A stretch of 64,000 nucleotides of DNA from an uncultured Bacteroidota bacterium (GTDB lineage: Bacteria; Bacteroidota; Bacteroidia; Chitinophagales; Chitinophagaceae). Positions 1 to 64,000 of the stretch are shown here, piece after piece. The DNA is taken from contig CAINUN010000016.1 of NCBI GenBank assembly GCA_903853805.1, positions 1-64,000 of the forward strand, read 5' to 3'. The translations under genes and the position numbers were made by a program. The notes beneath the pieces were generated by a model. The model worked only from the letters and a program-made list of their open reading frames with translations. It did no database searches and was not told the origin of the DNA. The stretch's first letter is position 1; the number at the start of each line of letters is the position of its first letter.

Positions 1-94
1 CCCCGCCCTAAAGGGCACCCCTCCAAGGGAGTGGAATTTTGGCATCGCGTCATTCCCCTCTTTGGAGGGGTGGTCGAAGACCGGGGTGGTTCAA
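1..94. repeat. Intergenic hairpin-rich repeat element
   Basis: This GC-rich block in an otherwise AT-rich intergenic region holds several short inverted repeats: CCCTAAAGGG near base 6, a hairpin CCCCTC-TTTG-GAGGGG near base 55, and GGTC-GAA-GACC near base 72 followed by GGGGTGG. The look is that of the short mosaic palindromic repeats scattered between Bacteroidota genes, but with one copy visible the family cannot be confirmed. Open frames across it look spurious. The remaining bases up to the small ORF at 332 show no feature I can support. Confidence 0.5.
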
Positions 95-331
95 TTCCCA
101 TGCTTTTCCAAATGTTCAATAGACATCTTGAACCAAGAATAAAAACCGATATCCAACCGGGAAAAAAATCCCCTTCAAAAATGAGCAACAATATTAAGCT
201 ACTTTATACCTATAGTATAACCAACCCTTTACTTAGTGTATATAAACTGTATTGAAAAAACGCTGTAACGAAAATATTATGTTGTTCTGCAAGGCATGTG
301 CAACAAAGGATAAAAGGCTGTTGATGAAAGG

Positions 332-565
332 ATGAATTCAGATAATTGCTTAGTTTTATTTCCGATGCGCAACGCCACTAAACTAAAACTCCTTCTGCAA
401 TTATATATGCTCACTTTTGATTTGGATGAAGAAGAGCAATTTTACTTGGTAATGGTAGATAAGCGCAATCATTCATCACATACTATTGTTGCCAAATCTT
501 ATTCTTTAGCACTCTCAAAAGCTTATAGTTTTATGATAAAAGCAATAAAAGCCGAAGAAGAATAA
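332..565 (+). CDS. Small hypothetical protein (77 aa)
   Basis: I do not recognise the family. The ORF starts with ATG, encodes 77 residues and ends with an acidic and lysine-rich tail (KAIKAEEE). Its middle reads like a compact alpha/beta fold: LYMLTFDLDEEEQFYLVMV followed by a helix-rich SYSLALSKAYSFMIKA. There is no signal peptide or membrane segment. The composition is that of a normal soluble protein rather than noise. It stands alone, upstream of and convergent with plsX, about 160 bp away, with no clear terminator between. It may be a genuine small protein, but this rests on composition alone. Confidence 0.45.
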   Translation: MNSDNCLVLFPMRNATKLKLLLQLYMLTFDLDEEEQFYLVMVDKRNHSSHTIVAKSYSLALSKAYSFMIKAIKAEEE

Positions 566-727
566 ATAAAACCAACTAGCCCCTAGTATTTCCTAACTTA
601 AAGAGAACGAAAGAGGCTTGTGTAAAGATTTTCTAAAGTAAAAGGAAGTCATTGGTATCCTACTGAACACAATGAATGAAGGAAAATTGTGTAGATAAAG
701 ACACAACTTTTAACTAAAAACTAAAAA

Positions 728-1678
728 TTAGGATTTATTAGCAAAATGTGACTTAATCACATTCACAAGGTCGGCTTCTACAATCTTAGCAGCCACTTTT
801 ATCATGTTGGTAAAAGCGATGGTATGAGAAATACCATGACCTATGATTACAGGGCTATTGATGCCAAGGATTGGCGTGCCTCCGTAAATTTCATAATTGA
901 AATGTTCGAGAAATTCGTCTTTAATGCCGCGATTTGTAAAGATTTGATGGATAGATTCTGCCATTTTCAGCATCACATTACCCACAAAACCTTCGCACAC
1001 CAACACATCGGCTTTTTCATGGAACACATCGCGTCCTTCGAGGTTGCCAACGAAATTGATTTCCTTATTTTCCTTTAATAAAGGGAAAGTGGCTTGGCAA
1101 AGAATATTGCCCTTGCCTTCTTCTTCGCCGAGGTTAATTAAACCCACCTTAGGGTTCTCAATTCCCCAAACCTTGTTCACATAAATAGAACCCAATTCGG
1201 CAAACTGAACCAAATGTTCTGGCTTGCAATCGGCATTGGCACCTACATCTAGCAAAAGACTATAATTGCCATCGGTTCTAGGCACCGGTGTGGCAATAGT
1301 AGGGCGAAGAATTCCCTCAATAGTTTTTACGGAATACATAGAACCCACCATCATAGCACCTGTGTTGCCTGCACCAATGAAAGCATCTGCTTTCTTCATG
1401 GCAAGCAACCCAAAGCCAATGGCAATGCTGGAATTTTGTTTTTCCTTTAATGCCTTAGTTGGGTGTTCGTGCATCCCTATTACTTCGGGAGCTTCAATAA
1501 ACGTAAACCTATCCCTGTATGCATCAAGCATAGGAAGATAAGGGGCAGCAGCTTCGCTTTGTCCAATAAGCAAAAGGTGTTTGGCAACGTCGTTTGTTTG
1601 CTCAAAAAACTGTTGAACACCTTTAATAGCTTCGGCAGGCGCAAAATCGCCACCCATTATGTCGAGTGCTATCTTCAT
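728..1678 (-). CDS. plsX: Phosphate acyltransferase PlsX
   Basis: PlsX converts acyl-ACP and phosphate to acyl-phosphate, the donor used by PlsY to start phospholipid synthesis; it acts in the cytoplasm at the membrane face. The 316-residue length is normal. The N-terminus MKIALDIMGGDFAP, the GAGNTGAMM segment near residues 102-110, LLDVGANADCKPEHL near 141 and DVLVCEGFVGNVMLK in the second half are typical of the family. It is the last gene of the DUF177-rpmF-plsX run, 27 bp after rpmF, an order common in bacteria. fabH, which often follows, is absent here: plsX is followed by a non-coding gap. Confidence 0.95.
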   Translation of the reverse strand: MKIALDIMGGDFAPAEAIKGVQQFFEQTNDVAKHLLLIGQSEAAAPYLPMLDAYRDRFTFIEAPEVIGMHEHPTKALKEKQNSSIAIGFGLLAMKKADAFIGAGNTGAMMVGSMYSVKTIEGILRPTIATPVPRTDGNYSLLLDVGANADCKPEHLVQFAELGSIYVNKVWGIENPKVGLINLGEEEGKGNILCQATFPLLKENKEINFVGNLEGRDVFHEKADVLVCEGFVGNVMLKMAESIHQIFTNRGIKDEFLEHFNYEIYGGTPILGINSPVIIGHGISHTIAFTNMIKVAAKIVEADLVNVIKSHFANKS

Positions 1679-1705
1679 CTACTTTTGAAAACAGGCAAGG
1701 TTTAA

Positions 1706-1921
1706 TTATTGGTTATCGGTTCCTTCAGCAGCAGCAGCAGGAGTTTTATCTATTACCACTTTTCCGCGATAATACATTTTTCCTTCTACCCAATGAGCGC
1801 GATGACGAAGGTGAGTTTCACCTGTTGTTGAATCAACACTCCATGTAGCGGCTACAGCTTTGTAGTGAGTACGGCGTTTTGCTCCTCTTTGTTGCGAGTG
1901 GCGTCGTTTCGGATTAGGCAT
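1706..1921 (-). CDS. rpmF: Large ribosomal subunit protein bL32
   Basis: A 71-residue basic protein of the 50S subunit. The N-terminus [20 protein letters not shown] and the later [20 protein letters not shown] block are diagnostic of bL32. The four zinc-binding cysteines found in many bL32 proteins are missing; the protein has no cysteine at all, so it is the zinc-independent form. The C-terminal [12 protein letters not shown] tail is a lineage-specific extension. It lies 12 bp after the DUF177 gene and 27 bp before plsX, so the three are probably one transcript. Confidence 0.95.
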
Positions 1922-1933
1922 CTTACTATGATT

Positions 1934-2494
1934 TTATTTCGATTTACTATTTATTTTACCCTTCAAAGCATCTAAGCCTTTCCAGATATTGTTTACTTGT
2001 TCGTGTTGCTCTTCTTCCGACAAATGTTGAAGCAAGTCGAGCGCATTTGGATTGCATCCTGAAATACCATCTAGCGATTCAGGATGAATTCTTTGCAAGG
2101 GTATGCTGAGTTTTACAAACTCATATATCCAAGGGCTGATGTCGAGGACGGTTTCGGTTCTTGGTATAAAAACCACTTCGTCTTCGTCGTCAATTATGGT
2201 AGCATCCTCGCTTGCTAGCTTAATGATGAGGTCAAATTCATCCCAAAGACGTAGCAAAAATTCATCACCGCAACGATCGCATGGCACTTGCATGTTTCCA
2301 TCTACATCAAAGTGTAATAAAAAAAAGTTCGTTTGTTTATCGAATCTCATTTTTACCAACACATCGAGGTTGGAATAATCCTGCTCGTGTTCTCCATGCT
2401 CTTGCATGAAACGGCTATCTATATTGTATTGAAATTCATGAACACCGGGTTTCATCCCTTGCCATGCAATTTCAAATTCACGGTTATGTTTCAT
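1934..2494 (-). CDS. DUF177 (YceD-like) protein
   Basis: A 186-residue protein of the DUF177/YceD family, which in many bacteria is encoded just upstream of rpmF and in some is linked to 23S rRNA maturation or ribosome assembly; its exact role in Bacteroidota is not established. The motif VPCDRCGDEFLLRL, with a C-x2-C pair near the middle, and the acidic stretch after it (DDEDEVVFIPRTE) are typical. The gene leads the rpmF-plsX cluster. About 135 bp upstream separate it from the DUF58 gene, where I find no clear promoter match. Confidence 0.85.
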   Translation of the reverse strand: MKHNREFEIAWQGMKPGVHEFQYNIDSRFMQEHGEHEQDYSNLDVLVKMRFDKQTNFFLLHFDVDGNMQVPCDRCGDEFLLRLWDEFDLIIKLASEDATIIDDEDEVVFIPRTETVLDISPWIYEFVKLSIPLQRIHPESLDGISGCNPNALDLLQHLSEEEQHEQVNNIWKGLDALKGKINSKSK

Positions 2495-2630
2495 TTCAAT
2501 TACTCCATAGTTTAAAAGAAATTTCAGTGAAGAAATATCTTCCGGTCAAAAAAAACAAAGAACTCAGTCTTCAAATCTTTCCATTACCAAAATGGTAAAA
2601 TGGGCTGCGAAAGTAGAAAAAAAAGTCGGT

Positions 2631-3533
2631 TTAAAGCAATTTATTTCTCTTAATCAAAAAAGAATAGAGCACTTGTTCCACTGGTTTTGAAAGATCAACC
2701 GGCACCAAATCAATATTATATTGATGGCAGCGGTCGGCAACAGCTTGTTGAAATCTGCCCATTTCTTCCACATAAACATCCTTAACTTGATGAGGTTGGA
2801 GTTTTAATTTTTCACCACTTTCCAAATCCACAAATTCATAAGGACGGTTTTCAAACTCAAATGATTTTTCTAATTTTTCTTCAATGATGTGAAATAATAT
2901 TACTTCATGTTTGTTGTAGCGAAGATGCTGCAAAGCTGAAAAAAGTTCTTCCATTTGTTCATGGTCGTCCATCATATCACTAAACACAACAATCAATGAA
3001 CGTTGGTGCATTTGCTCTGCAATTTCATGAAGGGCTGTTGCAGCGTTTGTTTTCACAGAAGCTGAATCCGAAAGCAAGAGTTTTTCCAACTCAGCTGTGA
3101 GCATTCTGAAATGACTACTTGCAGAACGGCAAGCAGAAAAGTAATTTACTTTTTCATCAAACAAAGCCAACGCCGAGGCATCTAACTGTCGCTTGAGCAA
3201 CTGAAGTAAAGAAGCAGCAGCATAGGTGGCAAATTGAAGCTTATTGAGTTGGTCTTCACTTTTCGGGAAGTGCATAGACGAGGAAGTATCAATGACCAAA
3301 CAACATCGAAGGTTGGTCTCTTCCTCATATCTCTTCACAAAAAGCTTATCCGTTTTTCCATAAACTTTCCAATCCACATGTCTTAAAGGATCGCCATGAT
3401 TATACAACCTATGTTCGGCAAATTCCACTGAAAAACCATGAAACGGGCTTTTATGCAAACCAATAATAAAACCCTCTACTGCCTGACGAGCAAGCAATTC
3501 CAAATTTTCTAAGAGTGTTTGGGGTTTTATCAT
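2631..3533 (-). CDS. DUF58 protein with a von Willebrand A-type domain
   Basis: A 300-residue soluble protein. The segment HRLYNHGDPLRHVDWKVYG (about residues 41-59) is the DUF58 signature, followed by LVIDTSSSM, in which D82-x-S84-x-S86 forms a MIDAS-type metal site of a vWA domain. Proteins of this type usually work with MoxR AAA+ ATPases in assembly or maturation of envelope or metal enzymes. No moxR gene or membrane-bound vWA partner lies next to it in the window, so here it stands alone. It begins with ATG at 3533, and the region upstream holds the terminator of the preceding gene. Confidence 0.85.
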   Translation of the reverse strand: MIKPQTLLENLELLARQAVEGFIIGLHKSPFHGFSVEFAEHRLYNHGDPLRHVDWKVYGKTDKLFVKRYEEETNLRCCLVIDTSSSMHFPKSEDQLNKLQFATYAAASLLQLLKRQLDASALALFDEKVNYFSACRSASSHFRMLTAELEKLLLSDSASVKTNAATALHEIAEQMHQRSLIVVFSDMMDDHEQMEELFSALQHLRYNKHEVILFHIIEEKLEKSFEFENRPYEFVDLESGEKLKLQPHQVKDVYVEEMGRFQQAVADRCHQYNIDLVPVDLSKPVEQVLYSFLIKRNKLL

Positions 3534-3556
3534 GTGAGCAAAAAGTTAGGTAAACT

Positions 3557-3597
3557 AAAAAACCGACAGCAATGATAATCATAACTGTCGGTTTTAA
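3557..3597 (-). terminator. Rho-independent terminator after the large T9SS protein gene
   Basis: The arms AAAACCGACAG and CTGTCGGTTTT form an 11-bp stem with a loop of 15 bases. Read on the minus strand the hairpin is followed by a T run. It lies 14 bp past the stop codon at 3611. Confidence 0.85.
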
Positions 3598-3610
3598 GAT
3601 GGAGAAAACG

Positions 3611-6600
3611 TTATTGTTTGATAACTTTCACAGTCTTTTTGTGCAAGTCATCATTGTATTGGAAAAAGTAAATTCCAGGATTCAAATCAGTTATGTCAAC
3701 CTGAGAATTATTATCTGAAATGCTTATCTTTCTAAGTAGCTTTCCTATAATGTCGCAAATGGAAACAGAAGCATTCAAAATGTTTTCTGTTGTCACAGAA
3801 ACATTCAACAATTTTGTAGTCGGATTAGGATACATTTTCACTTCGAAAGCATTCGAAGATTTCACAATAGCAGAAACTACTTTTGTGTAAGAAATATCTC
3901 CGTTTAAAGCCACCATTTTAAGGCGATAATAATTCATACCGTTGGCAGGATTTTCATCCCAATAAGTATAATCAGAACCAAAACCCCTTGACTGTATTGT
4001 GGTGATTTTTTCAAAGTTAATACCATCAAAGCTTCTTTCTAATTCAAAGTAATCTCCAAAGTCTTCCGTTTGGGTATTCCAATAGATTTTGTTTTTGCTA
4101 CCCGAATTGAAAGCGTTGATATCTTCCACTTTGATTGCTAAAGCATACCAAACTTGAATCGCGTAATCTTCTGTTTCTTGAGCTGTGTTTTTTACACAAG
4201 CATCGGTATTAGGTCCAACAGCAGCAAAATAGGCACGAACCCTCATCCCTGTTAGACCAACTGTTGAAGTTGCAGGAATTGTAAATGACCCAGTAGCACT
4301 ATTTCCTGTAGTAGTCAGCACAAAATATTCAGAAGTATCAAACACTTGATTTTTATCATAGTCAACCCAAACACCAGCTAAATAGTTAGGACCTCCAAAG
4401 CTCACGTTAATAGTGTATGGATTTTGTTTAGACAAATAGGCAGAATTGGAGGAAATGGATGGATTATGTCTTGAATAACCAGCAGCGTAATAACCATTCA
4501 CTGTAGTATTATTGAGTGTAGTTCCAGTAATATTTACGTTAGTCAAGATATTTGAGTAGTTATTAGATGCATGTAAGGAGTCTCCTGTATAAGGGGAGCA
4601 ATAGCACATGTACCAAGGCTGAAGACCAACTGTAATAGAATTGGAATAAACCGAATTACTACCACAAGTAATCATCGCTCTATAATCTGTAGATACGGAA
4701 GGCATAGTTGCATTGTAATAGCTATAATAATTAATGGGGTTGCTACCTGAAATAGTTGACCATGAGCCTGAAACAGATGGTTTGGATTGCCATAAAATGC
4801 TAATACCCGTTCCCATTGACGCGTTATCAACAGTAAGCAATACATTTCCACCAGGACAAGCATTAGCGAGATCAGCTACTGCACTACCAGCTGTTGGTGC
4901 ACCACTACAAGTTGAAACTGTATATTCATAAGCACCAATGTCGGGTGTAGTTGTTCTTGCTGTACCTAAAATATCCGTAGTAATTCCTTCATTAGATCCT
5001 GTATTATCCATGTAGGTGCTTTGGGGTTTAAGGTTGCCGGAAGTAGGGCTCAAGAAATAAGGGTTGCAACTAGCAGAATTGAAGTCCTTTGAAGAAATAT
5101 TCATCCAGTTGAAAATGGAATTATAGAAACAGCAAGTGTAAAAACCAATATAATTGAAACCGTCTCCATTAACGAAAAGATTATTGTAGTTGGCAATCAA
5201 TTTAGTAGCACCATGCCATACATAATAAATTGCTTTGGTGTTGGCTGTATTTCTTGTTATTGAAATATTGTTATTGCTAAAGTAGATATAAGGGTCGTTA
5301 TTCGTGATGTCGTGATAATAACCATAAGTAGTTCCTGTTGCGGCAGTAGCATATCTATTGGTTGCAAGTGAGTTATTATAATAACCTGTATAACCAGAAC
5401 CTGTATTATAGAAATACCAATGATTCCCTAAACCGTTTAAATTGTAAAGAATATTGTTCGAGACTTCATTTTTTGTAGAAAGCGTTCCTGTTTGTCCAGG
5501 ACTATTGAGTAAGTAAACTCCATAAAAATCGAAGGTAGCATTTAGGTTACCAGTTGAAATGTCATGAATCTTATTCTTTTGAATTTTCAAGCCTGTGTGT
5601 CCATTAATAAAATAAAGCGCACTAAAATCGAGCATATTTGTTCTTCCAGTTCTTGAAATATCATTTTTAGACACTACCATACTAGTAGTTCCCCATCCGT
5701 AGATACCATAATTGCCTGAATTACGAATAGTATTGCTCGTTACATTCCAACCCACAAGTTGATTACCAGCAGTATCACCTACAATGGTAATACCATACAA
5801 TCCACCGTTAATAGTGTTGTTGGTAAGTGATACATAATCACACTCTGAAGGAGTGAATAAAGGATTGGTGAATGAACCAGAGGTAACAATTCCAGCGTAG
5901 TTACTTGTTGTGGCATTCGAATCAAGTGTAATGGTACAATTGGAAATAGTATCATTATCAGCATTGTTAGTAATAAAAACACCCCAAGCGTAATTGGTTG
6001 CTGATGTACTATATCCTTTTAAGTTTAGGTTGTTGATAGTAACGTAATCGGTTCCATCAAGAGTAATGATTCCACGATTATTGGTGTTAGATGAAACATA
6101 ATTTAGGGTAGCTCCATTTCCATTGATGGTAATTGTATTGGTTGACGATACACCACAAATTTCATTAAGGTAAAGCTTTTCGTTGTAAGTGCCTGCTGTT
6201 ACATTTACAATCACTGGACCTGAAATTGCATATTGTATAGCTGTTCCAAAATCACTAAAGCTATGAAAGTTGCTACCACTTGTTGGCAAAGCACTATTGA
6301 TAGTATACGTACCACCAGCAAGATAAGGATTTACGGTAACTAATACAGAGTTTGAAGTCGCAGAATTACTAGCACATGATACAACAGCACGGTAATAGGC
6401 GGTTCCAGATGCTGCAAAAAAGTACCCCATGTTAGTTGCGCCTGAAATAGCTGTCCATGGTCCACTTGATGATGAAGATGACTGCCATTGAACAGTAATA
6501 CCATTGGCAAAAGAGGTTCCGTTGATACCTAATTCAATTGTTTCATTTACACAAGGATTAGCATTGTTTGTGAAAGCTGCCCCAGGAGTTGGTACACCAG

Positions 6601-7252
6601 AACAAGAAGATGTGGCGTAACCAAAACGAATATTTGACCTATTTTGAGTAGTAGAAGTAGATGATGAAGTAAGGTCACCACAAATTGAGTTTAGGTTCCC
6701 TTTTAAATATCTTGAGTAGGTTGATCCGGTCATCCCTGTTGTTCTTTGAACAGATGCGTTGGCACTAGGCGCATCATTATTGAAACAAGTTTCAATAACT
6801 AGGTTGTCGGTGCCATTCCATATAAATGGGTGAGATAAGGATGTTTGATTCCAGCCTGTATCCACTACAAGTGTTGTTGGATTTGAATAAGCAACCAAAC
6901 CTGTAGATTGCCAGCCTGTACTTAATGGATTTGTATTTGTTGTTGTGTACACTTTGACATTCCAACCAATCAGAGGGTCGACGCTATTTGTTGCTGTAAC
7001 ATAAAACCCCAAAGAGTTGACCATTGAGCCCGAGGTTAATCCAAAAGATAATAATTCGCTTGCTCGAATGAAAAACTGATTTTTATCTCCCCAATTGGTA
7101 TTGCCATAAGGGCAAGGGAATTGAGATGCAGTATTAACAGCAGTACCACTTCCAATAACCACATAGTTTTGCGCGATTATGAATTGTGAGTTCATAAGAA
7201 AAAGCAATAGAAAAAAAGCAGCTCTTGAGGAGAAGAATAATTTTTGTTTCAT
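3611..7252 (-). CDS. Large secreted multidomain protein with T9SS type A sorting tail
   Basis: A surface or extracellular protein of 1213 residues. I place the start at the ATG at 7252, giving MKQKLFFSSRAAFFLLLFLM, a clear signal peptide ending in FIIAQ; an upstream extension lacks signal-peptide character. After an N-terminal beta-rich domain comes an Ig-like domain (about 222-305). A long Asn/Thr-rich right-handed beta-helix region follows (about 310-740, with repeated ITNN/ISNC/VSNN turns), then a second Ig-like domain and a GEVED-type domain (VWVDYDKNQVFDTSEYF). A fibronectin-like segment leads to the C-terminal tail (VKMYPNPTTKLLNVS to the end), the Por secretion tail recognised by T9SS. 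Ligand is unknown. Adhesion or polysaccharide binding is possible. Confidence 0.85.
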   Translation of the reverse strand: MKQKLFFSSRAAFFLLLFLMNSQFIIAQNYVVIGSGTAVNTASQFPCPYGNTNWGDKNQFFIRASELLSFGLTSGSMVNSLGFYVTATNSVDPLIGWNVKVYTTTNTNPLSTGWQSTGLVAYSNPTTLVVDTGWNQTSLSHPFIWNGTDNLVIETCFNNDAPSANASVQRTTGMTGSTYSRYLKGNLNSICGDLTSSSTSTTQNRSNIRFGYATSSCSGVPTPGAAFTNNANPCVNETIELGINGTSFANGITVQWQSSSSSSGPWTAISGATNMGYFFAASGTAYYRAVVSCASNSATSNSVLVTVNPYLAGGTYTINSALPTSGSNFHSFSDFGTAIQYAISGPVIVNVTAGTYNEKLYLNEICGVSSTNTITINGNGATLNYVSSNTNNRGIITLDGTDYVTINNLNLKGYSTSATNYAWGVFITNNADNDTISNCTITLDSNATTSNYAGIVTSGSFTNPLFTPSECDYVSLTNNTINGGLYGITIVGDTAGNQLVGWNVTSNTIRNSGNYGIYGWGTTSMVVSKNDISRTGRTNMLDFSALYFINGHTGLKIQKNKIHDISTGNLNATFDFYGVYLLNSPGQTGTLSTKNEVSNNILYNLNGLGNHWYFYNTGSGYTGYYNNSLATNRYATAATGTTYGYYHDITNNDPYIYFSNNNISITRNTANTKAIYYVWHGATKLIANYNNLFVNGDGFNYIGFYTCCFYNSIFNWMNISSKDFNSASCNPYFLSPTSGNLKPQSTYMDNTGSNEGITTDILGTARTTTPDIGAYEYTVSTCSGAPTAGSAVADLANACPGGNVLLTVDNASMGTGISILWQSKPSVSGSWSTISGSNPINYYSYYNATMPSVSTDYRAMITCGSNSVYSNSITVGLQPWYMCYCSPYTGDSLHASNNYSNILTNVNITGTTLNNTTVNGYYAAGYSRHNPSISSNSAYLSKQNPYTINVSFGGPNYLAGVWVDYDKNQVFDTSEYFVLTTTGNSATGSFTIPATSTVGLTGMRVRAYFAAVGPNTDACVKNTAQETEDYAIQVWYALAIKVEDINAFNSGSKNKIYWNTQTEDFGDYFELERSFDGINFEKITTIQSRGFGSDYTYWDENPANGMNYYRLKMVALNGDISYTKVVSAIVKSSNAFEVKMYPNPTTKLLNVSVTTENILNASVSICDIIGKLLRKISISDNNSQVDITDLNPGIYFFQYNDDLHKKTVKVIKQ

Positions 7253-7351
7253 AACGGTTGTTAAGTTGAAAAATTGATATTTCAGATTAAAACTGAAATA
7301 CCTTGTAAAAGTAATACAAAAGATAGGAATACAAAGCACTCTAATCGCACC

Positions 7352-8566
7352 TTAATTTACTTGTATCGCATTTGCCGCCAACCACCCACTAGCCCATGCA
7401 TGTTGAAAGTTGAATCCTCCCGTGATGCCATCAACATCCAAAACTTCCCCTGCAAAGTATAACCCGGGCACTAGTTTACTTTCCATTGTGTTATGGTTTA
7501 TTTCAGAAAGTTTTACACCCCCACATGTTACAAACTCTTCTTTAAAAGTGGTTTTTCCATTTACTTCCAATTCTTGCCGAAGCAACAATTCTATCAATTT
7601 ATTTTGGTGTGCAGCACTCAAATTGCCCCAGTTAATTGTTGTGGATATACCTATTTTCTCTAAAAAAAACTCCCAAAGTCTTTTAGGTAACTGAAATGGG
7701 TTTCGACCGAAAATAGGTTGTTTGCCTTGTTCTTGTCTTTGTTTTGCAATGCTTTCTTTCATTTCATTTTCTCTTAAATCCCCCAACCAATTAATGTTAA
7801 TTTTAAAACAAAAATCTATTTCCTTTAAACTGCGAGCACCCCAGGCAGAAGCTCTCAATACAGCTGGTCCACTCAATCCCCAATGTGTAATTAATACTGC
7901 ACCCTGTTCTAGGATTTTTGTTCCTTGAATTTTGACACTTGCATTAGGAACACTTACCCCCATCAAGCTTGTGATTGGATTGTTTTTTAGATTGAACGTA
8001 AAAAGTGAAGGAACAGGCAGTTCAATTTGATGTCCTAAATCTCTGAGCCATTGATATTGTTCTTCTCTTTGGAATCCACCCGATGTCACAAGTATATTAT
8101 CAGCCTTTGTGTTTGTTTGGTCGGAAAAATAAATGACGAATCCTTGTTCTTTTCTTTCAATTTTTTCTACTGATTTGTGAAAATGGATCTTTACTCTATT
8201 CTTAATCATTTCTCTATCAAGACAATCAATAACAGATTGTGACTGATTACTTAAAGGGAAAACCCTGCCATCATCTTCTGCTTTCAATAGGACACCTCTT
8301 TTTTCAAACCAACCTTTTGTTTGTTGGGTTCCGAAATGATGAAACGTTTTTTTAACAAAATTTCCCCCACGTGGATATTTTGTACTTAGTTCTAAAACAT
8401 CTTCAAGCACATTGGTAACATTACATCTTCCACCTCCTGATACTTTTACTTTCTGTAAAGCCTTACCTGTTTTTTCATAAATAACAACTTCTCTTCCTTC
8501 TTTAAAAGGAATATTGGCAGCAGCAAAACAACCCGCAGCACCTGCACCGATAATGGCAATTTTCAT
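7352..8566 (-). CDS. BaiN/HI0933-family FAD-dependent oxidoreductase
   Basis: A 404-residue flavoprotein. The start is the ATG at 8566, giving MKIAIIGAGAAGCFAA with the Rossmann GxGxxG motif right at the N-terminus; the upstream in-frame extension has no family character. KVKVSGGGRCNVTN, near residue 45-60, and the C-terminal GLYFAGEVLDVDGITGGFN block, which closes the FAD site, are characteristic of the HI0933/BaiN (YhiN) group. The physiological substrate is unknown for most members; the clostridial BaiN is involved in bile-acid dehydroxylation, which should not be transferred here. It is divergent from lepA. Confidence 0.85.
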   Translation of the reverse strand: MKIAIIGAGAAGCFAAANIPFKEGREVVIYEKTGKALQKVKVSGGGRCNVTNVLEDVLELSTKYPRGGNFVKKTFHHFGTQQTKGWFEKRGVLLKAEDDGRVFPLSNQSQSVIDCLDREMIKNRVKIHFHKSVEKIERKEQGFVIYFSDQTNTKADNILVTSGGFQREEQYQWLRDLGHQIELPVPSLFTFNLKNNPITSLMGVSVPNASVKIQGTKILEQGAVLITHWGLSGPAVLRASAWGARSLKEIDFCFKININWLGDLRENEMKESIAKQRQEQGKQPIFGRNPFQLPKRLWEFFLEKIGISTTINWGNLSAAHQNKLIELLLRQELEVNGKTTFKEEFVTCGGVKLSEINHNTMESKLVPGLYFAGEVLDVDGITGGFNFQHAWASGWLAANAIQVN

Positions 8567-8649
8567 GAACGCACAAAATAAAACTATCTCACAAACACTT
8601 GCTGAATTACTTGAAGTCAATGCAATTATTTTAAGACTTCACTATTCTT

Positions 8650-8657
8650 TACATTTG
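8650..8657 (+). promoter_or_regulatory. Bacteroidota-type -7 promoter element for lepA
   Basis: TACATTTG matches TAnnTTTG exactly and lies 19 bases before the lepA ATG. No clear -33 TTTG is seen at the expected distance. Confidence 0.5.
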
Positions 8658-8676
8658 CCGCTCGTTTAAAAAATCT

Positions 8677-10473
8677 ATGCAGCACATCCGCAACTTTTGC
8701 ATCATCGCCCATATTGACCACGGAAAAAGCACTCTTGCCGACCGTTTGCTTGAATTCACGAAGACTATTTCTTCACGAGACATGCAAGCTCAGGTGCTTG
8801 ATGATATGGATTTAGAGCGAGAGAAAGGCATTACTATCAAGAGCCACGCTATTCAAATGGACTATGAGTACAAAGGCAATAAATACACCCTTAACCTCAT
8901 TGATACACCCGGCCATGTTGACTTTTCTTACGAAGTAAGTCGGGCTTTGGCTGCTTGTGAAGGTGCGCTTTTGTTAGTTGATGCTTCACAAGGCATTCAA
9001 GCACAAACGATTTCTAACCTTTACCTTGCTTTAGATAACGACCTTGAAATCATTCCTGTCATCAACAAGATTGATATGGACGGTGCCATGATTCCTGAAG
9101 TGACTGACCAAATTGTGGACCTTATTGGCTGCAAACCCGAAGAAATTATTTTGGCATCGGGCAAGTCGGGTATTGGCATTGAAGAGATTATGTCAGGCAT
9201 CATCGAAAGAATTCCTGCACCGAAAGGAGACCCGAATGCTCCTTTACAAGCTTTGATTTTCGACTCTGTGTTCAATTCTTTTCGTGGTGTCATTGCATAC
9301 TACCGAATTTTCAATGGTAAATTGACGAAGAACGACCGCATCAAGTTTTTTCATACCGATAATATTTATACTGCTGATGAAGTGGGCACTCTTAAAATGG
9401 GTTTAATTCCCAAGAAAGAAGTGTTGACTGGAGATGTGGGTTACATCATTACAGGCATTAAGGACGCGAAAGAAATTAAAGTGGGCGACACTATTTCACT
9501 TGTAAGCAACCCATGCCTCGATTACATACATGGTTTTGAGGATGTGAAGCCAATGGTTTTTGCAGGAATATTTCCTGTAGTGACTGAAGACTTTGAAGAG
9601 TTGCGTGATTGTATGGAAAAGCTCCAACTCAATGATGCTTCATTGACCTTCGAACCAGAAACATCTCAGGCGCTTGGGTTTGGTTTCAGATGCGGGTTCC
9701 TCGGCATGTTGCACATGGAAATCATTCAAGAAAGATTAGAACGTGAGTTCAATCAAACCGTGATTACTACTGTGCCCAATGTTAGCTTCAAAGCCTATCT
9801 TACAAAAGAACCTGACCAAGCTATCATTGTAAACAACCCAACTGAAATGCCCGACCCTAGCAAACTAGACCGCATTGAGGAGCCTTTTATTCGCGCTCAA
9901 ATCATTACGTTACCCGACTACATTGGCAATATCATGACTCTTTGCCTTGGAAAGCGTGGGTTGTTGATTAACCAACATTATCTCACACCTACTCGTGTAG
10001 AGCTTGTTTTTGAAATCCCTTTGGCGGAAATAGTTTTCGACTTCTACGATAAATTAAAAAGCTGCACACGTGGCTATGCATCCTTCGATTATCATCCGCT
10101 CGACTATCGCGAAAGTGATATTGCTAAGATGGATATTCTGTTAAACGGCGATAAAGTAGATGCGCTGAGTGCCTTGATTCATCGCAGTCGTGCGCAAGAC
10201 TTTGGAAGAAAGCTTTGCTCCAAACTCAAAGACCTTCTTACCCGCCACCAATTTGTCATTGCCATTCAAGCCGCTATTGGCGCCAAGATTGTTGCCAGAG
10301 AAACCATTTCTGCCATGCGCAAAGACGTTACTGCAAAGTGTTATGGTGGTGACATCAGTCGTAAACGAAAACTCCTTGAAAAACAAAAAGAAGGGAAGAA
10401 ACGTATGCGTCAAATAGGCAATGTAGAAATTCCGCAAGAGGCTTTCCTTGCCGTGTTGAAGCTGGATGAGTAG
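8677..10473 (+). CDS. lepA: Elongation factor 4 (LepA)
   Basis: A ribosome-associated GTPase that acts on stalled or mispositioned ribosomes. The 598-residue length is standard. G-domain motifs are intact: [10 protein letters not shown] (residues 11-20), DTPGH (76-80) and NKID (130-133). The EF-G-like domains follow ([17 protein letters not shown]), then the LepA-specific C-terminal domain with [20 protein letters not shown]. It is a single gene with convergent holA downstream and no obvious terminator hairpin in the 87-bp gap. Confidence 0.97.
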
Positions 10474-10560
10474 GTAATTTGAAAATAGATTGTTCTTCAT
10501 AATCATGTTTGAAGATGGTGAATTGAAAATCGCTCTAATTTTCTTTTCATTCGAACTTCC

Positions 10561-11574
10561 TCAACTGACCATTAACAACTCCAACCTTCCTACCATTTCT
10601 CTTAACAATTCTTTGTCTTCAGTAGCTGCGCCTACTCCTACTGACATGGCACTGTATTTACCTAAAAGCATTAGACTGTTTTCTGTTTTTGGTAAAGTCC
10701 AAACTTGCATGGAACGCTTCATATTTTGGTAGCGTTCGCCCCAAAGTTGAATAGTAGTGGAAATTTCTTTGTCCATTTTTCCACGCAGGAAATGAGCCAT
10801 ATAGAGCTTTGAAAAATAGCCATAGAAAACGCCAATGACCAAAGGCATTGCTGCATTTTTGGGGTTGGCAGAAAAGTAAGCAAGCATGCGATAGAGTTTT
10901 TCTTTATCACCAACAGCAAGCGCTTCAGGCATTTCAAAAACATTGTACTCTCTCGAGATGCCAATATATTTTTGAATAAGTTCGGCAGTAAGCAACTTTT
11001 CTTCGGGGACATTAATACGCACTTTCTCAATTTCATTCACAATCTTTTGAAGATCGTTACCAAGATAAGTTGCAAGTATTTGTGATTCCCTTTCGTTGAT
11101 ATGAAAACCTATTTCAATGCCATAATTCTCAATCCATTTGGGCAGTGCTTCGTCCTTCAGCTTGTCGCTTGTGAAATAATAACCTTTGTCTTTGGCTAGT
11201 TTGGCAAGCTTACCGCGACCATCCACTTTCTTAAAACGATGTTCAATTAGAAAAACAGTGGTTGGTGCAGGATTTTCGAGGTAGCCCGTCAATTCATTTA
11301 AACTACGCATTTGCGCAGCATCTTTCAATATGACCACTTGCCTTTCTGCAAACATTGGAAAACGACGACAGGCATTGACCACATCTGCCCAATCTACATC
11401 TTTACCATAAAGTGTGATGAGATTGAAATCTTTTTCAGCAGGAGATAAAATATGCTCTTCAAAATAATTGCCGATAAAGTCTAAGTAAAAAGGCTCTTCG
11501 CCATCTATGACATAAAAAGGGGCAAATTTTTTCGCCTTTAGCGATTGCATGAGTTTGTTGAGTTCTGCCGACAT
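10561..11574 (-). CDS. holA: DNA polymerase III delta subunit (HolA)
   Basis: The delta subunit of the clamp loader, which opens the beta clamp. The 337-residue length and the pattern FAPFYVIDGEEPFYLDFI at the N-terminus, FPMFAERQVVILKDA near residue 70-85 and the helical C-terminal collar domain fit the family. It starts at an ATG only 3 bp after the stop of the upstream exonuclease gene, so the two are co-transcribed and probably translationally coupled. Confidence 0.9.
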   Translation of the reverse strand: MSAELNKLMQSLKAKKFAPFYVIDGEEPFYLDFIGNYFEEHILSPAEKDFNLITLYGKDVDWADVVNACRRFPMFAERQVVILKDAAQMRSLNELTGYLENPAPTTVFLIEHRFKKVDGRGKLAKLAKDKGYYFTSDKLKDEALPKWIENYGIEIGFHINERESQILATYLGNDLQKIVNEIEKVRINVPEEKLLTAELIQKYIGISREYNVFEMPEALAVGDKEKLYRMLAYFSANPKNAAMPLVIGVFYGYFSKLYMAHFLRGKMDKEISTTIQLWGERYQNMKRSMQVWTLPKTENSLMLLGKYSAMSVGVGAATEDKELLREMVGRLELLMVS

Positions 11575-11577
11575 CTT

Positions 11578-12303
11578 TTATGCTTCTACTATTTCTTTTT
11601 CAAATTCAAAATCATTTTTACCAGCGAGTCTCAAATAAATTTTTGCAGTTGTTGCCACATCTTTCAAACAATAATGAGCAATACGTGGGAGGTTATTCTC
11701 ATTCCAAAAAACCTTTCCCACCATGCTGCCATCAATATCATCTTTGGGTGAAGGAATGCCTAATACTTCAGCCAGCAAAGCCAAAGAAGTAAAGTGTTTG
11801 TAATCGCCAAATTTCCACATTTCCAAGGTATCAAGAATATTAAGTGCCCACGGTTTCTTGTTTTGAAATTGCATGGATTCGGGAATTGGAATATTGTTGA
11901 TAATCATTCGGCGGCAAAGAAAGGGTAAATCAAACTCACGAATGTTGTGCCCGCAAAATTTCATGTCGGGTTGATGATAAGTAAAGCGGGAAAGCGTTTC
12001 ACTAAATTGATTTAACAAAACTTTCTCATCGCTTCCAGTGAGCGATTTCAAGACCAATTTCCAACTTTTATTTTTCTCTACAAGGCAACCTATGCCAATG
12101 CAAACCACTTTGGCGAACTCTGAAAATATTCCTGCCTTCTCAGTAAAAAGCATTTCAGGAGAGGCGTTCTCGTCTACGCTACTTTTCAAAAAACGCGACT
12201 TTCTACTCCATTGTTCCTGCATTCCGTAAGACATATTACCATATTCAGCTTGGCAGGAAACTGTTTCAATATCTATGAAGAGAATTTTTCGAAGGTGTTC
12301 CAT
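11578..12303 (-). CDS. DEDD-type 3'-5' exonuclease, PolB-exonuclease-like
   Basis: A 241-residue exonuclease of the group related to the proofreading domain of family B DNA polymerases (PF10108-like). The first ATG is at 12303, giving MEHLRKILFIDIETVSC; a TTG two codons upstream is unlikely to be the start. FIDIET carries the first catalytic acidic pair, FCGHNIREFDLPFLCRR the second motif, and HYCLKDVATTAKIYLRL the last, with the Y-x3-D pattern of the DEDDy class. It is followed directly by holA, which suggests a role in DNA replication or repair, but its substrate is not known. Confidence 0.85.
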   Translation of the reverse strand: MEHLRKILFIDIETVSCQAEYGNMSYGMQEQWSRKSRFLKSSVDENASPEMLFTEKAGIFSEFAKVVCIGIGCLVEKNKSWKLVLKSLTGSDEKVLLNQFSETLSRFTYHQPDMKFCGHNIREFDLPFLCRRMIINNIPIPESMQFQNKKPWALNILDTLEMWKFGDYKHFTSLALLAEVLGIPSPKDDIDGSMVGKVFWNENNLPRIAHYCLKDVATTAKIYLRLAGKNDFEFEKEIVEA

Positions 12304-12316
12304 GAGCAATCCAATT

Positions 12317-12324
12317 TATATTTG
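12317..12324 (+). promoter_or_regulatory. Candidate -7 element TATATTTG
   Basis: TATATTTG matches TAnnTTTG exactly and lies 27 bases before the ATG of the coiled-coil protein gene, in the short gap to the divergent exonuclease gene. Confidence 0.45.
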
Positions 12325-12350
12325 CACAAAATAACCAAATAACTGTTTTT

Positions 12351-13292
12351 ATGAGTTACAATTTAAATGAGCCTTCGCCATCTAATAATCAACCAAACAA
12401 AAAAAACACATGGATTTTCATTGGTGCCATTGCGCTTTTGTTGTTGGGTAATATTTATCTCTTCGTTAGTCGCAACAAAGTTATGGAACAAAGAGATGAA
12501 GCAATGAGCCAAGTAGATACAACTACCTCTTCATTACACAATGTTCAAAACGAATATGATGCAGCCCTTGCTCGCCTCGACCAACTCACTAGCGAAAACG
12601 CACAGCTTGACAGCATGGTGAATGGAAAAGATTCTGAAATAGGAAAAATAAAATCGCAGATTCAAAAACTGCTTTCAAGTGGCAAAAAGAATAGTGCCGA
12701 TTTGAAAAAAGCACGTACGATGATTGAGCAACTCAATTCAACTGTGAAGTCTTACGAAGAGCAAATTGCTCAGTTGAAAGATGAAAACTCAAAGCTAACC
12801 GACTACAATAAAGTGGTAACCAAAGAAAGAGATTCTACGGTTGAGAAAAATATTACGCTGCAACAAAAAGTAAAGCTCGGCGCTGTGCTTCATTGCTCCA
12901 ACATTCGTATGGAACCCATAGATTTGAGACGTGGTGGCAAGAAAGAAAAACAAACTTCAAGAGCAAGTAGAGTAGATATTTTCAGATTGACATTTGATAT
13001 CGACGATAACCGAATTGCTGAAGACGGACTGAAGAATATTTACGTTAGAATTGTTGCTCCCAATGGCAATTTAATGAGCAATACTGCCTTTGGGTCGGGC
13101 GCTACAACAACTGCTAAAGGAGATGCCTTGAACTATACTATTTTAAAGCAAATCAGTTTGAAACAAGGCGAGTCTGTGAAAAATATCACAGTTGATTGGC
13201 ATCAAGACAACAGTTATCAAAAAGGCAGCTATACCATTGAGTTTTACAACGAAGGATTTAAGATAGGTAGTGGGAATATCAACCTTCGATAA
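12351..13292 (+). CDS. Membrane-anchored coiled-coil protein, unknown function
   Basis: I recognise the architecture but not a function. The 313-residue protein has a Pro/Asn-rich N-terminus and one membrane helix (about residues 19-40, WIFIGAIALLLLGNIYLFV). A long coiled coil with heptad-like Leu/Ile spacing follows (about 45-170), then a C-terminal beta-rich domain of about 130 residues (LGAVLHCSNIRMEPIDLR onward). Similar proteins are common in Bacteroidota as conserved hypotheticals. The C-terminal domain probably faces the periplasm. It is a monocistronic gene ending in a clear terminator and precedes a two-component system that has its own upstream gap. Confidence 0.75.
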   Translation: MSYNLNEPSPSNNQPNKKNTWIFIGAIALLLLGNIYLFVSRNKVMEQRDEAMSQVDTTTSSLHNVQNEYDAALARLDQLTSENAQLDSMVNGKDSEIGKIKSQIQKLLSSGKKNSADLKKARTMIEQLNSTVKSYEEQIAQLKDENSKLTDYNKVVTKERDSTVEKNITLQQKVKLGAVLHCSNIRMEPIDLRRGGKKEKQTSRASRVDIFRLTFDIDDNRIAEDGLKNIYVRIVAPNGNLMSNTAFGSGATTTAKGDALNYTILKQISLKQGESVKNITVDWHQDNSYQKGSYTIEFYNEGFKIGSGNINLR

Positions 13293-13314
13293 TTTGCTCA
13301 ATATTGTTTTAATG

Positions 13315-13353
13315 AAAAGCCTTGTAGAATGACTATCATGCTCAGGGCTTTTT
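13315..13353 (+). terminator. Rho-independent terminator
   Basis: The arms AAAAGCCTTG and CAGGGCTTTT pair over 10 bp with one G-U and are followed by T residues. The hairpin starts 23 bp after the stop of the coiled-coil protein gene. Confidence 0.8.
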
Positions 13354-13425
13354 ACTTAACAATTACATAATGCAGGTATCAACATTACTTAACGATAGGG
13401 TAATTAATATTGCATCAGAAATTTT

Positions 13426-14109
13426 ATGGAGCTTCCAAATAAAATATTGATTGTTGACGACGAGCAAGATATCGTTGAATTTCTAAGCTATAGTTTGAAA
13501 AGCAAAGGATATTTAACTGCTTCTGCAAAAGACGGCTTGGAAGCAATTCGTAAAGCCAAAGAATTTCAGCCTGACTTGATTTTGATGGACGTGATGATGC
13601 CAAAGAAAGATGGTGTTCAAGCTGTGAAGGAATTGAGAATGATGCCTGAATTTGAAAAGACCATCATTATTTTTCTAACAGCACTGAGCGATGAACGTTC
13701 AGAAATTCAAGGACTAAATTCAGGGGCAGATGATTATCTTGCTAAGCCTATCAAACCGGAATTATTAGCAACAAGAATTAGTGCAGCATTAAGGAGAATG
13801 AAGAAGGATGAAGATGCGGATGAAAAAATGAATTTTGGGGATTTAGAAATCAATAAAACAAAGTTTTCGATTACTTATAAAGAAGAAGAAATTATTCTTG
13901 CGAAGAAAGAATTTGAACTGCTTTCTTTACTGGCTTCTAAGCCCGGAAAAGTTTTTTTACGTAATGAAATTCTACAAAGAGTTTGGGGAACAGATGTAAT
14001 TGTTGGAGACCGAACCATAGATGTCCATGTTAGAAAAATTCGTCAAAAAGTAGGTATAGACCTCATCACCACGGTAAAAGGAGTAGGCTATAAATTTGAA
14101 ATGGTTTAG
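13426..14109 (+). CDS. OmpR/PhoB-family response regulator
   Basis: A 227-residue DNA-binding response regulator. The receiver domain (about 5-120) has the acidic pair D11/D12, the phospho-acceptor D55 in LILMDVMMP, the switch threonine in FLTAL and the lysine in LAKPIKP. The C-terminal winged-helix domain (about 130-227) has the typical KEFELLSLLASKPGKVFLR and TIDVHVRKIRQKVG segments, ending in TVKGVGYKFE. The histidine kinase gene starts 9 bp after its stop, so they form one operon. The closest described parallel is PhoB/PhoR, but the signal cannot be read from the sequence. Confidence 0.9.
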   Translation: MELPNKILIVDDEQDIVEFLSYSLKSKGYLTASAKDGLEAIRKAKEFQPDLILMDVMMPKKDGVQAVKELRMMPEFEKTIIIFLTALSDERSEIQGLNSGADDYLAKPIKPELLATRISAALRRMKKDEDADEKMNFGDLEINKTKFSITYKEEEIILAKKEFELLSLLASKPGKVFLRNEILQRVWGTDVIVGDRTIDVHVRKIRQKVGIDLITTVKGVGYKFEMV

Positions 14110-14118
14110 TTTTAGTCA

Positions 14119-15171
14119 ATGCCTTTATTTGATACCAAGAATTTATCTCCTCGAACACTTTCGTTTTATACAGCTATTGCTTTAGCAAGCATCAATACTA
14201 TTTTCAGTCTTTTAGTAATTAGCGAATGGTATTTTTCATTTGTTGTTTTCGGAATTACGTTCCTCATTTCTTATTTCATTTATCATTACACACTACAGGA
14301 GTTTATTTACCGAAAAATAAAGCTCATTTACAAATTCATTTATCAAACCAAAGCCACCAAACGCGAAGAGTTTTTCTACGACAAGGTGTTGCCCAAACGG
14401 TCTATTGACCAAGTTAATGAAGACGTACAAAATTGGGCAGAGCAAAAAAAAGATGAAATTGAAATGCTTCGTGCAAATGAGCTTTTCAGAAAGGAGTTTT
14501 TGATGAATCTAGCACATGAATTAAGAACACCCATTTTCACAGTTCAAGGTTATGTAGAAACGCTTTTGAATGGCGCGATTGATGATGCATCTGTCAATAA
14601 AAAATTTCTTGCCAATGCTTCAAAAGGCATTGATAGATTGGTTCAGTTGGTTGACGATTTGAATGAAATCTCGCAGCTAGAGTCTGGAAAAGTAGAGATG
14701 CAAAAAGAGCATTTTATTATTCAAGATTTAATCAGCGATGTGTTTGAAGAATTTTCTTTGAGAGCAAAAGAAAAAAACATTTCCCTTACTTATAAAAAAG
14801 GAACCGAAGGTGCCTTAAATGTAATTGCCGACAAACAAAAAATCAAACAAGTGTTAGTTAACTTAATCAGCAATGCCATCAAATATGGAACTGAACAAGG
14901 AACTGTTACTGCTGGTTGTTATGTGATGGACGACAAGCATATTTATATTGAAGTTTCGGATGATGGAGTTGGCATTGAAGAAGAACACCTGCCACGCATT
15001 TTTGAACGTTTTTATCGTGCAGATAGAAGTCGTAGCCGTGAAATAGGCGGTACAGGTCTTGGGCTAGCTATTGTGAAACACATTATAGAAGCACACAACC
15101 AAACTGTCACCGTTCGTAGTAAAGTAGGTGTTGGTTCTTCGTTTGGATTTACTTTGGTAAGGGTGTTATAA
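14119..15171 (+). CDS. Sensor histidine kinase, PhoR-like
   Basis: A 350-residue membrane kinase that phosphorylates the preceding response regulator. Two adjacent hydrophobic helices (about residues 15-55) have almost no periplasmic loop between them, so it may sense within the membrane or through a partner. The H box NLAHELRTPIF contains the phospho-accepting H133. The ATPase domain shows the N box LVNLISNAIKYG, DDGVGIEEEHLPRIFERFY and GGTGLGLAIVKHI. No PAS or HAMP domain is visible, unlike the classical PhoR. It ends 9 bp before the convergent TonB-dependent receptor gene, with no terminator hairpin visible. Confidence 0.9.
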   Translation: MPLFDTKNLSPRTLSFYTAIALASINTIFSLLVISEWYFSFVVFGITFLISYFIYHYTLQEFIYRKIKLIYKFIYQTKATKREEFFYDKVLPKRSIDQVNEDVQNWAEQKKDEIEMLRANELFRKEFLMNLAHELRTPIFTVQGYVETLLNGAIDDASVNKKFLANASKGIDRLVQLVDDLNEISQLESGKVEMQKEHFIIQDLISDVFEEFSLRAKEKNISLTYKKGTEGALNVIADKQKIKQVLVNLISNAIKYGTEQGTVTAGCYVMDDKHIYIEVSDDGVGIEEEHLPRIFERFYRADRSRSREIGGTGLGLAIVKHIIEAHNQTVTVRSKVGVGSSFGFTLVRVL

Positions 15172-15179
15172 CAATTAAG

Positions 15180-17543
15180 TTAGAACTTAAAATTAAACGT
15201 TACACTTGGAAGTATTGGAAAAACTGAGACCTGCTTAATACTTAAATCGATTCCTTGTGAGGTGTTACCTTTACTATCTACAAAAAGGAAGTAAGGATTC
15301 TGTCTACTATAAACATTATATACTGAAAACGCCCAACTACTCTCAAGCTTCCTATGCTTTTTAGGCTGAGGCTTATATATAGCAGAAATGTCGAGGCGGT
15401 GATAAGCAAACAAGCGATAGGAATTTAAATTGCTATACTCTGGAGTTAACTGCTGTTCTATAAAGTAGAAATTAGTGGGCAGCGTGATTGCATTGCCAGA
15501 ACCATAAATAAATACCGATGAAATTGTCCACTTTTTGTTCAATTCATAAGTACCAACAATTGAAAGGTCGTGTCTTCGATCATATTTTGCAGGAAAACGA
15601 TCACCCATATTCAAGTCGGGGAATTTTCTCCAAGTCCATGAAAGTGTATAGCCAATCCATCCCGTAAAACGACCTTTTGTTTTATTGAGAAAAAATTCAG
15701 CACCATATGCTTCACCACTACCAAAAACATAATCTAGTTCCTGCTCTCGAGATGGTTGTGAAGGAGTATAACCCTCTCTATATTCAATCTGGTTTTTCAT
15801 GTCCTTATGATGAAACTCAATGCTTCCTTCCACTTTATTATTCATAAAATTTCGAAAATAACCAAGAGAATATTGCCATGCTATTTGAGGCTTCACTAAC
15901 AAAGAACTTGGCACCCAAAGATCCGTTGGAAGTGTTGACCCATTATTTGTAATGAGGTGAATGTATTGGTAAGATTTTACAGCACTAATTTTTATTGATG
16001 AATTATTGTTCAGTTGAAAACGCATATTCAATCTAGGTTCAAGCCCTCCATATGATTTCACCAATTTACCATTTCCATAGTATGTACTATCCGTTTTTTC
16101 ATCGTTTATATTGTAGTTATAGTGCAAATAAGGTCCTACTTGACCAAAATAAGAATAACGCAATCCTGCATTAATTCGCAACCAACTATTAACATCAAAA
16201 TCATCAAGTAAATAAATACCAGCCTCATGACCATAACGTATCAATTCATTGTTGGGTTTTAGTTCGGTATCTCCAGACTTTCCAGAAATTTGATCAGGAA
16301 TAAACTTGTGAAAAGTATAGTTAAAGCCTGTTTTAAAATGATGGTTAAAACTACTGTAGTAATCGAAATCAACTTTTCCATTGTAATCTCTAATTCCTGA
16401 AGATAATTTCACTTCAAAGTCGTTTTGACTTCCTCCAAACTGAAATTTATAATCGTTGTAAATGGCTGAGGCATTCATAAACAACTTGTTATTGAATAAA
16501 TGATTCCAACGAAGCGTAGCAGTTGAATTACCCCATGGAATATCGGCATTAAAAGCTGATACTTGGCTTGTGAACTTGAAATGGTCACGACCAAAATAAC
16601 CACTTAGATAAACATGATCTTTTTTAGAAAGATTGAGATTGGCTTTCAAGTTAGCGTCGTAAAAAAAGTAGCCAGAACCTTTGAAATCGGATTTATTAGT
16701 AAAGGGTTTTAGCAAGATATCAATATAGGTTCTGCGAGCAGAAAGTACAAAGGAGCCAACATTTTTCTTGATTGGACCTTCTACCAAAAAACGAGATGCA
16801 ATCAAACCAATACCACCTTCAGTATGAAACTCCTTGGAATTTCCTTCCTTCATTGATACATCTACTACAGATGAAAGTCGTCCACCATAATTCGCAGGCA
16901 TACTACCTTTGATAAGACAAATATTTTTTACAGCATCAGAATTGAAAACAGAAAAGAAACCAAACAAATGTCCAGGATTATAAACCACTGCATCATCTAA
17001 TAAAACTAAATTTTGATCGGGACCCCCACCACGAACATAAAAACCAGAATTACCTTCACCTGCTGATTGGACACCAGGCATTAACTGTAAAGCTTTGAGA
17101 ATATCAACCTCACCAAAAATCACAGGTAAAGTTTTTATTTTTTCAATAGAAAGGGAGACTGTACCCATCTCAGTTGTCTTAACATGCTCATCTTTTCTTG
17201 AACTAGTAATTTCTATTTCTTGAAGCGTGGTAAGCGGTTTCAATTCAATATTAATAACCCTGCTTTCAGTTATATTCAATGATTGAGAAAATACAGTATA
17301 ACCAACATAAGTTGAAAGTAAATAGTGATTACCTTCAGGTAATGTGACTGAATAAAAACCGTAGGCATTAGTTTGAACAACTAGTTGAAGGTCTTTAATA
17401 ACCACATTAGCACTTATCAATGCTTCTCCATTATCTGCATCACGCACATACCCACTAAGCGTTATTTTTTTTTGTGAGAACGCTATAATTGATACAATAA
17501 TACACAACAACGATAACAGGGTCTTTTTCACTATAATTTTCAT
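15180..17543 (-). CDS. TonB-dependent receptor with N-terminal carboxypeptidase-like domain
   Basis: An outer-membrane active transporter of 787 residues. I use the ATG at 17543 (MKIIVKKTLLSLLCIIVSI), a normal signal peptide ending in AFSQ. A CarboxypepD_reg-like domain follows (about 27-110, ITLSGYVRDADNGEALISA), then a plug (GNSGFYVRGGGPDQNLVLLDDA) and a large beta-barrel ending in FNFKF, as expected for an outer-membrane protein. There is no SusD partner, so a glycan-uptake role is less likely. Its ATG lies 1 bp after the stop of a DUF3347 lipoprotein gene, so the two are translationally coupled. Heavy-metal or siderophore transport is plausible; the substrate is unknown. Confidence 0.88.
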   Translation of the reverse strand: MKIIVKKTLLSLLCIIVSIIAFSQKKITLSGYVRDADNGEALISANVVIKDLQLVVQTNAYGFYSVTLPEGNHYLLSTYVGYTVFSQSLNITESRVINIELKPLTTLQEIEITSSRKDEHVKTTEMGTVSLSIEKIKTLPVIFGEVDILKALQLMPGVQSAGEGNSGFYVRGGGPDQNLVLLDDAVVYNPGHLFGFFSVFNSDAVKNICLIKGSMPANYGGRLSSVVDVSMKEGNSKEFHTEGGIGLIASRFLVEGPIKKNVGSFVLSARRTYIDILLKPFTNKSDFKGSGYFFYDANLKANLNLSKKDHVYLSGYFGRDHFKFTSQVSAFNADIPWGNSTATLRWNHLFNNKLFMNASAIYNDYKFQFGGSQNDFEVKLSSGIRDYNGKVDFDYYSSFNHHFKTGFNYTFHKFIPDQISGKSGDTELKPNNELIRYGHEAGIYLLDDFDVNSWLRINAGLRYSYFGQVGPYLHYNYNINDEKTDSTYYGNGKLVKSYGGLEPRLNMRFQLNNNSSIKISAVKSYQYIHLITNNGSTLPTDLWVPSSLLVKPQIAWQYSLGYFRNFMNNKVEGSIEFHHKDMKNQIEYREGYTPSQPSREQELDYVFGSGEAYGAEFFLNKTKGRFTGWIGYTLSWTWRKFPDLNMGDRFPAKYDRRHDLSIVGTYELNKKWTISSVFIYGSGNAITLPTNFYFIEQQLTPEYSNLNSYRLFAYHRLDISAIYKPQPKKHRKLESSWAFSVYNVYSRQNPYFLFVDSKGNTSQGIDLSIKQVSVFPILPSVTFNFKF

Positions 17544-17544
17544 T

Positions 17545-18117
17545 TTACTTAAGCGAGTCAAATACTTTACCGCATGAAAGCATTTTGCTGCCAAAATAGG
17601 GGTTCTTCACGTCAGATTCTTCACTTAACCAAAAGGCTCCCTTATTACTAAATGCCATTGGACAAAACTCATGATAAACGTTTGCATTTTTAAGTTCTAC
17701 TTTCTTCAATATTGAGTAAAGGTTATTTGAAATAGTTTCGAACTTAGCACGCATCAACTCCATATCTGATGGACTTAATGAACTAATATCAAGCGATGCA
17801 TTTTTGATACTATCTAAATTCAAGCCTATGAATGAATTTACTACACTATCTGATGCAGAAAAAACCTGTGCATCAGTTGTGATAAGCGTGAGTTTTTCAG
17901 CAGCAATTGTCGCTTCTATAGCATCGGTTTTTACAAGAGCATTTTTCAAGTCATAGTATTTGATTAAGACATTTACCATCTTCATTGTTCCATCCTCATT
18001 CAACTTACTAGTTGGGGGTTGATTTTGTATTTCTTTTACTACAGTACTAGCGTTTTCATAACTGTTATTGCATGAAAAAAGAAAGATCAAAAAAGGAATA
18101 GAGAAAAGGTTTTTCAT
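17545..18117 (-). CDS. DUF3347 lipoprotein
   Basis: A 190-residue lipoprotein with lipobox FLFSC near residue 16. The C-terminal segment NVYHEFCPMAFSNKGAFWLS, followed by a VKNPYFGSKMLSCG motif, is the DUF3347 signature. That domain occurs alone and at the end of some copper or silver efflux periplasmic adaptors, and its conserved Cys, His and Met are suggestive of metal binding; this is family inference, not something proven by the sequence. The rest is helical. It is the first gene of a two-gene operon with the TonB-dependent receptor, whose ATG follows its TAA after one base. Confidence 0.8.
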   Translation of the reverse strand: MKNLFSIPFLIFLFSCNNSYENASTVVKEIQNQPPTSKLNEDGTMKMVNVLIKYYDLKNALVKTDAIEATIAAEKLTLITTDAQVFSASDSVVNSFIGLNLDSIKNASLDISSLSPSDMELMRAKFETISNNLYSILKKVELKNANVYHEFCPMAFSNKGAFWLSEESDVKNPYFGSKMLSCGKVFDSLK

Positions 18118-18154
18118 TCGAAATATTTTACGCTAAATTAAGGTTAAACATCAT

Positions 18155-18190
18155 AAAAAAAGAAAAGCCGTCTCTTGCGAAACAGCTTTT
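18155..18190 (-). terminator. Rho-independent terminator after the PorE-like gene
   Basis: On the minus strand AAAAGCTGTTTC pairs with GAGACGGCTTTT (two G-U pairs) around a GCAA tetraloop, followed by a T run. It ends the PorE-like transcript before the DUF3347 operon. Confidence 0.85.
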
Positions 18191-18210
18191 GAAGATAATT
18201 TTAAAACTAA

Positions 18211-20403
18211 TTATTTATTGACTCTACTACCAGGTTTTCCAACTTCTGATTCTGAATCAGGTTGTTGATCATCTGGATTTCCATTTTCGTCTTGTAACAA
18301 GTTCTTTTGTTGTTCATCAACAGAGCCTGGTTTACGACTATCAAAAATAATACGACGAGTAGGAACATCTGTTACAACTTTAAACTCTGTGCGACGATTC
18401 ATTTGACGATTGATTGGATTGTCTTTTCCTTCAGGAGTAGTATTTGGTTTAACGAAGTCTGTAGCACCATAACCTTTAGCAATCAAACGGCTTTCTTCAA
18501 TACCATTGCTAATTACATATTCTCTTACGGATTTTGCGCGAGCTTCAGAAAGTTTGTCGTTGTATTTCTTTGTTCCTTTAGCATCAGCATAAGCATAAAC
18601 TTCAACGCTTAATGAAGGATTGTCCTTCATGAAGTTGATGAGCGAATCCAAGGATGCAATTGACTCAGGACGAAGATTTGCTTTATCGTAATCATAATAA
18701 ACATTGCTGACACGGAAACGGTTTACAATCTTACTCAAACAAATAGTTACATAAGCAGTATCATCAGGATCAGAGCGTTTAACATCAGAAGTATTTACAG
18801 TAGCTCTTGTAGTAGAATATCCTTGCTTATCACCAGTTACAACATAGGTATTACCACGAGTCATATTGAAAGCAAAATTACCATCAGTAGTATTATATGT
18901 CTTTAGGTTGCCTTTATCATCAATCATTTTCACAACAATATCAGTCATAGGTTGTTTGCTATCACAATCAACAACTTTACCCATAACGGAAAGTTTAGGC
19001 TCATATTGTATACGCCAAATATCGTCGCAACAAGTAGGATTTTTTAAAGCAATTGAACCAATACGATTTGACACTAAATATGCATCTGGTTTACCTGATG
19101 GATCTTTCACGAAATATAACTCATCAGCACAAGTATTAATTGGGTAACCCATGTTGGTAATGTTTGTATAACGAGATGGACCACCATCAGCAGAATAAAT
19201 ATCGAATCCGCCCATCGTTACCCATCCATTTGAAGAGAAATAAAGTTTGTTCACACGACTATCATAATAAGGTGTGATTTCATCCATCTCAGTGTTGATT
19301 TGCTTACCTGCGTTTTGAGGACGGCGATAAGTTCCATTTCTTGGGTCAATAACTGAGTACCAAATATCATAACCACCACGGCTTTGAAGCTTACGATTAG
19401 ACGAGAAGAAAAGAATTTCCTTCTTACCAACTTTTGCAACACATGGCTGAGTATTTGAACCGTCATCGTTTATACCTTCTCCTAATAATTCAGGAGTGCT
19501 CCATTGACTACCTTCAAATTTAGAAACGTAAATTTTACAAATCACTTTCATGGAGTCTTCCTCTGCACATTTAGAGAAATAGAAGCGATCGCCACCAGGG
19601 CTGAACACACCATTACCTACATGAAAACGAGGATCATTAAACTGACCATCACTAAAATGAATAGACCATTGGAAAGAATCGGCCATTGGCACATTATCTT
19701 GTTTATGAGAAACCATCATGCGGCTCATGTAGTCTTCTTTCTTTCGTTTATCAACTTGTACTTCTACATTTTGACGCATCGTTGCAAACAACAATGCAGT
19801 GTCACCAAGTGGATAAGGAGAGAGCTCAGTATAAGCACTGTTTACATTAGGACCTGCATTCAATACATTAACCGATTGAGGGTCTTTAATGGAATTCATT
19901 GCCATAGTACAACCTTCAATCTCACGTTTAGCTCTTAACTTGAGCTTTTTGTAAGTCTTAGGATTGTCTGCAATAAACTTATTGAATTGTGCAATAGCCA
20001 CTTCATATTGACCTTGCATTTTCAACATAATTGCTTCTTTGAACGTAGCTTCAGGATACAATTTTGGTGCTAACAAAAAAGCTTCGTGATAGTAATGAGA
20101 AGAAGGTACATAATCACGAGTCATCCAATAGCAATCAGCTAATTGATAAGTAAGATAAGGATTACGCTCCTGCTCTTGCTTCAATTGCTGATAGTAGTCT
20201 ATAGCATTAAAATAACTACCTGCTTTATACAGGTCATCTGCCCAACGTAATTTTTTATAGTAAGGCAATTTGGTAACAGGGTCGTTGCCCCTTGTTCTAT
20301 ACTTTTCCTTTTGCTGCTGCTGAGCAGTAACATCATTTTGTACTGAAAAGAGAAGAGTTGCCAAAAGTAAAAGCAGCCAGTTTTTTCTCATGTGCGCTTG
20401 CAT
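18211..20403 (-). CDS. PorE-like OmpA-family protein (TPR, beta-propeller, CRD, OmpA)
   Basis: A 730-residue envelope protein with the domain order of PorE, a T9SS component in Porphyromonas. It has a signal peptide (LLLLLATLLFSVQNDVTAQ), TPR-like helices (about 40-180) and a PD40 beta-propeller (about 190-460, FYFSKC, LFFSSNRK and LYFSSNGW strands). A carboxypeptidase-regulatory fold follows (LSVMGKVVDCDSKQPM, about 475-550), then an OmpA peptidoglycan-binding domain (about 570-690, ending in NRQMNRRTEFKV). The start may be either ATG at 20403 or 20391. It follows porP/sprF with a terminator between them. It probably links secreted or outer-membrane parts to peptidoglycan. Paralogues of this architecture are frequent, so true PorE identity is not certain. 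Confidence 0.85.
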   Translation of the reverse strand: MQAHMRKNWLLLLLATLLFSVQNDVTAQQQQKEKYRTRGNDPVTKLPYYKKLRWADDLYKAGSYFNAIDYYQQLKQEQERNPYLTYQLADCYWMTRDYVPSSHYYHEAFLLAPKLYPEATFKEAIMLKMQGQYEVAIAQFNKFIADNPKTYKKLKLRAKREIEGCTMAMNSIKDPQSVNVLNAGPNVNSAYTELSPYPLGDTALLFATMRQNVEVQVDKRKKEDYMSRMMVSHKQDNVPMADSFQWSIHFSDGQFNDPRFHVGNGVFSPGGDRFYFSKCAEEDSMKVICKIYVSKFEGSQWSTPELLGEGINDDGSNTQPCVAKVGKKEILFFSSNRKLQSRGGYDIWYSVIDPRNGTYRRPQNAGKQINTEMDEITPYYDSRVNKLYFSSNGWVTMGGFDIYSADGGPSRYTNITNMGYPINTCADELYFVKDPSGKPDAYLVSNRIGSIALKNPTCCDDIWRIQYEPKLSVMGKVVDCDSKQPMTDIVVKMIDDKGNLKTYNTTDGNFAFNMTRGNTYVVTGDKQGYSTTRATVNTSDVKRSDPDDTAYVTICLSKIVNRFRVSNVYYDYDKANLRPESIASLDSLINFMKDNPSLSVEVYAYADAKGTKKYNDKLSEARAKSVREYVISNGIEESRLIAKGYGATDFVKPNTTPEGKDNPINRQMNRRTEFKVVTDVPTRRIIFDSRKPGSVDEQQKNLLQDENGNPDDQQPDSESEVGKPGSRVNK

Positions 20404-20435
20404 TATTAATGGGTAAAAGTAACATTCTGATTTAA

Positions 20436-20473
20436 AAAAAGAAAGGGCAAAGAAAACTTTTTTTGCCCTTTCT
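20436..20473 (-). terminator. Terminator or attenuator between porP/sprF-like and porE-like genes
   Basis: A 12-bp stem (AGAAAGGGCAAA with TTTGCCCTTTCT) followed on the minus strand by a T run. It starts 18 bp after the stop of the PorP/SprF gene. It should lower, and perhaps tune, expression of the downstream PorE-like gene. Confidence 0.85.
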
Positions 20474-20491
20474 CTTAAAGTACCTAAAAAA

Positions 20492-21538
20492 TTAGAAACG
20501 AGAGCATGGATAAACCAGCTTGCGAGCGAAGTCTAATGGGCTTGGTGCGATGTAACGAATAGCTAATTCAAAGCCACCATTTCCATTAGATGCATTCTTC
20601 AATGTAGAAGTGTTATAATCATAGCTAGCACCGAATCTCCAGCCTTTCCACTCTATACCAGCACTCACCATTAATGCATCATCAGTGCGATACCAAACGC
20701 CTGCAAAAACACTAGTTGCAAAGCTTCTAACTTCAGCATCACCTACCATAAAATTAAATTCGTTACCGGCAATAACTTCTGTAGCTGTTGCTTGTGATTG
20801 ATACAAAATTGCTGGTCTAATGCTAAATTTATCGTTCAAATAACCGATTGCTCCTGCTTGAACGCCCAAACGCATGCCCAATCCAACTTCACTATGCACC
20901 TTTTTTTCAAAAGATTCTTGTGGTTGATTGATATTCATTCCTGAAACACCAAGTGAATATCCAAAGTTTTGGGAGACACTATGTGCCCAATTAATACCAG
21001 CGTTCATTGTAAAATAATTCACGCCATTATTCAAGTTATTCCATTCAGATGAAGTGCCTGGATTGTAACCTCCGTTCATGAATTCATCACCAAAGTATAA
21101 TCGGCTTAGGTCAATACTTTTCTGAGTATAACCTCCCTGAAAACCTACACTAAGTGATTTGTCTGCATTTGCCCCGAGAAATTTGTGATAAGCTAATGAT
21201 GCTAGACAAGAAAAATTAGTAAGATTACCATCACCTGCCTTATCATTATACAATTGTATTCCTCCTGCGAGGTAGTCATCAACAGAAAGATCATAAACCA
21301 ATGGCGCATCATAGGATGCAGCATAAGTTACAAACGGAACTGTAACGCTTCGCCATTGATTTCTGTAAATAGCTGCTACTCTATATTGTCCACTAAAATT
21401 GCCAGTAAAGGCAGGGTTCATGGTCAATGGTGCTGCATTGAATTGTGTGAAGTGAATGTCTTGTGCCTGAGCGGTATTTATAGTGAATGCAATTGCTGCA
21501 AACAAACCTGCGCGGCTGAGGAGATTTTTCTTTATCAT
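20492..21538 (-). CDS. PorP/SprF-family type IX secretion outer-membrane protein
   Basis: A 348-residue outer-membrane beta-barrel of the PorP/SprF family, which acts in T9SS, often as an outer-membrane anchor for type B cargo proteins. The signal peptide ends in INTAQAQ, and DIHFTQFNAAPLTMNPAFTG right after it is the family hallmark. GQYRVAAIYRNQWRSVTVPF follows, and a series of amphipathic strands fills the rest. It sits between a type B cargo gene (18 bp upstream) and a PorE-like gene. This cargo-SprF-OmpA order recurs in Bacteroidota, so this SprF copy probably serves the cargo encoded next to it. Confidence 0.92.
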   Translation of the reverse strand: MIKKNLLSRAGLFAAIAFTINTAQAQDIHFTQFNAAPLTMNPAFTGNFSGQYRVAAIYRNQWRSVTVPFVTYAASYDAPLVYDLSVDDYLAGGIQLYNDKAGDGNLTNFSCLASLAYHKFLGANADKSLSVGFQGGYTQKSIDLSRLYFGDEFMNGGYNPGTSSEWNNLNNGVNYFTMNAGINWAHSVSQNFGYSLGVSGMNINQPQESFEKKVHSEVGLGMRLGVQAGAIGYLNDKFSIRPAILYQSQATATEVIAGNEFNFMVGDAEVRSFATSVFAGVWYRTDDALMVSAGIEWKGWRFGASYDYNTSTLKNASNGNGGFELAIRYIAPSPLDFARKLVYPCSRF

Positions 21539-21556
21539 GATTAGCTATCCTTCAAT

Positions 21557-24460
21557 TTATCTGATTAAAGTAATGTTGCCTTGTTTTACAAATATACGAC
21601 CTGTATTCGTAACAGCTTTCACTGTATAAACATACACGCCCATTGGTTGTGGAGTACTTTGATATTGTCCGTTCCAACCTTCATCAATGTTAGTTGTTTC
21701 AAACACCTTGGTTCCCCAACGGTTGAAAATACTGAAACTTTCTAAAGTAGCAATACCTTTCTTAATTATTTTTATTTCTCCGTTAGGTCCTGCACCTGGA
21801 GTAAACGCATTAGGTACCTCTAAAAGAGTCTCATAAGATACGTTTACATCAATAGAATCTAGTACACTACAACCCCATTCTGTTGTGCCTTGAGCGAAAT
21901 AACGTGTATTTACATTTGGCATAGCAACTGGGTTGGCAATGTTGGTTGCACTAAGTCCTAAAGGAGGAAACCATTGGAAATACAAAGCATTCCCTTTAGT
22001 ATCCATCAAATGACTTTCGCCAGGATAAATAACTACATCTTCCCCTAAATCGATAACTGCATCTGGGTGAACAATAATGTTTGATGTAACAGTATCATAA
22101 CAGCCCCATTGGTCTTTTACAAGCAATGAATAAAGTGTTGACGTAATTGGATAAGCAGTTGTAGAGCCTACCGTAGAATCAGTCAAAAAATAACCTGGTG
22201 TCCAATCATAGTATTTACCTCCAGTTACTCTTAAATGAACTGAATCTCTCGGACAAATGCCTGTATCGGAAGGAGCAACTTTAGCAAAGTTTCCTTTATG
22301 AACTGTAATATTTAATTGATCATTTCCAGTACAACCAGCCGGGGTTTTAACCGTTAATGTCATAGGCGAAACTGTGGCTTGTCCGCTGAATACAACATTA
22401 GCATTGTTTGGAAAATCTACTCCACCTGAAGGTGTCCACTTGTAAATGTAAAATGGATAGTTTGATGGACTTACAATTCCTGCTAAATGAATAGTATCCC
22501 ACTGACATTTTTCTCTGTCAGGTCCAATATAAACTTGAGGATTTGGTTGCACGTCAATCACTAATGATTTCACAATATTAGGACATCCTGGGTAACTTGC
22601 AGTTAAACTATAGGCAATGGAAGAATCTGGTGTTATAGAAGGATTGATTATCGTAGTATCTGATACCCATTTTCTCGGTAACCAACGATATGTAAATGCT
22701 GGATCTCCTATTGCTTTTACCTGAACAGTTGCGCCTTTACAAATGGAAGTATCGTGATTGAACAAACTAAAATCATTAGGAAGTATATGAACATGGATAG
22801 TGTCATGTCCTTTACATCCAACAACACCTGGATCAACAGTAAGATAATACGTTTTATCGCTGTTAGGTGTTGCTATAGGATTCTTTATTGTAGTACTACT
22901 TAATCCTGCACCTGGTGTCCAGGTATAGGTATAAGTTTGGGTTGTTGGTGTAATTGTTGGATTGAATTGAATTGGTATCCCCAAGCACGTTGTTACATCG
23001 GGTCCAATATTTACTGTGGGTTCTTGTTTAATAGTTATTGTTACATAATCATGTGCGGGCGCACAACCAGAACCTGGAATTGTTGCAGCTACAGTATAAG
23101 TTGTAGTAGCTCCAGGTGTCATTGTTGGGTTGCGAACTAAAGGACTATCTACCCATTGAACAGGTGTCCATGAAAATGCTAAAACAGTATCTCCTTGAAC
23201 ATTCATTTTAAGTGGGGTATAACTACAAACTGCAGTATCTGGGTTTGTGATATTCACAAAGAAAGAATCATAAATCTGCAACTCAGCGCTATCAATAATA
23301 GAGGATACACTACAAGTATAAGGATTGAGAATTAATAATTTCACAGACTTTGGACCTGTAGCAGGATTCACAAATAGACCATTGATGTTTAAGAAAGTAG
23401 ATAACATTCCGGGTGGAATAACAACACTATCTGTGATGGTAGAATAATCGGTACCATTCACCGCTGTACCAGCAATTTGATAGTGAATTGTCAACGAATT
23501 TGGATTGGCAACAGGACGATTGAATACAAACTGACCAGGTAAACATCCACGCACACAATAAGGTGTTGGTGCTGCAAGACCGCCGCCACCAAGAGGCGTA
23601 ACAGTTACTGCATTGGATGTAAGACTTCCTGCTTTTAAAAACACACCAGAATCGAGAATATGATCACTACCGTCTGCGATTGCTAATTTAAGATGGTAAG
23701 TAGAGCAAGGTGTAACAGCTGAAATTGCTGTGAAAATGGTAGTAAATCCACGATAAGTTATAGTTGCTCCGTTAGCATTATTTATATAGTACATGGAGAA
23801 TGGAGAACCCGGTCCCATTGCAGTACATTGAGGTCCTGTAGTTACTCCAGTTGTACTGTTTACACAAATTGGAATAGTTGTACCTGGTATTTTAGCAATG
23901 TTGTCATTTCCTGTTATTCCAGGTCCTGAAATAAAGAAGCCAAATACATCATTAAAACTTGAGCAAGAAAAGCTTTGGTATTCAGTAGATGCAAAGCAAT
24001 AATCAAACTTAACTGTATCTCCCGCAGGCAAAAAGTCGAATTCTAAAACACAAGCATCATAACTTGTAATACCAGCTAAAACAGTATTTAAATCAGGATC
24101 GCCAGCAACATTATTACTCATGCTAGGACCAGCACCAGTATTAGGTCCATTAACACCTTGCGTAGTGCCTACTGTAGCAGCTTGCCCACTAGTAAGTACA
24201 ATACCACTATCGAGTCCTAGATTACTTGTTACAACCGTAAAAATACCATTTGCATTGCTAGGGCAATTGATGGTGGCATTAAAGACTTGCACACCGCTAC
24301 CTACCAATTTTTGTGAAAGTGCATTGGCTGTTTGATTTGCAACAACGTTTACTTGCGCCAAAGATGACACACTTATCAGAACGCAAAAAAATAACGAAAA
24401 TAGCGCTACGACTATTCTGCTATGGAAATGCTGATTCATAATTTGCATTTTAGTTTTCAT
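21557..24460 (-). CDS. Adhesin-like T9SS type B (gliding motility-associated C-terminal) protein
   Basis: A large secreted or surface protein of about 967 residues. Several ATGs exist. I chose 24460, with a signal peptide ending in SVSSLAQ; 24439 and 24502 are alternatives. After the signal peptide comes a choice-of-anchor L-type domain (NVVANQTANALSQKLVGSG, about 37-270, with EFDFLPAGDTVKFDYCFAST). A Calx-beta-like region and several PKD/Ig-like repeats with the spacing NPxxxPxxTTTYxVxA follow. The end (LEVPNAFTPGAGPNGEIKI onward) is the CHU_C/type B sorting domain. It is the first gene of the operon with PorP/SprF, suggesting that it is exported and anchored with that partner. Confidence 0.88.
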   Translation of the reverse strand: MKTKMQIMNQHFHSRIVVALFSLFFCVLISVSSLAQVNVVANQTANALSQKLVGSGVQVFNATINCPSNANGIFTVVTSNLGLDSGIVLTSGQAATVGTTQGVNGPNTGAGPSMSNNVAGDPDLNTVLAGITSYDACVLEFDFLPAGDTVKFDYCFASTEYQSFSCSSFNDVFGFFISGPGITGNDNIAKIPGTTIPICVNSTTGVTTGPQCTAMGPGSPFSMYYINNANGATITYRGFTTIFTAISAVTPCSTYHLKLAIADGSDHILDSGVFLKAGSLTSNAVTVTPLGGGGLAAPTPYCVRGCLPGQFVFNRPVANPNSLTIHYQIAGTAVNGTDYSTITDSVVIPPGMLSTFLNINGLFVNPATGPKSVKLLILNPYTCSVSSIIDSAELQIYDSFFVNITNPDTAVCSYTPLKMNVQGDTVLAFSWTPVQWVDSPLVRNPTMTPGATTTYTVAATIPGSGCAPAHDYVTITIKQEPTVNIGPDVTTCLGIPIQFNPTITPTTQTYTYTWTPGAGLSSTTIKNPIATPNSDKTYYLTVDPGVVGCKGHDTIHVHILPNDFSLFNHDTSICKGATVQVKAIGDPAFTYRWLPRKWVSDTTIINPSITPDSSIAYSLTASYPGCPNIVKSLVIDVQPNPQVYIGPDREKCQWDTIHLAGIVSPSNYPFYIYKWTPSGGVDFPNNANVVFSGQATVSPMTLTVKTPAGCTGNDQLNITVHKGNFAKVAPSDTGICPRDSVHLRVTGGKYYDWTPGYFLTDSTVGSTTAYPITSTLYSLLVKDQWGCYDTVTSNIIVHPDAVIDLGEDVVIYPGESHLMDTKGNALYFQWFPPLGLSATNIANPVAMPNVNTRYFAQGTTEWGCSVLDSIDVNVSYETLLEVPNAFTPGAGPNGEIKIIKKGIATLESFSIFNRWGTKVFETTNIDEGWNGQYQSTPQPMGVYVYTVKAVTNTGRIFVKQGNITLIR

Positions 24461-24525
24461 TTTCCTAAAAGACGGCATTTGAAATAAAAAAGTTTGGAAC
24501 ACTAATAATTAGTTCCCCTTCGTTC

Positions 24526-24533
24526 CAAAGATA
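24526..24533 (-). promoter_or_regulatory. Candidate -7 element of the T9SS adhesin operon
   Basis: On the minus strand this reads TATCTTTG, an exact TAnnTTTG match, 66 bp before the chosen ATG of the type B cargo gene. Confidence 0.45.
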
Positions 24534-24568
24534 ATCTCATTATTCATTCAAAATTCAAAATTCAAAAA

Positions 24569-25300
24569 CTATTTTGTTGCGCCTTTATCATCGCTTCCCG
24601 CTTTGCGCATAGCTAAAATGGCATTTGCTTCGGCAGCAATATTGTTTAATTGGTCAATAAGTTTGTTGTAATCGCCTTTGTCATTAAGCTCGGCTGCTGA
24701 ATCTATTTTTTTCATTAATCTTGTATATACTGTTATGGCGTGTGTTCTTAATTTCAATACATTTTCTTCCGATGCAGGCGTTTTTTCTGTTGTTCTTTGG
24801 GCATGAAGTGCAAATACTTTTTTATTGCTTGTTTCTAATGCCAAAAACCATTTGTCTAACTTCAAAAACAATATTGCTTGTTTCAAATCATTATCTGTGA
24901 CTGTATCTTTTATGAGCGCTTCCAATAAGCCTGTTTCTTCTACATAGCTTGCTCTTTCAATGGCACCAAATTTTTCAATGGCACGGTGTACTATTGCCGC
25001 AGCCGATGAAGTAGGTTCCTCAAAGTAGTCGCAATAACCCAATGCCACATTGCGCAATCCTCTGATATACTTATCTCTTATCAGGTCTTCATTCTGTATT
25101 TTCTCAGTTAAAGGAGATTGGGCATCATTTGCCATAGCCACATCTATTTTTGGCATCCAAGCTGCCATTTCTAACCTCAAACTATCTATAATAGGTAGTA
25201 ATGCAGGGTCAAACTTTACAATAGTATCATTCGCCTTGCCAAGATAAATGTTGAACTCGTTGTTGCGTAACAACCTAAGCGGAATTCTAATGACTTTCAT
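24569..25300 (-). CDS. Conserved hypothetical protein, DUF6261-like
   Basis: A 243-residue, mainly helical soluble protein without signal peptide or membrane segment. The sequence pattern (a MKVIRIPLRLLRNNEF start, a middle NVALGYCDYFEEP, a long C-terminal helix pair rich in Glu, Lys and Ala) resembles the Bacteroidota-specific family DUF6261, for which I know no function. A TACCTTTA element on the minus strand at 25319-25326 (one mismatch to TAnnTTTG) may be its promoter. The gene is divergent from ftsK, and the 42-bp tandem repeat array lies in the gap between them. Confidence 0.6.
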   Translation of the reverse strand: MKVIRIPLRLLRNNEFNIYLGKANDTIVKFDPALLPIIDSLRLEMAAWMPKIDVAMANDAQSPLTEKIQNEDLIRDKYIRGLRNVALGYCDYFEEPTSSAAAIVHRAIEKFGAIERASYVEETGLLEALIKDTVTDNDLKQAILFLKLDKWFLALETSNKKVFALHAQRTTEKTPASEENVLKLRTHAITVYTRLMKKIDSAAELNDKGDYNKLIDQLNNIAAEANAILAMRKAGSDDKGATK

Positions 25301-25450
25301 AATCGTTATATTTTGAAATAAAGGTATTGAAAAATTGATTTTTAGAAATTTTTTTTAGAAATTTTTCAATGCAAGACTCAATGCCCGCAGTTTTATGATG
25401 TATTTCCTATTGTTCATTTCTAAAAATAGCGCATGTAGTGATGTAACGAC

Positions 25451-25660
25451 CTTCCTGCAAGTTATAGGGGCATCATGTAAGCTTTAAATGAGCTTCCTGC
25501 AAATTGCAGGGGCATCATGAAAACAGGTAATTACCCTCCCAAAAATTGCAAAGCCATCATGTAAACAAGTAACTACCCTCCTGCAAGTTGTAAAGCCATC
25601 ATGTAAACAGGTAATGCCCTTCTTGCAAATGATAAAGCCATCTTGAAAGTAGATAACGAC
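25451..25660. repeat. Tandem repeat, 42-bp unit, 5 copies
   Basis: Five units start at 25451, 25493, 25535, 25577 and 25619, each exactly 42 bp apart. Each has a CTTCCTGCAA-like start and a core CATCATG (at 25471, 25513, 25555, 25597; CATCTTG at 25639). A degenerate sixth copy seems to precede them around 25405-25450. Copy two contains the near-palindrome CCTGCAAATTGCAGG. The array fills much of the roughly 500-bp gap between the DUF6261-like gene and ftsK. No convincing reading frame runs through it. The flanks (25301-25450, 25661-25807) show no other gene. Confidence 0.9.
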
Positions 25661-25807
25661 CTAATTTCTAAGTTGTTTAGCCAAAATCTCAAACAACTCG
25701 GCGTTATTGCAATATTGCGCCGTCAATCTATTAAGCATTTGAGTAATTGACCAATTGAGCATTTGCACATTAATTGCTTATTTTGCCGCCATAGACATTT
25801 TGCCAAA

Positions 25808-28315
25808 ATGGCCACGAGCAAAAAACCAAGTAAAAAAGTTCCTCCAAAAAAATCGAGTAAAAACGAAACGGGCATCGAATCTTTTTCGTTGAAAGAAACA
25901 GGTAAAAAAATTCGGCTGACAACGGGCATGTTGCTCGTATTTGCAGGCGTTTATGTGTGCTTTGCAGTTTTAGGCTATTATTTTTCATGGCAAGCCGACC
26001 AAGATAAAGTGATGATGCAAGATGGACTATTAAAGTTCATCTTCAGCAGCAACATAATTGTAGAAAATTGGGCAGGAAGAATTGGCGCTGCCCTTGGTCA
26101 TTTATTGGTTTTTAGAAGTCTTGGTGTGGCGGCTTTGTTTGTGGGCATTATGCCGGTGTGTGTGGGTGTCAATCTATTATATAAAGGCTATGTTTTCCCC
26201 ATCATCAAAGCACTTCGTTGGTTTGCTATATTCACACTCATAGGTGCGCCCATTCTTGCTTATGCTATTCCTGGCTCCGAATTTCCATGGGGTGGTGCTT
26301 GGGGTAATGAAGTGATACTTAATGCCAATCAAATTATAGGTAAAGTGGGCACCGGCATGTTGTTGTTCACAGCATGTTGTTTCTTGCTTTTTGTCATCAT
26401 TGCTTTAGATATAAAACCGCTTATAAGCCGAGCAAAAAACGCGATGGCTGCCGATATAAAATCTATGACCAATCCTTTGGGTGAAGACTTACATACTGAA
26501 GATGAAATGGACGAAGTGATGAATGAAGAAACACCGTTTAAAGACGAATCTCATTTACTCACACAATACAAAAGCAATCATGGTAGTGATGTAGGCACCG
26601 ATCCAGGAAATGAATTCGGCGAAGATGAGTTTTTTGATGAAACAGATGATGAAGATGACTTGGACAGTGATGACGGTGATGATGAAATAAAACCCACTAC
26701 CCCACCCCGCAGTCAAAAAAAAACGACAGCAGGACTGAGCTTTGAAGTCATTCAACAAACCAATGAGCCAAAAATTACCAACGACCGAGTTTCTGTAGGC
26801 AATCTCAACGAGCCCTATGCACCCGAACTTGACCTACCAAGGTATCAATTCCCCACGCTCGATTTGTTGGAAGACCGCAACGAGAACATGGTGCTTGATA
26901 AAGACGAATTGGAGAAAAACAAGAACCAAATCATTCAAACACTTAAGAGTTTTGGCATTGAAATACAGCGCATAAGTGCTACAGTTGGTCCAACTGTAAC
27001 GCTCTATGAAATTGTGCCAGCAGAAGGAGTGCGTATTTCTAAGATTCGCAACTTAGAAGATGATATTGCATTGAATCTTGCAGCATTGGGCATTCGTATT
27101 ATTGCACCTATTCCCGGCAAAGGAACTATTGGAATTGAAGTGCCAAACGCCAACAAACAAACGGTGGGTATGAAGGCATTATTGAGTAGTGAGAAGTTTG
27201 TAAAAAACAAGATGAGTTTGCCCATTGCCTTGGGTAAAAAAATTGACAACGAAAACTATATTGTTGACCTTGCAACAATGCCGCACTTGTTGTTGGCAGG
27301 TGCTACAGGTCAAGGTAAATCGGTGGGTATCAACGCCATTCTTGTTTCTCTTTTGTATAAAAAACATCCTTCGCAATTGAAGTTTGTAATGGTGGATCCT
27401 AAGAAGGTGGAACTGTCTATTTACAAAGTGATAGAGAAACATTTTCTTGCCAAACTTCCGAACGAAGAAGAAGCAATTATCACTGATACTAAGAAGGTTA
27501 TTTACACCCTAAATGCCTTGTGTATTGAAATGGATAATCGCTATGAATTATTAAAAGAAGCAGGCGCTAGAAATATCAAAGAATACAACGACAAGTTCAT
27601 TGCTCGCAAGCTAAACCCTTTGCGAGGACATAAGTTTTTACCATTCATAGTGTTGGTAATAGATGAATTTGCCGACCTATTAATGACAGCAGGTAAAGAA
27701 GTGGAAATGCCTATTGCGAGATTAGCACAATTAGCACGTGCAGTGGGTATTCACTTAATTATTGCTACACAACGTCCATCAGTAAATGTTATTACAGGAA
27801 CCATTAAAGCCAACTTCCCTGCAAGAATTGCCTTCAAGGTTTCAGCAAAAGTGGATTCAAGAACCATTTTGGATACAGGCGGCGCCGAACAGTTGATTGG
27901 TAGAGGAGATATGCTTGTATCACATGGTAGTGAATTGTTGCGGATGCAATGTGCATTTGTTGATACACCTGAAGTAGAGAAAGTAGTAAACTTTATTGGA
28001 ACGCAACAAGGCTACCCTACTGCTTTTGAATTGCCAGAATATGAAGGTGATGATGAAGAAGGTAGCAGCAAAATTGTGGACCTTACCAACCGCGATAAAC
28101 TTTTTGAAGATTGTGCTAAAGTTGTAGTGCAAACCCAGTCAGGCTCTACCTCTATGTTACAAAGAAGATTCAATCTTGGGTACAATCGTGCAGGTCGTAT
28201 TATGGATCAATTGGAAGCAGCGAGTATTGTTGGTCCTGCAGTTGGCAGCAAACCACGTGATGTGTTGTTTCATACAGAAGCAGAATTATCGCAATTCCTA
28301 AGCAATTTATCTTAG
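25808..28315 (+). CDS. ftsK: DNA translocase FtsK
   Basis: The septal DNA pump that clears chromosome ends during division. I start at the ATG at 25808 (MATSKKPSKK), giving 835 residues; an upstream TTG extension is not supported. Several N-terminal membrane helices lie at about residues 35-210, followed by an acidic linker (about 220-310, with DDEDDLDSDDGDD). The motor domain comes next, with Walker A GATGQGKS (about 498-506) and Walker B VLVIDEFADLL (about 617). The C-terminal gamma winged-helix domain (QSGSTSMLQRRFNLGYNRAG, about 775-831) recognises KOPS-type guide sequences. Walker A has Q where GTTGSGKS is usual. Confidence 0.96.
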   Translation: MATSKKPSKKVPPKKSSKNETGIESFSLKETGKKIRLTTGMLLVFAGVYVCFAVLGYYFSWQADQDKVMMQDGLLKFIFSSNIIVENWAGRIGAALGHLLVFRSLGVAALFVGIMPVCVGVNLLYKGYVFPIIKALRWFAIFTLIGAPILAYAIPGSEFPWGGAWGNEVILNANQIIGKVGTGMLLFTACCFLLFVIIALDIKPLISRAKNAMAADIKSMTNPLGEDLHTEDEMDEVMNEETPFKDESHLLTQYKSNHGSDVGTDPGNEFGEDEFFDETDDEDDLDSDDGDDEIKPTTPPRSQKKTTAGLSFEVIQQTNEPKITNDRVSVGNLNEPYAPELDLPRYQFPTLDLLEDRNENMVLDKDELEKNKNQIIQTLKSFGIEIQRISATVGPTVTLYEIVPAEGVRISKIRNLEDDIALNLAALGIRIIAPIPGKGTIGIEVPNANKQTVGMKALLSSEKFVKNKMSLPIALGKKIDNENYIVDLATMPHLLLAGATGQGKSVGINAILVSLLYKKHPSQLKFVMVDPKKVELSIYKVIEKHFLAKLPNEEEAIITDTKKVIYTLNALCIEMDNRYELLKEAGARNIKEYNDKFIARKLNPLRGHKFLPFIVLVIDEFADLLMTAGKEVEMPIARLAQLARAVGIHLIIATQRPSVNVITGTIKANFPARIAFKVSAKVDSRTILDTGGAEQLIGRGDMLVSHGSELLRMQCAFVDTPEVEKVVNFIGTQQGYPTAFELPEYEGDDEEGSSKIVDLTNRDKLFEDCAKVVVQTQSGSTSMLQRRFNLGYNRAGRIMDQLEAASIVGPAVGSKPRDVLFHTEAELSQFLSNLS

Positions 28316-28368
28316 CCATTATCTTTGGCAACATTATTGAGAACTTAAACAAAAGAAATAAACAAAAG

Positions 28369-29016
28369 ATGAGGAAACTATTGATTGCTGGAATAGCAGC
28401 ATTGTGTATGATGATAAATCCAGCTACTGCACAAACCGATGCCAAAGCAAAAACAGTGCTTGATGCTGTGACCAAAAAAATAAACAGCCTTAAATCTGCT
28501 AAAGCAAATTTTGCATTGCATCTTAAAAGTGCCAATGGCAAAACAAATCAAACCAAGAAAGGAACTTTTTACCTAAAAGGACCAAAATATCGTGTGAGCC
28601 TTGACGACCAAGAAATCATTTGCGACAATAAAACTGTTTGGACTTATCAGAAGTCAGCCAACGAGGTTCAAGTGAATAATTTTAACCCAAATGAGCAAAC
28701 AATTTCTCCAGCAAAACTCTTCACTAATTTTTACGATAAAGAATACCGTTCTCGTTTCATTGGCAATAAAAAGGTTGCGGGTAAAGATTGTGATGTAATT
28801 GAATTAATCCCACTCAATAGCAGTAAACAATTTTCTAAAGTGGAATTAGCAGTTGATAAAACTAGTACAATAGTTGGTGGCAATATTTATGAGAAAAACG
28901 GCAACCAATACAATTATGAGGTCAGTAATTTTTCGTCAAATGCAAATATCAACGACTTAATGTTTACGTTCGATGCAAAGAAATATCCTGGCATTGAAGT
29001 GGTGGATTTGAGGTAA
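28369..29016 (+). CDS. LolA-like periplasmic lipoprotein carrier
   Basis: A 215-residue periplasmic protein with signal peptide MRKLLIAGIAALCMMINPATAQ. The mature part has the LolA-like open barrel pattern: an N-terminal helix (AKTVLDAVTKKINSLKSAKA), strands GTFYLKGPKYRVSL, then IICDNKTVWTYQ and a C-terminal FTFDAKKYPGIEVVDLR. It should take lipoproteins from LolCDE towards the outer membrane, although Bacteroidota often have more than one LolA-like protein. It is 53 bp after ftsK, an arrangement (ftsK-lolA) seen widely in bacteria, and ends in a terminator. Confidence 0.85.
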   Translation: MRKLLIAGIAALCMMINPATAQTDAKAKTVLDAVTKKINSLKSAKANFALHLKSANGKTNQTKKGTFYLKGPKYRVSLDDQEIICDNKTVWTYQKSANEVQVNNFNPNEQTISPAKLFTNFYDKEYRSRFIGNKKVAGKDCDVIELIPLNSSKQFSKVELAVDKTSTIVGGNIYEKNGNQYNYEVSNFSSNANINDLMFTFDAKKYPGIEVVDLR

Positions 29017-29038
29017 TTAATTTTTCAAATGATATCAT

Positions 29039-29068
29039 AAAGCTGTTTCTATGGAAGCAGCTTTTTTT
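29039..29068 (+). terminator. Rho-independent terminator after the LolA-like gene
   Basis: AAAGCTGTTTC pairs with GAAGCAGCTTT (11 bp, one G-U) around a TATG loop, followed by a run of seven T. Confidence 0.88.
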
Positions 29069-29102
29069 ATTCATTAATTTAGCAAAATAATCTTCAAAAA
29101 AC

Positions 29103-30692
29103 TTGCGCTTCACTCATATTCCATACAAAGAAACTCATGCATTTAGTCAACTTGTGATAGACTATTTGGATAACAAAGAAAAAGTTCAAACTCTTTTTCA
29201 ATTTGGTTTTGATGAAGATGGTGTAAAAAAAGCAATTGAAAACCGAAAATTATTTCCTGTAGACAGAAGTCTGTTGTGTTCAGTTTTGAAGCATCAATAT
29301 GCAGATGTGAAAACAGATGAAAAACTGCAACTTAATATGGCGTTACTTCTAAAAGAAAATACGTTTACAGTATGCACAGCACATCAGCCCAATTTATTCA
29401 CTGGTTATCTTTATTTTGTTTACAAGATTGTTCATGCAATTAAGCTTTCAAAAGTCCTTAAAGAGAAATTCCCTGAACAAAATTTCGTACCAGTTTACTA
29501 CATGGGAAGTGAGGACAATGACCTTGATGAACTTGGTGTTTTTCATTTTGGCAATCAAACTTTCAGATGGGATGCAAATGGACAACATGGTGCATTTGGA
29601 AGAATGAAAACTGAAAGTTTGAGTAGAATATTGGATGACCTTTTCAAAATTTTAGGACCTCCTGGAACGTATTGTGAAGAACTCAAAGACTTATTAACAA
29701 ATGCTTATTTAAAAAAAGACACAATCGCCGATGCCACTCTATATTTGGTTAACGAGTTGTTCGGAAAATATGGCTTGATTGTTTTGAATCCTGATGATAG
29801 AAAATTAAAATCAACTTTCATAGAAATCATGAAAGATGATTTATTACATCACACACCTTTTCAATTAAAAAATCAATCCACTTTAAACTCCTTTAAGGAA
29901 CAAGCTCATACTCGTGAAATCAATTTGTTTTACTTAACAGACAACATAAGGGAGCGTATTGAAAAATATGGAGACAAATGGAAAGTCAATAACACCAATA
30001 TCATTTGGAACAAAGAAGAATTGCTATCAGAATTAGCACAACACCCTGAACGATTCAGCCCTAACGTAATTTTACGTGGTTTATATCAGGAAACTATTTT
30101 GCCCAATGTTGTTTTCATTGGTGGAGGTTCGGAAGTTGCTTATTGGTTTCAGTTGAAAAAACTATTTGAACATTACCAAGTTTGCTTCCCATCTATCCAT
30201 TTGCGACAATCTGTTTTGATTGTATCTTTAAAAGCTCAAAAGTTAATTCAACAAGTCTCCTTTTCCTTAACTGAAATTTTTCAGACTACAGAAAAACAAG
30301 AGAAAATTTTCATAGAAAAGCAATGCAATGGGAAATGGCAATTGATAGTTGAAAAGAAATATCTAAAAAATCTTTTAGAAACTATAAAGAAAAAGGCAAC
30401 AGATTTAGACCCAACACTTAGTGCTTCTTCTGAAACTGCATTGATAAAAATGCAAAGACAAATGCACGTTTTGGAAACAAAAATGTTAAGAGCCGAAAAA
30501 AGAAAATTATCCGAACAATTTGTGAGAATTAAAAAACTAAACACAATTATTTTCCCTTCTGGAACATTACAGGAAAGAAGAGAAAATTTTATGCCCTGGT
30601 ATTTACTTTACGGGGGGTGTTTTATTGAGATTCTATTTGAACAATTTGATCCATTTCGTCATGAATTTTTAGTGTTTGAAGAGGATAATTAA
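29103..30692 (+). CDS. bshC: Bacillithiol biosynthesis cysteine-adding enzyme BshC
   Basis: BshC adds cysteine to glucosaminyl-malate in the last step of bacillithiol synthesis, the low-molecular-weight thiol used by Firmicutes and many Bacteroidota. The protein has 529 residues, a usual length. The motif CTAHQPNLFTGYLYFVYKI (about residues 95-113), YMGSEDNDLDELG near 137 and VFIGGGSEVAYWFQLKKLF near 340 match the family, followed by a coiled-coil and a C-terminal LYGGCFIEILFEQFDPF. The start is TTG (29103), chosen because MRFTHIPYKETHAFSQLV aligns with the expected N-terminus and no ATG is close by. bshA and bshB are not in this window. Confidence 0.9.
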   Translation: MRFTHIPYKETHAFSQLVIDYLDNKEKVQTLFQFGFDEDGVKKAIENRKLFPVDRSLLCSVLKHQYADVKTDEKLQLNMALLLKENTFTVCTAHQPNLFTGYLYFVYKIVHAIKLSKVLKEKFPEQNFVPVYYMGSEDNDLDELGVFHFGNQTFRWDANGQHGAFGRMKTESLSRILDDLFKILGPPGTYCEELKDLLTNAYLKKDTIADATLYLVNELFGKYGLIVLNPDDRKLKSTFIEIMKDDLLHHTPFQLKNQSTLNSFKEQAHTREINLFYLTDNIRERIEKYGDKWKVNNTNIIWNKEELLSELAQHPERFSPNVILRGLYQETILPNVVFIGGGSEVAYWFQLKKLFEHYQVCFPSIHLRQSVLIVSLKAQKLIQQVSFSLTEIFQTTEKQEKIFIEKQCNGKWQLIVEKKYLKNLLETIKKKATDLDPTLSASSETALIKMQRQMHVLETKMLRAEKRKLSEQFVRIKKLNTIIFPSGTLQERRENFMPWYLLYGGCFIEILFEQFDPFRHEFLVFEEDN

Positions 30693-30747
30693 TTCAATAT
30701 TTTTTTTATTGAGCATTCCTTAATTTTACAAAAGCAAACCAAGGTAT

Positions 30748-31383
30748 ATGAGACTCAAATTTTCACTTCTTACATTAACATTGCTATTTGTCAATTTTTC
30801 TTTTGCGCAAGGCATTCATTTTGGAATAAAAACTGGCGCCAATTTCAACCAAATAGACGGAAAATATTGGGAGAATGGTTACAAAGCTAATTTTCAAGGA
30901 GGAGCCTATTTTAACATACAGGGTGCAATTCTTGGCGGACAAATAGAAGGCATTTTCACACAGTCAACATATGTAGCGGGAAATGGGTTTAATCAACTTT
31001 ACAAAGATTATTTTAAAACAGGGATGGACTCTATTCAAGGTGGAAGTTTCAAAGTAAACTACCTCAGCATTCCTGTTTTACTCAATATTAAGTTGTTGCC
31101 TTTTTTAAAAATGCAATTTGGCCCACAATACAGCGGTGTTGTTTCTGTTCAGGATGAAAAGAGTTTGATGAAGGACGCAAAAACACTTTTTAAAGCAGGG
31201 TCATTAGATGGTGTTGTTGGTGTATGGTTGGACTTACCCATGCACATAAATTTAGGTGTTCGCTATGTTGTTGGGCTTTCAAATATAAATAGTAATGACG
31301 GTGCTAATGTTGGTTCACAAGAAATTGTGGATGCTTGGCGTCAAAAAATATTACAAGTGCATATTGGACTGAATTTGTTTTAA
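30748..31383 (+). CDS. Outer-membrane beta-barrel protein (PorT-like family)
   Basis: A 211-residue protein with signal peptide MRLKFSLLTLTLLFVNFSFAQ and a small beta-barrel of the Bacteroidota type (GIHFGIKTGANFNQIDGKYW start, LSIPVLLNIKLLPFLKMQFGPQY middle, LQVHIGLNLF end with terminal aromatic residue). This family includes PorT but most members have no known role. It follows bshC after 55 bp and might be co-transcribed. There is no sign of a T9SS tail. Confidence 0.8.
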   Translation: MRLKFSLLTLTLLFVNFSFAQGIHFGIKTGANFNQIDGKYWENGYKANFQGGAYFNIQGAILGGQIEGIFTQSTYVAGNGFNQLYKDYFKTGMDSIQGGSFKVNYLSIPVLLNIKLLPFLKMQFGPQYSGVVSVQDEKSLMKDAKTLFKAGSLDGVVGVWLDLPMHINLGVRYVVGLSNINSNDGANVGSQEIVDAWRQKILQVHIGLNLF

Positions 31384-31430
31384 AATTCAGTCTAAAAGCT
31401 GACCATATTTTTGAAAATAACAAAAGGCTG

Positions 31431-31634
31431 ATGAATTCATCAACCTTAGGAAAAGATTATTTTCAAGATACCTTTTATCGAATCAAAGAAGACAATTGCA
31501 ATTTATTGGGGCAACCATATCTTTTATTGGTTACACAAGAAGCTAAAATTGACAAAGCCACAACTGCAACAATGGGCATCAAGAATCGTAATGTTGATTT
31601 AGACTGCATAGATTTTTACTTAGTTAAAAACTGA
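31431..31634 (+). CDS. Small hypothetical protein (67 aa)
   Basis: This short ORF begins at ATG 31431, 47 bp after the beta-barrel gene, and ends 37 bp before the mpl-like gene. It encodes 67 residues with a soluble, mixed composition (DYFQDTFYRIKEDNCNLLG, then LLLVTQEAKIDKATTATMG). I do not recognise a family. The frame stays open upstream to a TTG inside the preceding gene, which is probably accidental. It could be a genuine small protein or chance coding. Confidence 0.35.
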   Translation: MNSSTLGKDYFQDTFYRIKEDNCNLLGQPYLLLVTQEAKIDKATTATMGIKNRNVDLDCIDFYLVKN

Positions 31635-31671
31635 AAACCTGTTTTACTTTGCACGAAGTTAATAATTTTTG

Positions 31672-33027
31672 ATGAAGCACATTCATTTTATAGCAATTGG
31701 CGGTGCGGTTATGCACCAACTCGCTTTGGCACTTCAACGTCAAGGCAACATAGTAACAGGTAGCGATGACGAGATTAACGATCCTGCGAAAACAAACCTA
31801 AGCAAAGCCGGTATATTACCAAACAATTTTGGCTGGTTTCCTGAAAATATTTCAGAAGAAATTGATGCGGTAGTTTTAGGAATGCATGCTAAAGCAAATA
31901 ATCCAGAACTCATAAAAGCACAGCAACTCAATATTCCCATCTACTCATTTCCAGAGTATGTTTATGAAGTAAGCAAAAATAAAACGCGTGTAGTAATTGC
32001 AGGAAGTCATGGAAAAACAACAATCACTTCAATGGTGATGCATATCCTACAAAAACAAGGTATTTCTTTTGATTATTTAGTAGGCGCAAAAGTTGCTGGC
32101 TTTGAACAAAGTGTTCAGTTGAGCGATGCGCCCATCATCATTTTAGAAGGCGATGAATATCCAGCTTCAGTGGTTGAAAAACGTCCGAAAATATTTTTCT
32201 ATCACCCGCATATTAGCGTGCTGAGTGGCATAGCTTGGGACCATGTAAATGTGTTTCCTACCTATGAAAACTATTGTAGCCAATTTGAACATTACTTAAC
32301 TAACATACAATCTGGCGCAAAATTATTTTATAACAATGACGATTCAGAAGTGGTGAGAATTGTAAAAAACACAACAGCACATTTGGAAATAAAAGCATAT
32401 CAAACGCCATCTTTTCGTTACGAAAGCGGCGAAGCCCATGTGGACACTGAATTTGGCGAGAAAAGAATGAGCGTTTTCGGGCGACATAATTTATTAAATA
32501 TGCAAGCAGCAATAGAAGTTTGCAAAGCATTAGGTGTGAGTAGAAAAAATGCATATGAAGCCGTAGAAAGTTTTACAGGAGCAGCAAGAAGATTGGAAAA
32601 GATTTTTGAAAATGATACGGTAGTTGCATTTCGTGATTTTGCTCATGCTCCTTCTAAATTAAACGCAACCTTAAACGCAGTGCGTGAAGCATATCCAACG
32701 CATAGCTTAATTGCTTGTTTTGAATTACATACCTACAGTAGTCTTTCTGAAAATTTCTTGAAAGAATACTATCAAACAATGAATGCCGCCGATAATGCCA
32801 TTGTATATTTTAGTCATCATGCTTTGTCTTTAAAAGGATTACCTTCTTTAAAGAATGAAACAGTACATAATTATTTTGGCAGAAAGGATTTAATGGTAGT
32901 GAGTGAGAAAAAGCCAATGGAAGAAGCAGTCAAATGTTTATTACACGAAGTCAAAAAACCTGTTTGCCTTTTGTTGATGAGTTCAGGTACTTTTGATGGC
33001 ATTAACTGGAATGAAATAATCGCATAA
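31672..33027 (+). CDS. mpl: Mpl-type UDP-N-acetylmuramate:tripeptide ligase (murein recycling)
   Basis: A Mur ligase of 451 residues that most resembles Mpl, which joins recycled tripeptide (L-Ala-gamma-D-Glu-meso-Dap) to UDP-MurNAc. The N-terminus MKHIHFIAIGGAVMHQLAL and GSDDEINDP are Mpl/MurC-like. The ATP site AGSHGKTTITSMV is at about residues 110-122, with EGDEYPASVVEKR, SGIAWDHVNVFPTYENY and RRLEKIFENDTVVAFRDFAH following. The ATG at 31672 is one codon inside a possible TTG start. MurC of the main pathway cannot be excluded from sequence alone, but the lack of other mur genes nearby and the EGDEYP motif favour Mpl. Confidence 0.8.
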   Translation: MKHIHFIAIGGAVMHQLALALQRQGNIVTGSDDEINDPAKTNLSKAGILPNNFGWFPENISEEIDAVVLGMHAKANNPELIKAQQLNIPIYSFPEYVYEVSKNKTRVVIAGSHGKTTITSMVMHILQKQGISFDYLVGAKVAGFEQSVQLSDAPIIILEGDEYPASVVEKRPKIFFYHPHISVLSGIAWDHVNVFPTYENYCSQFEHYLTNIQSGAKLFYNNDDSEVVRIVKNTTAHLEIKAYQTPSFRYESGEAHVDTEFGEKRMSVFGRHNLLNMQAAIEVCKALGVSRKNAYEAVESFTGAARRLEKIFENDTVVAFRDFAHAPSKLNATLNAVREAYPTHSLIACFELHTYSSLSENFLKEYYQTMNAADNAIVYFSHHALSLKGLPSLKNETVHNYFGRKDLMVVSEKKPMEEAVKCLLHEVKKPVCLLLMSSGTFDGINWNEIIA

Positions 33028-33039
33028 AATATCAAATCA

Positions 33040-33825
33040 ATGGCTCAACTGCAACTTAAAAAATCCATCATTTTCTTCGATCTAGAGACTACCGGAATAG
33101 ACCATGCTAGAGACAGAATTGTTGAGCTTGCGATGGTGAAAATGAAACCAGATGGAACTCGTGATACATTTGTCAAAAGAGTGAATCCAGGGATGCCTAT
33201 TCCTCCAGAAAGCACAGCAATTCATGGCATCAAGGATGAAGACATAAAGGATGCCCCTCTTTTCAAAAACATAGCCCACCAACTCTGGGATTGGATGAAA
33301 AACTGCGACCTTGGCGGCTACAACAGTGCCAAGTTTGATATGCCTTTGCTTGCAGAAGAATTTTTACGCGCTGGCATCAACGTTGATTTCACTGAAAGAA
33401 AAATGGTGGATGTGCAACAAATTTTTTTTAAGATGGAAAGTCGTTCTTTGAGCGCAGCTTACCATTTTTATTGCAACAAGGAAATGGAAAATGCCCATAG
33501 TGCTGAAGCAGACATCAACGCAACTATTGAAGTTCTTGAAGCACAATTAGACAAGTACACCACTTTACCAAATGACATTCAACATCTACATCAATTTACA
33601 GGCGGCGAAGAATTGGTAGATTACGCCCGAAGAATTGTGATGAAAGATGGCGCGCCAATTTTCAACTTTGGCAAATACAAGGGCAAAAAAGTGGAAGAAG
33701 TTTTCACTTCAGAACCTCATTATTATGATTGGATGATGCAAGCCGATTTTGCATTACACACTAAGCAAAAAATCTCTGAAATTCTCAACAAAATGAAATT
33801 GAAGAAACTGAATTCTAAAACTTAA
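33040..33825 (+). CDS. DEDDh 3'-5' exonuclease (DnaQ/RNase T-like)
   Basis: A 261-residue exonuclease. Its catalytic motifs are FFDLETTG (residues about 13-20), GGYNSAKFDMPLLAEEF (about 92-108) and NAHSAEADINATIEVL (about 151-166), which provides the His and last Asp of the DEDDh class. A C-terminal extension of about 70 residues (FNFGKYKGKKVEEVF) resembles a DUF3820-type domain often fused to such nucleases. It may act as a DNA polymerase III epsilon-like proofreader or in repair. It starts 12 bp after mpl. Its stop overlaps the stop of convergent pfkA. Confidence 0.87.
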   Translation: MAQLQLKKSIIFFDLETTGIDHARDRIVELAMVKMKPDGTRDTFVKRVNPGMPIPPESTAIHGIKDEDIKDAPLFKNIAHQLWDWMKNCDLGGYNSAKFDMPLLAEEFLRAGINVDFTERKMVDVQQIFFKMESRSLSAAYHFYCNKEMENAHSAEADINATIEVLEAQLDKYTTLPNDIQHLHQFTGGEELVDYARRIVMKDGAPIFNFGKYKGKKVEEVFTSEPHYYDWMMQADFALHTKQKISEILNKMKLKKLNSKT

Positions 33826-34802
33826 GTAGCTAATACACGAATCATTTCAAGAATATCTTTGCTGATAACAGCATTTTCTTTCACCACTTTTTCAAATGGA
33901 GTAAAGCAAACTTCTCCATTGATGACTCCTGCCATCATTTGTGTTTTCCCAAGAAGTAACGCTTGAATAGCGGCGTGTCCTAGGCGACTTGCCAAAACTC
34001 TATCAGCAAAGGAAGGTGAACCTCCTCTTTGAATGTGCCCTAAGATTGTAGCTCTTGTTTCCAAATCTGGAAAACGATTTTGAAGAATTTGTTGAAGTTC
34101 ATTTGCACCACCAAAATCATCTCCTTCCGCAACAACAATGATGTGTACATTTTTTTTCCTTCGCTCATCATCGTCAATACGTTGTAAAACCGTTTCAATA
34201 TCTGTTACAACTTCAGGAATCAAAATATCCTCCGCACCACATGCAATACCACTATTCAATGCAATATAACCAGCGTCTCTCCCCATCAATTCTACAATAA
34301 ATAATCGATCATGAGCTTCTGCTGTGTCTCTAATTTTATCTATTGCTTCAACAGCTGTATTCACAGCAGTATCAAAACCAATTGTAAAGTCTGTACCCGA
34401 TAAATCTTTGTCAATAGTTCCTGGAAGACCAATAGCGGGAATTGTGTATTCTTTGAAAAATTGTACAGCACCTCTGAATGTTCCGTCTCCACCTATCAAT
34501 ACAAGTGCATTAATGCTGTATTTTTTCAACTGCTCAAATGCTATTCGTCTTCCTTTTTCAGTTAAAAAATCTTTGCTTCTTGCAGTCTTTAAAATTGTTC
34601 CTCCTCTTTGAATGATATTGGAAACATCAGTGGTCTGCATTTGAAAAATATCACCTTCAATCATTCCCTGATATCCTCGCCTAATGCCAAAAACTTCTAA
34701 CTTGTGATATAATGCTGTACGAACAACGGCTCTTATTCCTGCATTCATTCCTGGACTATCACCACCCGATGTCAAAATCCCAACTCTTTGAATATCTACC
34801 AT
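33822..34802 (-). CDS. pfkA: 6-phosphofructokinase (ATP-type)
   Basis: A glycolytic kinase that phosphorylates fructose 6-phosphate to the 1,6-bisphosphate. The length of 326 residues and motifs VGILTSGGDSPGMNAGI, LIGGDGTFRGA and LPGTIDKDLSGTDFTIGFDT are typical of PfkA. The glycine after GGD and the glycine in PGTID are the ATP-type residues; pyrophosphate-dependent enzymes carry Asp and Lys there. The usual GTIDND has Lys in place of Asn here. MGRDAGYIAL follows. It is convergent with the DEDDh exonuclease gene with a 4-bp overlap inside CTTAAG, and 24 bp after folC on the same strand, so it may share the folC transcript. Confidence 0.95.
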   Translation of the reverse strand: MVDIQRVGILTSGGDSPGMNAGIRAVVRTALYHKLEVFGIRRGYQGMIEGDIFQMQTTDVSNIIQRGGTILKTARSKDFLTEKGRRIAFEQLKKYSINALVLIGGDGTFRGAVQFFKEYTIPAIGLPGTIDKDLSGTDFTIGFDTAVNTAVEAIDKIRDTAEAHDRLFIVELMGRDAGYIALNSGIACGAEDILIPEVVTDIETVLQRIDDDERRKKNVHIIVVAEGDDFGGANELQQILQNRFPDLETRATILGHIQRGGSPSFADRVLASRLGHAAIQALLLGKTQMMAGVINGEVCFTPFEKVVKENAVISKDILEMIRVLAT

Positions 34803-34826
34803 ACTTGATTTTTTTGGGAAACTACA

Positions 34827-36149
34827 TCAAATACTAAATCCTGCCACCATTATAGCTTCCCCAACAATAAAAAAACTACCTGAGATGAGCAATGCATCAT
34901 CCTCGTTCATGTTTGCCAAAGCAGCATTGACCGCTGTTTCTACTGTAGGAAATGCATTTCCGTTTAAACCAATACTAGCAGCTAGTTGATGTAGCTCTTC
35001 AACAGGTAAAGCACGCGGCACATTGGCCTGACAGAAATAAAACTGAGCATCTTTAGGAAAATAAACCAATGCTTCTGGTACATCTTTGTCTTTCACAAAA
35101 CCAATCACAATGTGTTTTTGCATTGCTGAAATTTGTTTCCATTGTTGCATCACCTGTTCCAATCCAGCAGGGTTGTGTGCAACATCGGCAATAACTATTG
35201 GTTTTTCTTGCAACAAATCCCACCTACCTCTAAGCCCTGTTGTTTTCTTAACTTGAGCTAATGAAGCAATGGCTTGTTCAATGGTCAAATTCATACCTTG
35301 ATTGGCAATGAGAATTTCTGTAGCAGCTAAAACCGTTTTGATATTATGATGTTGATAGCTTCCCAATAAATCGGTGTTGAGGTCATACATTTTCATCCTG
35401 GCTTTATCCACTGCTTTGTAAAAACATTGACTTATTTCGTTCTTGATTTTAATCAAATCCCATGATGCATCTGCATAATAAAGCGTGCTATGTTCCTGAA
35501 CAGATTTAGTGAAAAATATCGATTCGGTTTCATCTTGTTGTTCACCAATCAAAACAGGAACTTGATGTTTGATGATGCCTGCTTTTTCGGCTGCTATTTC
35601 TTGAAGCGTATTTCCTAAAAGATCTTTATGATCGAAGCTGATATTGGTAATGATGGAAAGAATTGGAGTGATGATGTTGGTACTATCCAATCTACCGCCA
35701 AGCCCTGTTTCTATTATAGCAACATCAACTTCTTCTTCTTGAAAAGATTTAAAAGCCATAGCGACATTAATTTCAAAAAAAGATGGTTGAATAGCTTCAA
35801 TCAACTCTTTATTTTGAGCAACAAAATCAATGACCCATTGTTGGGAAATTGGTTTGCCATTAATTCTAATTCTTTCTCTAAAATCTACTAAATGGGGTGA
35901 AGTATGTAATCCTGTTTTATAGCCAGCATTTTGTAAAACGGCGGCAAGCATATGGCTTGTACTTCCTTTACCATTAGTGCCAGCAATATGAATGGAACGG
36001 AATGAATATTGAGGGTTACCTAATGCCTCGCAAAGACGTGTGATATTAGTTAAATTGGGTTTGAGGGCAGCCTTACCTATGCGTGAAAACATAGGTAGCT
36101 TCTCAAATAAATATTGAAGTGTTTGTTGGTAGGAAGACTCAACGTACAT
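34827..36149 (-). CDS. folC: Folylpolyglutamate synthase/dihydrofolate synthase
   Basis: A Mur-ligase-like enzyme that adds glutamate to dihydropteroate and folates. The 440-residue protein has the P-loop HIAGTNGKGSTSHML (about residues 54-68), then TGLHTSPHLVDFRERIRING, IIETGLGGRLDSTNI and SFDHKDLLGNT. The C-terminal domain carries VIADVAHNPAGLEQVM. It starts 3 bp after the stop of the tonB gene, so the order tonB-folC-pfkA reads as one operon. This mixture of functions is probably a loose co-transcription, not a pathway. Confidence 0.93.
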   Translation of the reverse strand: MYVESSYQQTLQYLFEKLPMFSRIGKAALKPNLTNITRLCEALGNPQYSFRSIHIAGTNGKGSTSHMLAAVLQNAGYKTGLHTSPHLVDFRERIRINGKPISQQWVIDFVAQNKELIEAIQPSFFEINVAMAFKSFQEEEVDVAIIETGLGGRLDSTNIITPILSIITNISFDHKDLLGNTLQEIAAEKAGIIKHQVPVLIGEQQDETESIFFTKSVQEHSTLYYADASWDLIKIKNEISQCFYKAVDKARMKMYDLNTDLLGSYQHHNIKTVLAATEILIANQGMNLTIEQAIASLAQVKKTTGLRGRWDLLQEKPIVIADVAHNPAGLEQVMQQWKQISAMQKHIVIGFVKDKDVPEALVYFPKDAQFYFCQANVPRALPVEELHQLAASIGLNGNAFPTVETAVNAALANMNEDDALLISGSFFIVGEAIMVAGFSI

Positions 36150-36152
36150 GTA

Positions 36153-37010
36153 CTATTGTGCTCGTGTTTTGAAGACAAAAGTAACATCTCCAATTTGTTC
36201 TGGGGCAGCATCGGATTTTTTAGTGAAATGTGCTTGTGCAAGTTTTTGTAATGCTATTTCATTCAACCGAGAACTTGAAGAACTGCGAATGGTTTTAGAT
36301 ATGATATTACCATCTCTATCCACTTTTACCCGAACGACTACTTTTCCAGCTTCGTTAAATTCTGCAACAAATTGCTTCGGCGTAATGTCTCTACCAGAAA
36401 GGGTATGACTGATACCTCCTGTTCCATTACCAGGTGAACCTTTATAATTACTAGTTCCAGGAACACCATTGGGTAAACCACGATCACTTTTGCCATGGGT
36501 ATTGCCTTCATTATTTCCTGTAACATTGTTCATGGCTTTATTGCCACCATTTCCATTACTATTGTGATAAACGTATCGTGGGTTTTGTTGCGGTTTGACA
36601 TGAGTTGTCAAATTGCGTGGTTTATCCTTTTTTGGCTTAGCTTTTACTTCTGGTTTTTGGGTGTGGGGTTTAAGCTCTTTTCCTTTGTTATTGTTGGCAA
36701 CAATCGGTGCAATTTTGGGGGCTTCTGGTTCTTCTGAATGTTCGATTTCTTTAGCTGTTGTATTTTCAACAGGTGCAGTAGCAGCAACTTTTGCTGTGGC
36801 GACCTTTGAAGGGACTTCCATTGATTGTGGTTGGTCTATACCACTACCGTCTTCACTTGTTCCCAAATTCACCTCCATACCATATTCTTCTACGTGGTTT
36901 GTTTCTGGTAAAGAATACCGAAACAATAAAAAGAATAGAAACAGCAACACATGAATCACAATTGTTCCTGTGGCAGCTTTGAAATTAATGATATGTTCCT
37001 GGTCGTTCAT
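36153..37010 (-). CDS. TonB-family energy transducer
   Basis: A 285-residue protein with one N-terminal membrane helix (TGTIVIHVLLFLFFLLFRYS, about 15-34), a long Pro/Lys/Glu-rich linker and Asn/Gly-rich stretch (about 60-210). The C-terminal TonB-like domain (KVVVRVKVDRDGNIISKTI, about 222-285) is of the shortened type. It would pass proton-motive energy from an ExbBD complex to outer-membrane receptors. exbB and exbD are not seen in the window. Asn/Gly-rich composition of the linker is unusual for TonB (more often Pro/Glu/Lys only). Confidence 0.82.
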   Translation of the reverse strand: MNDQEHIINFKAATGTIVIHVLLFLFFLLFRYSLPETNHVEEYGMEVNLGTSEDGSGIDQPQSMEVPSKVATAKVAATAPVENTTAKEIEHSEEPEAPKIAPIVANNNKGKELKPHTQKPEVKAKPKKDKPRNLTTHVKPQQNPRYVYHNSNGNGGNKAMNNVTGNNEGNTHGKSDRGLPNGVPGTSNYKGSPGNGTGGISHTLSGRDITPKQFVAEFNEAGKVVVRVKVDRDGNIISKTIRSSSSSRLNEIALQKLAQAHFTKKSDAAPEQIGDVTFVFKTRAQ

Positions 37011-37056
37011 CTAAAAAATACTCGACTAAAATAAACAATAGGCTCTTTGCAATTTG

Positions 37057-38352
37057 TTAATGTGCAAAGTCAGTATCAAAATTCTTCATTCTTTCAATCG
37101 AGGGATTGTAATATCCGAATTTAACATCAGGAAATTCTTCGCGAATCAATTCCATCAATTGCTTAATTCCAAGACACTCACCTGTGTCTGTAATGCCAAT
37201 TTTACCTAAATACCAATCTGGGTCAATGTTGAAATTGCGCCATTGAATCATGTTGATATTGGTTTCTTTGATAAAGGCTCGTAAAGCTTCATACTCATCC
37301 ACACTGTCTGTCATGCCTGGGAAAGTGAAGTAATTTATAGATGTCCAACCACCATAACGGTGAACTATTTTCAAACTCTTTTTCAAGTCTTCAAATTCAT
37401 AATTATTAGGCAAATAATAGCGGGAGTAAATTTCTTTTCTCACAGAATTTAAACTCACCCGAATACTATCCAATCCTGCTTTCATTAAGTCTTCAACAAC
37501 ATCGGGCTTGCTGCCATTAGTGTTGATATTGATGCTCCCTTTCTTCGTATGTTTTCTGATTTCTTTAATGGCTGCTGCAATGGTTTCTCCCATCAATAAA
37601 GGTTCTCCCTCACAACCTTGTCCAAAACTCACAATTGGATATGGTGCAGTTTCTAAATGCGGGACAGTAAACTCAACAATTTCTTCAGCAGTAGGTTTAA
37701 AAGTCAAACGGTCTTGAGAAGAGAATATTATTTCTTCTTCAGGCTGAAATGAAATACAACCAATACAATTGGCATTACAAGCTGGTGAGGTAGGAATTGG
37801 ACATTCCCATCTTCCTAAAAAATAGTTACGAGCCGCAGGACAATGATAAGTCAATGCACAATTGTTGGCGATGTGTTGTACTAATCGATTGTGAGGATAT
37901 GCGTTCAACAAATTAGCAACACCGTTTTCAACTTTTGTTAGGTCGTACCCAGAACATTCTTGACGAATATCCCTTTCAATTCTTGTAGCAGGAACATAAA
38001 ATTTTTCTTTGTGCCAACCCACTGCCGTGTAACAAAACAAAGGCAGTGTTTCTGCTTCAGGAAGGCTTTCAAATGCAGCTAAATAAAAACCGGTATGAGC
38101 CGGTGGAATGAAAGCAGCTACAGCCCAGCCCTTTTCACACAAACGCATTTCTCCTGTTTTCACATCTATACCAATGCCTCTCCTGTCTGGCAATTCATAC
38201 AACGAACCTCCATCTGGCAATTCAATGAAATCTTCAGGTTCAATAGGAAATGCATCCCAGCCTGAACGACCAACGACATATAGGCTTGTGTCTTCAAAAA
38301 TATTGCCCTTGCCATCGGAATACAAAATATAAGGCGAGTTTTTCAATGCCAT
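37057..38352 (-). CDS. Radical SAM protein with extra N-terminal domain, unknown function
   Basis: A 431-residue radical SAM protein. The cluster-binding motif CNANCIGC (C192, C196, C199) lies unusually far inside, after a roughly 185-residue N-terminal region that contains no domain I know. SFGQGCEGEPLLMGETI and SININTNGSKPDVVEDLMKA follow, similar to the activase and MoaA-like SPASM group. Cysteines C165, C171 and C184 just before the motif may bind a second cluster, but this is only a spacing argument. Conserved proteins like this occur across Bacteroidota with no assigned reaction. It is 15 bp after the small membrane protein gene. Confidence 0.75.
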   Translation of the reverse strand: MALKNSPYILYSDGKGNIFEDTSLYVVGRSGWDAFPIEPEDFIELPDGGSLYELPDRRGIGIDVKTGEMRLCEKGWAVAAFIPPAHTGFYLAAFESLPEAETLPLFCYTAVGWHKEKFYVPATRIERDIRQECSGYDLTKVENGVANLLNAYPHNRLVQHIANNCALTYHCPAARNYFLGRWECPIPTSPACNANCIGCISFQPEEEIIFSSQDRLTFKPTAEEIVEFTVPHLETAPYPIVSFGQGCEGEPLLMGETIAAAIKEIRKHTKKGSININTNGSKPDVVEDLMKAGLDSIRVSLNSVRKEIYSRYYLPNNYEFEDLKKSLKIVHRYGGWTSINYFTFPGMTDSVDEYEALRAFIKETNINMIQWRNFNIDPDWYLGKIGITDTGECLGIKQLMELIREEFPDVKFGYYNPSIERMKNFDTDFAH

Positions 38353-38367
38353 GTTTACTGTTTTAGT

Positions 38368-39030
38368 TTACCATACATATTTTTTGCGTTCTTCCCAATT
38401 AGCATCTATTTGTTTGATACAAAATGCTTCAAAAATAGTTGCGTCAATATCTATCTTGCCCAATTGCCATTGGTATAAACGATTGTCCTGGCAATTAATG
38501 GTGATGATGCCAAATCGCAATAATACTTGTTCCACTTCCCACCATGCCAATCCTTTTTTTCTTGCCGTTGCCGGAAATTTGATGCCATGTTCATCTACTT
38601 CAATAGTAAGTTGATTATTCTTACTGTTTTCCCAAAACAAGGCAAGTATTATTACCAAAGTTAGACAACCATATATCACTGCTGGCATTTCTAATTTTGT
38701 GGAATAAGATGCAATTGATAATGCAAGCAATACAAATCCTTCTATCATTCTTACGCCTTTATTGATGGTTGGTTGTAACAACCAAGCACTTTTAAACAGG
38801 GTCATTCCTAAAAGAAAAAAGCTTCCTAGTAATACCAACAATCCAAATCCGTTGGGAACCTGTAATTGTTTTAATTGATAATTATGAAGTATTGAAATTC
38901 CTTTCAATAAATATTGCAATAACAACAGAAACGCACCAGTAGCCATTAACACAAACACCACAAATAAATGTAGCGTGATTTTGTGTTCTCGCTTTACACG
39001 TTCTTCGGTTAAGGGAAGTATAAAATTCAT
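38368..39030 (-). CDS. Small membrane protein, unknown function
   Basis: A 220-residue protein with four predicted membrane helices (about residues 22-45, 60-85, 93-110 and 118-135) and a C-terminal soluble domain of about 80 residues (QLTIEVDEHGIKFPATARKK, then WWEVEQVLLRFGIITINCQD). The soluble part looks like a PH-like fold. I do not know the family. It lies 14 bp after the cupin gene and 15 bp before the radical SAM gene, so all belong to one transcript with the DUF1835 gene. Confidence 0.65.
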   Translation of the reverse strand: MNFILPLTEERVKREHKITLHLFVVFVLMATGAFLLLLQYLLKGISILHNYQLKQLQVPNGFGLLVLLGSFFLLGMTLFKSAWLLQPTINKGVRMIEGFVLLALSIASYSTKLEMPAVIYGCLTLVIILALFWENSKNNQLTIEVDEHGIKFPATARKKGLAWWEVEQVLLRFGIITINCQDNRLYQWQLGKIDIDATIFEAFCIKQIDANWEERKKYVW

Positions 39031-39044
39031 GGTTCGGTCAGGGA

Positions 39045-39410
39045 TTAGGCATCATAAAAAGTATCAGCCGCATGCTCTTCTATCGAGTTTTGCTCTATAA
39101 AACTGCAATCGGTTTCAGCAATCAATTCATGCCATGTCATCGATGGAATTTCCAATTGAGCGGGTGCATTGACTTGAATCGTTGATATTTGTGCTACCCC
39201 AATTTTCTTCCAATTCAATTTTATGCTGCCTGTCAATAATACTAGCACTTCTGGGTTTTTTGTTGCTGAAATTCCTTTGTGATAATGCCTGCCTCTTACC
39301 GAACCTGACTTGCTGAAAACAAGCAAATGTTTACCCTTGCGCTCATGGGCATATTCTGCCACATAGCCTCGGTCGTCAATATTAAGACAGTCTATTGCTG
39401 TTATTTTCAT
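39045..39410 (-). CDS. Cupin-fold protein, sugar isomerase-like
   Basis: A 121-residue single-domain cupin. SGSVRGRHYHKGISA gives the first cupin metal motif (G-x-HYH), and VLLTGSIKLNWKK and IPSMTWHELIAETDC supply the later strands and His. This resembles WxcM/FdtA-like sugar-nucleotide isomerases and capsular sugar epimerase-type cupins. No sugar-nucleotide genes are nearby, so the substrate is not clear. Its ATG overlaps the stop of the DUF1835 gene by 4 bp (ATGA). Confidence 0.7.
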   Translation of the reverse strand: MKITAIDCLNIDDRGYVAEYAHERKGKHLLVFSKSGSVRGRHYHKGISATKNPEVLVLLTGSIKLNWKKIGVAQISTIQVNAPAQLEIPSMTWHELIAETDCSFIEQNSIEEHAADTFYDA

Positions 39411-40246
39411 GCTGTAGTGTTCGATTCTTCGGTTGTTATTAGAGGCTCGCCCGGTAGTCTTATCTCAAATTCATTCATTGCTTTATTCGAATCACCTTGT
39501 GCAATTAATTGTCCTTGTACAATTAATGTTCGGATGCGCCATACCAACCACAAGTCACCTGTTGGCACTTCCATCTTGCTCAGTGTCTGTTTGATGACTT
39601 TCGATGCTTTTTGAAATTGTTCCGAACAAATACTCAAGATTGCTTTGTCATAATAATCATCGGTTTTCGATACCAGTTTCTTTCCACCATCATGAATGCG
39701 GACCCCTGCATTTTCTTCTACTATCTTTTGCCATTCATAACTATCCACTTCCAGTTCTCCAGCAGTCAATTGTCTTGCCAAGCGTCTTGCTTTAACTATT
39801 TCTTTAGGTAATATCTGACTGAAATTTTTAGGATAATACAATTTCCCATTTTCATCTAAAAAAGGCAGTCCTGCAATATTCACCACTCTTAGTTTTTCTC
39901 TATGCTTGCCTAAGTAGCCCAATAGCCAATGATAAGCACTCACATCTGCCGGACTAGGAGCCAACCAAATCCAAGCAGTTGCTACATCCGAATTATGGAG
40001 TTGTGTCGAAATATCCAACACACGCTCCAAGTCGTTGGTTAAAATGGGTGTTTTTTCATGGGGAATTACTTTGTTCCAATAAGCACTGCGCAGATCGCTG
40101 AAAGATTGACCTTCTGCTTTTACAAGTTCACCGAGATGCAACAAATCCTTTAATACCACAACAGTTCCTGCCATTTGTGGTTCTAACGCCACAGCTTCTT
40201 TTAAGGGAGCAGAAGCCATATCTCCTACGATAATATGAAAAATCAT
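39407..40246 (-). CDS. DUF1835 domain protein
   Basis: A 279-residue soluble protein. I use the ATG at 40246 (MIFHIIVGDMASAPLKEAV); an upstream TTG is less likely. The HIIVGDMASAPLKEA start and the later AWIWLAPSPADVSAYHWLL are typical of DUF1835, usually followed by a DUF3658-like C-terminal domain (about residues 190-250). Function is unknown. It is the first gene of the run DUF1835-cupin-membrane protein-radical SAM. A TATCTTTA element on the minus strand just upstream is one mismatch from the TAnnTTTG promoter motif. Confidence 0.75.
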   Translation of the reverse strand: MIFHIIVGDMASAPLKEAVALEPQMAGTVVVLKDLLHLGELVKAEGQSFSDLRSAYWNKVIPHEKTPILTNDLERVLDISTQLHNSDVATAWIWLAPSPADVSAYHWLLGYLGKHREKLRVVNIAGLPFLDENGKLYYPKNFSQILPKEIVKARRLARQLTAGELEVDSYEWQKIVEENAGVRIHDGGKKLVSKTDDYYDKAILSICSEQFQKASKVIKQTLSKMEVPTGDLWLVWRIRTLIVQGQLIAQGDSNKAMNEFEIRLPGEPLITTEESNTTA

Positions 40247-40316
40247 GGGCGTAAAGATAAAGTTTGAATAACTCAAAATATCTCTTTATTGATTTTGACA
40301 AAGTTGTCTTAGCAAA

Positions 40317-40348
40317 AAAATAGCTGTCAAAAAATTGGCAGCTATTTT
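40317..40348 (-). terminator. Terminator after rpoD
   Basis: On the minus strand AAAATAGCTGCCAA pairs with TTGACAGCTATTTT with one mismatch, followed by T residues. It begins 22 bp after the rpoD stop. Confidence 0.75.
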
Positions 40349-40370
40349 CAAAATTTATTTTCTAAAAAAA

Positions 40371-41228
40371 TTATCCTAAATACCCTTTCAATGCATTACT
40401 ATAACGTGCCTTTTGAAGGCGTTTTATAGCTCTTTCTTTTATCTGGCGAATTCTTTCTTTAGTTAGATCATATTTCTCGCCAATTTCTTCAATGGTTGGA
40501 CCATCATCACCTTCCAAACCAAAATAAGCTGAAAGAATTTCTGCCTCGCGCACACTCAATGATTTCAAAATCCTACGAATTTCATTACGCAAAGAATCTT
40601 TCATCACATCATCGTCTGTATCACTGCTGCCTTCTAATAGGTCACCCATTGCCACATCTTCTGCTTCGTGAACTGGTGCATCAAGAGAAGTATGACGAGT
40701 ATTGCTAGTGAAAATATTAGTGATTTCAGTTTCGCTCATTTCTAGAATTTCGGCAAGTTCTTCAGTTGAAGGCTCACGTTCATGTTCTTGTTCAAAAGCA
40801 ATGTAAGCTTTGTTAGCTTTGTTATAGGTACCAATTTTATTTTGAGGAAGACGCACCAAACGTCCTTGTTCAGCCAAAGCCTGAAGGATAGATTGACGAA
40901 TCCACCATACGGCATAAGAGATGAATTTAAAACCTTTGGTTTCATCAAAACGTTGTGCTGCTTTTATCAAACCTAGATTTCCTTCATTGATTAAATCACT
41001 CAACGAAAGCCCTTGGTGTTGGTATTGCTTTGCAACGGATACCACGAAACGTAGATTCGATTTCACGAGTTTTTCTAATGCCCATTGATCGCCCATGTGA
41101 ATTTTCTGCGCAAGTGTTGTTTCTTCTTCAGGAGAAATCATTGAAATTTTAGAAATTTCCTGAAGATATTTTTCAACCGCCTGCGAATCGCGATTTGTAA
41201 TCTGGGTAGCAATTTTTAGCTGCCTCAT
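40371..41228 (-). CDS. rpoD: Primary RNA polymerase sigma factor RpoD
   Basis: The housekeeping sigma-70 of Bacteroidota, 285 residues, without region 1.1, which is usual in this phylum. Region 1.2 is at the N-terminus (DSQAVEKYLQEISKISMI), regions 2.1-2.4 follow (LRFVVSVAKQYQHQGLSLSD, GFKFISYAVWWIRQSI), then region 3 and region 4.2 (GPTIEEIGEKYDLTKERIRQ). It directs transcription from promoters of the TTTG/TAnnTTTG type. A minus-strand TACCTTTG lies 236 bp upstream of its ATG, giving a long leader with inverted repeats. Confidence 0.95.
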   Translation of the reverse strand: MRQLKIATQITNRDSQAVEKYLQEISKISMISPEEETTLAQKIHMGDQWALEKLVKSNLRFVVSVAKQYQHQGLSLSDLINEGNLGLIKAAQRFDETKGFKFISYAVWWIRQSILQALAEQGRLVRLPQNKIGTYNKANKAYIAFEQEHEREPSTEELAEILEMSETEITNIFTSNTRHTSLDAPVHEAEDVAMGDLLEGSSDTDDDVMKDSLRNEIRRILKSLSVREAEILSAYFGLEGDDGPTIEEIGEKYDLTKERIRQIKERAIKRLQKARYSNALKGYLG

Positions 41229-41463
41229 AATATTTATTTACTTTTTTTTCAATTTTTCAAAAAAAGAAAATCATGACAAAACCGACATTTCATTTCTCTT
41301 TCCTCTTTTAGCAAAAATTGCTCCTAAATTGAGCCGGTTTTGCCAAAAAAGTGTACTTTATTAAAGACAGGGAGATTTTCAAGAGTGTCAAATGGTGTCT
41401 ATGGAAAAAATTGATGTTGCCATAACTCAACCTATTTACAACAAATTTTGTCATGACAGCCTG

Positions 41464-41471
41464 CAAAGGTA
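41464..41471 (-). promoter_or_regulatory. Candidate rpoD promoter -7 element
   Basis: CAAAGGTA on the plus strand reads TACCTTTG on the minus strand. Transcripts starting just downstream (in the minus direction) would begin over the palindrome TGTCATGACA and have a leader of about 230 bases before the rpoD ATG. Confidence 0.45.
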
Positions 41472-41492
41472 ATTTCTATATTTCAAAAATGC

Positions 41493-41500
41493 TACCTTTG
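41493..41500 (+). promoter_or_regulatory. Promoter -7 element of the acyl-CoA dehydrogenase gene
   Basis: TACCTTTG, exact TAnnTTTG match, 32 bp before the ATG at 41532. Confidence 0.55.
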
Positions 41501-41531
41501 CGCACTTTATTTTTTCAACCTTTAACATTTT

Positions 41532-42710
41532 ATGCAAAAAGATCTATATCAACACCCCGATTATTATCTCCTTGACGAATTTTTGACTGATGAACAAAAG
41601 CTGATTCGAGAGTCGGTTCGTGCCTTTGTAAAGAAAGAAATTTCGCCCATCATTGAAGAATATGCTCAAAATGCCAAGTTCCCAAACCAAATAATTAATG
41701 GACTTGGTGAGCTAGGTTGTTTCGGACCATTTGTTCCTGAAAAATATGGTGGCGCTGGTTTAGATTACACCACCTATGGCATTATGATGCAGGAATTGGA
41801 ACGAGGTGATAGCGGCGTTCGTTCAACTGCTTCGGTGCAAGGATCTTTAGTCATGTTCCCTATTTATAAATTCGGAAGCGAAGAGCAAAAAATGAAGTTT
41901 TTGCCGAAATTGGCTACTGGAGAATGGATGGGTTGCTTTGGATTGACCGAGCCGAATCATGGTTCTAATCCTGCTGGTATGGAAACTCGTTTTGTGGACA
42001 AAGGCGACTATGTGGTGTTGAATGGTGCAAAAATGTGGATTTCCAATGCTCCATTTGCACAAGTTGCAGTGGTTTGGGCTAAAGATGACGCTGGTGAAAT
42101 TCGTGGATTGATAGTCGAACGTGGAATGGAAGGTTTTTCTACACCCGAAACTCATGGGAAATGGTCATTGCGCGCATCTGCAACTGGGGAGTTGGTATTT
42201 GATAATGTAAAAGTCCCTAAGGAAAATATTTTGCCTGGTGTAAAAGGATTGAAAGGTCCTTTGAGTTGTTTGTCAAGCGCAAGGTTTGGTATTGCATGGG
42301 GTGCTTTAGGTGCCGCTATGGATTGCTACGATACTGCATTGCGTTATACAAAACAAAGAATTCAGTTTGACCGTCCAATCGCGGGCTTTCAATTACAACA
42401 AAAGAAATTGGCAGAGATGATTACTGAAATCACCAAAGGTCAATTGCTCGTTTGGCGTCTTGGAAAATTACGTGATGAAGATCGTGCAACACCTGCTCAA
42501 ATTTCAATGGCAAAAAGAAATTCTTGTGAAGTTGCCATCAATATTACTCGAGATGCTCGTCAAATGCTTGGCGGTATGGGTATCACAGGCGAATTCAGCA
42601 TTATGCGCCACATGATGAACCTCGAATCAGTTATTACTTATGAAGGCACACATGACATTCACCTTTTGATTACTGGAATGGATATTACAGGGCTGAATGC
42701 GTTTAAGTAA
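41532..42710 (+). CDS. Glutaryl-CoA dehydrogenase-type acyl-CoA dehydrogenase
   Basis: A 392-residue FAD enzyme that oxidises, and probably decarboxylates, glutaryl-CoA to crotonyl-CoA in lysine and tryptophan degradation. The N-terminal helices are followed by GCFGLTEPNHGSNPAGMET (FAD and substrate site), the middle beta domain, and RIQFDRPIAGFQLQQKKLAE. The C-terminal VITYEGTHDIHLLITGMD contains the catalytic base E371 in the position used by glutaryl-CoA dehydrogenases, with the sequence TYEGTHDIH that sets this group apart. It has its own promoter and terminator. A different short-chain acyl-CoA substrate cannot be ruled out. Confidence 0.88.
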   Translation: MQKDLYQHPDYYLLDEFLTDEQKLIRESVRAFVKKEISPIIEEYAQNAKFPNQIINGLGELGCFGPFVPEKYGGAGLDYTTYGIMMQELERGDSGVRSTASVQGSLVMFPIYKFGSEEQKMKFLPKLATGEWMGCFGLTEPNHGSNPAGMETRFVDKGDYVVLNGAKMWISNAPFAQVAVVWAKDDAGEIRGLIVERGMEGFSTPETHGKWSLRASATGELVFDNVKVPKENILPGVKGLKGPLSCLSSARFGIAWGALGAAMDCYDTALRYTKQRIQFDRPIAGFQLQQKKLAEMITEITKGQLLVWRLGKLRDEDRATPAQISMAKRNSCEVAINITRDARQMLGGMGITGEFSIMRHMMNLESVITYEGTHDIHLLITGMDITGLNAFK

Positions 42711-42725
42711 TTTCTACAAAACATT

Positions 42726-42765
42726 CAAATAAAAATCCATCCAATTTGGATGGATTTTTATTTGA
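42726..42765. terminator. Bidirectional terminator
   Basis: A long inverted repeat (CAAATAAAAATCCATCCA with its complement) lies between the convergent acyl-CoA dehydrogenase and SirB1-like genes. The A and T runs at the stem base give T tails in both directions. Confidence 0.88.
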
Positions 42766-42771
42766 AATCAA

Positions 42772-43671
42772 TTAAGAACTGGATTCAATAATTTGTATCA
42801 ACTGTTTTATTTCGTCTGCTTTTGCGTCTTCCTTATTATAAACAAAGCACAAAGACAATTCTTCTAAAAGTTTAACAATGACTTTTTTATTAGTCATTGG
42901 CGTAAAATAGGTTTCCCTTTCAGTTGCTTTGATTTTGTCGAGATATATATCTACATCTTTTTGGGTATAAACCATCCCATTCAATGGGTCAATGAAGAAC
43001 TGAATTTGCTCTACACCCTCAGCTTCTGTACTGTGAAAATGATAGAGGGTATCAATATATGCAAGAATGAATTGGCGAGGAATGTCCATTGCAAAAATGG
43101 GAACATCTAATTGCTCTGCTAAAGCCATCCATATTACACCTAGTGTGAAAGTATTTCCTTGTTTGGTTTCTAATAAAATGTTGATGAAGAAATGCTTGGC
43201 TTCCCGCTTAGTTAGTTCGTTTCCCTGCAATTTGAAATAGCCATAAAACAGATTGTTGAAAATATTGACATGTTCCAATGGAGTTAAAAATGAATTGAGT
43301 TCAAGCCAAATACTACGTCTAATCTGATCAAAACTTGCTAGTATTGAAGGTATGTCTAACTCGGGATATTGATACTTGGAAACAATAATTGCTCCTTTAA
43401 GCAATTCGGGATTTTTTGACCTACTCCACTCAAGCATTTCTTTTTGCAAATCCTGGAAATGAACGCGGTGAATGAGTTTTTCGATTCTTTCTTGCAGTTC
43501 AGCATCTTGCGTGAGCTCCCATAGTTGTTCGAGGTTAGGAATAATGTCTTTTCCATAATGCAATAGCTTTTCCGAAACCGTATCAAAGACCTCATCATCA
43601 GGGTCGTCAATAAGTTTTAGCAAAGCCACTATTTCCTTGTTCTCGCGCACAGATTTATTTCTTTGGGGCAA
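42772..43671 (-). CDS. SirB1-like transglutaminase-fold protein
   Basis: About 299 residues. The start is uncertain: the longest frame begins with TTG at 43671, overlapping the topA end by 17 bp, while a GTG at 43650 would start 5 bp after topA. The N-terminal half is made of helical repeats (LLKLIDDPDDEVFDTVSEKLL). The second half has the SirB1 transglutaminase-like pattern (NTFTLGVIWMALAEQLDVPIFAMDIPRQFILAY), but the usual catalytic Cys is not evident: the residue before the helix is Thr (GNTFTLG). FIDPLNGMVYTQKDVDIYL follows. Function in Bacteroidota is not known. It is co-transcribed after topA. Confidence 0.75.
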   Translation of the reverse strand: MPQRNKSVRENKEIVALLKLIDDPDDEVFDTVSEKLLHYGKDIIPNLEQLWELTQDAELQERIEKLIHRVHFQDLQKEMLEWSRSKNPELLKGAIIVSKYQYPELDIPSILASFDQIRRSIWLELNSFLTPLEHVNIFNNLFYGYFKLQGNELTKREAKHFFINILLETKQGNTFTLGVIWMALAEQLDVPIFAMDIPRQFILAYIDTLYHFHSTEAEGVEQIQFFIDPLNGMVYTQKDVDIYLDKIKATERETYFTPMTNKKVIVKLLEELSLCFVYNKEDAKADEIKQLIQIIESSS

Positions 43672-46264
43672 CTGCTTTTTTGATAGTAGCTTTTTTAGTT
43701 GCCACTTTGGGTGTTTTTGATTCTTTCACGGGAGCAGCTTTTTTAGAAGCAGCTTTCTTTATTTGAGCATCAAATGCATTAGGCATTTGCTCCACTATCA
43801 TCGCTTTCACTACTTCAAGACTAATTTCTGCTAAATCTTCAGCAACATATTTCTCGCCATCAGCTTTCTTGCCTAGCTTCAACATCAATTTGCCAAAGCG
43901 AATAAAAGGTCCCCAACGACCATTTTCAATAGATATTTTTTCGGTTTCCCACTGACGAATATAACGATTGGCTTCCTTGTCAATCTTAGAACTAACTAAC
44001 TCGTCAATATCAGTTTGTTTAAGGTTATCAAAATCGTATTTCTTAGAAACATTGATGTATAAATCGCCCCATTTTACAAAGGGTCCAAAACGACCTTTTC
44101 CTTTAGTAACAGGTTGTCCTTGATAAAAACCAACAGGTGCATCGGCTTGTTGTTTTTCGCTGATGAGCTGCAAAGCACGCTCCATGTCAACAGTAAGCGG
44201 GTCTTCGTTTCTAGGCAGTGAAATAAAGGCTTCACCCCATTTTACATAAGGACCAAACCTTCCAAGATTCACAGATACTTCCTTGTCTTCAAGTTCGCCA
44301 AGTGTTACTGGTAATCTGAACAAATCAAGCGCTTCTTCAAGAGAAATTGTTTCAATACTCTGATTGGATTTAAGCGTAGCAAAACGTGGTTTTTCATCTT
44401 CATTTGCACCGCCAATTTGAATCATAGCGCCATATCTTCCTAAACGAGCAATGATGGGTTTGCCAGAAGTTGGGTCATTGCCCAATTCTCTTTCACCCTT
44501 CGCACGACTTGCTGTTTCAATGGTCTTTTCCACTGTTTCATGAAAAGGATGATAGAAGGCATCAATCATTTTATGCCATGCAATTTTGCCTTGTGCTATA
44601 TCGTCAAACTCCTCTTCAATTTTAGCTGTAAAGCTATAATCCATCACCTTAGTGAAATGTTCTTTCAAAAAATCCGTAACAACGATTCCAAGGTCAGTTG
44701 GAAAAAGTTTAGCACGCTCTGCGCCTACATTTTCAGTAGCTGTTACTTGTGTTATTTCATCGTTTTTTAAAGAAAGTATTTGGAAATCTCTTTTTACCCC
44801 TTCTTTATCTCGTCTTTCAACATATCCTCTTTGTTGAATGGTGCTAATGGTTGGCGCATAAGTTGAAGGACGTCCAATGCCCAATTCTTCTAGCTTTTTC
44901 ACCAAAGAAGCTTCTGTATATCTTGGATGCGGTCGGGTAAATCTTTCTGTTGCGCGCAATTCTTGTAAATCCAATTGTTGGCTCACTGATAGCGGTGGCA
45001 ACATGGCATTATTTTCATCTTCGCCATCTTCATCATCTTTACCTTCTGAATACACTTTCAAAAAACCATCAAACTTTAATACTTCACCAGTAGCCGTCAA
45101 TGGGTCAGTGTGCGTGGAAATACCAATCTTAGCAATGGTTCTTTCTAGTAGAGCATCTGCCATTTGACAAGCCATGGTGCGCTTCCAAATTAGGTCATAT
45201 AAACGTTGCGTATCCACATCGCCAATATTCATTACACTAAACTCTGTGGGACGAATGGCTTCGTGTGCCTCTTGTGCTGATTGATTTTTATTTTTAAAAA
45301 AACGTTGTTCGTGATATTGTTTACCATATTGTAAACTCACCGCTTTTTCAATACTCTCTAATGCTGTTGCAGATATGTTGACAGAGTCGGTACGCATATA
45401 GGTAATGTGCCCATTCTCGTAAAGCGTTTGTGCAATACGCATAGTCTTAGAAACAGGATAGCCCAGCTTTCTGCTCGCCTCTTGTTGAAGCGTAGAAGTA
45501 GTAAATGGCGGTGCTGGTGATTTCTTTGCTGGCTTCACCTGAACATCATTAACCTTATAGCTAGCTTTAACACACTGTTCTAAATATTTCTTTGCACTTC
45601 CAGCATCTTTTAAAGCATTTCCTTCTGCTTTGAAATTGACCAACTTTTTGTTGATATCAGGGGCTTGAAAAATACCTTCTACTTTAAAAGAAGCAGTAGG
45701 AGTAAACTGATTAATTTCTCTTTCTCTATCTACAATCAACCGCACAGAAACGGATTGTACACGACCAGCAGAAAGATTGTTGCGCATACTCATTTTGCGC
45801 CACAAAACTGGCGATAATTCAAAGCCCACAATTCTATCCAAAATACGTCTTGCTTGCTGTGCGTCTACCAAATCCATATTCACAGTGCGTGGATTTTCCA
45901 CAGCTTTGGTAATGGCAGGTTTCGTTATTTCATGAAAGACAATTCGCTTAGTAAATTTTGGATTTAAACCAAGCACTTCACACAAATGCCAAGAAATGGC
46001 TTCTCCCTCACGATCCTCATCCGTTGCCAGCCAAACTTCATCTGATTTTTTGGCAAGCGCTTTTAAGTCATTGACAACTTTATGCTTGTCATCTGATACT
46101 TTATAGTTGGGTTTGTAGCCGTTTTTGATGTCTATGCCCATATCCTCTTTTTCAAGATCACGGATATGTCCATAACAGGATTTCACTTCAAAGTTTTTAC
46201 CAAGGATTTTTTCAATGGTTTTGGCTTTGGCAGGCGACTCAACAATCAATAGGTTTTTAGCCAT
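43655..46264 (-). CDS. topA: DNA topoisomerase I
   Basis: An 869-residue type IA topoisomerase that relaxes negative supercoils. The Toprim domain starts at the N-terminus (LLIVESPAKAKTIEKILG, residues 5-22; ATDEDREGEAISWHL about 80-94). The active-site Tyr is Y289 in HITYMRTDS. The RPSTYAPTISTIQQRGYV motif and several C-terminal repeats (GRFGPYVKWGEAF, GRFGPFVKWGDLY, GRWGPFIRFG) follow, then a Lys/Ala-rich tail from about residue 825. It has no Cys4 zinc fingers, using the other C-terminal repeat type. It leads a two-gene operon with the SirB1-like gene. Confidence 0.96.
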   Translation of the reverse strand: MAKNLLIVESPAKAKTIEKILGKNFEVKSCYGHIRDLEKEDMGIDIKNGYKPNYKVSDDKHKVVNDLKALAKKSDEVWLATDEDREGEAISWHLCEVLGLNPKFTKRIVFHEITKPAITKAVENPRTVNMDLVDAQQARRILDRIVGFELSPVLWRKMSMRNNLSAGRVQSVSVRLIVDREREINQFTPTASFKVEGIFQAPDINKKLVNFKAEGNALKDAGSAKKYLEQCVKASYKVNDVQVKPAKKSPAPPFTTSTLQQEASRKLGYPVSKTMRIAQTLYENGHITYMRTDSVNISATALESIEKAVSLQYGKQYHEQRFFKNKNQSAQEAHEAIRPTEFSVMNIGDVDTQRLYDLIWKRTMACQMADALLERTIAKIGISTHTDPLTATGEVLKFDGFLKVYSEGKDDEDGEDENNAMLPPLSVSQQLDLQELRATERFTRPHPRYTEASLVKKLEELGIGRPSTYAPTISTIQQRGYVERRDKEGVKRDFQILSLKNDEITQVTATENVGAERAKLFPTDLGIVVTDFLKEHFTKVMDYSFTAKIEEEFDDIAQGKIAWHKMIDAFYHPFHETVEKTIETASRAKGERELGNDPTSGKPIIARLGRYGAMIQIGGANEDEKPRFATLKSNQSIETISLEEALDLFRLPVTLGELEDKEVSVNLGRFGPYVKWGEAFISLPRNEDPLTVDMERALQLISEKQQADAPVGFYQGQPVTKGKGRFGPFVKWGDLYINVSKKYDFDNLKQTDIDELVSSKIDKEANRYIRQWETEKISIENGRWGPFIRFGKLMLKLGKKADGEKYVAEDLAEISLEVVKAMIVEQMPNAFDAQIKKAASKKAAPVKESKTPKVATKKATIKKAVAPKK

Positions 46265-46354
46265 TAGGAGTTTATTAGTTGCGAATTTTTATTTCAAAAA
46301 ACGCCTTTCAGTTTTCATGAGAGGCGAGCAATATTAAAGGAATGTTTTTAAAAA

Positions 46355-46386
46355 ACGAAAGGGCGGCAATTAAGCCACCCTTTCAA
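46355..46386 (-). terminator. Rho-independent terminator after the T9SS cargo gene
   Basis: GAAAGGG-C-GGC pairs with GCC-A-CCCTTTC around AATTAA (one internal mismatch). On the minus strand it is followed by a T run. Confidence 0.8.
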
Positions 46387-46407
46387 AAAAAATATTTCAA
46401 CAAAAAA

Positions 46408-47793
46408 CTAATGCGCTACAACAATACGTTTTGTAGTGGTTAATCCATTTGCTTCAACAGTACAGAAATAAATACCAGAAGAAATATTTGATAAATTGAA
46501 ACTTGCTTTACCGTTGGTTGCTTTATTTATTCTTTGTGAACTAATCAATTGACCTAAAGAATTATTAAGTGTAAAGTTAAGGTCAGTACTATTGTTCATT
46601 GAATAAGAAATACTTACTTCTTGATTTGCTGGAGTTGGAATAGCATCACCAATAACACCTTGAATAGTATTTACATCAGCAACAGCTGTTAAATTACATG
46701 TTGGACAAGAAACAAGGAAATCCATATCAGGAAATTCGGTCTTTAATCCAGCAGTATATGCAACGGCAGGAACATACATTGAATCCCAACTTGGAGATTC
46801 AGGAAGAAATTTTACATGACCCATATTCCAATTTCCTGGTGTATATGTTGGAAACCCTGAGGTATTTTGTTCAAAAAATAATGGACGGAACATACCATAT
46901 TTGAATGGAGCTGTAGGGTTGATTGAACCACGGTAAGCTGTATCAGAAAATGCTGCATAAGTATCTCCAGATTTGAAAGTAACAGTTGCTCCTACATAAT
47001 TTCCAGCAGGAACACTCATGTTAGCAGCTACGGCAAATTCGTTTAATCCATTAACATCTGTATCGTTTACTGAAGCAGCAGTAAGTAATAAATCCTTAAC
47101 AATAACAGCAGGGGCACCTGTTGCACCTGGGTTTTTAAGGGCTGTATTTGTAGATGGGTTATGCCAAATTGCACCAAAACGTACGGTATCATAACCAAAG
47201 TTTGACATCATACCTGTAAAATAATAGAAAGGCATGTTTGTTGAACTGCCATTTCCATTAATAAAAGAGAAACGAAGTGTATCTACAATTCCTGCTTTTG
47301 CTGGGTTTCTTCCGTAAATACCTCTAACCTTTACTGAATCTAAAGTATAGCTATTACCTGTTTTTACAGCAATTTCGCCAGGGTATGCAGTAGGACTATT
47401 GAAATCTGTATTATTACTAATAGGGTCAAATGTCATTGCATAAGTAGCAAATTGGATAGTATCAGCTACAAAACCACCAGAACCATCTGAATAAATCCCA
47501 AACATGTCAGGACGAAACCACATGTAAGGAAATTGGCTATTACTTAATACACTTGCATTCAACTTTGACATCCAATCAATATAGTTATACCAACGGGAAC
47601 CACCAAGCGTAGTTTTGTTTGCAGTATTTCCATTGTTGCTTCTAACAGCACCAGAAAATTGTCTGCCATTATTAAGATAGACATTTTCTTTTTTGTCTAT
47701 GCCACCAACACGTACAACCGAATTTGATAAGGATTGTGCGTTAATGTTTGCTGCAACTATAGTTGCAGTCATAAGTAAAAGTAATTTTTTCAT
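46408..47793 (-). CDS. Secreted protein with T9SS type A sorting tail
   Basis: A 461-residue secreted protein. I use the ATG at 47793 (MKKLLLLMTATIVAANINAQ, a typical signal peptide). The central region (about 30-360) is beta-rich with Asn, Gly and aromatic residues (WYNYIDWMSKLNASVLSNSQ near 80). I do not recognise the domain. The C-terminus (about residues 385-461, SISYSMNNSTDLNFTLNNSL and SSGIYFCTVEANGLTTTKRI) is a T9SS type A tail. Its target is the cell surface or medium. TACCTTTA upstream is a likely promoter element. It stands alone, divergent from the proline dehydrogenase gene. Confidence 0.8.
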   Translation of the reverse strand: MKKLLLLMTATIVAANINAQSLSNSVVRVGGIDKKENVYLNNGRQFSGAVRSNNGNTANKTTLGGSRWYNYIDWMSKLNASVLSNSQFPYMWFRPDMFGIYSDGSGGFVADTIQFATYAMTFDPISNNTDFNSPTAYPGEIAVKTGNSYTLDSVKVRGIYGRNPAKAGIVDTLRFSFINGNGSSTNMPFYYFTGMMSNFGYDTVRFGAIWHNPSTNTALKNPGATGAPAVIVKDLLLTAASVNDTDVNGLNEFAVAANMSVPAGNYVGATVTFKSGDTYAAFSDTAYRGSINPTAPFKYGMFRPLFFEQNTSGFPTYTPGNWNMGHVKFLPESPSWDSMYVPAVAYTAGLKTEFPDMDFLVSCPTCNLTAVADVNTIQGVIGDAIPTPANQEVSISYSMNNSTDLNFTLNNSLGQLISSQRINKATNGKASFNLSNISSGIYFCTVEANGLTTTKRIVVAH

Positions 47794-47825
47794 CGTTGAT
47801 TTTTTTTGAAAAATTTTATTTGGCG

Positions 47826-47833
47826 TAAAGGTA
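47826..47833 (-). promoter_or_regulatory. Candidate promoter element of the T9SS cargo gene
   Basis: The minus strand reads TACCTTTA, one base from TAnnTTTG, 33 bp before the ATG at 47793. Confidence 0.35.
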
Positions 47834-47951
47834 AAGATTCTTGTTACAACAAGACAAAAAAAATTATTGCAAAAACTGTTTTTAATCATAGTTTTTTTCA
47901 GAAAATTAACTTGCCAAAAAAGGACCATAAATTTGTCCAACAATTCAATTT

Positions 47952-49118
47952 ATGCTTCCTTCTTTCGATAATACAGAAATAGCTTTCCGCTACAAATCAA
48001 ATCGCGATCTAAATCAGGCTCATTTTCTTTTTTCATTCATGAACTCCTCTCAGCTTACTAAGTTGGGCATTGGTTTTACTTCCTGGGCTATGAACATTGG
48101 GCTACCTATCAACAGTATCATAAAGCAAACCATTTTCAAACAGTTTTGTGGTGGCGAAAATTTGAGTGAAGCCGCACTTACCGCTCAGCTGTTAGCAAAG
48201 TATGATGTAGGCATTATCCTCGATTATGGTGTGGAAGGCAAAGAAGATGAAAAGGAATATGACAAAGCTGTTCCTGAGTTTGTGAAGACTATTGAATATG
48301 CCGCTGGGAAAAAGAATATTCCTTTTATTGCCTTAAAGATTACTGGTTTTGCTCGCTTTAGCCTTATGGAAAAGGTGAATAATAAAGAACCGCTTACGAA
48401 AGCCGAACAAGAAGAATGGCAACGTGTTGTTAAACGTATTGATACAATTTGTGAAGCTGCGTTTAAACATAAAGTGAAGGTTTCGATTGATGCTGAAGAA
48501 ACTTGGATTCAAGAGGCAGGCAATGAATTGGTGGATGCGATGATGTTGAAATACAATAAAGTAGAAGCAATTATTTTCAACACTTTTCAACTTTATTGTC
48601 ATGGTTCTCTTCCTTTCTTAAAATATTGCTACGATTGGGCAAAAGAAAATGGAATTGTGTATGGCGCAAAACTTGTTCGTGGCGCTTATATGGAAAAAGA
48701 ACGTACTCGTGCAATAGAAAAAGGATACCCATCGCCTATTCAACCTAATAAAGAAGCTACTGACAAAGACTATGATGAAGCTGTCATTTTCTGTCTTGAA
48801 AGATTAGATACATTTTCTGTTTTCATTGGCACACACAATGAAAAAAGCAGCATGATTGGGGCCCAATACATGATGGAACACAACATTCCTACTAATCATT
48901 CACGCGTTATTTTTTCTCAGCTTTTAGGAATGAGCGACAATATAACTTTCAACCTTGCTTCTGAAGGATTTCATGTGGCTAAATACTTGCCTTACGGTCC
49001 TGTGAAAGATGTGGTGCCCTATCTCATGCGACGTGCTCAAGAAAACACTTCGGTAAAAGGACAAACCGGAAGGGAGCTTTCATTAATCAAAAAGGAATTA
49101 AAAAGAAGAAAACAATAA
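47952..49118 (+). CDS. Proline dehydrogenase
   Basis: A 388-residue FAD enzyme that oxidises proline to pyrroline-5-carboxylate. The barrel segments FIALKITGFARFSLMEKVN, KVSIDAEETWIQEAGNELV, AIIFNTFQLYCHG, YGAKLVRGAYMEKERTRAI and FIGTHNEKSSMIGAQYMME match the PutA catalytic domain, with RGAYME and the C-terminal PYLMRRAQENTSVKGQT holding substrate-binding residues. It is a stand-alone proline dehydrogenase without the P5C dehydrogenase part. It is followed by a strong terminator. Confidence 0.92.
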   Translation: MLPSFDNTEIAFRYKSNRDLNQAHFLFSFMNSSQLTKLGIGFTSWAMNIGLPINSIIKQTIFKQFCGGENLSEAALTAQLLAKYDVGIILDYGVEGKEDEKEYDKAVPEFVKTIEYAAGKKNIPFIALKITGFARFSLMEKVNNKEPLTKAEQEEWQRVVKRIDTICEAAFKHKVKVSIDAEETWIQEAGNELVDAMMLKYNKVEAIIFNTFQLYCHGSLPFLKYCYDWAKENGIVYGAKLVRGAYMEKERTRAIEKGYPSPIQPNKEATDKDYDEAVIFCLERLDTFSVFIGTHNEKSSMIGAQYMMEHNIPTNHSRVIFSQLLGMSDNITFNLASEGFHVAKYLPYGPVKDVVPYLMRRAQENTSVKGQTGRELSLIKKELKRRKQ

Positions 49119-49120
49119 TC

Positions 49121-49165
49121 AAAAAGCCACCCGAAACAAGGTGGCTTTTATTTTTTTATCGTTCA
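49121..49165 (+). terminator. Rho-independent terminator after the proline dehydrogenase gene
   Basis: AAAAGCCACC and GGTGGCTTTT form a 10-bp stem with loop CGAAACAA, followed by a run of T. Its T tail overlaps the stop of the convergent ftsB-like gene. Confidence 0.88.
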
Positions 49166-49440
49166 ATCACATAAAGGTCTTCGCTGTCGCGCTTCATGTT
49201 GTAATGTTCTCGGGCGTATTCTTCCAATTTTTCAGGATTGCTTACTAAGTTGTAATGCTCTTTTTCCATGCGAGAAATTTCGGATTTTAGATACGCTATA
49301 TTCCTTTCTGTTTCTCGCAATTCCTGTTTTCTATCTTCTTGATTGGTCCAATTGTCGTTATCAAAACAAACCATCCAAATACCGAATGCAAGTCCAGTAA
49401 TCAGAAATTTATTGGTGATAATTTGCCAAACCTTTTTCAT
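49156..49440 (-). CDS. FtsB/DivIC-like septum formation protein
   Basis: A 94-residue single-pass membrane protein with a helix at about residues 10-26 (FLITGLAFGIWMVCFDND) followed by a coiled coil (DRKQELRETERNIAYLKSEI, about 35-60). The ending EEYAREHYNMKRDSEDLYVI is typical of FtsB/DivIC proteins, which bridge FtsL and FtsQ in the divisome. It lies 34 bp after eno, a neighbour order also found in other bacteria. Confidence 0.85.
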   Translation of the reverse strand: MKKVWQIITNKFLITGLAFGIWMVCFDNDNWTNQEDRKQELRETERNIAYLKSEISRMEKEHYNLVSNPEKLEEYAREHYNMKRDSEDLYVIER

Positions 49441-49474
49441 TACAATGGCTAAGCTAAGCCTTTCTTTTTAAAAA

Positions 49475-50776
<1,302 letters not shown>

Positions 50777-50787
50777 TTAGAACGGCG

Positions 50788-50795
50788 CAAAGGTA
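50788..50795 (-). promoter_or_regulatory. Enolase promoter -7 element
   Basis: The minus strand reads TACCTTTG, 24 bp before the eno ATG, giving a short leader. It is a perfect TAnnTTTG match for a strongly expressed gene. Confidence 0.6.
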
Positions 50796-50868
50796 AATGG
50801 GATAAATGAAAAAATATAGGGCTGATTTTTAGAAGAAAAACTATTGATTTTCTGAGCTCCACTACCTG

Positions 50869-51156
50869 TTATTCAATTTCTACAAATCGAACATTCTCGC
50901 TAAGGCAGAGTTCCATTGCATTGCTACGAGCTATTTCTATCGACTGTTTTTGCTGATAAACATATCGAATTCTTGGGTCGGCATCTACCATTTTCCTTGC
51001 TTGAAATCCAGTATCATCATCAGATCCATTATCAAGAATGATGCAATGCCATGTTTCCTTTTCGTGCTCTTTCAATTGATTAATGGCTGCTATCATTTTA
51101 CTAACAGCATTGTAGGAAATGAAAACATAGGATATAGTTGGCTCAGTGATTTTCAT
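50869..51156 (-). pseudogene. Truncated family 2 glycosyltransferase (95 aa)
   Basis: The 95 residues match the N-terminal half of a GT-A glycosyltransferase: TISYVFISYNAVSKMIAAIN, then WHCIILDNGSDDDTGF with the nucleotide-binding Asp, and SIEIARSNAMELCLSENVRF. It stops after VRFVEIE, right where the DxD catalytic motif should come. Full family members are usually more than 230 residues. The 100 bases after the stop, up to the eno promoter, do not continue the domain in any frame I can see. It may be a decayed remnant or a short domain protein still in use. It lies upstream of eno on the same strand. Confidence 0.55.
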
Positions 51157-51252
51157 GGATAAATTTTAAGAAAGCATTTTGGTGATTATGGTCATGCGCT
51201 TTTTTCGATAAAGAATAAATCTGTAACTTTTCTCCACAAAAATAATATTCGC

Positions 51253-52074
51253 ATGCTACCAATACTCATTCCCACCGACTTTTCAGATGTTGCAAACAAT
51301 GCAGTTCATTTTGGCTGTAGTATGGCCATTGACCAAAACAATTCTGTTGTGTTGCTTCATGCATTTATGATGCCCGTGAACATCAATGAAGACCCAATGA
51401 TGATTATGCCATTGAATGAGGGACAGGAAATTGCAGAAGGGAGGTTCGATGCTTTTACTGAACGACTACGCAAAGAATATCCACAGTTGAAGATTGAATC
51501 TGTATTCATGATGGGCGACCTGCATGATTGTATTGATGATTATGCTTCTGAAAATCCTATTAGTATAGTAGTGATGGGTAATAGTGGCGAAGGCTCAACG
51601 ATGCTTTGGTTGGGCAGCAATGTGACAAGTGTGATGAAGCATGTAAAACAATTTGTGTTGGCAGTGCCTTCAAAAATTAGTTATGCTCGCCCATTAAAAA
51701 TAGGTTTTGCTTGCGATTTTAAATCTCATAAAAACCATGAACAGCTACAACAATTAGCTGATTGGGTTCAAATTCTAGGAGCAGAATTGCATGTGGTGAA
51801 TGTGAACGATAACAACAAGGATGTTTCACCTGAATCAATTTATGAAGACTCAATTGTTCATCAAGCACTGATGAAAGTAAAGCCCGAATATCATTTGCTA
51901 CAAGGGCAAAACGCTGATGAAGTGATTAATGGTTTTGTAAATACCCATAACATGGACTGGTTGGTAATAGCGCCCCATCATCATTCCTTCTTTGAGCGCA
52001 TTTTTCATAAAAGCCATACAACTACTTTGATTCAACATTGTGCAGTGCCTCTACTTGCTATTCATGAATTGTAA
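51253..52074 (+). CDS. Universal stress protein, two tandem Usp domains
   Basis: A 273-residue soluble protein with two Usp folds (about residues 1-140 and 145-273). The start LPILIPTDFSDVANNAVHFG and the ATP-loop-like VVMGNSGEGSTMLWLGSNVT are typical of the first domain. The second (KIGFACDFKSHKNHEQLQQ onward) ends in IQHCAVPLLAIHEL. The second domain lacks a clear G-x2-G-x9-G(S/T) loop (HHHSFFERIFHKSHTTTLIQ instead), so it may be a non-binding partner. Role in stress response is by family only. Confidence 0.85.
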   Translation: MLPILIPTDFSDVANNAVHFGCSMAIDQNNSVVLLHAFMMPVNINEDPMMIMPLNEGQEIAEGRFDAFTERLRKEYPQLKIESVFMMGDLHDCIDDYASENPISIVVMGNSGEGSTMLWLGSNVTSVMKHVKQFVLAVPSKISYARPLKIGFACDFKSHKNHEQLQQLADWVQILGAELHVVNVNDNNKDVSPESIYEDSIVHQALMKVKPEYHLLQGQNADEVINGFVNTHNMDWLVIAPHHHSFFERIFHKSHTTTLIQHCAVPLLAIHEL

Positions 52075-52182
52075 GAATGTTGCAGTTGCATTATTTATGT
52101 AGTGCAAAAGATTGTTTTTACAGGCAGTATTTTCAACTAATTTCAAAAAAGGAATGAGGAAATTGGAGGAAATTGTTGGTGT

Positions 52183-52533
52183 TTATTGTTGTTTTTCGAT
52201 GCCTTCGAGGAGTGTGGAAAGTTGGTCGAGTTGATCGGGGTTGAGGTTGCGGATTCGGGTGGTGAGGGGTGGTGTGTTTTTCTTTTTGAGTTTTTGTAAG
52301 GCGTGGGTTTCGGTGAGTGGATGGGAAGGGGAATCGACCCAAACGAAAAGATCGGAAGGGAGGCAGTTGAGGGCGTGGCAAATTTTGGAGATATGGAGAA
52401 TGTTGATGAAGGTGAAGTTGGAATTGAGGATGTTGGAGGCAGTGGAACGGTGGATGCCGATTTTTTGGAGGAAGAGGTTGTGTTGTTCGATGCCTTTGTC
52501 GTTGAGGAGGTTGTGGAGGTTGAGGACTAGCAT
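52183..52533 (-). CDS. XRE-type helix-turn-helix regulator
   Basis: A 116-residue protein. Residues 1-65 form a XRE-like HTH: LHNLLNDKGIEQHNLFLQKI, then the recognition helix HRSTASNILNSNF and ISKICHALNCLPSDLFVWV. A C-terminal tail (about 70-116) has a charged stretch and ends in LDQLSTLLEGIEKQQ, perhaps an oligomerisation helix. Its codons are C-rich in third position, unlike the AT-rich neighbours, which makes the opposite strand G-rich and opens long overlapping frames that I regard as shadows. The 21-bp repeat array lies 40 bp upstream and could be its target or its own control region. Confidence 0.75.
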   Translation of the reverse strand: MLVLNLHNLLNDKGIEQHNLFLQKIGIHRSTASNILNSNFTFINILHISKICHALNCLPSDLFVWVDSPSHPLTETHALQKLKKKNTPPLTTRIRNLNPDQLDQLSTLLEGIEKQQ

Positions 52534-52572
52534 GATTGTTTGTTTTTATTGAGGACAAAGATATGCAAAACT

Positions 52573-52887
52573 ATGGAACCGGATGACATACTGATGGAAC
52601 TGGATGATAAACTGATGGAATAGGATTAGATACTGATGGAATAGATTGACATACTGATGGAATGGGATTAGATACCGATGGAACAGGATGAGATACTGAT
52701 GGAATTGGATTAGATACTGATAGAACCGGATGAGATACTGATGGAATTGGATTAGATACTGATAGAACCGGATGAGATACCGATGGAACCGGATGAGATA
52801 TTAATGGAATAGGATGACATACAGATGGAATATGATGAGATAATGATGGAATGGGATGATATACCTATGGAATGAATTTGCTATAGT
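52573..52887. repeat. Tandem repeat, 21-bp unit, about 15 copies
   Basis: The hexamer ATGGAA (ATAGAA in two copies) recurs at 52573, 52594, 52615, 52636, 52657, 52678, 52699, 52720, 52741, 52762, 52783, 52804, 52825, 52846 and 52867, every 21 bp exactly. The rest of each unit is close to GGATKAGATACTG. All forward frames hit stop codons (for example TAG in GAATAG), and the minus frames are interrupted too, so it is not coding. The period equals two helical turns. The array fills most of the gap between the HTH gene and the kelch gene. Confidence 0.93.
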
Positions 52888-52919
52888 GAATTATTATTGT
52901 TTCGATAGTCTTATTTAAT

Positions 52920-52927
52920 TACCTTTC
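52920..52927 (+). promoter_or_regulatory. Candidate promoter element of the kelch gene
   Basis: TACCTTTC, one base from TAnnTTTG, 25 bp before the ATG at 52945, directly downstream of the repeat array. Confidence 0.35.
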
Positions 52928-52944
52928 AAAAAAAATAACAATGC

Positions 52945-54675
52945 ATGAAAAAGACATTTAACTTAACTGTATTTTTATTATTGTTTACTATCTTAAAGGT
53001 ATCGGGTAAAAACTATGAATGGGCATGGATGTATGGAGACAGTAATTTTATTACACATGCACATTATGGAATTAAGGGGGTGCCTTCAATAAATAATTAT
53101 CCCGGGTTTAGATATTGGACCATGAATTGGAAAGATACTTCCAACAATTTTTGGGTATTTGGGGGGTTTAATATCCAAGCAAATAAAATGAATGATTTAT
53201 GGCGGTATGATTTTTCAACAAATGAATGGACATGGATGAGTGGTGATACGATTGTGAACCAACATGGGGTTTATTCACCCAAAGGAGTGTCTTCTCCTAT
53301 AAATACTCCTGGTGCTAGACAAAAGGGAATAACTTGGGTTGACAAAGAGAATAATTTGTGGCTGTATGGGGGCGATGGGTATGTAGCAGACACTCTTGGA
53401 TATATCAATGACTTTTGGAAATACAATATTTGGACAAATGAATGGACTTGGGTAAATGGGGACAGTAATGGTTGTTGGCAATTTGGGGACTATGGAACTA
53501 AGGGGGTGTATTCAATATTAAACAATCCTGCCGCAAGACGGGATGCTAGTTCATGGACAGACTCTGTTGGGAATTTATGGTTATTTGGGGGGCAAACGCC
53601 GTCATGGGGTAGTAGAAATGACTTATGGAAATACGATATTTCTTTGAATCAATGGATGTGGGTAAAAGGTGACATGGCAGGAAATGAATTTGCGGTATGG
53701 GGAACTAAGGGAGTTCCTGATATTAATTCAAAACCTAGAGGGAAATCGGCAGCTGTATATTGGATAGATAATTTTGGAAATTTTTGGGTATGGGGTAATG
53801 GACAAGATATGTGGCGATATGAAATGGCAACGAATACATGGACATGGATGAGTGGTGATACAATGGGTAACATAATTGCGGATTATGGAGAAAAGTTTAT
53901 TTCTGCCCCTAATAATATACCGCCTGCAATTTCGTCAGGTGCTAGCAATTGGGTTGATTATGACAATAATTTGTGGTTGTATGGTGGATATTCAATAGGG
54001 TTAAATTCTCGTAATACGCTATGGAAATACAATACAATTATTAATGAATGGACTTGGGTGGGCGGAGATGATACTGTTAATAATCTTGCTTATAGCTATG
54101 GAGTACAAGGTGTTTTTACAGATAAACATTATCCTTCGCAAGGGTATTCTTTTAGAGATAAGATGGGAAATTTTTGGCTATTAAATAATTATTTGAATTT
54201 TTGGAAACTTAACATTTGTGGTGATGATTTGCCTAATATCACTCGTTCGGGTTCTACATTAATATCTACAAATGTTTTCAGCAATTATCAATGGTATAGA
54301 AATGATACATTAATTGTAGGTGCTAACGGACCTTCTTTAAGTTTAAGTCAAGAAGCGGTATATTATTTGGTTGTTACAGATAGTATTGGTTGTGAAACGA
54401 AATCGAACATCATTAGTACTATAACAGGTATTGGTGATGTTAATGTTATGAAGTTTATTGTTTCACCCAACCCTAGTACTGGTATATTTTATATTGAGGG
54501 TAAAAAGGAATTTCAATATGAAGTGATTGATGTTTTGGGTAAAAAAGTTGTAGAAGATTTTTCATTAAATAGGAAGGGGACTATTAATTTATTTGAGCAA
54601 CCAAAAGGAATTTATTTCATAAGGATAATAACAAGTGATAATGAAAACGAAGTTGTAAAACTTCTTTTACAATAG
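52945..54675 (+). CDS. Kelch-type beta-propeller protein with T9SS type A tail
   Basis: A 576-residue secreted protein. The signal peptide (LTVFLLLFTILKVSG) is followed by a propeller of six repeats. Each has a W-x-W motif (at about W26, W95, W167, W237, W299 and W369; spacing 62-72 residues) and matching pieces KGVxSxxNxPGAR, NLWLFGG and NDLWKYD. An Ig-like segment (about 425-495) and a T9SS type A tail (KFIVSPNPSTGIFYIEGKKE onward) complete it. It is likely displayed on the surface or released. Ligand or enzymatic role is unknown; the fold is also used by galactose oxidase, but its copper ligands are not evident. Confidence 0.85.
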   Translation: MKKTFNLTVFLLLFTILKVSGKNYEWAWMYGDSNFITHAHYGIKGVPSINNYPGFRYWTMNWKDTSNNFWVFGGFNIQANKMNDLWRYDFSTNEWTWMSGDTIVNQHGVYSPKGVSSPINTPGARQKGITWVDKENNLWLYGGDGYVADTLGYINDFWKYNIWTNEWTWVNGDSNGCWQFGDYGTKGVYSILNNPAARRDASSWTDSVGNLWLFGGQTPSWGSRNDLWKYDISLNQWMWVKGDMAGNEFAVWGTKGVPDINSKPRGKSAAVYWIDNFGNFWVWGNGQDMWRYEMATNTWTWMSGDTMGNIIADYGEKFISAPNNIPPAISSGASNWVDYDNNLWLYGGYSIGLNSRNTLWKYNTIINEWTWVGGDDTVNNLAYSYGVQGVFTDKHYPSQGYSFRDKMGNFWLLNNYLNFWKLNICGDDLPNITRSGSTLISTNVFSNYQWYRNDTLIVGANGPSLSLSQEAVYYLVVTDSIGCETKSNIISTITGIGDVNVMKFIVSPNPSTGIFYIEGKKEFQYEVIDVLGKKVVEDFSLNRKGTINLFEQPKGIYFIRIITSDNENEVVKLLLQ

Positions 54676-54684
54676 ATTCAAAAC

Positions 54685-54715
54685 AAAAGCCGCCCAACCA
54701 TGAGCGGCTTTATTA
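54685..54715 (+). terminator. Rho-independent terminator after the kelch gene
   Basis: AAAGCCGC and GCGGCTTT form an 8-bp stem with loop CCAACCATGA, followed by a T-rich stretch. The convergent unknown gene ends 18 bp farther on. Confidence 0.8.
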
Positions 54716-54732
54716 TTTTAGAAGGGCTTGAT

Positions 54733-55464
54733 TTATTTTTTCTTAGGTCGGGTGAATTTGATACTGTTCACCATTTTATATTCGGGAGAGGAGGCTCCGA
54801 AGGCGCCTTTGAGGTATTCTTTGCAGGTTTGAGCAAGATCGACTATTCCTGTTTTTTCGGTGTAGAGGGCTTTGTTTCTTGTAGTGCGTGCTACTTCGAG
54901 GGGTGCAAGGATGGCGCCTATGCCATCGTTAGCAGTTTTCATACTTGCTGCTAATGTGGTGAGTGCTGTGGTTTTGAGGTCGGCTTCGTTGGGGTTGTAG
55001 TTGGTAGCATCTGCTTTCAAAAGTTCGACAAGTTGTTTGAAGGATTCTTGTTTTTGAATAAAACCAAGATGGCTGTTGGAAACGGAGTTGGGGTCGGGTG
55101 TGCCGTTGGGTAGTGTATCTACTTTGACATTGGAACCACGGAAGCGGTCGGCAAGTCCTTTGGCATCTGCTTTGGCTTGGTCGGTAGCCTTTGAGCTATT
55201 GTACATTGCCAACATTCTTGTAACCAATTTGTCGGTTGGTTCGAAGATAATTTCGCGATTGTTGATGGGATTTTTTGTGGTTGGGGCAATGGTTAATATT
55301 GCTTGATGAGCGGTGTCGGCAGCTGTCCAAACAGTTGTCATGTTTGGAATTTTGATGTCGGGGTTGCTCGTGTTGTAACCTGCGCCTATTGCGGTTATTT
55401 TGTCAATTACTAACTTGAAATTGTTGACGTTTATACCGTGTCCTGTTTCGGAATTAGAAGCCAT
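54733..55464 (-). CDS. Conserved hypothetical protein (243 aa)
   Basis: I do not recognise a family. The protein has no signal peptide or membrane segment. It is mainly helical with a Pro/Thr-rich middle (VDTLPNGTPDPNSVSNSHLG), a long helical centre (ESFKQLVELLKADATNYNP) and a basic end (KFTRPKKK). The N-terminal VNNFKLVIDKITAIGAGYN and the region TKNPINNREIIFEPTDKLV look like a compact helical bundle. It lies convergent with the kelch gene and 104 bp after the OstA-like gene's minus-strand neighbourhood. Confidence 0.6.
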   Translation of the reverse strand: MASNSETGHGINVNNFKLVIDKITAIGAGYNTSNPDIKIPNMTTVWTAADTAHQAILTIAPTTKNPINNREIIFEPTDKLVTRMLAMYNSSKATDQAKADAKGLADRFRGSNVKVDTLPNGTPDPNSVSNSHLGFIQKQESFKQLVELLKADATNYNPNEADLKTTALTTLAASMKTANDGIGAILAPLEVARTTRNKALYTEKTGIVDLAQTCKEYLKGAFGASSPEYKMVNSIKFTRPKKK

Positions 55465-55568
55465 GATAAAATGTTTTTACAAAAATAAAAACAGATGAAA
55501 ATTAAACAATCAACAATGACGAGAATCATCATTTTTTGGGATGTGGATTGCAGCGTTGTATTGGTTCT

Positions 55569-57305
55569 TTACTTCTTCTTACCCTTTTTCTTTTTAGTCT
55601 CTTTCTTGGGTTCGGTGGCTTTTGGGGTTGCTTCTGCTTGTTTTTCTAGTGCCTTCTCTTCTTCGCTTTCAAACATAAATAACTCTGACACACTACGGGG
55701 TCTTAGCCCTTCATCCCAACGAAAACCATTGAGGCGCAGTTCTTCCATCTTTGCCTGCTTCATGGGGGTCATGGTTTGCTTGATTTCTTGTTCGAAAACT
55801 ATTTTTTCAATCTTATTGCTATCGAAAAACACTTTCATTTTATCGCTCGAAGCCTGATTGACACCCATATAAGCGCCGTCGTCATCGGTGGCATAATATA
55901 TGGCTTCGGCATTGGGGAAGACAATGATTTCTTTGAGCACATTGCTATCGAAAATGCCAGTCATTGTTTTGCCTTGAATTTGGTCGTACATATTGGCTTT
56001 CTCGGGTCCGCTGCGCGAAACGGAAATAGCATTTTTAGGAATAAAAAGTTTGTCGAGTTTGTTGTTGGCGATGAAAAGCATAATGGTATCGCCGGTGATT
56101 TGTCCTTTCCTTGTCCAAGCTATAGGGTCTTTCATAAGGCGCATAATAGAGTCTTGCTGCGAGAAACTGATGCTATCGCCCCGCGCCTGAAGACTATCGG
56201 AAAATACAAGTACGTGATGAAAACCAATGAAGAAGCGCTTGATGGTGGAGTCGGCCTGCATGGTATCGGCAACGACCACTTTCTTGATTTTTGTTTTAGA
56301 AGAAAGCTCTTTCTTTTCTGTTTGAATAGAATCTGTTTGCACATTTACAGGCGCAACATAAAATGTATCGGCACGGATGTATAAGCTGTCGTTGACATTT
56401 GCCTTCTTCATCACCGGTTTTTGATAAGCACGAGTTTGCCTTGTCTTTTCATTATAAACAGCCAACCCACAATAAAGCGTGGTGTGCATGGCGGTATCTA
56501 AGGCATAAACATTTCCTTTGGCAATGCCAATGCCTGTTCTTTTATCATAGTCGAGGAAGTCGGCTTCTATGTATTGGTCTTTGTTTTCGGCAGAAGAACG
56601 CTCGCGAAAATGTGCCACTTCGTTTTTGCCATCCCAAGTGCCGCTATTGGTAATGAGCTTTGATTTATCACTGATGACGGTTGATGAGCCAAAGAAAGTG
56701 ACCATCTTGGTTTCGGTATTATAGCCAAGGTCGGTAGAAGTGACATTGTATTGCGGGTCAGTTACATACACATCCTCCGAAAACCGTGCGTCTTTTTCTT
56801 TGACATGATAAACACCAATGTTGCTCGACACTGTAGTTGCTTCCGATTTCAAAGTGCCGCCGTTGTTATAGCTGCCTATTTTATTGCCGAGGTCATAATT
56901 CAATTCCTCCGACCAAAGCGAGTTTTTACCATCAGAAAGAGTTACGTCGCCATGGAGATAAGCCAATTTGGTATTGCCAGTATAACGCAGATAATTACTC
57001 ATCACCGAAGTACCCCCTGCCTGCACAATATTGACATTGCCAAAGGCTTCCATATTGTTGGCCTCTTGATTGAGAAAAGCTGTGTCGCAAGTCATTACAG
57101 TTGTGCCTTGACTGAGACGCACATCGCCATAAAACCTAAAAATAGTTGCGGTATCGGTTTTGTCTTGCACCAAACGCTTAGCCCCTTCAATATTGATGGA
57201 CATGGTGCCTGCTGTGTCTTTAGCCTGCTGTGCATTTGCCAAAAAAGCAAAAACCATCAGACAACATGCACAGAGGATGTTTATTTTATACTTAAAAAAG
57301 CTCAA
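55569..57305 (-). CDS. OstA/LptA-like protein
   Basis: A 578-residue envelope protein. The start is TTG at 57305, giving MSFFKYKINILCACCLMVFAFLANAQ, a signal peptide; no ATG fits. The N-terminal half has OstA-like beta-strand repeats (FYGDVRLSQGTTVMTCDTAF, LHGDVTLSDGKNSLWSEEL) as in LptA and LptD N-domains. It would bind lipopolysaccharide or another lipid in the periplasm. The second half is beta-rich, and the C-terminus is Lys/Glu-rich (EPKKETKKKKGKKK). It follows the MCE gene by 15 bp, so the pair forms an outer-membrane lipid-handling operon. The C-terminal half does not look like an LptD barrel. Confidence 0.82.
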   Translation of the reverse strand: MSFFKYKINILCACCLMVFAFLANAQQAKDTAGTMSINIEGAKRLVQDKTDTATIFRFYGDVRLSQGTTVMTCDTAFLNQEANNMEAFGNVNIVQAGGTSVMSNYLRYTGNTKLAYLHGDVTLSDGKNSLWSEELNYDLGNKIGSYNNGGTLKSEATTVSSNIGVYHVKEKDARFSEDVYVTDPQYNVTSTDLGYNTETKMVTFFGSSTVISDKSKLITNSGTWDGKNEVAHFRERSSAENKDQYIEADFLDYDKRTGIGIAKGNVYALDTAMHTTLYCGLAVYNEKTRQTRAYQKPVMKKANVNDSLYIRADTFYVAPVNVQTDSIQTEKKELSSKTKIKKVVVADTMQADSTIKRFFIGFHHVLVFSDSLQARGDSISFSQQDSIMRLMKDPIAWTRKGQITGDTIMLFIANNKLDKLFIPKNAISVSRSGPEKANMYDQIQGKTMTGIFDSNVLKEIIVFPNAEAIYYATDDDGAYMGVNQASSDKMKVFFDSNKIEKIVFEQEIKQTMTPMKQAKMEELRLNGFRWDEGLRPRSVSELFMFESEEEKALEKQAEATPKATEPKKETKKKKGKKK

Positions 57306-57320
57306 AGGAAAAGTGACAGT

Positions 57321-58265
57321 TTAATCTTTATGACGTCCAAAGATAGAAACATTGATGTAGCGGTGAGGATGGGCTTTCATATCTGCCATCAATTCGTCTA
57401 AAGATTTAAGAGAAGAAGTAAGGTTATTGTACAAACCTTTGTCGTTCATCATCATACCCACACTCCCCTCTTTACTATTCATTTTTTGAGAAAGAGATTT
57501 CAATTCTTTCACAGTTTTTTCCAACTCTTCAATAGTTTCTTTTAAAGGAGCGCTAGCAACTTGTTCTGATATTTTATCGGTATTGGCAATGATATGGTTG
57601 ATGTGTTCGTTGTTCTTAGCAAGGTTAGTGCTGATACTGTTGGTGTTGTCAATAATCGAATTCACTTTACCTGTTTGAGCATTCAAACTGTTGGATAGAG
57701 CTGCAAAATTGGCGGTAATTTCTTCGATACTAGCAACGCTATGTTGAATGCTCGTTCTTGTGCGAACATCTAATACAGCATTGATGCCAGCGAGGGCGGT
57801 ATCAAGAATGTTTACTGTTTTACGAAGGTCACGAAGAAGAGGAGTTACCTCTGCTGAAACCGCTTCAATAGCACCATCTTCCAATCCAGTACCGAGTGTA
57901 TCATCATCTTGAATGATTTGAGTAGCAGTACCTAATTCAAGGCTTACTGCTTTGGTGCCCAACAAATCCATTGACGAAAGCTTTGCTATGGTTCCTTGGG
58001 GTAGTTCAGCTTTTTTATTTACCGCCAATTTTACCATTACTTTTCCTCCCTCTACTAACTCTATCTTCACTACCCTACCCACCGTCAATCCTTTGATTTG
58101 AACAGGGGAAGAAGGTTGCAAACCTTGAACATTGGTATAGAATACGTAATAGTTGTTTTCACCAGAGAAAATATTGGCTCCTTTTAAAAGATAAAAGCCA
58201 ATTATTAATACTAAGAGTGAAATAGTCACTAAAGCACCAATTCTTACTTCTTTGGAAATGCGCAT
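57321..58265 (-). CDS. MlaD-type MCE lipid transport protein
   Basis: A 314-residue membrane-anchored MCE protein. One membrane helix is at about residues 8-26 (IGALVTISLLVLIIGFYLL), followed by the MCE domain (YYVFYTNVQGLQPSSPVQI, about 37-120) and a long coiled coil (about 140-290). In Mla systems it passes phospholipids between the membranes. No ATPase or permease gene (mlaE, mlaF) is present here. TACCTTTG upstream is a probable promoter. It leads the MCE-OstA operon. Confidence 0.88.
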   Translation of the reverse strand: MRISKEVRIGALVTISLLVLIIGFYLLKGANIFSGENNYYVFYTNVQGLQPSSPVQIKGLTVGRVVKIELVEGGKVMVKLAVNKKAELPQGTIAKLSSMDLLGTKAVSLELGTATQIIQDDDTLGTGLEDGAIEAVSAEVTPLLRDLRKTVNILDTALAGINAVLDVRTRTSIQHSVASIEEITANFAALSNSLNAQTGKVNSIIDNTNSISTNLAKNNEHINHIIANTDKISEQVASAPLKETIEELEKTVKELKSLSQKMNSKEGSVGMMMNDKGLYNNLTSSLKSLDELMADMKAHPHRYINVSIFGRHKD

Positions 58266-58281
58266 AATTAAATTTCAGGGC

Positions 58282-58289
58282 AAAGGTAA
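58282..58289 (-). promoter_or_regulatory. Promoter -7 element of the MCE-OstA operon
   Basis: The minus strand reads TACCTTTG, 17 bp before the ATG at 58265. Confidence 0.5.
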
Positions 58290-58362
58290 TGGAAGTAGAA
58301 AACAAAAATTATTAAGATAGTAATCTCAATCGTTGAGAAAAACATAAAAAATATGCAGCAGC

Positions 58363-58393
58363 AAAAAAGCTACTCCAATTCGGAATAGCTTTT
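58363..58393 (-). terminator. Terminator after the di-haem peroxidase-like gene
   Basis: AAAAGCTACTCC pairs with GGAATAGCTTTT (one mismatch) around AATTC, and is followed on the minus strand by a T run. It starts about 20 bp after the stop at 58413. Confidence 0.8.
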
Positions 58394-58412
58394 AGTTAAT
58401 ATTGGCAATAAC

Positions 58413-59426
58413 CTATAGCGCTGAAAAACTAGTATCAGATATGTAAGTGTTGTCAGTAAAAGTTTTCAAGAATTGTATAAGTTGGTATTTTTCTTGATCG
58501 GATAGTTTTAGTCCATTCACTTTTCCCGGCTTGGTCATAATAGGGTCGAGATTTGAAACTTTTCTCATACCACTATTGTAAAACTCCACTACTTCTTCTA
58601 AAGACTTATATCGACCGTCATGCATAAAGTAAGAACGCAAGGCAACATTGTGGAGGTTTGCAGTTCTGAATTTCCCCAAATCAAGATTGTTCTTAGTAAC
58701 ATTATAATGTCCTTTGTCTGCTTCTTTATTATACAAACTATCTAAACCTGTATTATGCATTAAATTGTCAGATAGCATAGGATTGGTGTGGCAATGAAAA
58801 CAATCTCCTTTTTCAGTAAAGAAAATTTTCCTTCCCTCTTCTTCATCATTGGTAAGCGATGCTTCTCCTAATAAATATTTATCGTACTTGGAATTTTTGG
58901 AAATCATGGTTCTAGTAAATTGAGCCATGGCATAAGCTAGTTCCTTATAAGTAATCTTATCAACACCGAAGTAAGATTTGAAAAGGGATTTGTATTGAGG
59001 AATATTGTTGATCTTATTGAGGTCTGCTTTAAAAAAATCTTTTACTTCAAAAAACATGAGGTCTTCTAGGGATCCTTTTTGAGAGCCATCCCACATGTAA
59101 TTAGTGTACCAAGCAAGATTTACATGAGGCAATACTGGCATGACGTTTAGATACATGTCTGTCTGAGTAAATCCTAACTGCTGTAGATGACATTGAGCAC
59201 AGTATCTTCCATCGTTAGATAGTTGTGGGTCGTAATAAAGCATTCTCCCCAATTTTATTTTTTCTACACAAGGTTCATTATCCGAAGGAATTACCATGTC
59301 TGGATAAAAAGCTGGCGGTACGATTTTGTAGGGGGTTAATTTAATGAGATTACCATTGTCAGAGCTTTTTTTACATGCTGCAAAACAAACTACAATTAGA
59401 AATAGAATTAACCCAAATCGTTTCAT
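58413..59426 (-). CDS. Di-haem cytochrome c peroxidase-like protein (MbnH/MauG type)
   Basis: A 337-residue lipoprotein (Cys18 in VVCFAACKK) with two c-type haem sites: C76-x2-C79-H80 (CAQCH) and C209-x2-C212-H213 (CFHCH). The fold order matches bacterial cytochrome c peroxidase and MauG. The gene follows an MbnP-like gene by 16 bp. In methanotrophs, MbnH oxidises a Trp of MbnP to kynurenine to make a copper site, so this protein may modify its neighbour. It could also be a plain peroxidase; the proposed role depends on the partner. Confidence 0.85.
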   Translation of the reverse strand: MKRFGLILFLIVVCFAACKKSSDNGNLIKLTPYKIVPPAFYPDMVIPSDNEPCVEKIKLGRMLYYDPQLSNDGRYCAQCHLQQLGFTQTDMYLNVMPVLPHVNLAWYTNYMWDGSQKGSLEDLMFFEVKDFFKADLNKINNIPQYKSLFKSYFGVDKITYKELAYAMAQFTRTMISKNSKYDKYLLGEASLTNDEEEGRKIFFTEKGDCFHCHTNPMLSDNLMHNTGLDSLYNKEADKGHYNVTKNNLDLGKFRTANLHNVALRSYFMHDGRYKSLEEVVEFYNSGMRKVSNLDPIMTKPGKVNGLKLSDQEKYQLIQFLKTFTDNTYISDTSFSAL

Positions 59427-59442
59427 AAATATAATTTCATTA

Positions 59443-60243
59443 TTATTGATAAATATCGAAGGCGTTCATTCCGTTTTCTTTTATCTGCCTCATTTTTGCT
59501 GTATCTCCCATGGTATAATTGTTACCATTTATGTCAAGGCTATACAAATTCGGTGATCTCCACCATTCATTTACATTCATCCTAAAATTAACGACATTCA
59601 CATTACCGGAAATAACTTTAAAGTTCATAGGTCTGTATTCTCCGTATGCAGCGTAACCGTTTGAACCAATGTGCATAGCAAAACCAGATTGGATTTTATG
59701 TGTTGTATTATTTTTCCAGTAACCCTCCATTTTCATAAAATGATAACCACCACCCATACTACTTGGCCATTCCATATTTACATTGTCATTGGTTGCTGGT
59801 AAATAACCATGAATATTACGGTTACTACCAATGCCAATTAAGTATGTGACTTTATCATAACTTCCGGTTGGTATATAAGACAGAATGATGCTATTATTTA
59901 TGTCACGTGCATTAATATACACAATTGTGTCAGCTGTATAATAAGCTTTATCGTTTCGCCAAAATGTAATGTTCGACAGATAGTATTCAAGTTTATAAAG
60001 ACTGAATTTTTCGCCTAAGGTCTTTTCATAGATTAAAGTGTCAAAAACAAGTGGTTTTAACGAAGTAGAAGTGTCGATAATCAATTCGTTCGTATTAGGA
60101 TCAAGTGTTTTATGCGTTAATCTATACTCGGCGTAATGGCTAATATTAATTCTGACAGTACCATTAAGAGGCAATTCATTTTGTTCTTTAGCACAAGAAA
60201 AAAGAAGCATAATGAAGATGGGTGCTAAAAACAATTTTTTCAT
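59443..60243 (-). CDS. MbnP-like copper-binding lipoprotein
   Basis: A 266-residue lipoprotein (Cys17 in LLFSCAKE) of the MbnP family. The hallmark NMEWPSSMGGGYHFMKMEGY is at about residues 156-175: W159 is the candidate Trp that could be converted to kynurenine, H168 follows, and FAMHIGSNG (H191) comes in the later strand. Known MbnP and CorA proteins bind copper through such Trp-derived and His residues; whether this protein binds copper is inference. The gene is first in a two-gene operon with the MbnH-type enzyme and divergent from a Crp/Fnr regulator. Confidence 0.82.
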   Translation of the reverse strand: MKKLFLAPIFIMLLFSCAKEQNELPLNGTVRINISHYAEYRLTHKTLDPNTNELIIDTSTSLKPLVFDTLIYEKTLGEKFSLYKLEYYLSNITFWRNDKAYYTADTIVYINARDINNSIILSYIPTGSYDKVTYLIGIGSNRNIHGYLPATNDNVNMEWPSSMGGGYHFMKMEGYWKNNTTHKIQSGFAMHIGSNGYAAYGEYRPMNFKVISGNVNVVNFRMNVNEWWRSPNLYSLDINGNNYTMGDTAKMRQIKENGMNAFDIYQ

Positions 60244-60331
60244 AGATTACATATTTACTGCCAAATTTAATGAATTATAGAGTTCAACCAACTTAGATTG
60301 TCAAAATAGCAGAAATGACTTAAAGATATTC

Positions 60332-60345
60332 ATGACCGCTGTCAT
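60332..60345. promoter_or_regulatory. Candidate operator palindrome between mbnP-like and crp-like genes
   Basis: ATGAC-CGCT-GTCAT is a perfect 5-bp dyad with a 4-base spacer, similar in layout to sites bound by Fnr/Dnr-type regulators. It lies 44 bp before the TACTTTTG element of the Crp/Fnr gene and 89 bp from the mbnP-like ATG, in the shared divergent region. Confidence 0.4.
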
Positions 60346-60388
60346 ATATCCTATTGATACACGTCAAGGAAAAGAGTGATCATGTGAG

Positions 60389-60396
60389 TACTTTTG
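60389..60396 (+). promoter_or_regulatory. Promoter -7 element of the Crp/Fnr gene
   Basis: TACTTTTG is an exact TAnnTTTG match, 20 bp before the GTG start. Confidence 0.45.
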
Positions 60397-60415
60397 TAAT
60401 AAATATTATTATCCT

Positions 60416-61141
60416 GTGAGAAAGAAATTTACCTTGCAAATGGAGCAAGCTAACTGTGAATTGAATTTCCCAATTATTTTTTCTTGCCTCACAATTGAAG
60501 AAAGGCAGTTGTTCGATGAAAACAAGTCAATATTATTTTTCAAAAAAGGCCAAAATATTTTTCATGAAGGAAATCATCCCGTTGGTTTGTTTTGTTTAGA
60601 TGCTGGGAAGGTAAAAATTGAACATAATGGAGATGAAGGGAAAATGCAAATTGTACGTTTGGCAAAAGTTGGTGACCTAATTGGATATCGCGCTCTTTTT
60701 TGTAATGAAAAATACAATGCTAATGCTGTGGCTTTAGAAGATGCAAGGATTTGTTTTTTCCCAAAAGAAATATTCTTTTATGTTTTAGATAAAAATAATG
60801 GTCTAGCACAAAATATGATCAAACTTCTTGCATCTGACTTAAGGCATGCTGAAGATCACATTACGGAACTTGCACAAAAACCCGTTAGAGAAAGAATGGC
60901 AAAAGCATTGTTGTTTTTAAAGGACACCTATGGTTTTGAGGAAGATAACGCAACCATCAATATATCATTAACTCGGGAAGAAATTGCTGATCTTGTTGGC
61001 ACTGCAACCGAAACATCAATAAGGCTCCTGTCGGAATTAAAACACGATGGTATTATTGAGTTTGTAGGAAGGAAAATAAAAATAATCAGCCTATCAAAGC
61101 TTTATAAAGCTGCACATCAATTTCAATTATCATTCAACTAA
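60416..61141 (+). CDS. Crp/Fnr-family transcriptional regulator
   Basis: A 241-residue regulator. The first codon is GTG at 60416; an ATG at 60440 (MEQANCELNFPIIF) would give 233 residues. The cyclic-nucleotide-type beta-barrel lies at about residues 20-130 (NIFHEGNHPVGLFCLDAGKV), with a long dimerisation helix (KNNGLAQNMIKLLASDLRHA). The winged HTH follows (TREEIADLVGTATETSIRLL, about 189-208). No cluster of Cys typical of Fnr [4Fe-4S] proteins is seen at the N-terminus (only one Cys there). It is divergent from the MbnP/MbnH pair, which it may control. Confidence 0.88.
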   Translation: MRKKFTLQMEQANCELNFPIIFSCLTIEERQLFDENKSILFFKKGQNIFHEGNHPVGLFCLDAGKVKIEHNGDEGKMQIVRLAKVGDLIGYRALFCNEKYNANAVALEDARICFFPKEIFFYVLDKNNGLAQNMIKLLASDLRHAEDHITELAQKPVRERMAKALLFLKDTYGFEEDNATINISLTREEIADLVGTATETSIRLLSELKHDGIIEFVGRKIKIISLSKLYKAAHQFQLSFN

Positions 61142-61172
61142 AAGAGCCACTAATAGTAAGTGGCTCTTTTAA
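61140..61172 (+). terminator. Terminator after the Crp/Fnr gene
   Basis: AAAGAGCCACT pairs with AGTGGCTCTTT around AATAGTA, followed by TTTT. It overlaps the stop codon and separates the convergent chaperone-like gene. Confidence 0.85.
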
Positions 61173-61186
61173 AATATCATTCCTGA

Positions 61187-61996
61187 TTATTTCACGTCAA
61201 TTATATTTTCCACTGCTTCAAGCGAAACATCTTCGCCGGCATCAAGCACGCCTTGAGCTGAGTATTTTCCTTTTGGAAAGTCTTTTGGGAGTTCAAAAAT
61301 AACATACCTTTTTTGGTCAGGAAACATTGGAAATTCAACTGGTTCCAATTTTGTTTCTTTTCCGTCAGCCATGGAGTTAAGAATGAGATATGATTTGCAT
61401 TCTACCATGACCTTCCCTGTATTTTGACAAAGTAATTGGAAAGTATTCGTTGTTTTAGGAACAGGTGTTAAGTCAACTACTTTTATAGCTTTTTCAGTGA
61501 TAGCTGGTGGGGTTTGATACACATGGACACCAATTCTTAAAACGTTCCTTACAGCCGCTTGAGTTCCTTTTTCTTTTATGTTTTTCTTTTCTTCTACTGT
61601 TTCAATAAATAGCATTGCCCAACGCATTCGGTCGGTTGAAACACCATCATCAGGCAAAGAAAGTTTTACAGTTACATCCGTTGATTTGCCTGTTTCTAAC
61701 TGAACGAAGTTCTTGTCAAACGTAAGCCATTTAGCACAAGATTGTGGTAATGTATCCGCACGAAAATAGGCATGACCGCCTAATGTATCTCTAAACCAAT
61801 CGTTGATATACAGCCTAAATTGAACAGTATCTGGTGAGTTGTTGGTTAAATGTATTGACTTAGACTCTGATTGTCCTCCTGTTAAATGATATTCAAGAAT
61901 TGTAGGGTAAACACCTAAGTTAGGTTGTGACTTAGCAATAAAAGTAGAAGCAATTAATATTGTAAGGCTGAGCAGAAAAAATTTTGTTTGTTTCAT
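61187..61996 (-). CDS. Periplasmic pilus-chaperone-like protein
   Basis: A 269-residue secreted protein. The ATG is at 61996 (MKQTKFFLLSLTILIASTFI, a signal peptide ending in AKSQ). The mature N-terminus PNLGVYPTILEYHLTGGQSE and SIHLTNNSPDTVQFRLYIND look like the first Ig domain of PapD-type chaperones or of WxL-interacting proteins. A second beta-rich domain (about 170-269) ends in LEAVENIIDVK. No usher gene is in the window. It is divergent (76-bp gap) from three small secreted proteins, and probably helps them fold or assemble; this is context inference. Confidence 0.65.
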   Translation of the reverse strand: MKQTKFFLLSLTILIASTFIAKSQPNLGVYPTILEYHLTGGQSESKSIHLTNNSPDTVQFRLYINDWFRDTLGGHAYFRADTLPQSCAKWLTFDKNFVQLETGKSTDVTVKLSLPDDGVSTDRMRWAMLFIETVEEKKNIKEKGTQAAVRNVLRIGVHVYQTPPAITEKAIKVVDLTPVPKTTNTFQLLCQNTGKVMVECKSYLILNSMADGKETKLEPVEFPMFPDQKRYVIFELPKDFPKGKYSAQGVLDAGEDVSLEAVENIIDVK

Positions 61997-62072
61997 TCTC
62001 AATTAAATAGTTTTGTTACACAAAGAAAAGCAATTTTGTCAATACCCAAATTATCAAGTGAACTATTGAAAG

Positions 62073-62555
62073 ATGAATACAATAATTAGACTTTGTTTGT
62101 TACTATTATTGTGTATAAACGCACATTCTCAAAACCAGTCCAATTATATTCAAATCAACTTAAATAGCACTTTAAACTTTCTCATCACAAGCCCAAACAA
62201 TATTGAGTCTGACCAGACTATTCAGAATGCATTAACCATTCAAGTTATGAGCAAGGCAAGCAATTGCAGCATTTATGCGCGATTGAATAACTTAACTTAC
62301 CCATCAGGATTTACTGTACCTTCTCCATTTTTGAAAATTGATTGGACTAATGACAACAGCAATAAGGACTATAATTTAATTACTGCGCCAATTGCATTAA
62401 ATAGTACTGATCAACTTCTTTTTAGCCAAAAAAAAATGCCTAGCGCCTCTAATTATTATAGCTACTACTACAACCTAATTTTGTCTCCGCCAACTTATGC
62501 TTTAGTGCCAGGGAGTTATAGTTTCAATATCCTATTTACAATGACACAGCCTTGA
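62073..62555 (+). CDS. Small secreted beta-rich protein 1
   Basis: A 160-residue protein with signal peptide MNTIIRLCLLLLLCINAHSQ. The mature part is Asn/Ser/Thr-rich with alternating hydrophobic strands and ends in PGSYSFNILFTMTQP. This last strand closely resembles the ends of the two next proteins (YS-x-I/V-x-YT-x-TPQ), so the three appear to be distant members of one family. The TGA stop overlaps the TTG start of the following gene in TTGA, which suggests translational coupling. No T9SS tail is present. A pilin-like or matrix subunit is possible. Confidence 0.65.
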   Translation: MNTIIRLCLLLLLCINAHSQNQSNYIQINLNSTLNFLITSPNNIESDQTIQNALTIQVMSKASNCSIYARLNNLTYPSGFTVPSPFLKIDWTNDNSNKDYNLITAPIALNSTDQLLFSQKKMPSASNYYSYYYNLILSPPTYALVPGSYSFNILFTMTQP

Positions 62556-63052
62556 AAAGATTATTGTCCATACTTGTTTTATTTTTTTCAGCTACTACAG
62601 TAGTTGCTCAATATTCCTTTTCTGGAAACGCAAATGGTACAATTAGTGTTTCAGCAATTCAGTCTATTTCCATTATTGGAGGCACAACGATCCCTAGTCT
62701 TTCTTCCCTCGACGATTATTTTAATGGCGTTGTGATGAGTAATTATGTTACAGCGACTATTAAAAGCAATGTTTCTTGGGTTGTGGTAGTTCAAGCTCAA
62801 AACAACTATTTTACGGCAATGTCATCAGGGGCAAGTACAAATATGCCAGCAAGTGTGCTAAGCTTAAAAACATCTTCTAGTGGAACTTACCTCTCCTTGA
62901 ACACAAATGGTATTAACTTGAAAACAGGAAACAAAACAGGCAATTCAATTTCGGGCACTAATTTCAATGTGGACATGAAATTCAATCCAGGGTTCAATTT
63001 TAAAGGAGGCATCTACTCTATTGCACTTTTATACACCCTTACTCCTCAGTAA
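62552..63052 (+). CDS. Small secreted beta-rich protein 2
   Basis: A 166-residue protein with signal peptide (LLSILVLFFSATTVVAQ). It begins with TTG, overlapping the previous stop. The mature region contains SNYVTATIKSNVSWVVVVQA and SVLSLKTSSSGTYLSLNT, and ends FNPGFNFKGGIYSIALLYTL-TPQ, strongly resembling the third protein (ATPGFNSPSGTYSTDVIYTA). Length and strand pattern fit a single Ig-like or pilin-like beta sandwich. No Cys. Function is unknown; it is most likely a subunit or substrate of the chaperone-like protein. Confidence 0.65.
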   Translation: MKRLLSILVLFFSATTVVAQYSFSGNANGTISVSAIQSISIIGGTTIPSLSSLDDYFNGVVMSNYVTATIKSNVSWVVVVQAQNNYFTAMSSGASTNMPASVLSLKTSSSGTYLSLNTNGINLKTGNKTGNSISGTNFNVDMKFNPGFNFKGGIYSIALLYTLTPQ

Positions 63053-63079
63053 TATTCTCAAAGGATTTTCTAATGATTA

Positions 63080-63107
63080 GTTAACTGACTGCAAAAAAAC
63101 AGTTAAC
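63080..63107. repeat. Inverted repeat in the leader of the third secreted protein gene
   Basis: GTTAACTG and CAGTTAAC form an 8-bp dyad around a 12-base A-rich spacer. It lies 28 bp after the stop at 63052. There is no T run on the plus strand, so it may be an operator or RNA hairpin rather than a terminator. Confidence 0.5.
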
Positions 63108-63260
63108 CCTTTCTATTTGTTTGAAGCAGGTGAAATCTTATTTCATCTTTGTGTCATCAAAGTAAAACAAAAACTCCGAAAGGGTTTAAAACAAAACAAA
63201 GACACACTAACAAAACAGCTCGCCAAAGTCTATGATTCAACGAGCAAACAAAACAAAACA

Positions 63261-63818
63261 ATGAAGAAACTTCTTTTAATCGCAGCAGTTGCAATTGGTT
63301 TTCAAACAGCAATATTTGCTCAAAGCAATGCTTCTGGTACCGCACAACAAAATGTGCAACTTGCTTTAAGTAATGCTCTTGAAATCAAATTTAATAGCAA
63401 CAACAGCACTACAGGTCCTACTGTAACACTTCCTTTCAATTCAGTTACTGATTTTCAAAATGGTGTTATTAGTAGCGATATTGACTTATATGTTCGTTCC
63501 AACAAAAACTTTACTGTTACTGTAAACAGTTCTTCTAATCAATTTACTTACACTGGTTCCGCTTCACAAAACACAACCATGTCAGTACCTAGTGTTCTTG
63601 GAATCATGGTAACATCCAATAACACTGGAGGTTCTATTGGAAACAATTTTAGCTCAAACAGTTTTAACAACATCAATTCAAACTCAAAAACACTCTTTCA
63701 AAACTGTACTTATGGTGGCAATCAAAACTTCACTATTAAGTATAAAGCTACTCCTGGATTTAATAGTCCTTCGGGTACTTATTCAACCGACGTCATTTAT
63801 ACTGCAACGCAGCAATAA
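63261..63818 (+). CDS. Small secreted beta-rich protein 3
   Basis: A 185-residue protein. I use the ATG at 63261 (MKKLLLIAAVAIGFQTAIFA, signal peptide); an upstream TTG extension is not convincing. The mature protein is Ser/Asn/Thr-rich with one Cys (FQNCTYGG) and repeats strand signals such as SSDIDLYVRSNKNFTVTVNS and SVLGIMVTSNNTGGSIGNNF. The ending NSPSGTYSTDVIYTATQQ matches protein 2. It lies 208 bp after the previous gene, so its own promoter is likely (CATCTTTG at 63144-63151 is one base off TAnnTTTG). Confidence 0.68.
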   Translation: MKKLLLIAAVAIGFQTAIFAQSNASGTAQQNVQLALSNALEIKFNSNNSTTGPTVTLPFNSVTDFQNGVISSDIDLYVRSNKNFTVTVNSSSNQFTYTGSASQNTTMSVPSVLGIMVTSNNTGGSIGNNFSSNSFNNINSNSKTLFQNCTYGGNQNFTIKYKATPGFNSPSGTYSTDVIYTATQQ

Positions 63819-63864
63819 TAAAGAAGCTTCGCCCCTTACTTCATCTCTGTTCATAGAGGATTTC

Positions 63865-64000
63865 TCACTTCAATTCTAAAAGGGCAATATTTTCAATGTG
63901 GTGGGTATGTGGAAACATATCCACCGCTTGCATTTTAGTGATTTTATAAACCTCATCCAACAACGCTAAATCTCTTGCTTGTGTGGCAGGATTGCAACTT
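63865..64000 (-). CDS. rRNA uracil-C5 methyltransferase, RlmD/TrmA-type (partial, 3' end)
   Basis: The minus-strand frame runs off the window edge and ends with TGA at 63865-63867. The 44 visible residues read [16 protein letters not shown], then [20 protein letters not shown] and [14 protein letters not shown], the [15 protein letters not shown] ending and its spacing are diagnostic of the C-terminus of class I uracil methyltransferases such as RlmD. The catalytic Cys is the one in SCNPAT. The start lies outside the window, so the exact family member (RlmD, RlmC or TrmA) is not fixed. Confidence 0.82.

Follow-up and report, generated by a model that had tools for sequence, protein, structure and literature searches.

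What does a gene pair for an MbnP-like lipoprotein and a di-haem enzyme do beside a divergent Crp/Fnr gene in a Bacteroidota bacterium? We analysed a 64,000-nucleotide stretch of DNA (the window) from an uncultured member of this phylum (the host). Low-oxygen and nitrous-oxide respiration require copper. NosZ is the known enzyme that removes N2O, a strong greenhouse gas, and to our knowledge the supply of copper to NosZ in Bacteroidota has been little described. The explanation that we favour, and hold to be probable by a small degree, is that the pair is a Fnr-type-controlled, membrane-anchored MbnP/MbnH-like copper-site system in the service of copper respiration at low oxygen (NosZ, cbb3).

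The reading frames, strands, coordinates and intergenic gap of the pair, together with the divergent Crp/Fnr gene, were recovered exactly as first described in an earlier note on this DNA (Table 1), and the two CxxCH sites that the note reported for the di-haem protein were confirmed. Among the papers searched, none pairs MbnH with nosZ, none unites nosZ, cytochrome c peroxidase, Bacteroidetes, gene cluster and copper, and none contains "Metallo-mystery pair". Of the papers listed, PMC9426467 and PMC12997803 name MbnP.

Table 1. Features of the locus, in coordinates of the window.
Feature	Position	Strand	Description and basis
MbnP-family lipoprotein	59443..60243	-	266 aa, lipobox Cys17, W159/H168/H191; PF20243, AF2 model and conservation
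MbnH/MauG-like di-haem lipoprotein	58413..59426	-	337 aa, CxxCH starting at residues 76 and 209, W112, Tyr283, altered distal triad; PF03150 and model
Gap between mbnP-like and enzyme genes	59427..59442		16 bp; operon-like arrangement
Crp/Fnr-family regulator gene	60416..61141	+	divergent from the pair; matches both PF00027 and PF13545
Dyad 1	60332..60345		ATGAC-N4-GTCAT, 14-bp perfect, Crp/Fnr 5-4-5 layout; centre ~95 bp before mbnP start
Dyad 2	60354..60367		TTGATACACGTCAA, one mismatch between arms; centre 22 bp from dyad 1, the two together forming a tandem operator

Relationship of the pair to MbnP and MbnH

The lipoprotein matched the MbnP profile PF20243 with 88.4 bits (cut-off 27). Its AF2 model (pLDDT 92.9) was closest to the Methylosinus trichosporium MbnP structure 7l6g (Z 15.2, rmsd 3.4, 203 aligned), with the next best match at Z 5.1; Foldseek TM values for the model were 0.40-0.48. 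The link to 7l6g was obtained via the fold and via a Methylocystis MbnP. In PDB sequence searches, the window MbnP had no match, and a second MbnP of the same genome had chance matches only. CorA and MopE were not among the fold matches listed for the model; a missing entry there does not exclude a MopE/CorA fold. The enzyme scored 108.4 bits against PF03150 CCP_MauG (cut-off 25.6), and its model (pLDDT 92.1) was most similar to MbnH 6e1c (Z 34.4, rmsd 1.9, 300 aligned, 33% identity; next best Z 26.9).

The identification of the pair as MbnP and MbnH stands as a relationship by profile and fold, but not as membership in the standard families. Both proteins fell far below the NCBIfam equivalog cut-offs: the lipoprotein scored 22.7 bits against TIGR04052 (MbnP_like_WxW; cut-off 140) and the enzyme 184.3 bits against TIGR04039 (MbnH; cut-off 362.85). 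Standard MbnPH membership was rejected on these cut-offs, on the incomplete WxW and on the altered distal triad.

Relatives were fetched by patterns containing the GYH..K.E or NEW motif, and the best 80 of 262 loci were retained. After truncated or near-identical rows were dropped, the clade alignments held 69 of 80 loci (A3) and 69 of 79 (A4), each with the window added. For the midpoint-rooted MbnP tree, alternate clade rows were taken together with 18 of the 21 Bacteroidota MbnPs that fall outside the clade, omitting L024, L026 and L033. The 35 clade MbnPs were separated with support of 100/99 from the 18 WxW-bearing Bacteroidota MbnPs and from three sequences of Methylocystis, Pseudoalteromonas and Trichormus. 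The 18 do not form one group in this tree (2 changes; a single group in 18% of bootstrap trees). Judged by sequence, the window pair is a divergent relative of MbnP/MbnH in a separate, well-supported Bacteroidota clade.

The pair is co-conserved: the partner gene is adjacent in 79 of 80 loci of the relatives, as it was in 28 of the 30 loci of an earlier set. There are three pairing exceptions; in two (L068 and L015) the enzyme is encoded elsewhere in the same genomes, and the third (L024) lies outside the clade. In the DNA-motif locus L122 the gene order is reversed, and it is the enzyme gene that the dyad precedes. The lipoboxes that had been noticed on both partners are invariant in the aligned clade members (C17 of the MbnP-like protein and C18 of the enzyme, 70 of 70), and both proteins would be lipid-anchored in a membrane.

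The window pair resembles MbnP/MbnH of M. trichosporium OB3b (7l6g, 6e1c) in the predicted fold of both partners and in gene order. Compared via the relatives from Methylocystis, Pseudoalteromonas and Trichormus, it also shares the axial-position Tyr, the first Trp of WxW and the His of HxG. The window lipoprotein differs from the OB3b protein in having one Trp instead of WxW, in lacking the NHxN His and in a new GGGYH His168, and the enzyme differs in its replaced distal triad. Furthermore, both window partners are lipoproteins, and their clade is associated with a Crp/Fnr-type dyad and in part with nor/nos genes, in contrast to the methanobactin operons of OB3b.

The putative copper site and the haem pocket

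W159, P160, Y167, H168 and H191 are present in 81 of 81 sampled clade members. The invariance of H168, like that of W227, is partly built in because the loci were fetched by patterns with the GYH..K.E or NEW motif; W159 and H191 lie outside these patterns. The earlier note had reported an MbnP-type Trp motif. W159 and six His are indeed present; however, only one half of the canonical WxW is there, as W159 aligns with the first Trp and the second is replaced in the profile alignments. The di-haem enzyme would oxidise its partner, most likely at W159 (to kynurenine, by analogy with MbnP, MopE and CorA), and the oxidised W159 together with His168 and His191 may then form a copper site. If the second Trp of WxW is the one converted in MbnP, W159 is not the equivalent of the kynurenine Trp. 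CorA/CorB of Methylomicrobium album and MopE/SACCP of Methylococcus capsulatus, as presented in excerpts of PMC3912023 and PMC3621798, share with the window pair the idea of a copper site made of kynurenine and two His, encoded next to a di-haem enzyme gene. The spacing in CorA is Kyn62, H64 and H114, compared to W159, H168 and H191 here, and the likeness is one of idea, not of compared sequences.

In the enzyme, a Trp at what we take to be the inter-haem position is kept in all 70 clade sequences. So is Tyr283, which aligns with a Met of the Nitrosomonas peroxidase and probably replaces this Met at the predicted axial-ligand position. The BthA paper ties a Tyr at the equivalent position to bis-Fe(IV) chemistry (PMC6405878). 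MauG, known from tryptophan tryptophylquinone maturation, is like the window enzyme in its axial-position Tyr and in fold (Z ~26); unlike MauG, the window enzyme falls below the NCBIfam TTQ_mauG cut-off (131 bits against 443.85) and does not keep the distal triad in its usual place.

This triad of Gln, Pro and Glu is described in an excerpt of PMC6405878 as conserved in bCCP, MauG and BthA. The three residues were in their usual place in 1, 0 and 0 of the 70 clade enzymes, respectively, compared to 18, 19 and 20 of 20 other Bacteroidota enzymes, and the three MbnH relatives all keep the triad. An acid precedes an FF pair in 55 of 69 clade enzymes; since the distal loop is shortened, a shifted acid may stand in. 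The clade also raises the question of whether a MauG-like enzyme can function without the distal triad.

The identification of the enzyme as a plain bCCP was rejected mainly on Tyr283 and on the fold ranking, in which MbnH was best. A related possibility is a peroxidase role, in which the di-haem protein would act as a lipid-anchored cytochrome c peroxidase that clears H2O2 formed at low oxygen, with the MbnP-like protein as a docking or redox partner that carries neither kynurenine nor copper. Fnr classically induces such peroxidases, and the enzyme does belong to the CCP_MauG family. We nevertheless consider this explanation very doubtful, given that Tyr283 stands opposite the peroxidase Met throughout the clade, that MbnH is the best fold match by a wide margin, that the partner keeps W159, H168 and H191 without exception, and that the lost triad is the one tied to peroxide chemistry in the excerpt of PMC6405878.

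Alternatively, an enzyme with a rebuilt distal pocket might modify its partner in a manner unlike MbnH, at another residue, to another product or with another oxidant. The loss of the triad extends across the whole sampled clade, the partner has lost the second Trp and gained the invariant His168, and nor/nos genes are co-located in part of the loci, all of which would fit such a change. The retention of the Trp that we place between the haems, of an acid in many sequences near the distal site, and of Tyr283, the position linked to bis-Fe(IV) in the BthA excerpt (PMC6405878), argues against it, and we regard altered chemistry as improbable.

The operator-like dyads and the Crp/Fnr regulator

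A Crp/Fnr-type dyad was found upstream of mbnP in 62 of 81 clade regions, whereas shuffled sequences gave a mean of 6.6 and a maximum of 15 (kinship ignored). The count becomes 58 of 74 without seven loci that have a misplaced mbnP start or a cut gene (L037, L061, L067, L070, L089, L097 and L110). Within -35 to -85, the dyad precedes 50 of 80 clade mbnP genes; for the remaining genes in those loci the figure is 32 of 271 (kinship ignored). A smaller set of ten clade loci had the dyad within 200 bp in five, and 57 of 252 unrelated genes of the same loci carried one. Of the DNA-motif loci L120-L133, 13 have the upstream sequence complete (L123 is truncated), and the dyad was present in 10 of these 13. 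The set is not independent, as seven of the 13 are repeats of the window or of pattern-fetched loci; in the non-repeated loci the dyad was present in six of six. Of the nosZ genes 0 of 7, and of the norB-like genes 1 of 13, have the dyad directly upstream; these genes mostly lie inside gene runs.

Outside the clade the dyad is rare (1 of 21 mbnP genes, where L025 is counted as outside by its WTW motif and L024 is included although it has no WxW). The host genome itself encodes a second, WxW-bearing pair without the dyad (L005, on contig 100 of G000); a plasmid search with the MbnP of this pair gave no match. Bacteroidota WxW MbnP/CCP pairs of this type are like the window pair in phylum, gene order and pairing, but they retain WxW and the distal triad and fall outside the clade.

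Throughout the host genome, the strict single dyad WTGACNNNNGTCAW occurred 22 times, compared to 23 in the control. With no excess of single dyads, the argument is drawn solely from the tandem layout and from the comparative footprint. The tandem double site occurred 14 times in the host genome and once for the reversed-pattern control. Among the genes that follow these sites are ccoN, two cytochromes c of the nos cluster, a second Crp/Fnr gene, NuoA/ferredoxin and an anaerobic CoA reductase.

The window regulator scored 80.8 bits against the NCBIfam Fnr model NF008365, below the cut-off of 228, and is classified as a member of the Crp/Fnr superfamily only. At the N-terminus, where Fnr carries a Cys cluster for an Fe-S centre, its nearest relatives have the CxxC...C pattern; the window regulator has two of the three Cys, one of them shifted by a residue. 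The closest relatives found (50-52%; L037, L038 and L148) adjoin clade pairs or sit in a nos/nor island. A Crp/Fnr gene lies within ~4 kb of the pair in 12 of 80 loci, and because this adjacency is uncommon, it is the dyad that carries the argument for control. We infer both the binding regulator and its signal from these sequence features: a Crp/Fnr regulator at the tandem dyads of the shared intergenic region would turn the pair on at low oxygen or with N-oxides. The earlier note had proposed either copper-responsive or oxygen-responsive control; the operator-like dyads point to the Crp/Fnr type, and the company that these dyads keep points to sensing of oxygen or N-oxides; the copper-responsive role found no support.

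Genomic company and copper respiration

In the explanation that we favour, the copper protein would aid the gathering or handover of copper during the build-up of NosZ and of the cbb3 oxidase. A conserved candidate copper protein, apparently under the same control as NosZ and in some genomes located next to nosZ and NorB-like genes, offers a directly testable missing part of the NosZ copper supply. A bolder version, which we put forward as speculative and on the whole unlikely, is that the clade represents a previously undescribed second kynurenine-copper system, in which a Fnr-type-regulated, lipid-anchored pair supplies the N2O reductase of Bacteroidota and the enzyme, without the peroxide-activating triad, may use an oxidant from denitrification and not H2O2.

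NosZ was detected in 12 of the 14 genomes that have the clade motif and in 160 of the 382 that lack it (Fisher P 0.0015, kinship ignored). When only NosZ matches over the family cut-off were counted, the numbers were 10 of 14 and 158 of 382 (P 0.030, kinship ignored). The tally comprised 187 NosZ matches, 15 weak and 172 strong, and the marker pattern used on the genomes gives a lower bound on the clade.

The pair might instead be the copper-site system of a general micro-oxic response, mainly for cbb3 or for storage, with the N2O link arising only via common Crp/Fnr regulation. The host ccoN bears the same tandem site, and two of the 14 clade genomes have no NosZ match. The nitrite reductase NirK was rejected as a copper client, since no more than 5 of the 14 clade genomes have a match over the cut-off and the host is not one of them. 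Among ten larger window genes checked to one side of the pair, some have housekeeping roles and none serves denitrification; both results are consistent with the micro-oxic explanation. The nos genes of the host are on another contig, away from the window pair. What makes this alternative rather unlikely in our view, if still plausible, is that physical linkage to nosZ and to NorB-like genes recurs, with several gene arrangements: the labels for NosZ linkage and NorB-like linkage change 4 and 11 times on the tree, and in some other genomes the pair is located in nor/nos islands (clusters in L145-L149). In L048, from Chitinophagaceae bacterium IBVUCB1, NosZ lies downstream. Within the clade loci, NosZ is a neighbour in 7 of 80 (within ~4 kb; a minority pattern), a NorB-like gene in 20 and Rrf2 in 11.

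The divergent MbnP/MbnH-like pair

The three window genes described in the earlier note, and the 16-bp gap between two of them, were confirmed at their positions. In Pfam, the lipoprotein matched MbnP (88.4 bits, cut-off 27), the di-haem protein matched CCP_MauG (108.4 bits, cut-off 25.6), and the regulator carried the cNMP-binding and HTH_Crp_2 domains of Crp/Fnr proteins. The NCBIfam equivalogs MbnP and MbnH were the only and best matches of the lipoprotein and the enzyme, yet the scores (22.7 against a cut-off of 140, and 184.3 against 362.85) were far below the cut-offs, a first sign of a divergent group. An exported-looking protein, which had no match in Pfam or NCBIfam families, adjoins three consecutive small proteins that also look exported. 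All coordinates are collected in the table.

Coordinates of genes, dyads and tandem sites
Feature	Location	Coordinates	Remark
Di-haem MauG/MbnH-like lipoprotein	window	58413-59426 (-)	
MbnP-family lipoprotein	window	59443-60243 (-)	
Dyad 1, ATGACCGCTGTCAT	window, between mbnP and crp	60332-60345	
Dyad 2, TTGATACACGTCAA	window	60354-60367	centre 22 bp from that of dyad 1
Crp/Fnr regulator	window	60416-61141 (+)	
Exported-looking protein	window	61187-62002	
Three small exported-looking proteins	window	62073-63818	
Second MbnP/CCP pair	host contig 100 (L005)	7278-9007	
Di-haem gene named MbnM	L118	2884-4035	adjoins MbnP
Tandem site	host genome		before ccoN of cbb3 oxidase
Tandem sites	host genome		before two cytochromes c of nos cluster
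Tandem site	host genome		before second Crp/Fnr gene
Tandem site	host genome		before a further cytochrome c
Tandem site	host genome		before NuoA/ferredoxin
Tandem site	host L150	239-1411 (gene)	before benzoyl-CoA reductase subunit C homologue (anaerobic CoA-reductase), near nos cluster
Tandem sites	host L153, L162	1599-2084, 1594-2076 (genes)	before two small proteins, ~160 aa
Other tandem sites	host genome		small unknown proteins (those at L153 and L162 included), CpsB-like protein, GH3 enzyme, one inside a 271-codon reading frame

In a tree of 56 MbnPs, the window type was split off with support of 100/99. Scanning genome contigs with the window-type alignment gave 262 relatives, and the best 80 of these 262 loci were kept. 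Their record titles name Bacteroidota groups, except for L085 ('bacterium') and L038, from a bin named Azovibrio. The L038 contig, titled Azovibrio restrictus, has the same crp-mbnP-CCP order as L037, titled Bacteroides; L038 is probably a misnamed bin. Residues W159, P160, G166, Y167, H168, K171, E173, G174, H191, and G193 are invariant in 81 sequences; the patterns used to select the clade included H168, whose invariance is partly built in, whereas W159 and H191 lay outside them. The enzyme gene is adjacent to mbnP in 79 of the 80 loci (upstream in two of those); for the non-adjacent L068 and an earlier case, L015, an enzyme relative is located elsewhere in the genome. The lipobox cysteines of both proteins are invariant (70/70 clade members), so the earlier observation that both window proteins carry lipoboxes holds throughout the clade.

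The structural model of the window MbnP (pLDDT 92.9) had one good match among the rows listed, to Methylosinus trichosporium MbnP (Z 15.2, next 5.1; Foldseek TM 0.40-0.48). The enzyme model (pLDDT 92.1) best matched MbnH 6e1c (Z 34.4, rmsd 1.9, 300 residues; next 26.9). In a plasmid collection, several matches to the di-haem enzyme (H1, H3, H7-H11) are labelled 'methanobactin export MATE transporter MbnM'; the same product name on the L118 di-haem gene looks wrong.

The host genome contains a second MbnP/CCP pair, whose MbnP has the WxW motif MYWTWQSGY; the corresponding stretch of the window MbnP is MEWPSSMGGGYHF. In profile alignments with 18 Bacteroidota WxW proteins and three MbnPs (Methylocystis, Pseudoalteromonas, and Trichormus), W159 falls on the first Trp of WxW and a Ser lies close to the position of the second; H191 matches the histidine of HxG. 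The distal triad of the second pair's enzyme is the usual one, a search within 200 bp found no Crp/Fnr dyad, and a YHYH-domain T9SS protein adjoins the pair.

The enzyme active site

We aligned 70 clade enzymes with 20 further enzymes from Bacteroidota and three MbnH relatives. A Trp at what we take to be the inter-haem position and the axial-position Tyr (Tyr283) are retained in 70/70 clade enzymes. Of the distal triad, Gln is present in 1/70, Pro in 0/70, and Glu in 0/70 clade enzymes; among the other Bacteroidota enzymes, the respective counts are 18/20, 19/20, and 20/20, and each of the three MbnH relatives has the full triad. According to a study of BthA, this triad is conserved across bCCPs, MauG, and BthA, and both peroxide turnover and bis-Fe(IV) require the Glu (PMC6405878). 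The distal loop of the clade enzymes is shortened, typically to [DE]FF, with an acid immediately before FF in 55 of 69. An acid in this shifted position may thus serve instead, and the clade enzymes may or may not use H2O2.

Crp/Fnr-type dyads and a putative tandem-site regulon

Both dyads between mbnP and crp have the 5-4-5 arm layout of Crp/Fnr sites. Up to 250 bp upstream of clade mbnP genes, TGA-N6-TCA occurs in 62 of 81 regions (mean 6.6 and maximum 15 in 200 first-order Markov shuffles) and perfect 5-4-5 dyads in 23, versus 0.6 in shuffles. At -35 to -85, the motif was found before 50/80 mbnP genes versus 32/271 other genes of the same loci. In an earlier set, the dyad preceded mbnP in 1/21 cases outside the clade and in 5/10 clade members. 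Among 13 loci chosen by DNA motif, ten have the dyad; seven of the 13 duplicate earlier loci, and each of the other six carries it. The dyad was directly before 0/7 nosZ and 1/13 NorB-like genes, most of which are inside gene runs, and directly before 7/10 nos-type cytochromes c and 9/11 Rrf2 genes. All of these dyad counts ignore kinship; on the tree, the dyad label required 12 changes.

The exact tandem layout occurs at 14 sites in the host genome, counting the one between mbnP and crp, versus one for a reversed control pattern; strict single dyads showed no excess over the control there. The benzoyl-CoA reductase subunit C match scored 443 bits, over the cut-off. The host nos cluster (NosZ, NosD, ABC ATPase, two cytochromes c, Rrf2, and RIC) is on a different contig from the window pair. 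The sites in the last two table rows are without evident respiratory connection. The L153 and L162 small proteins had no match in a Pfam search; a similar-sized protein occurs at L154.

Association with nitrous oxide reduction and a proposed link to copper

Within ~4 kb, a NosZ gene is present at 7 of the 80 loci, a NorB-like one at 20, Rrf2 at 11, MoaA at 5, and Crp/Fnr at 12. The name NorB-like is based on one representative (nitric oxide reductase 78.7 bits versus cytochrome oxidase 51.2, PDB); five representatives had weak ccoN matches or none in NCBIfam. On a tree of 70 rows, the NosZ label (7 rows) required four changes and the NorB-like label (17 rows) 11, counting gains or losses. Stretches of ~20 kb containing nos and nor genes hold the pair in genomes G221 and G373. 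The G221 stretch also encodes a Crp/Fnr protein that shares 50% identity with the window regulator, and mbnP there is faced by a divergent hemN gene. Of 396 genomes from the order, those with the clade motif had a strong NosZ match in 12/14 cases, versus 160/382 for the others (P 0.0015); counting only NosZ over the family cut-off, the numbers are 10/14 versus 158/382 (P 0.030).

The shared regulon and, in part, the shared islands suggest that the pair would supply copper to NosZ or the cbb3 oxidase. The nearest precedents are CorA, with its copper enclosed by kynurenine and two His (PMC3912023), MopE, and the MbnP/MbnH pair (PMC3621798 for the latter two). We infer kynurenine formation and copper binding in the window pair as well. 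Another paper reports operons that begin with homologues of a copper-responsive upstream reading frame and include MbnPH-like genes (PMC9426467). None of the literature matches listed, with coverage mostly outside subscription journals, tied MbnPH to N2O reduction. A WxW-type MbnP/CCP pair is located ~5.6 kb from NosZ in another genome (L021, G017 contig 86); the tie to N2O reduction may thus extend beyond the divergent clade.
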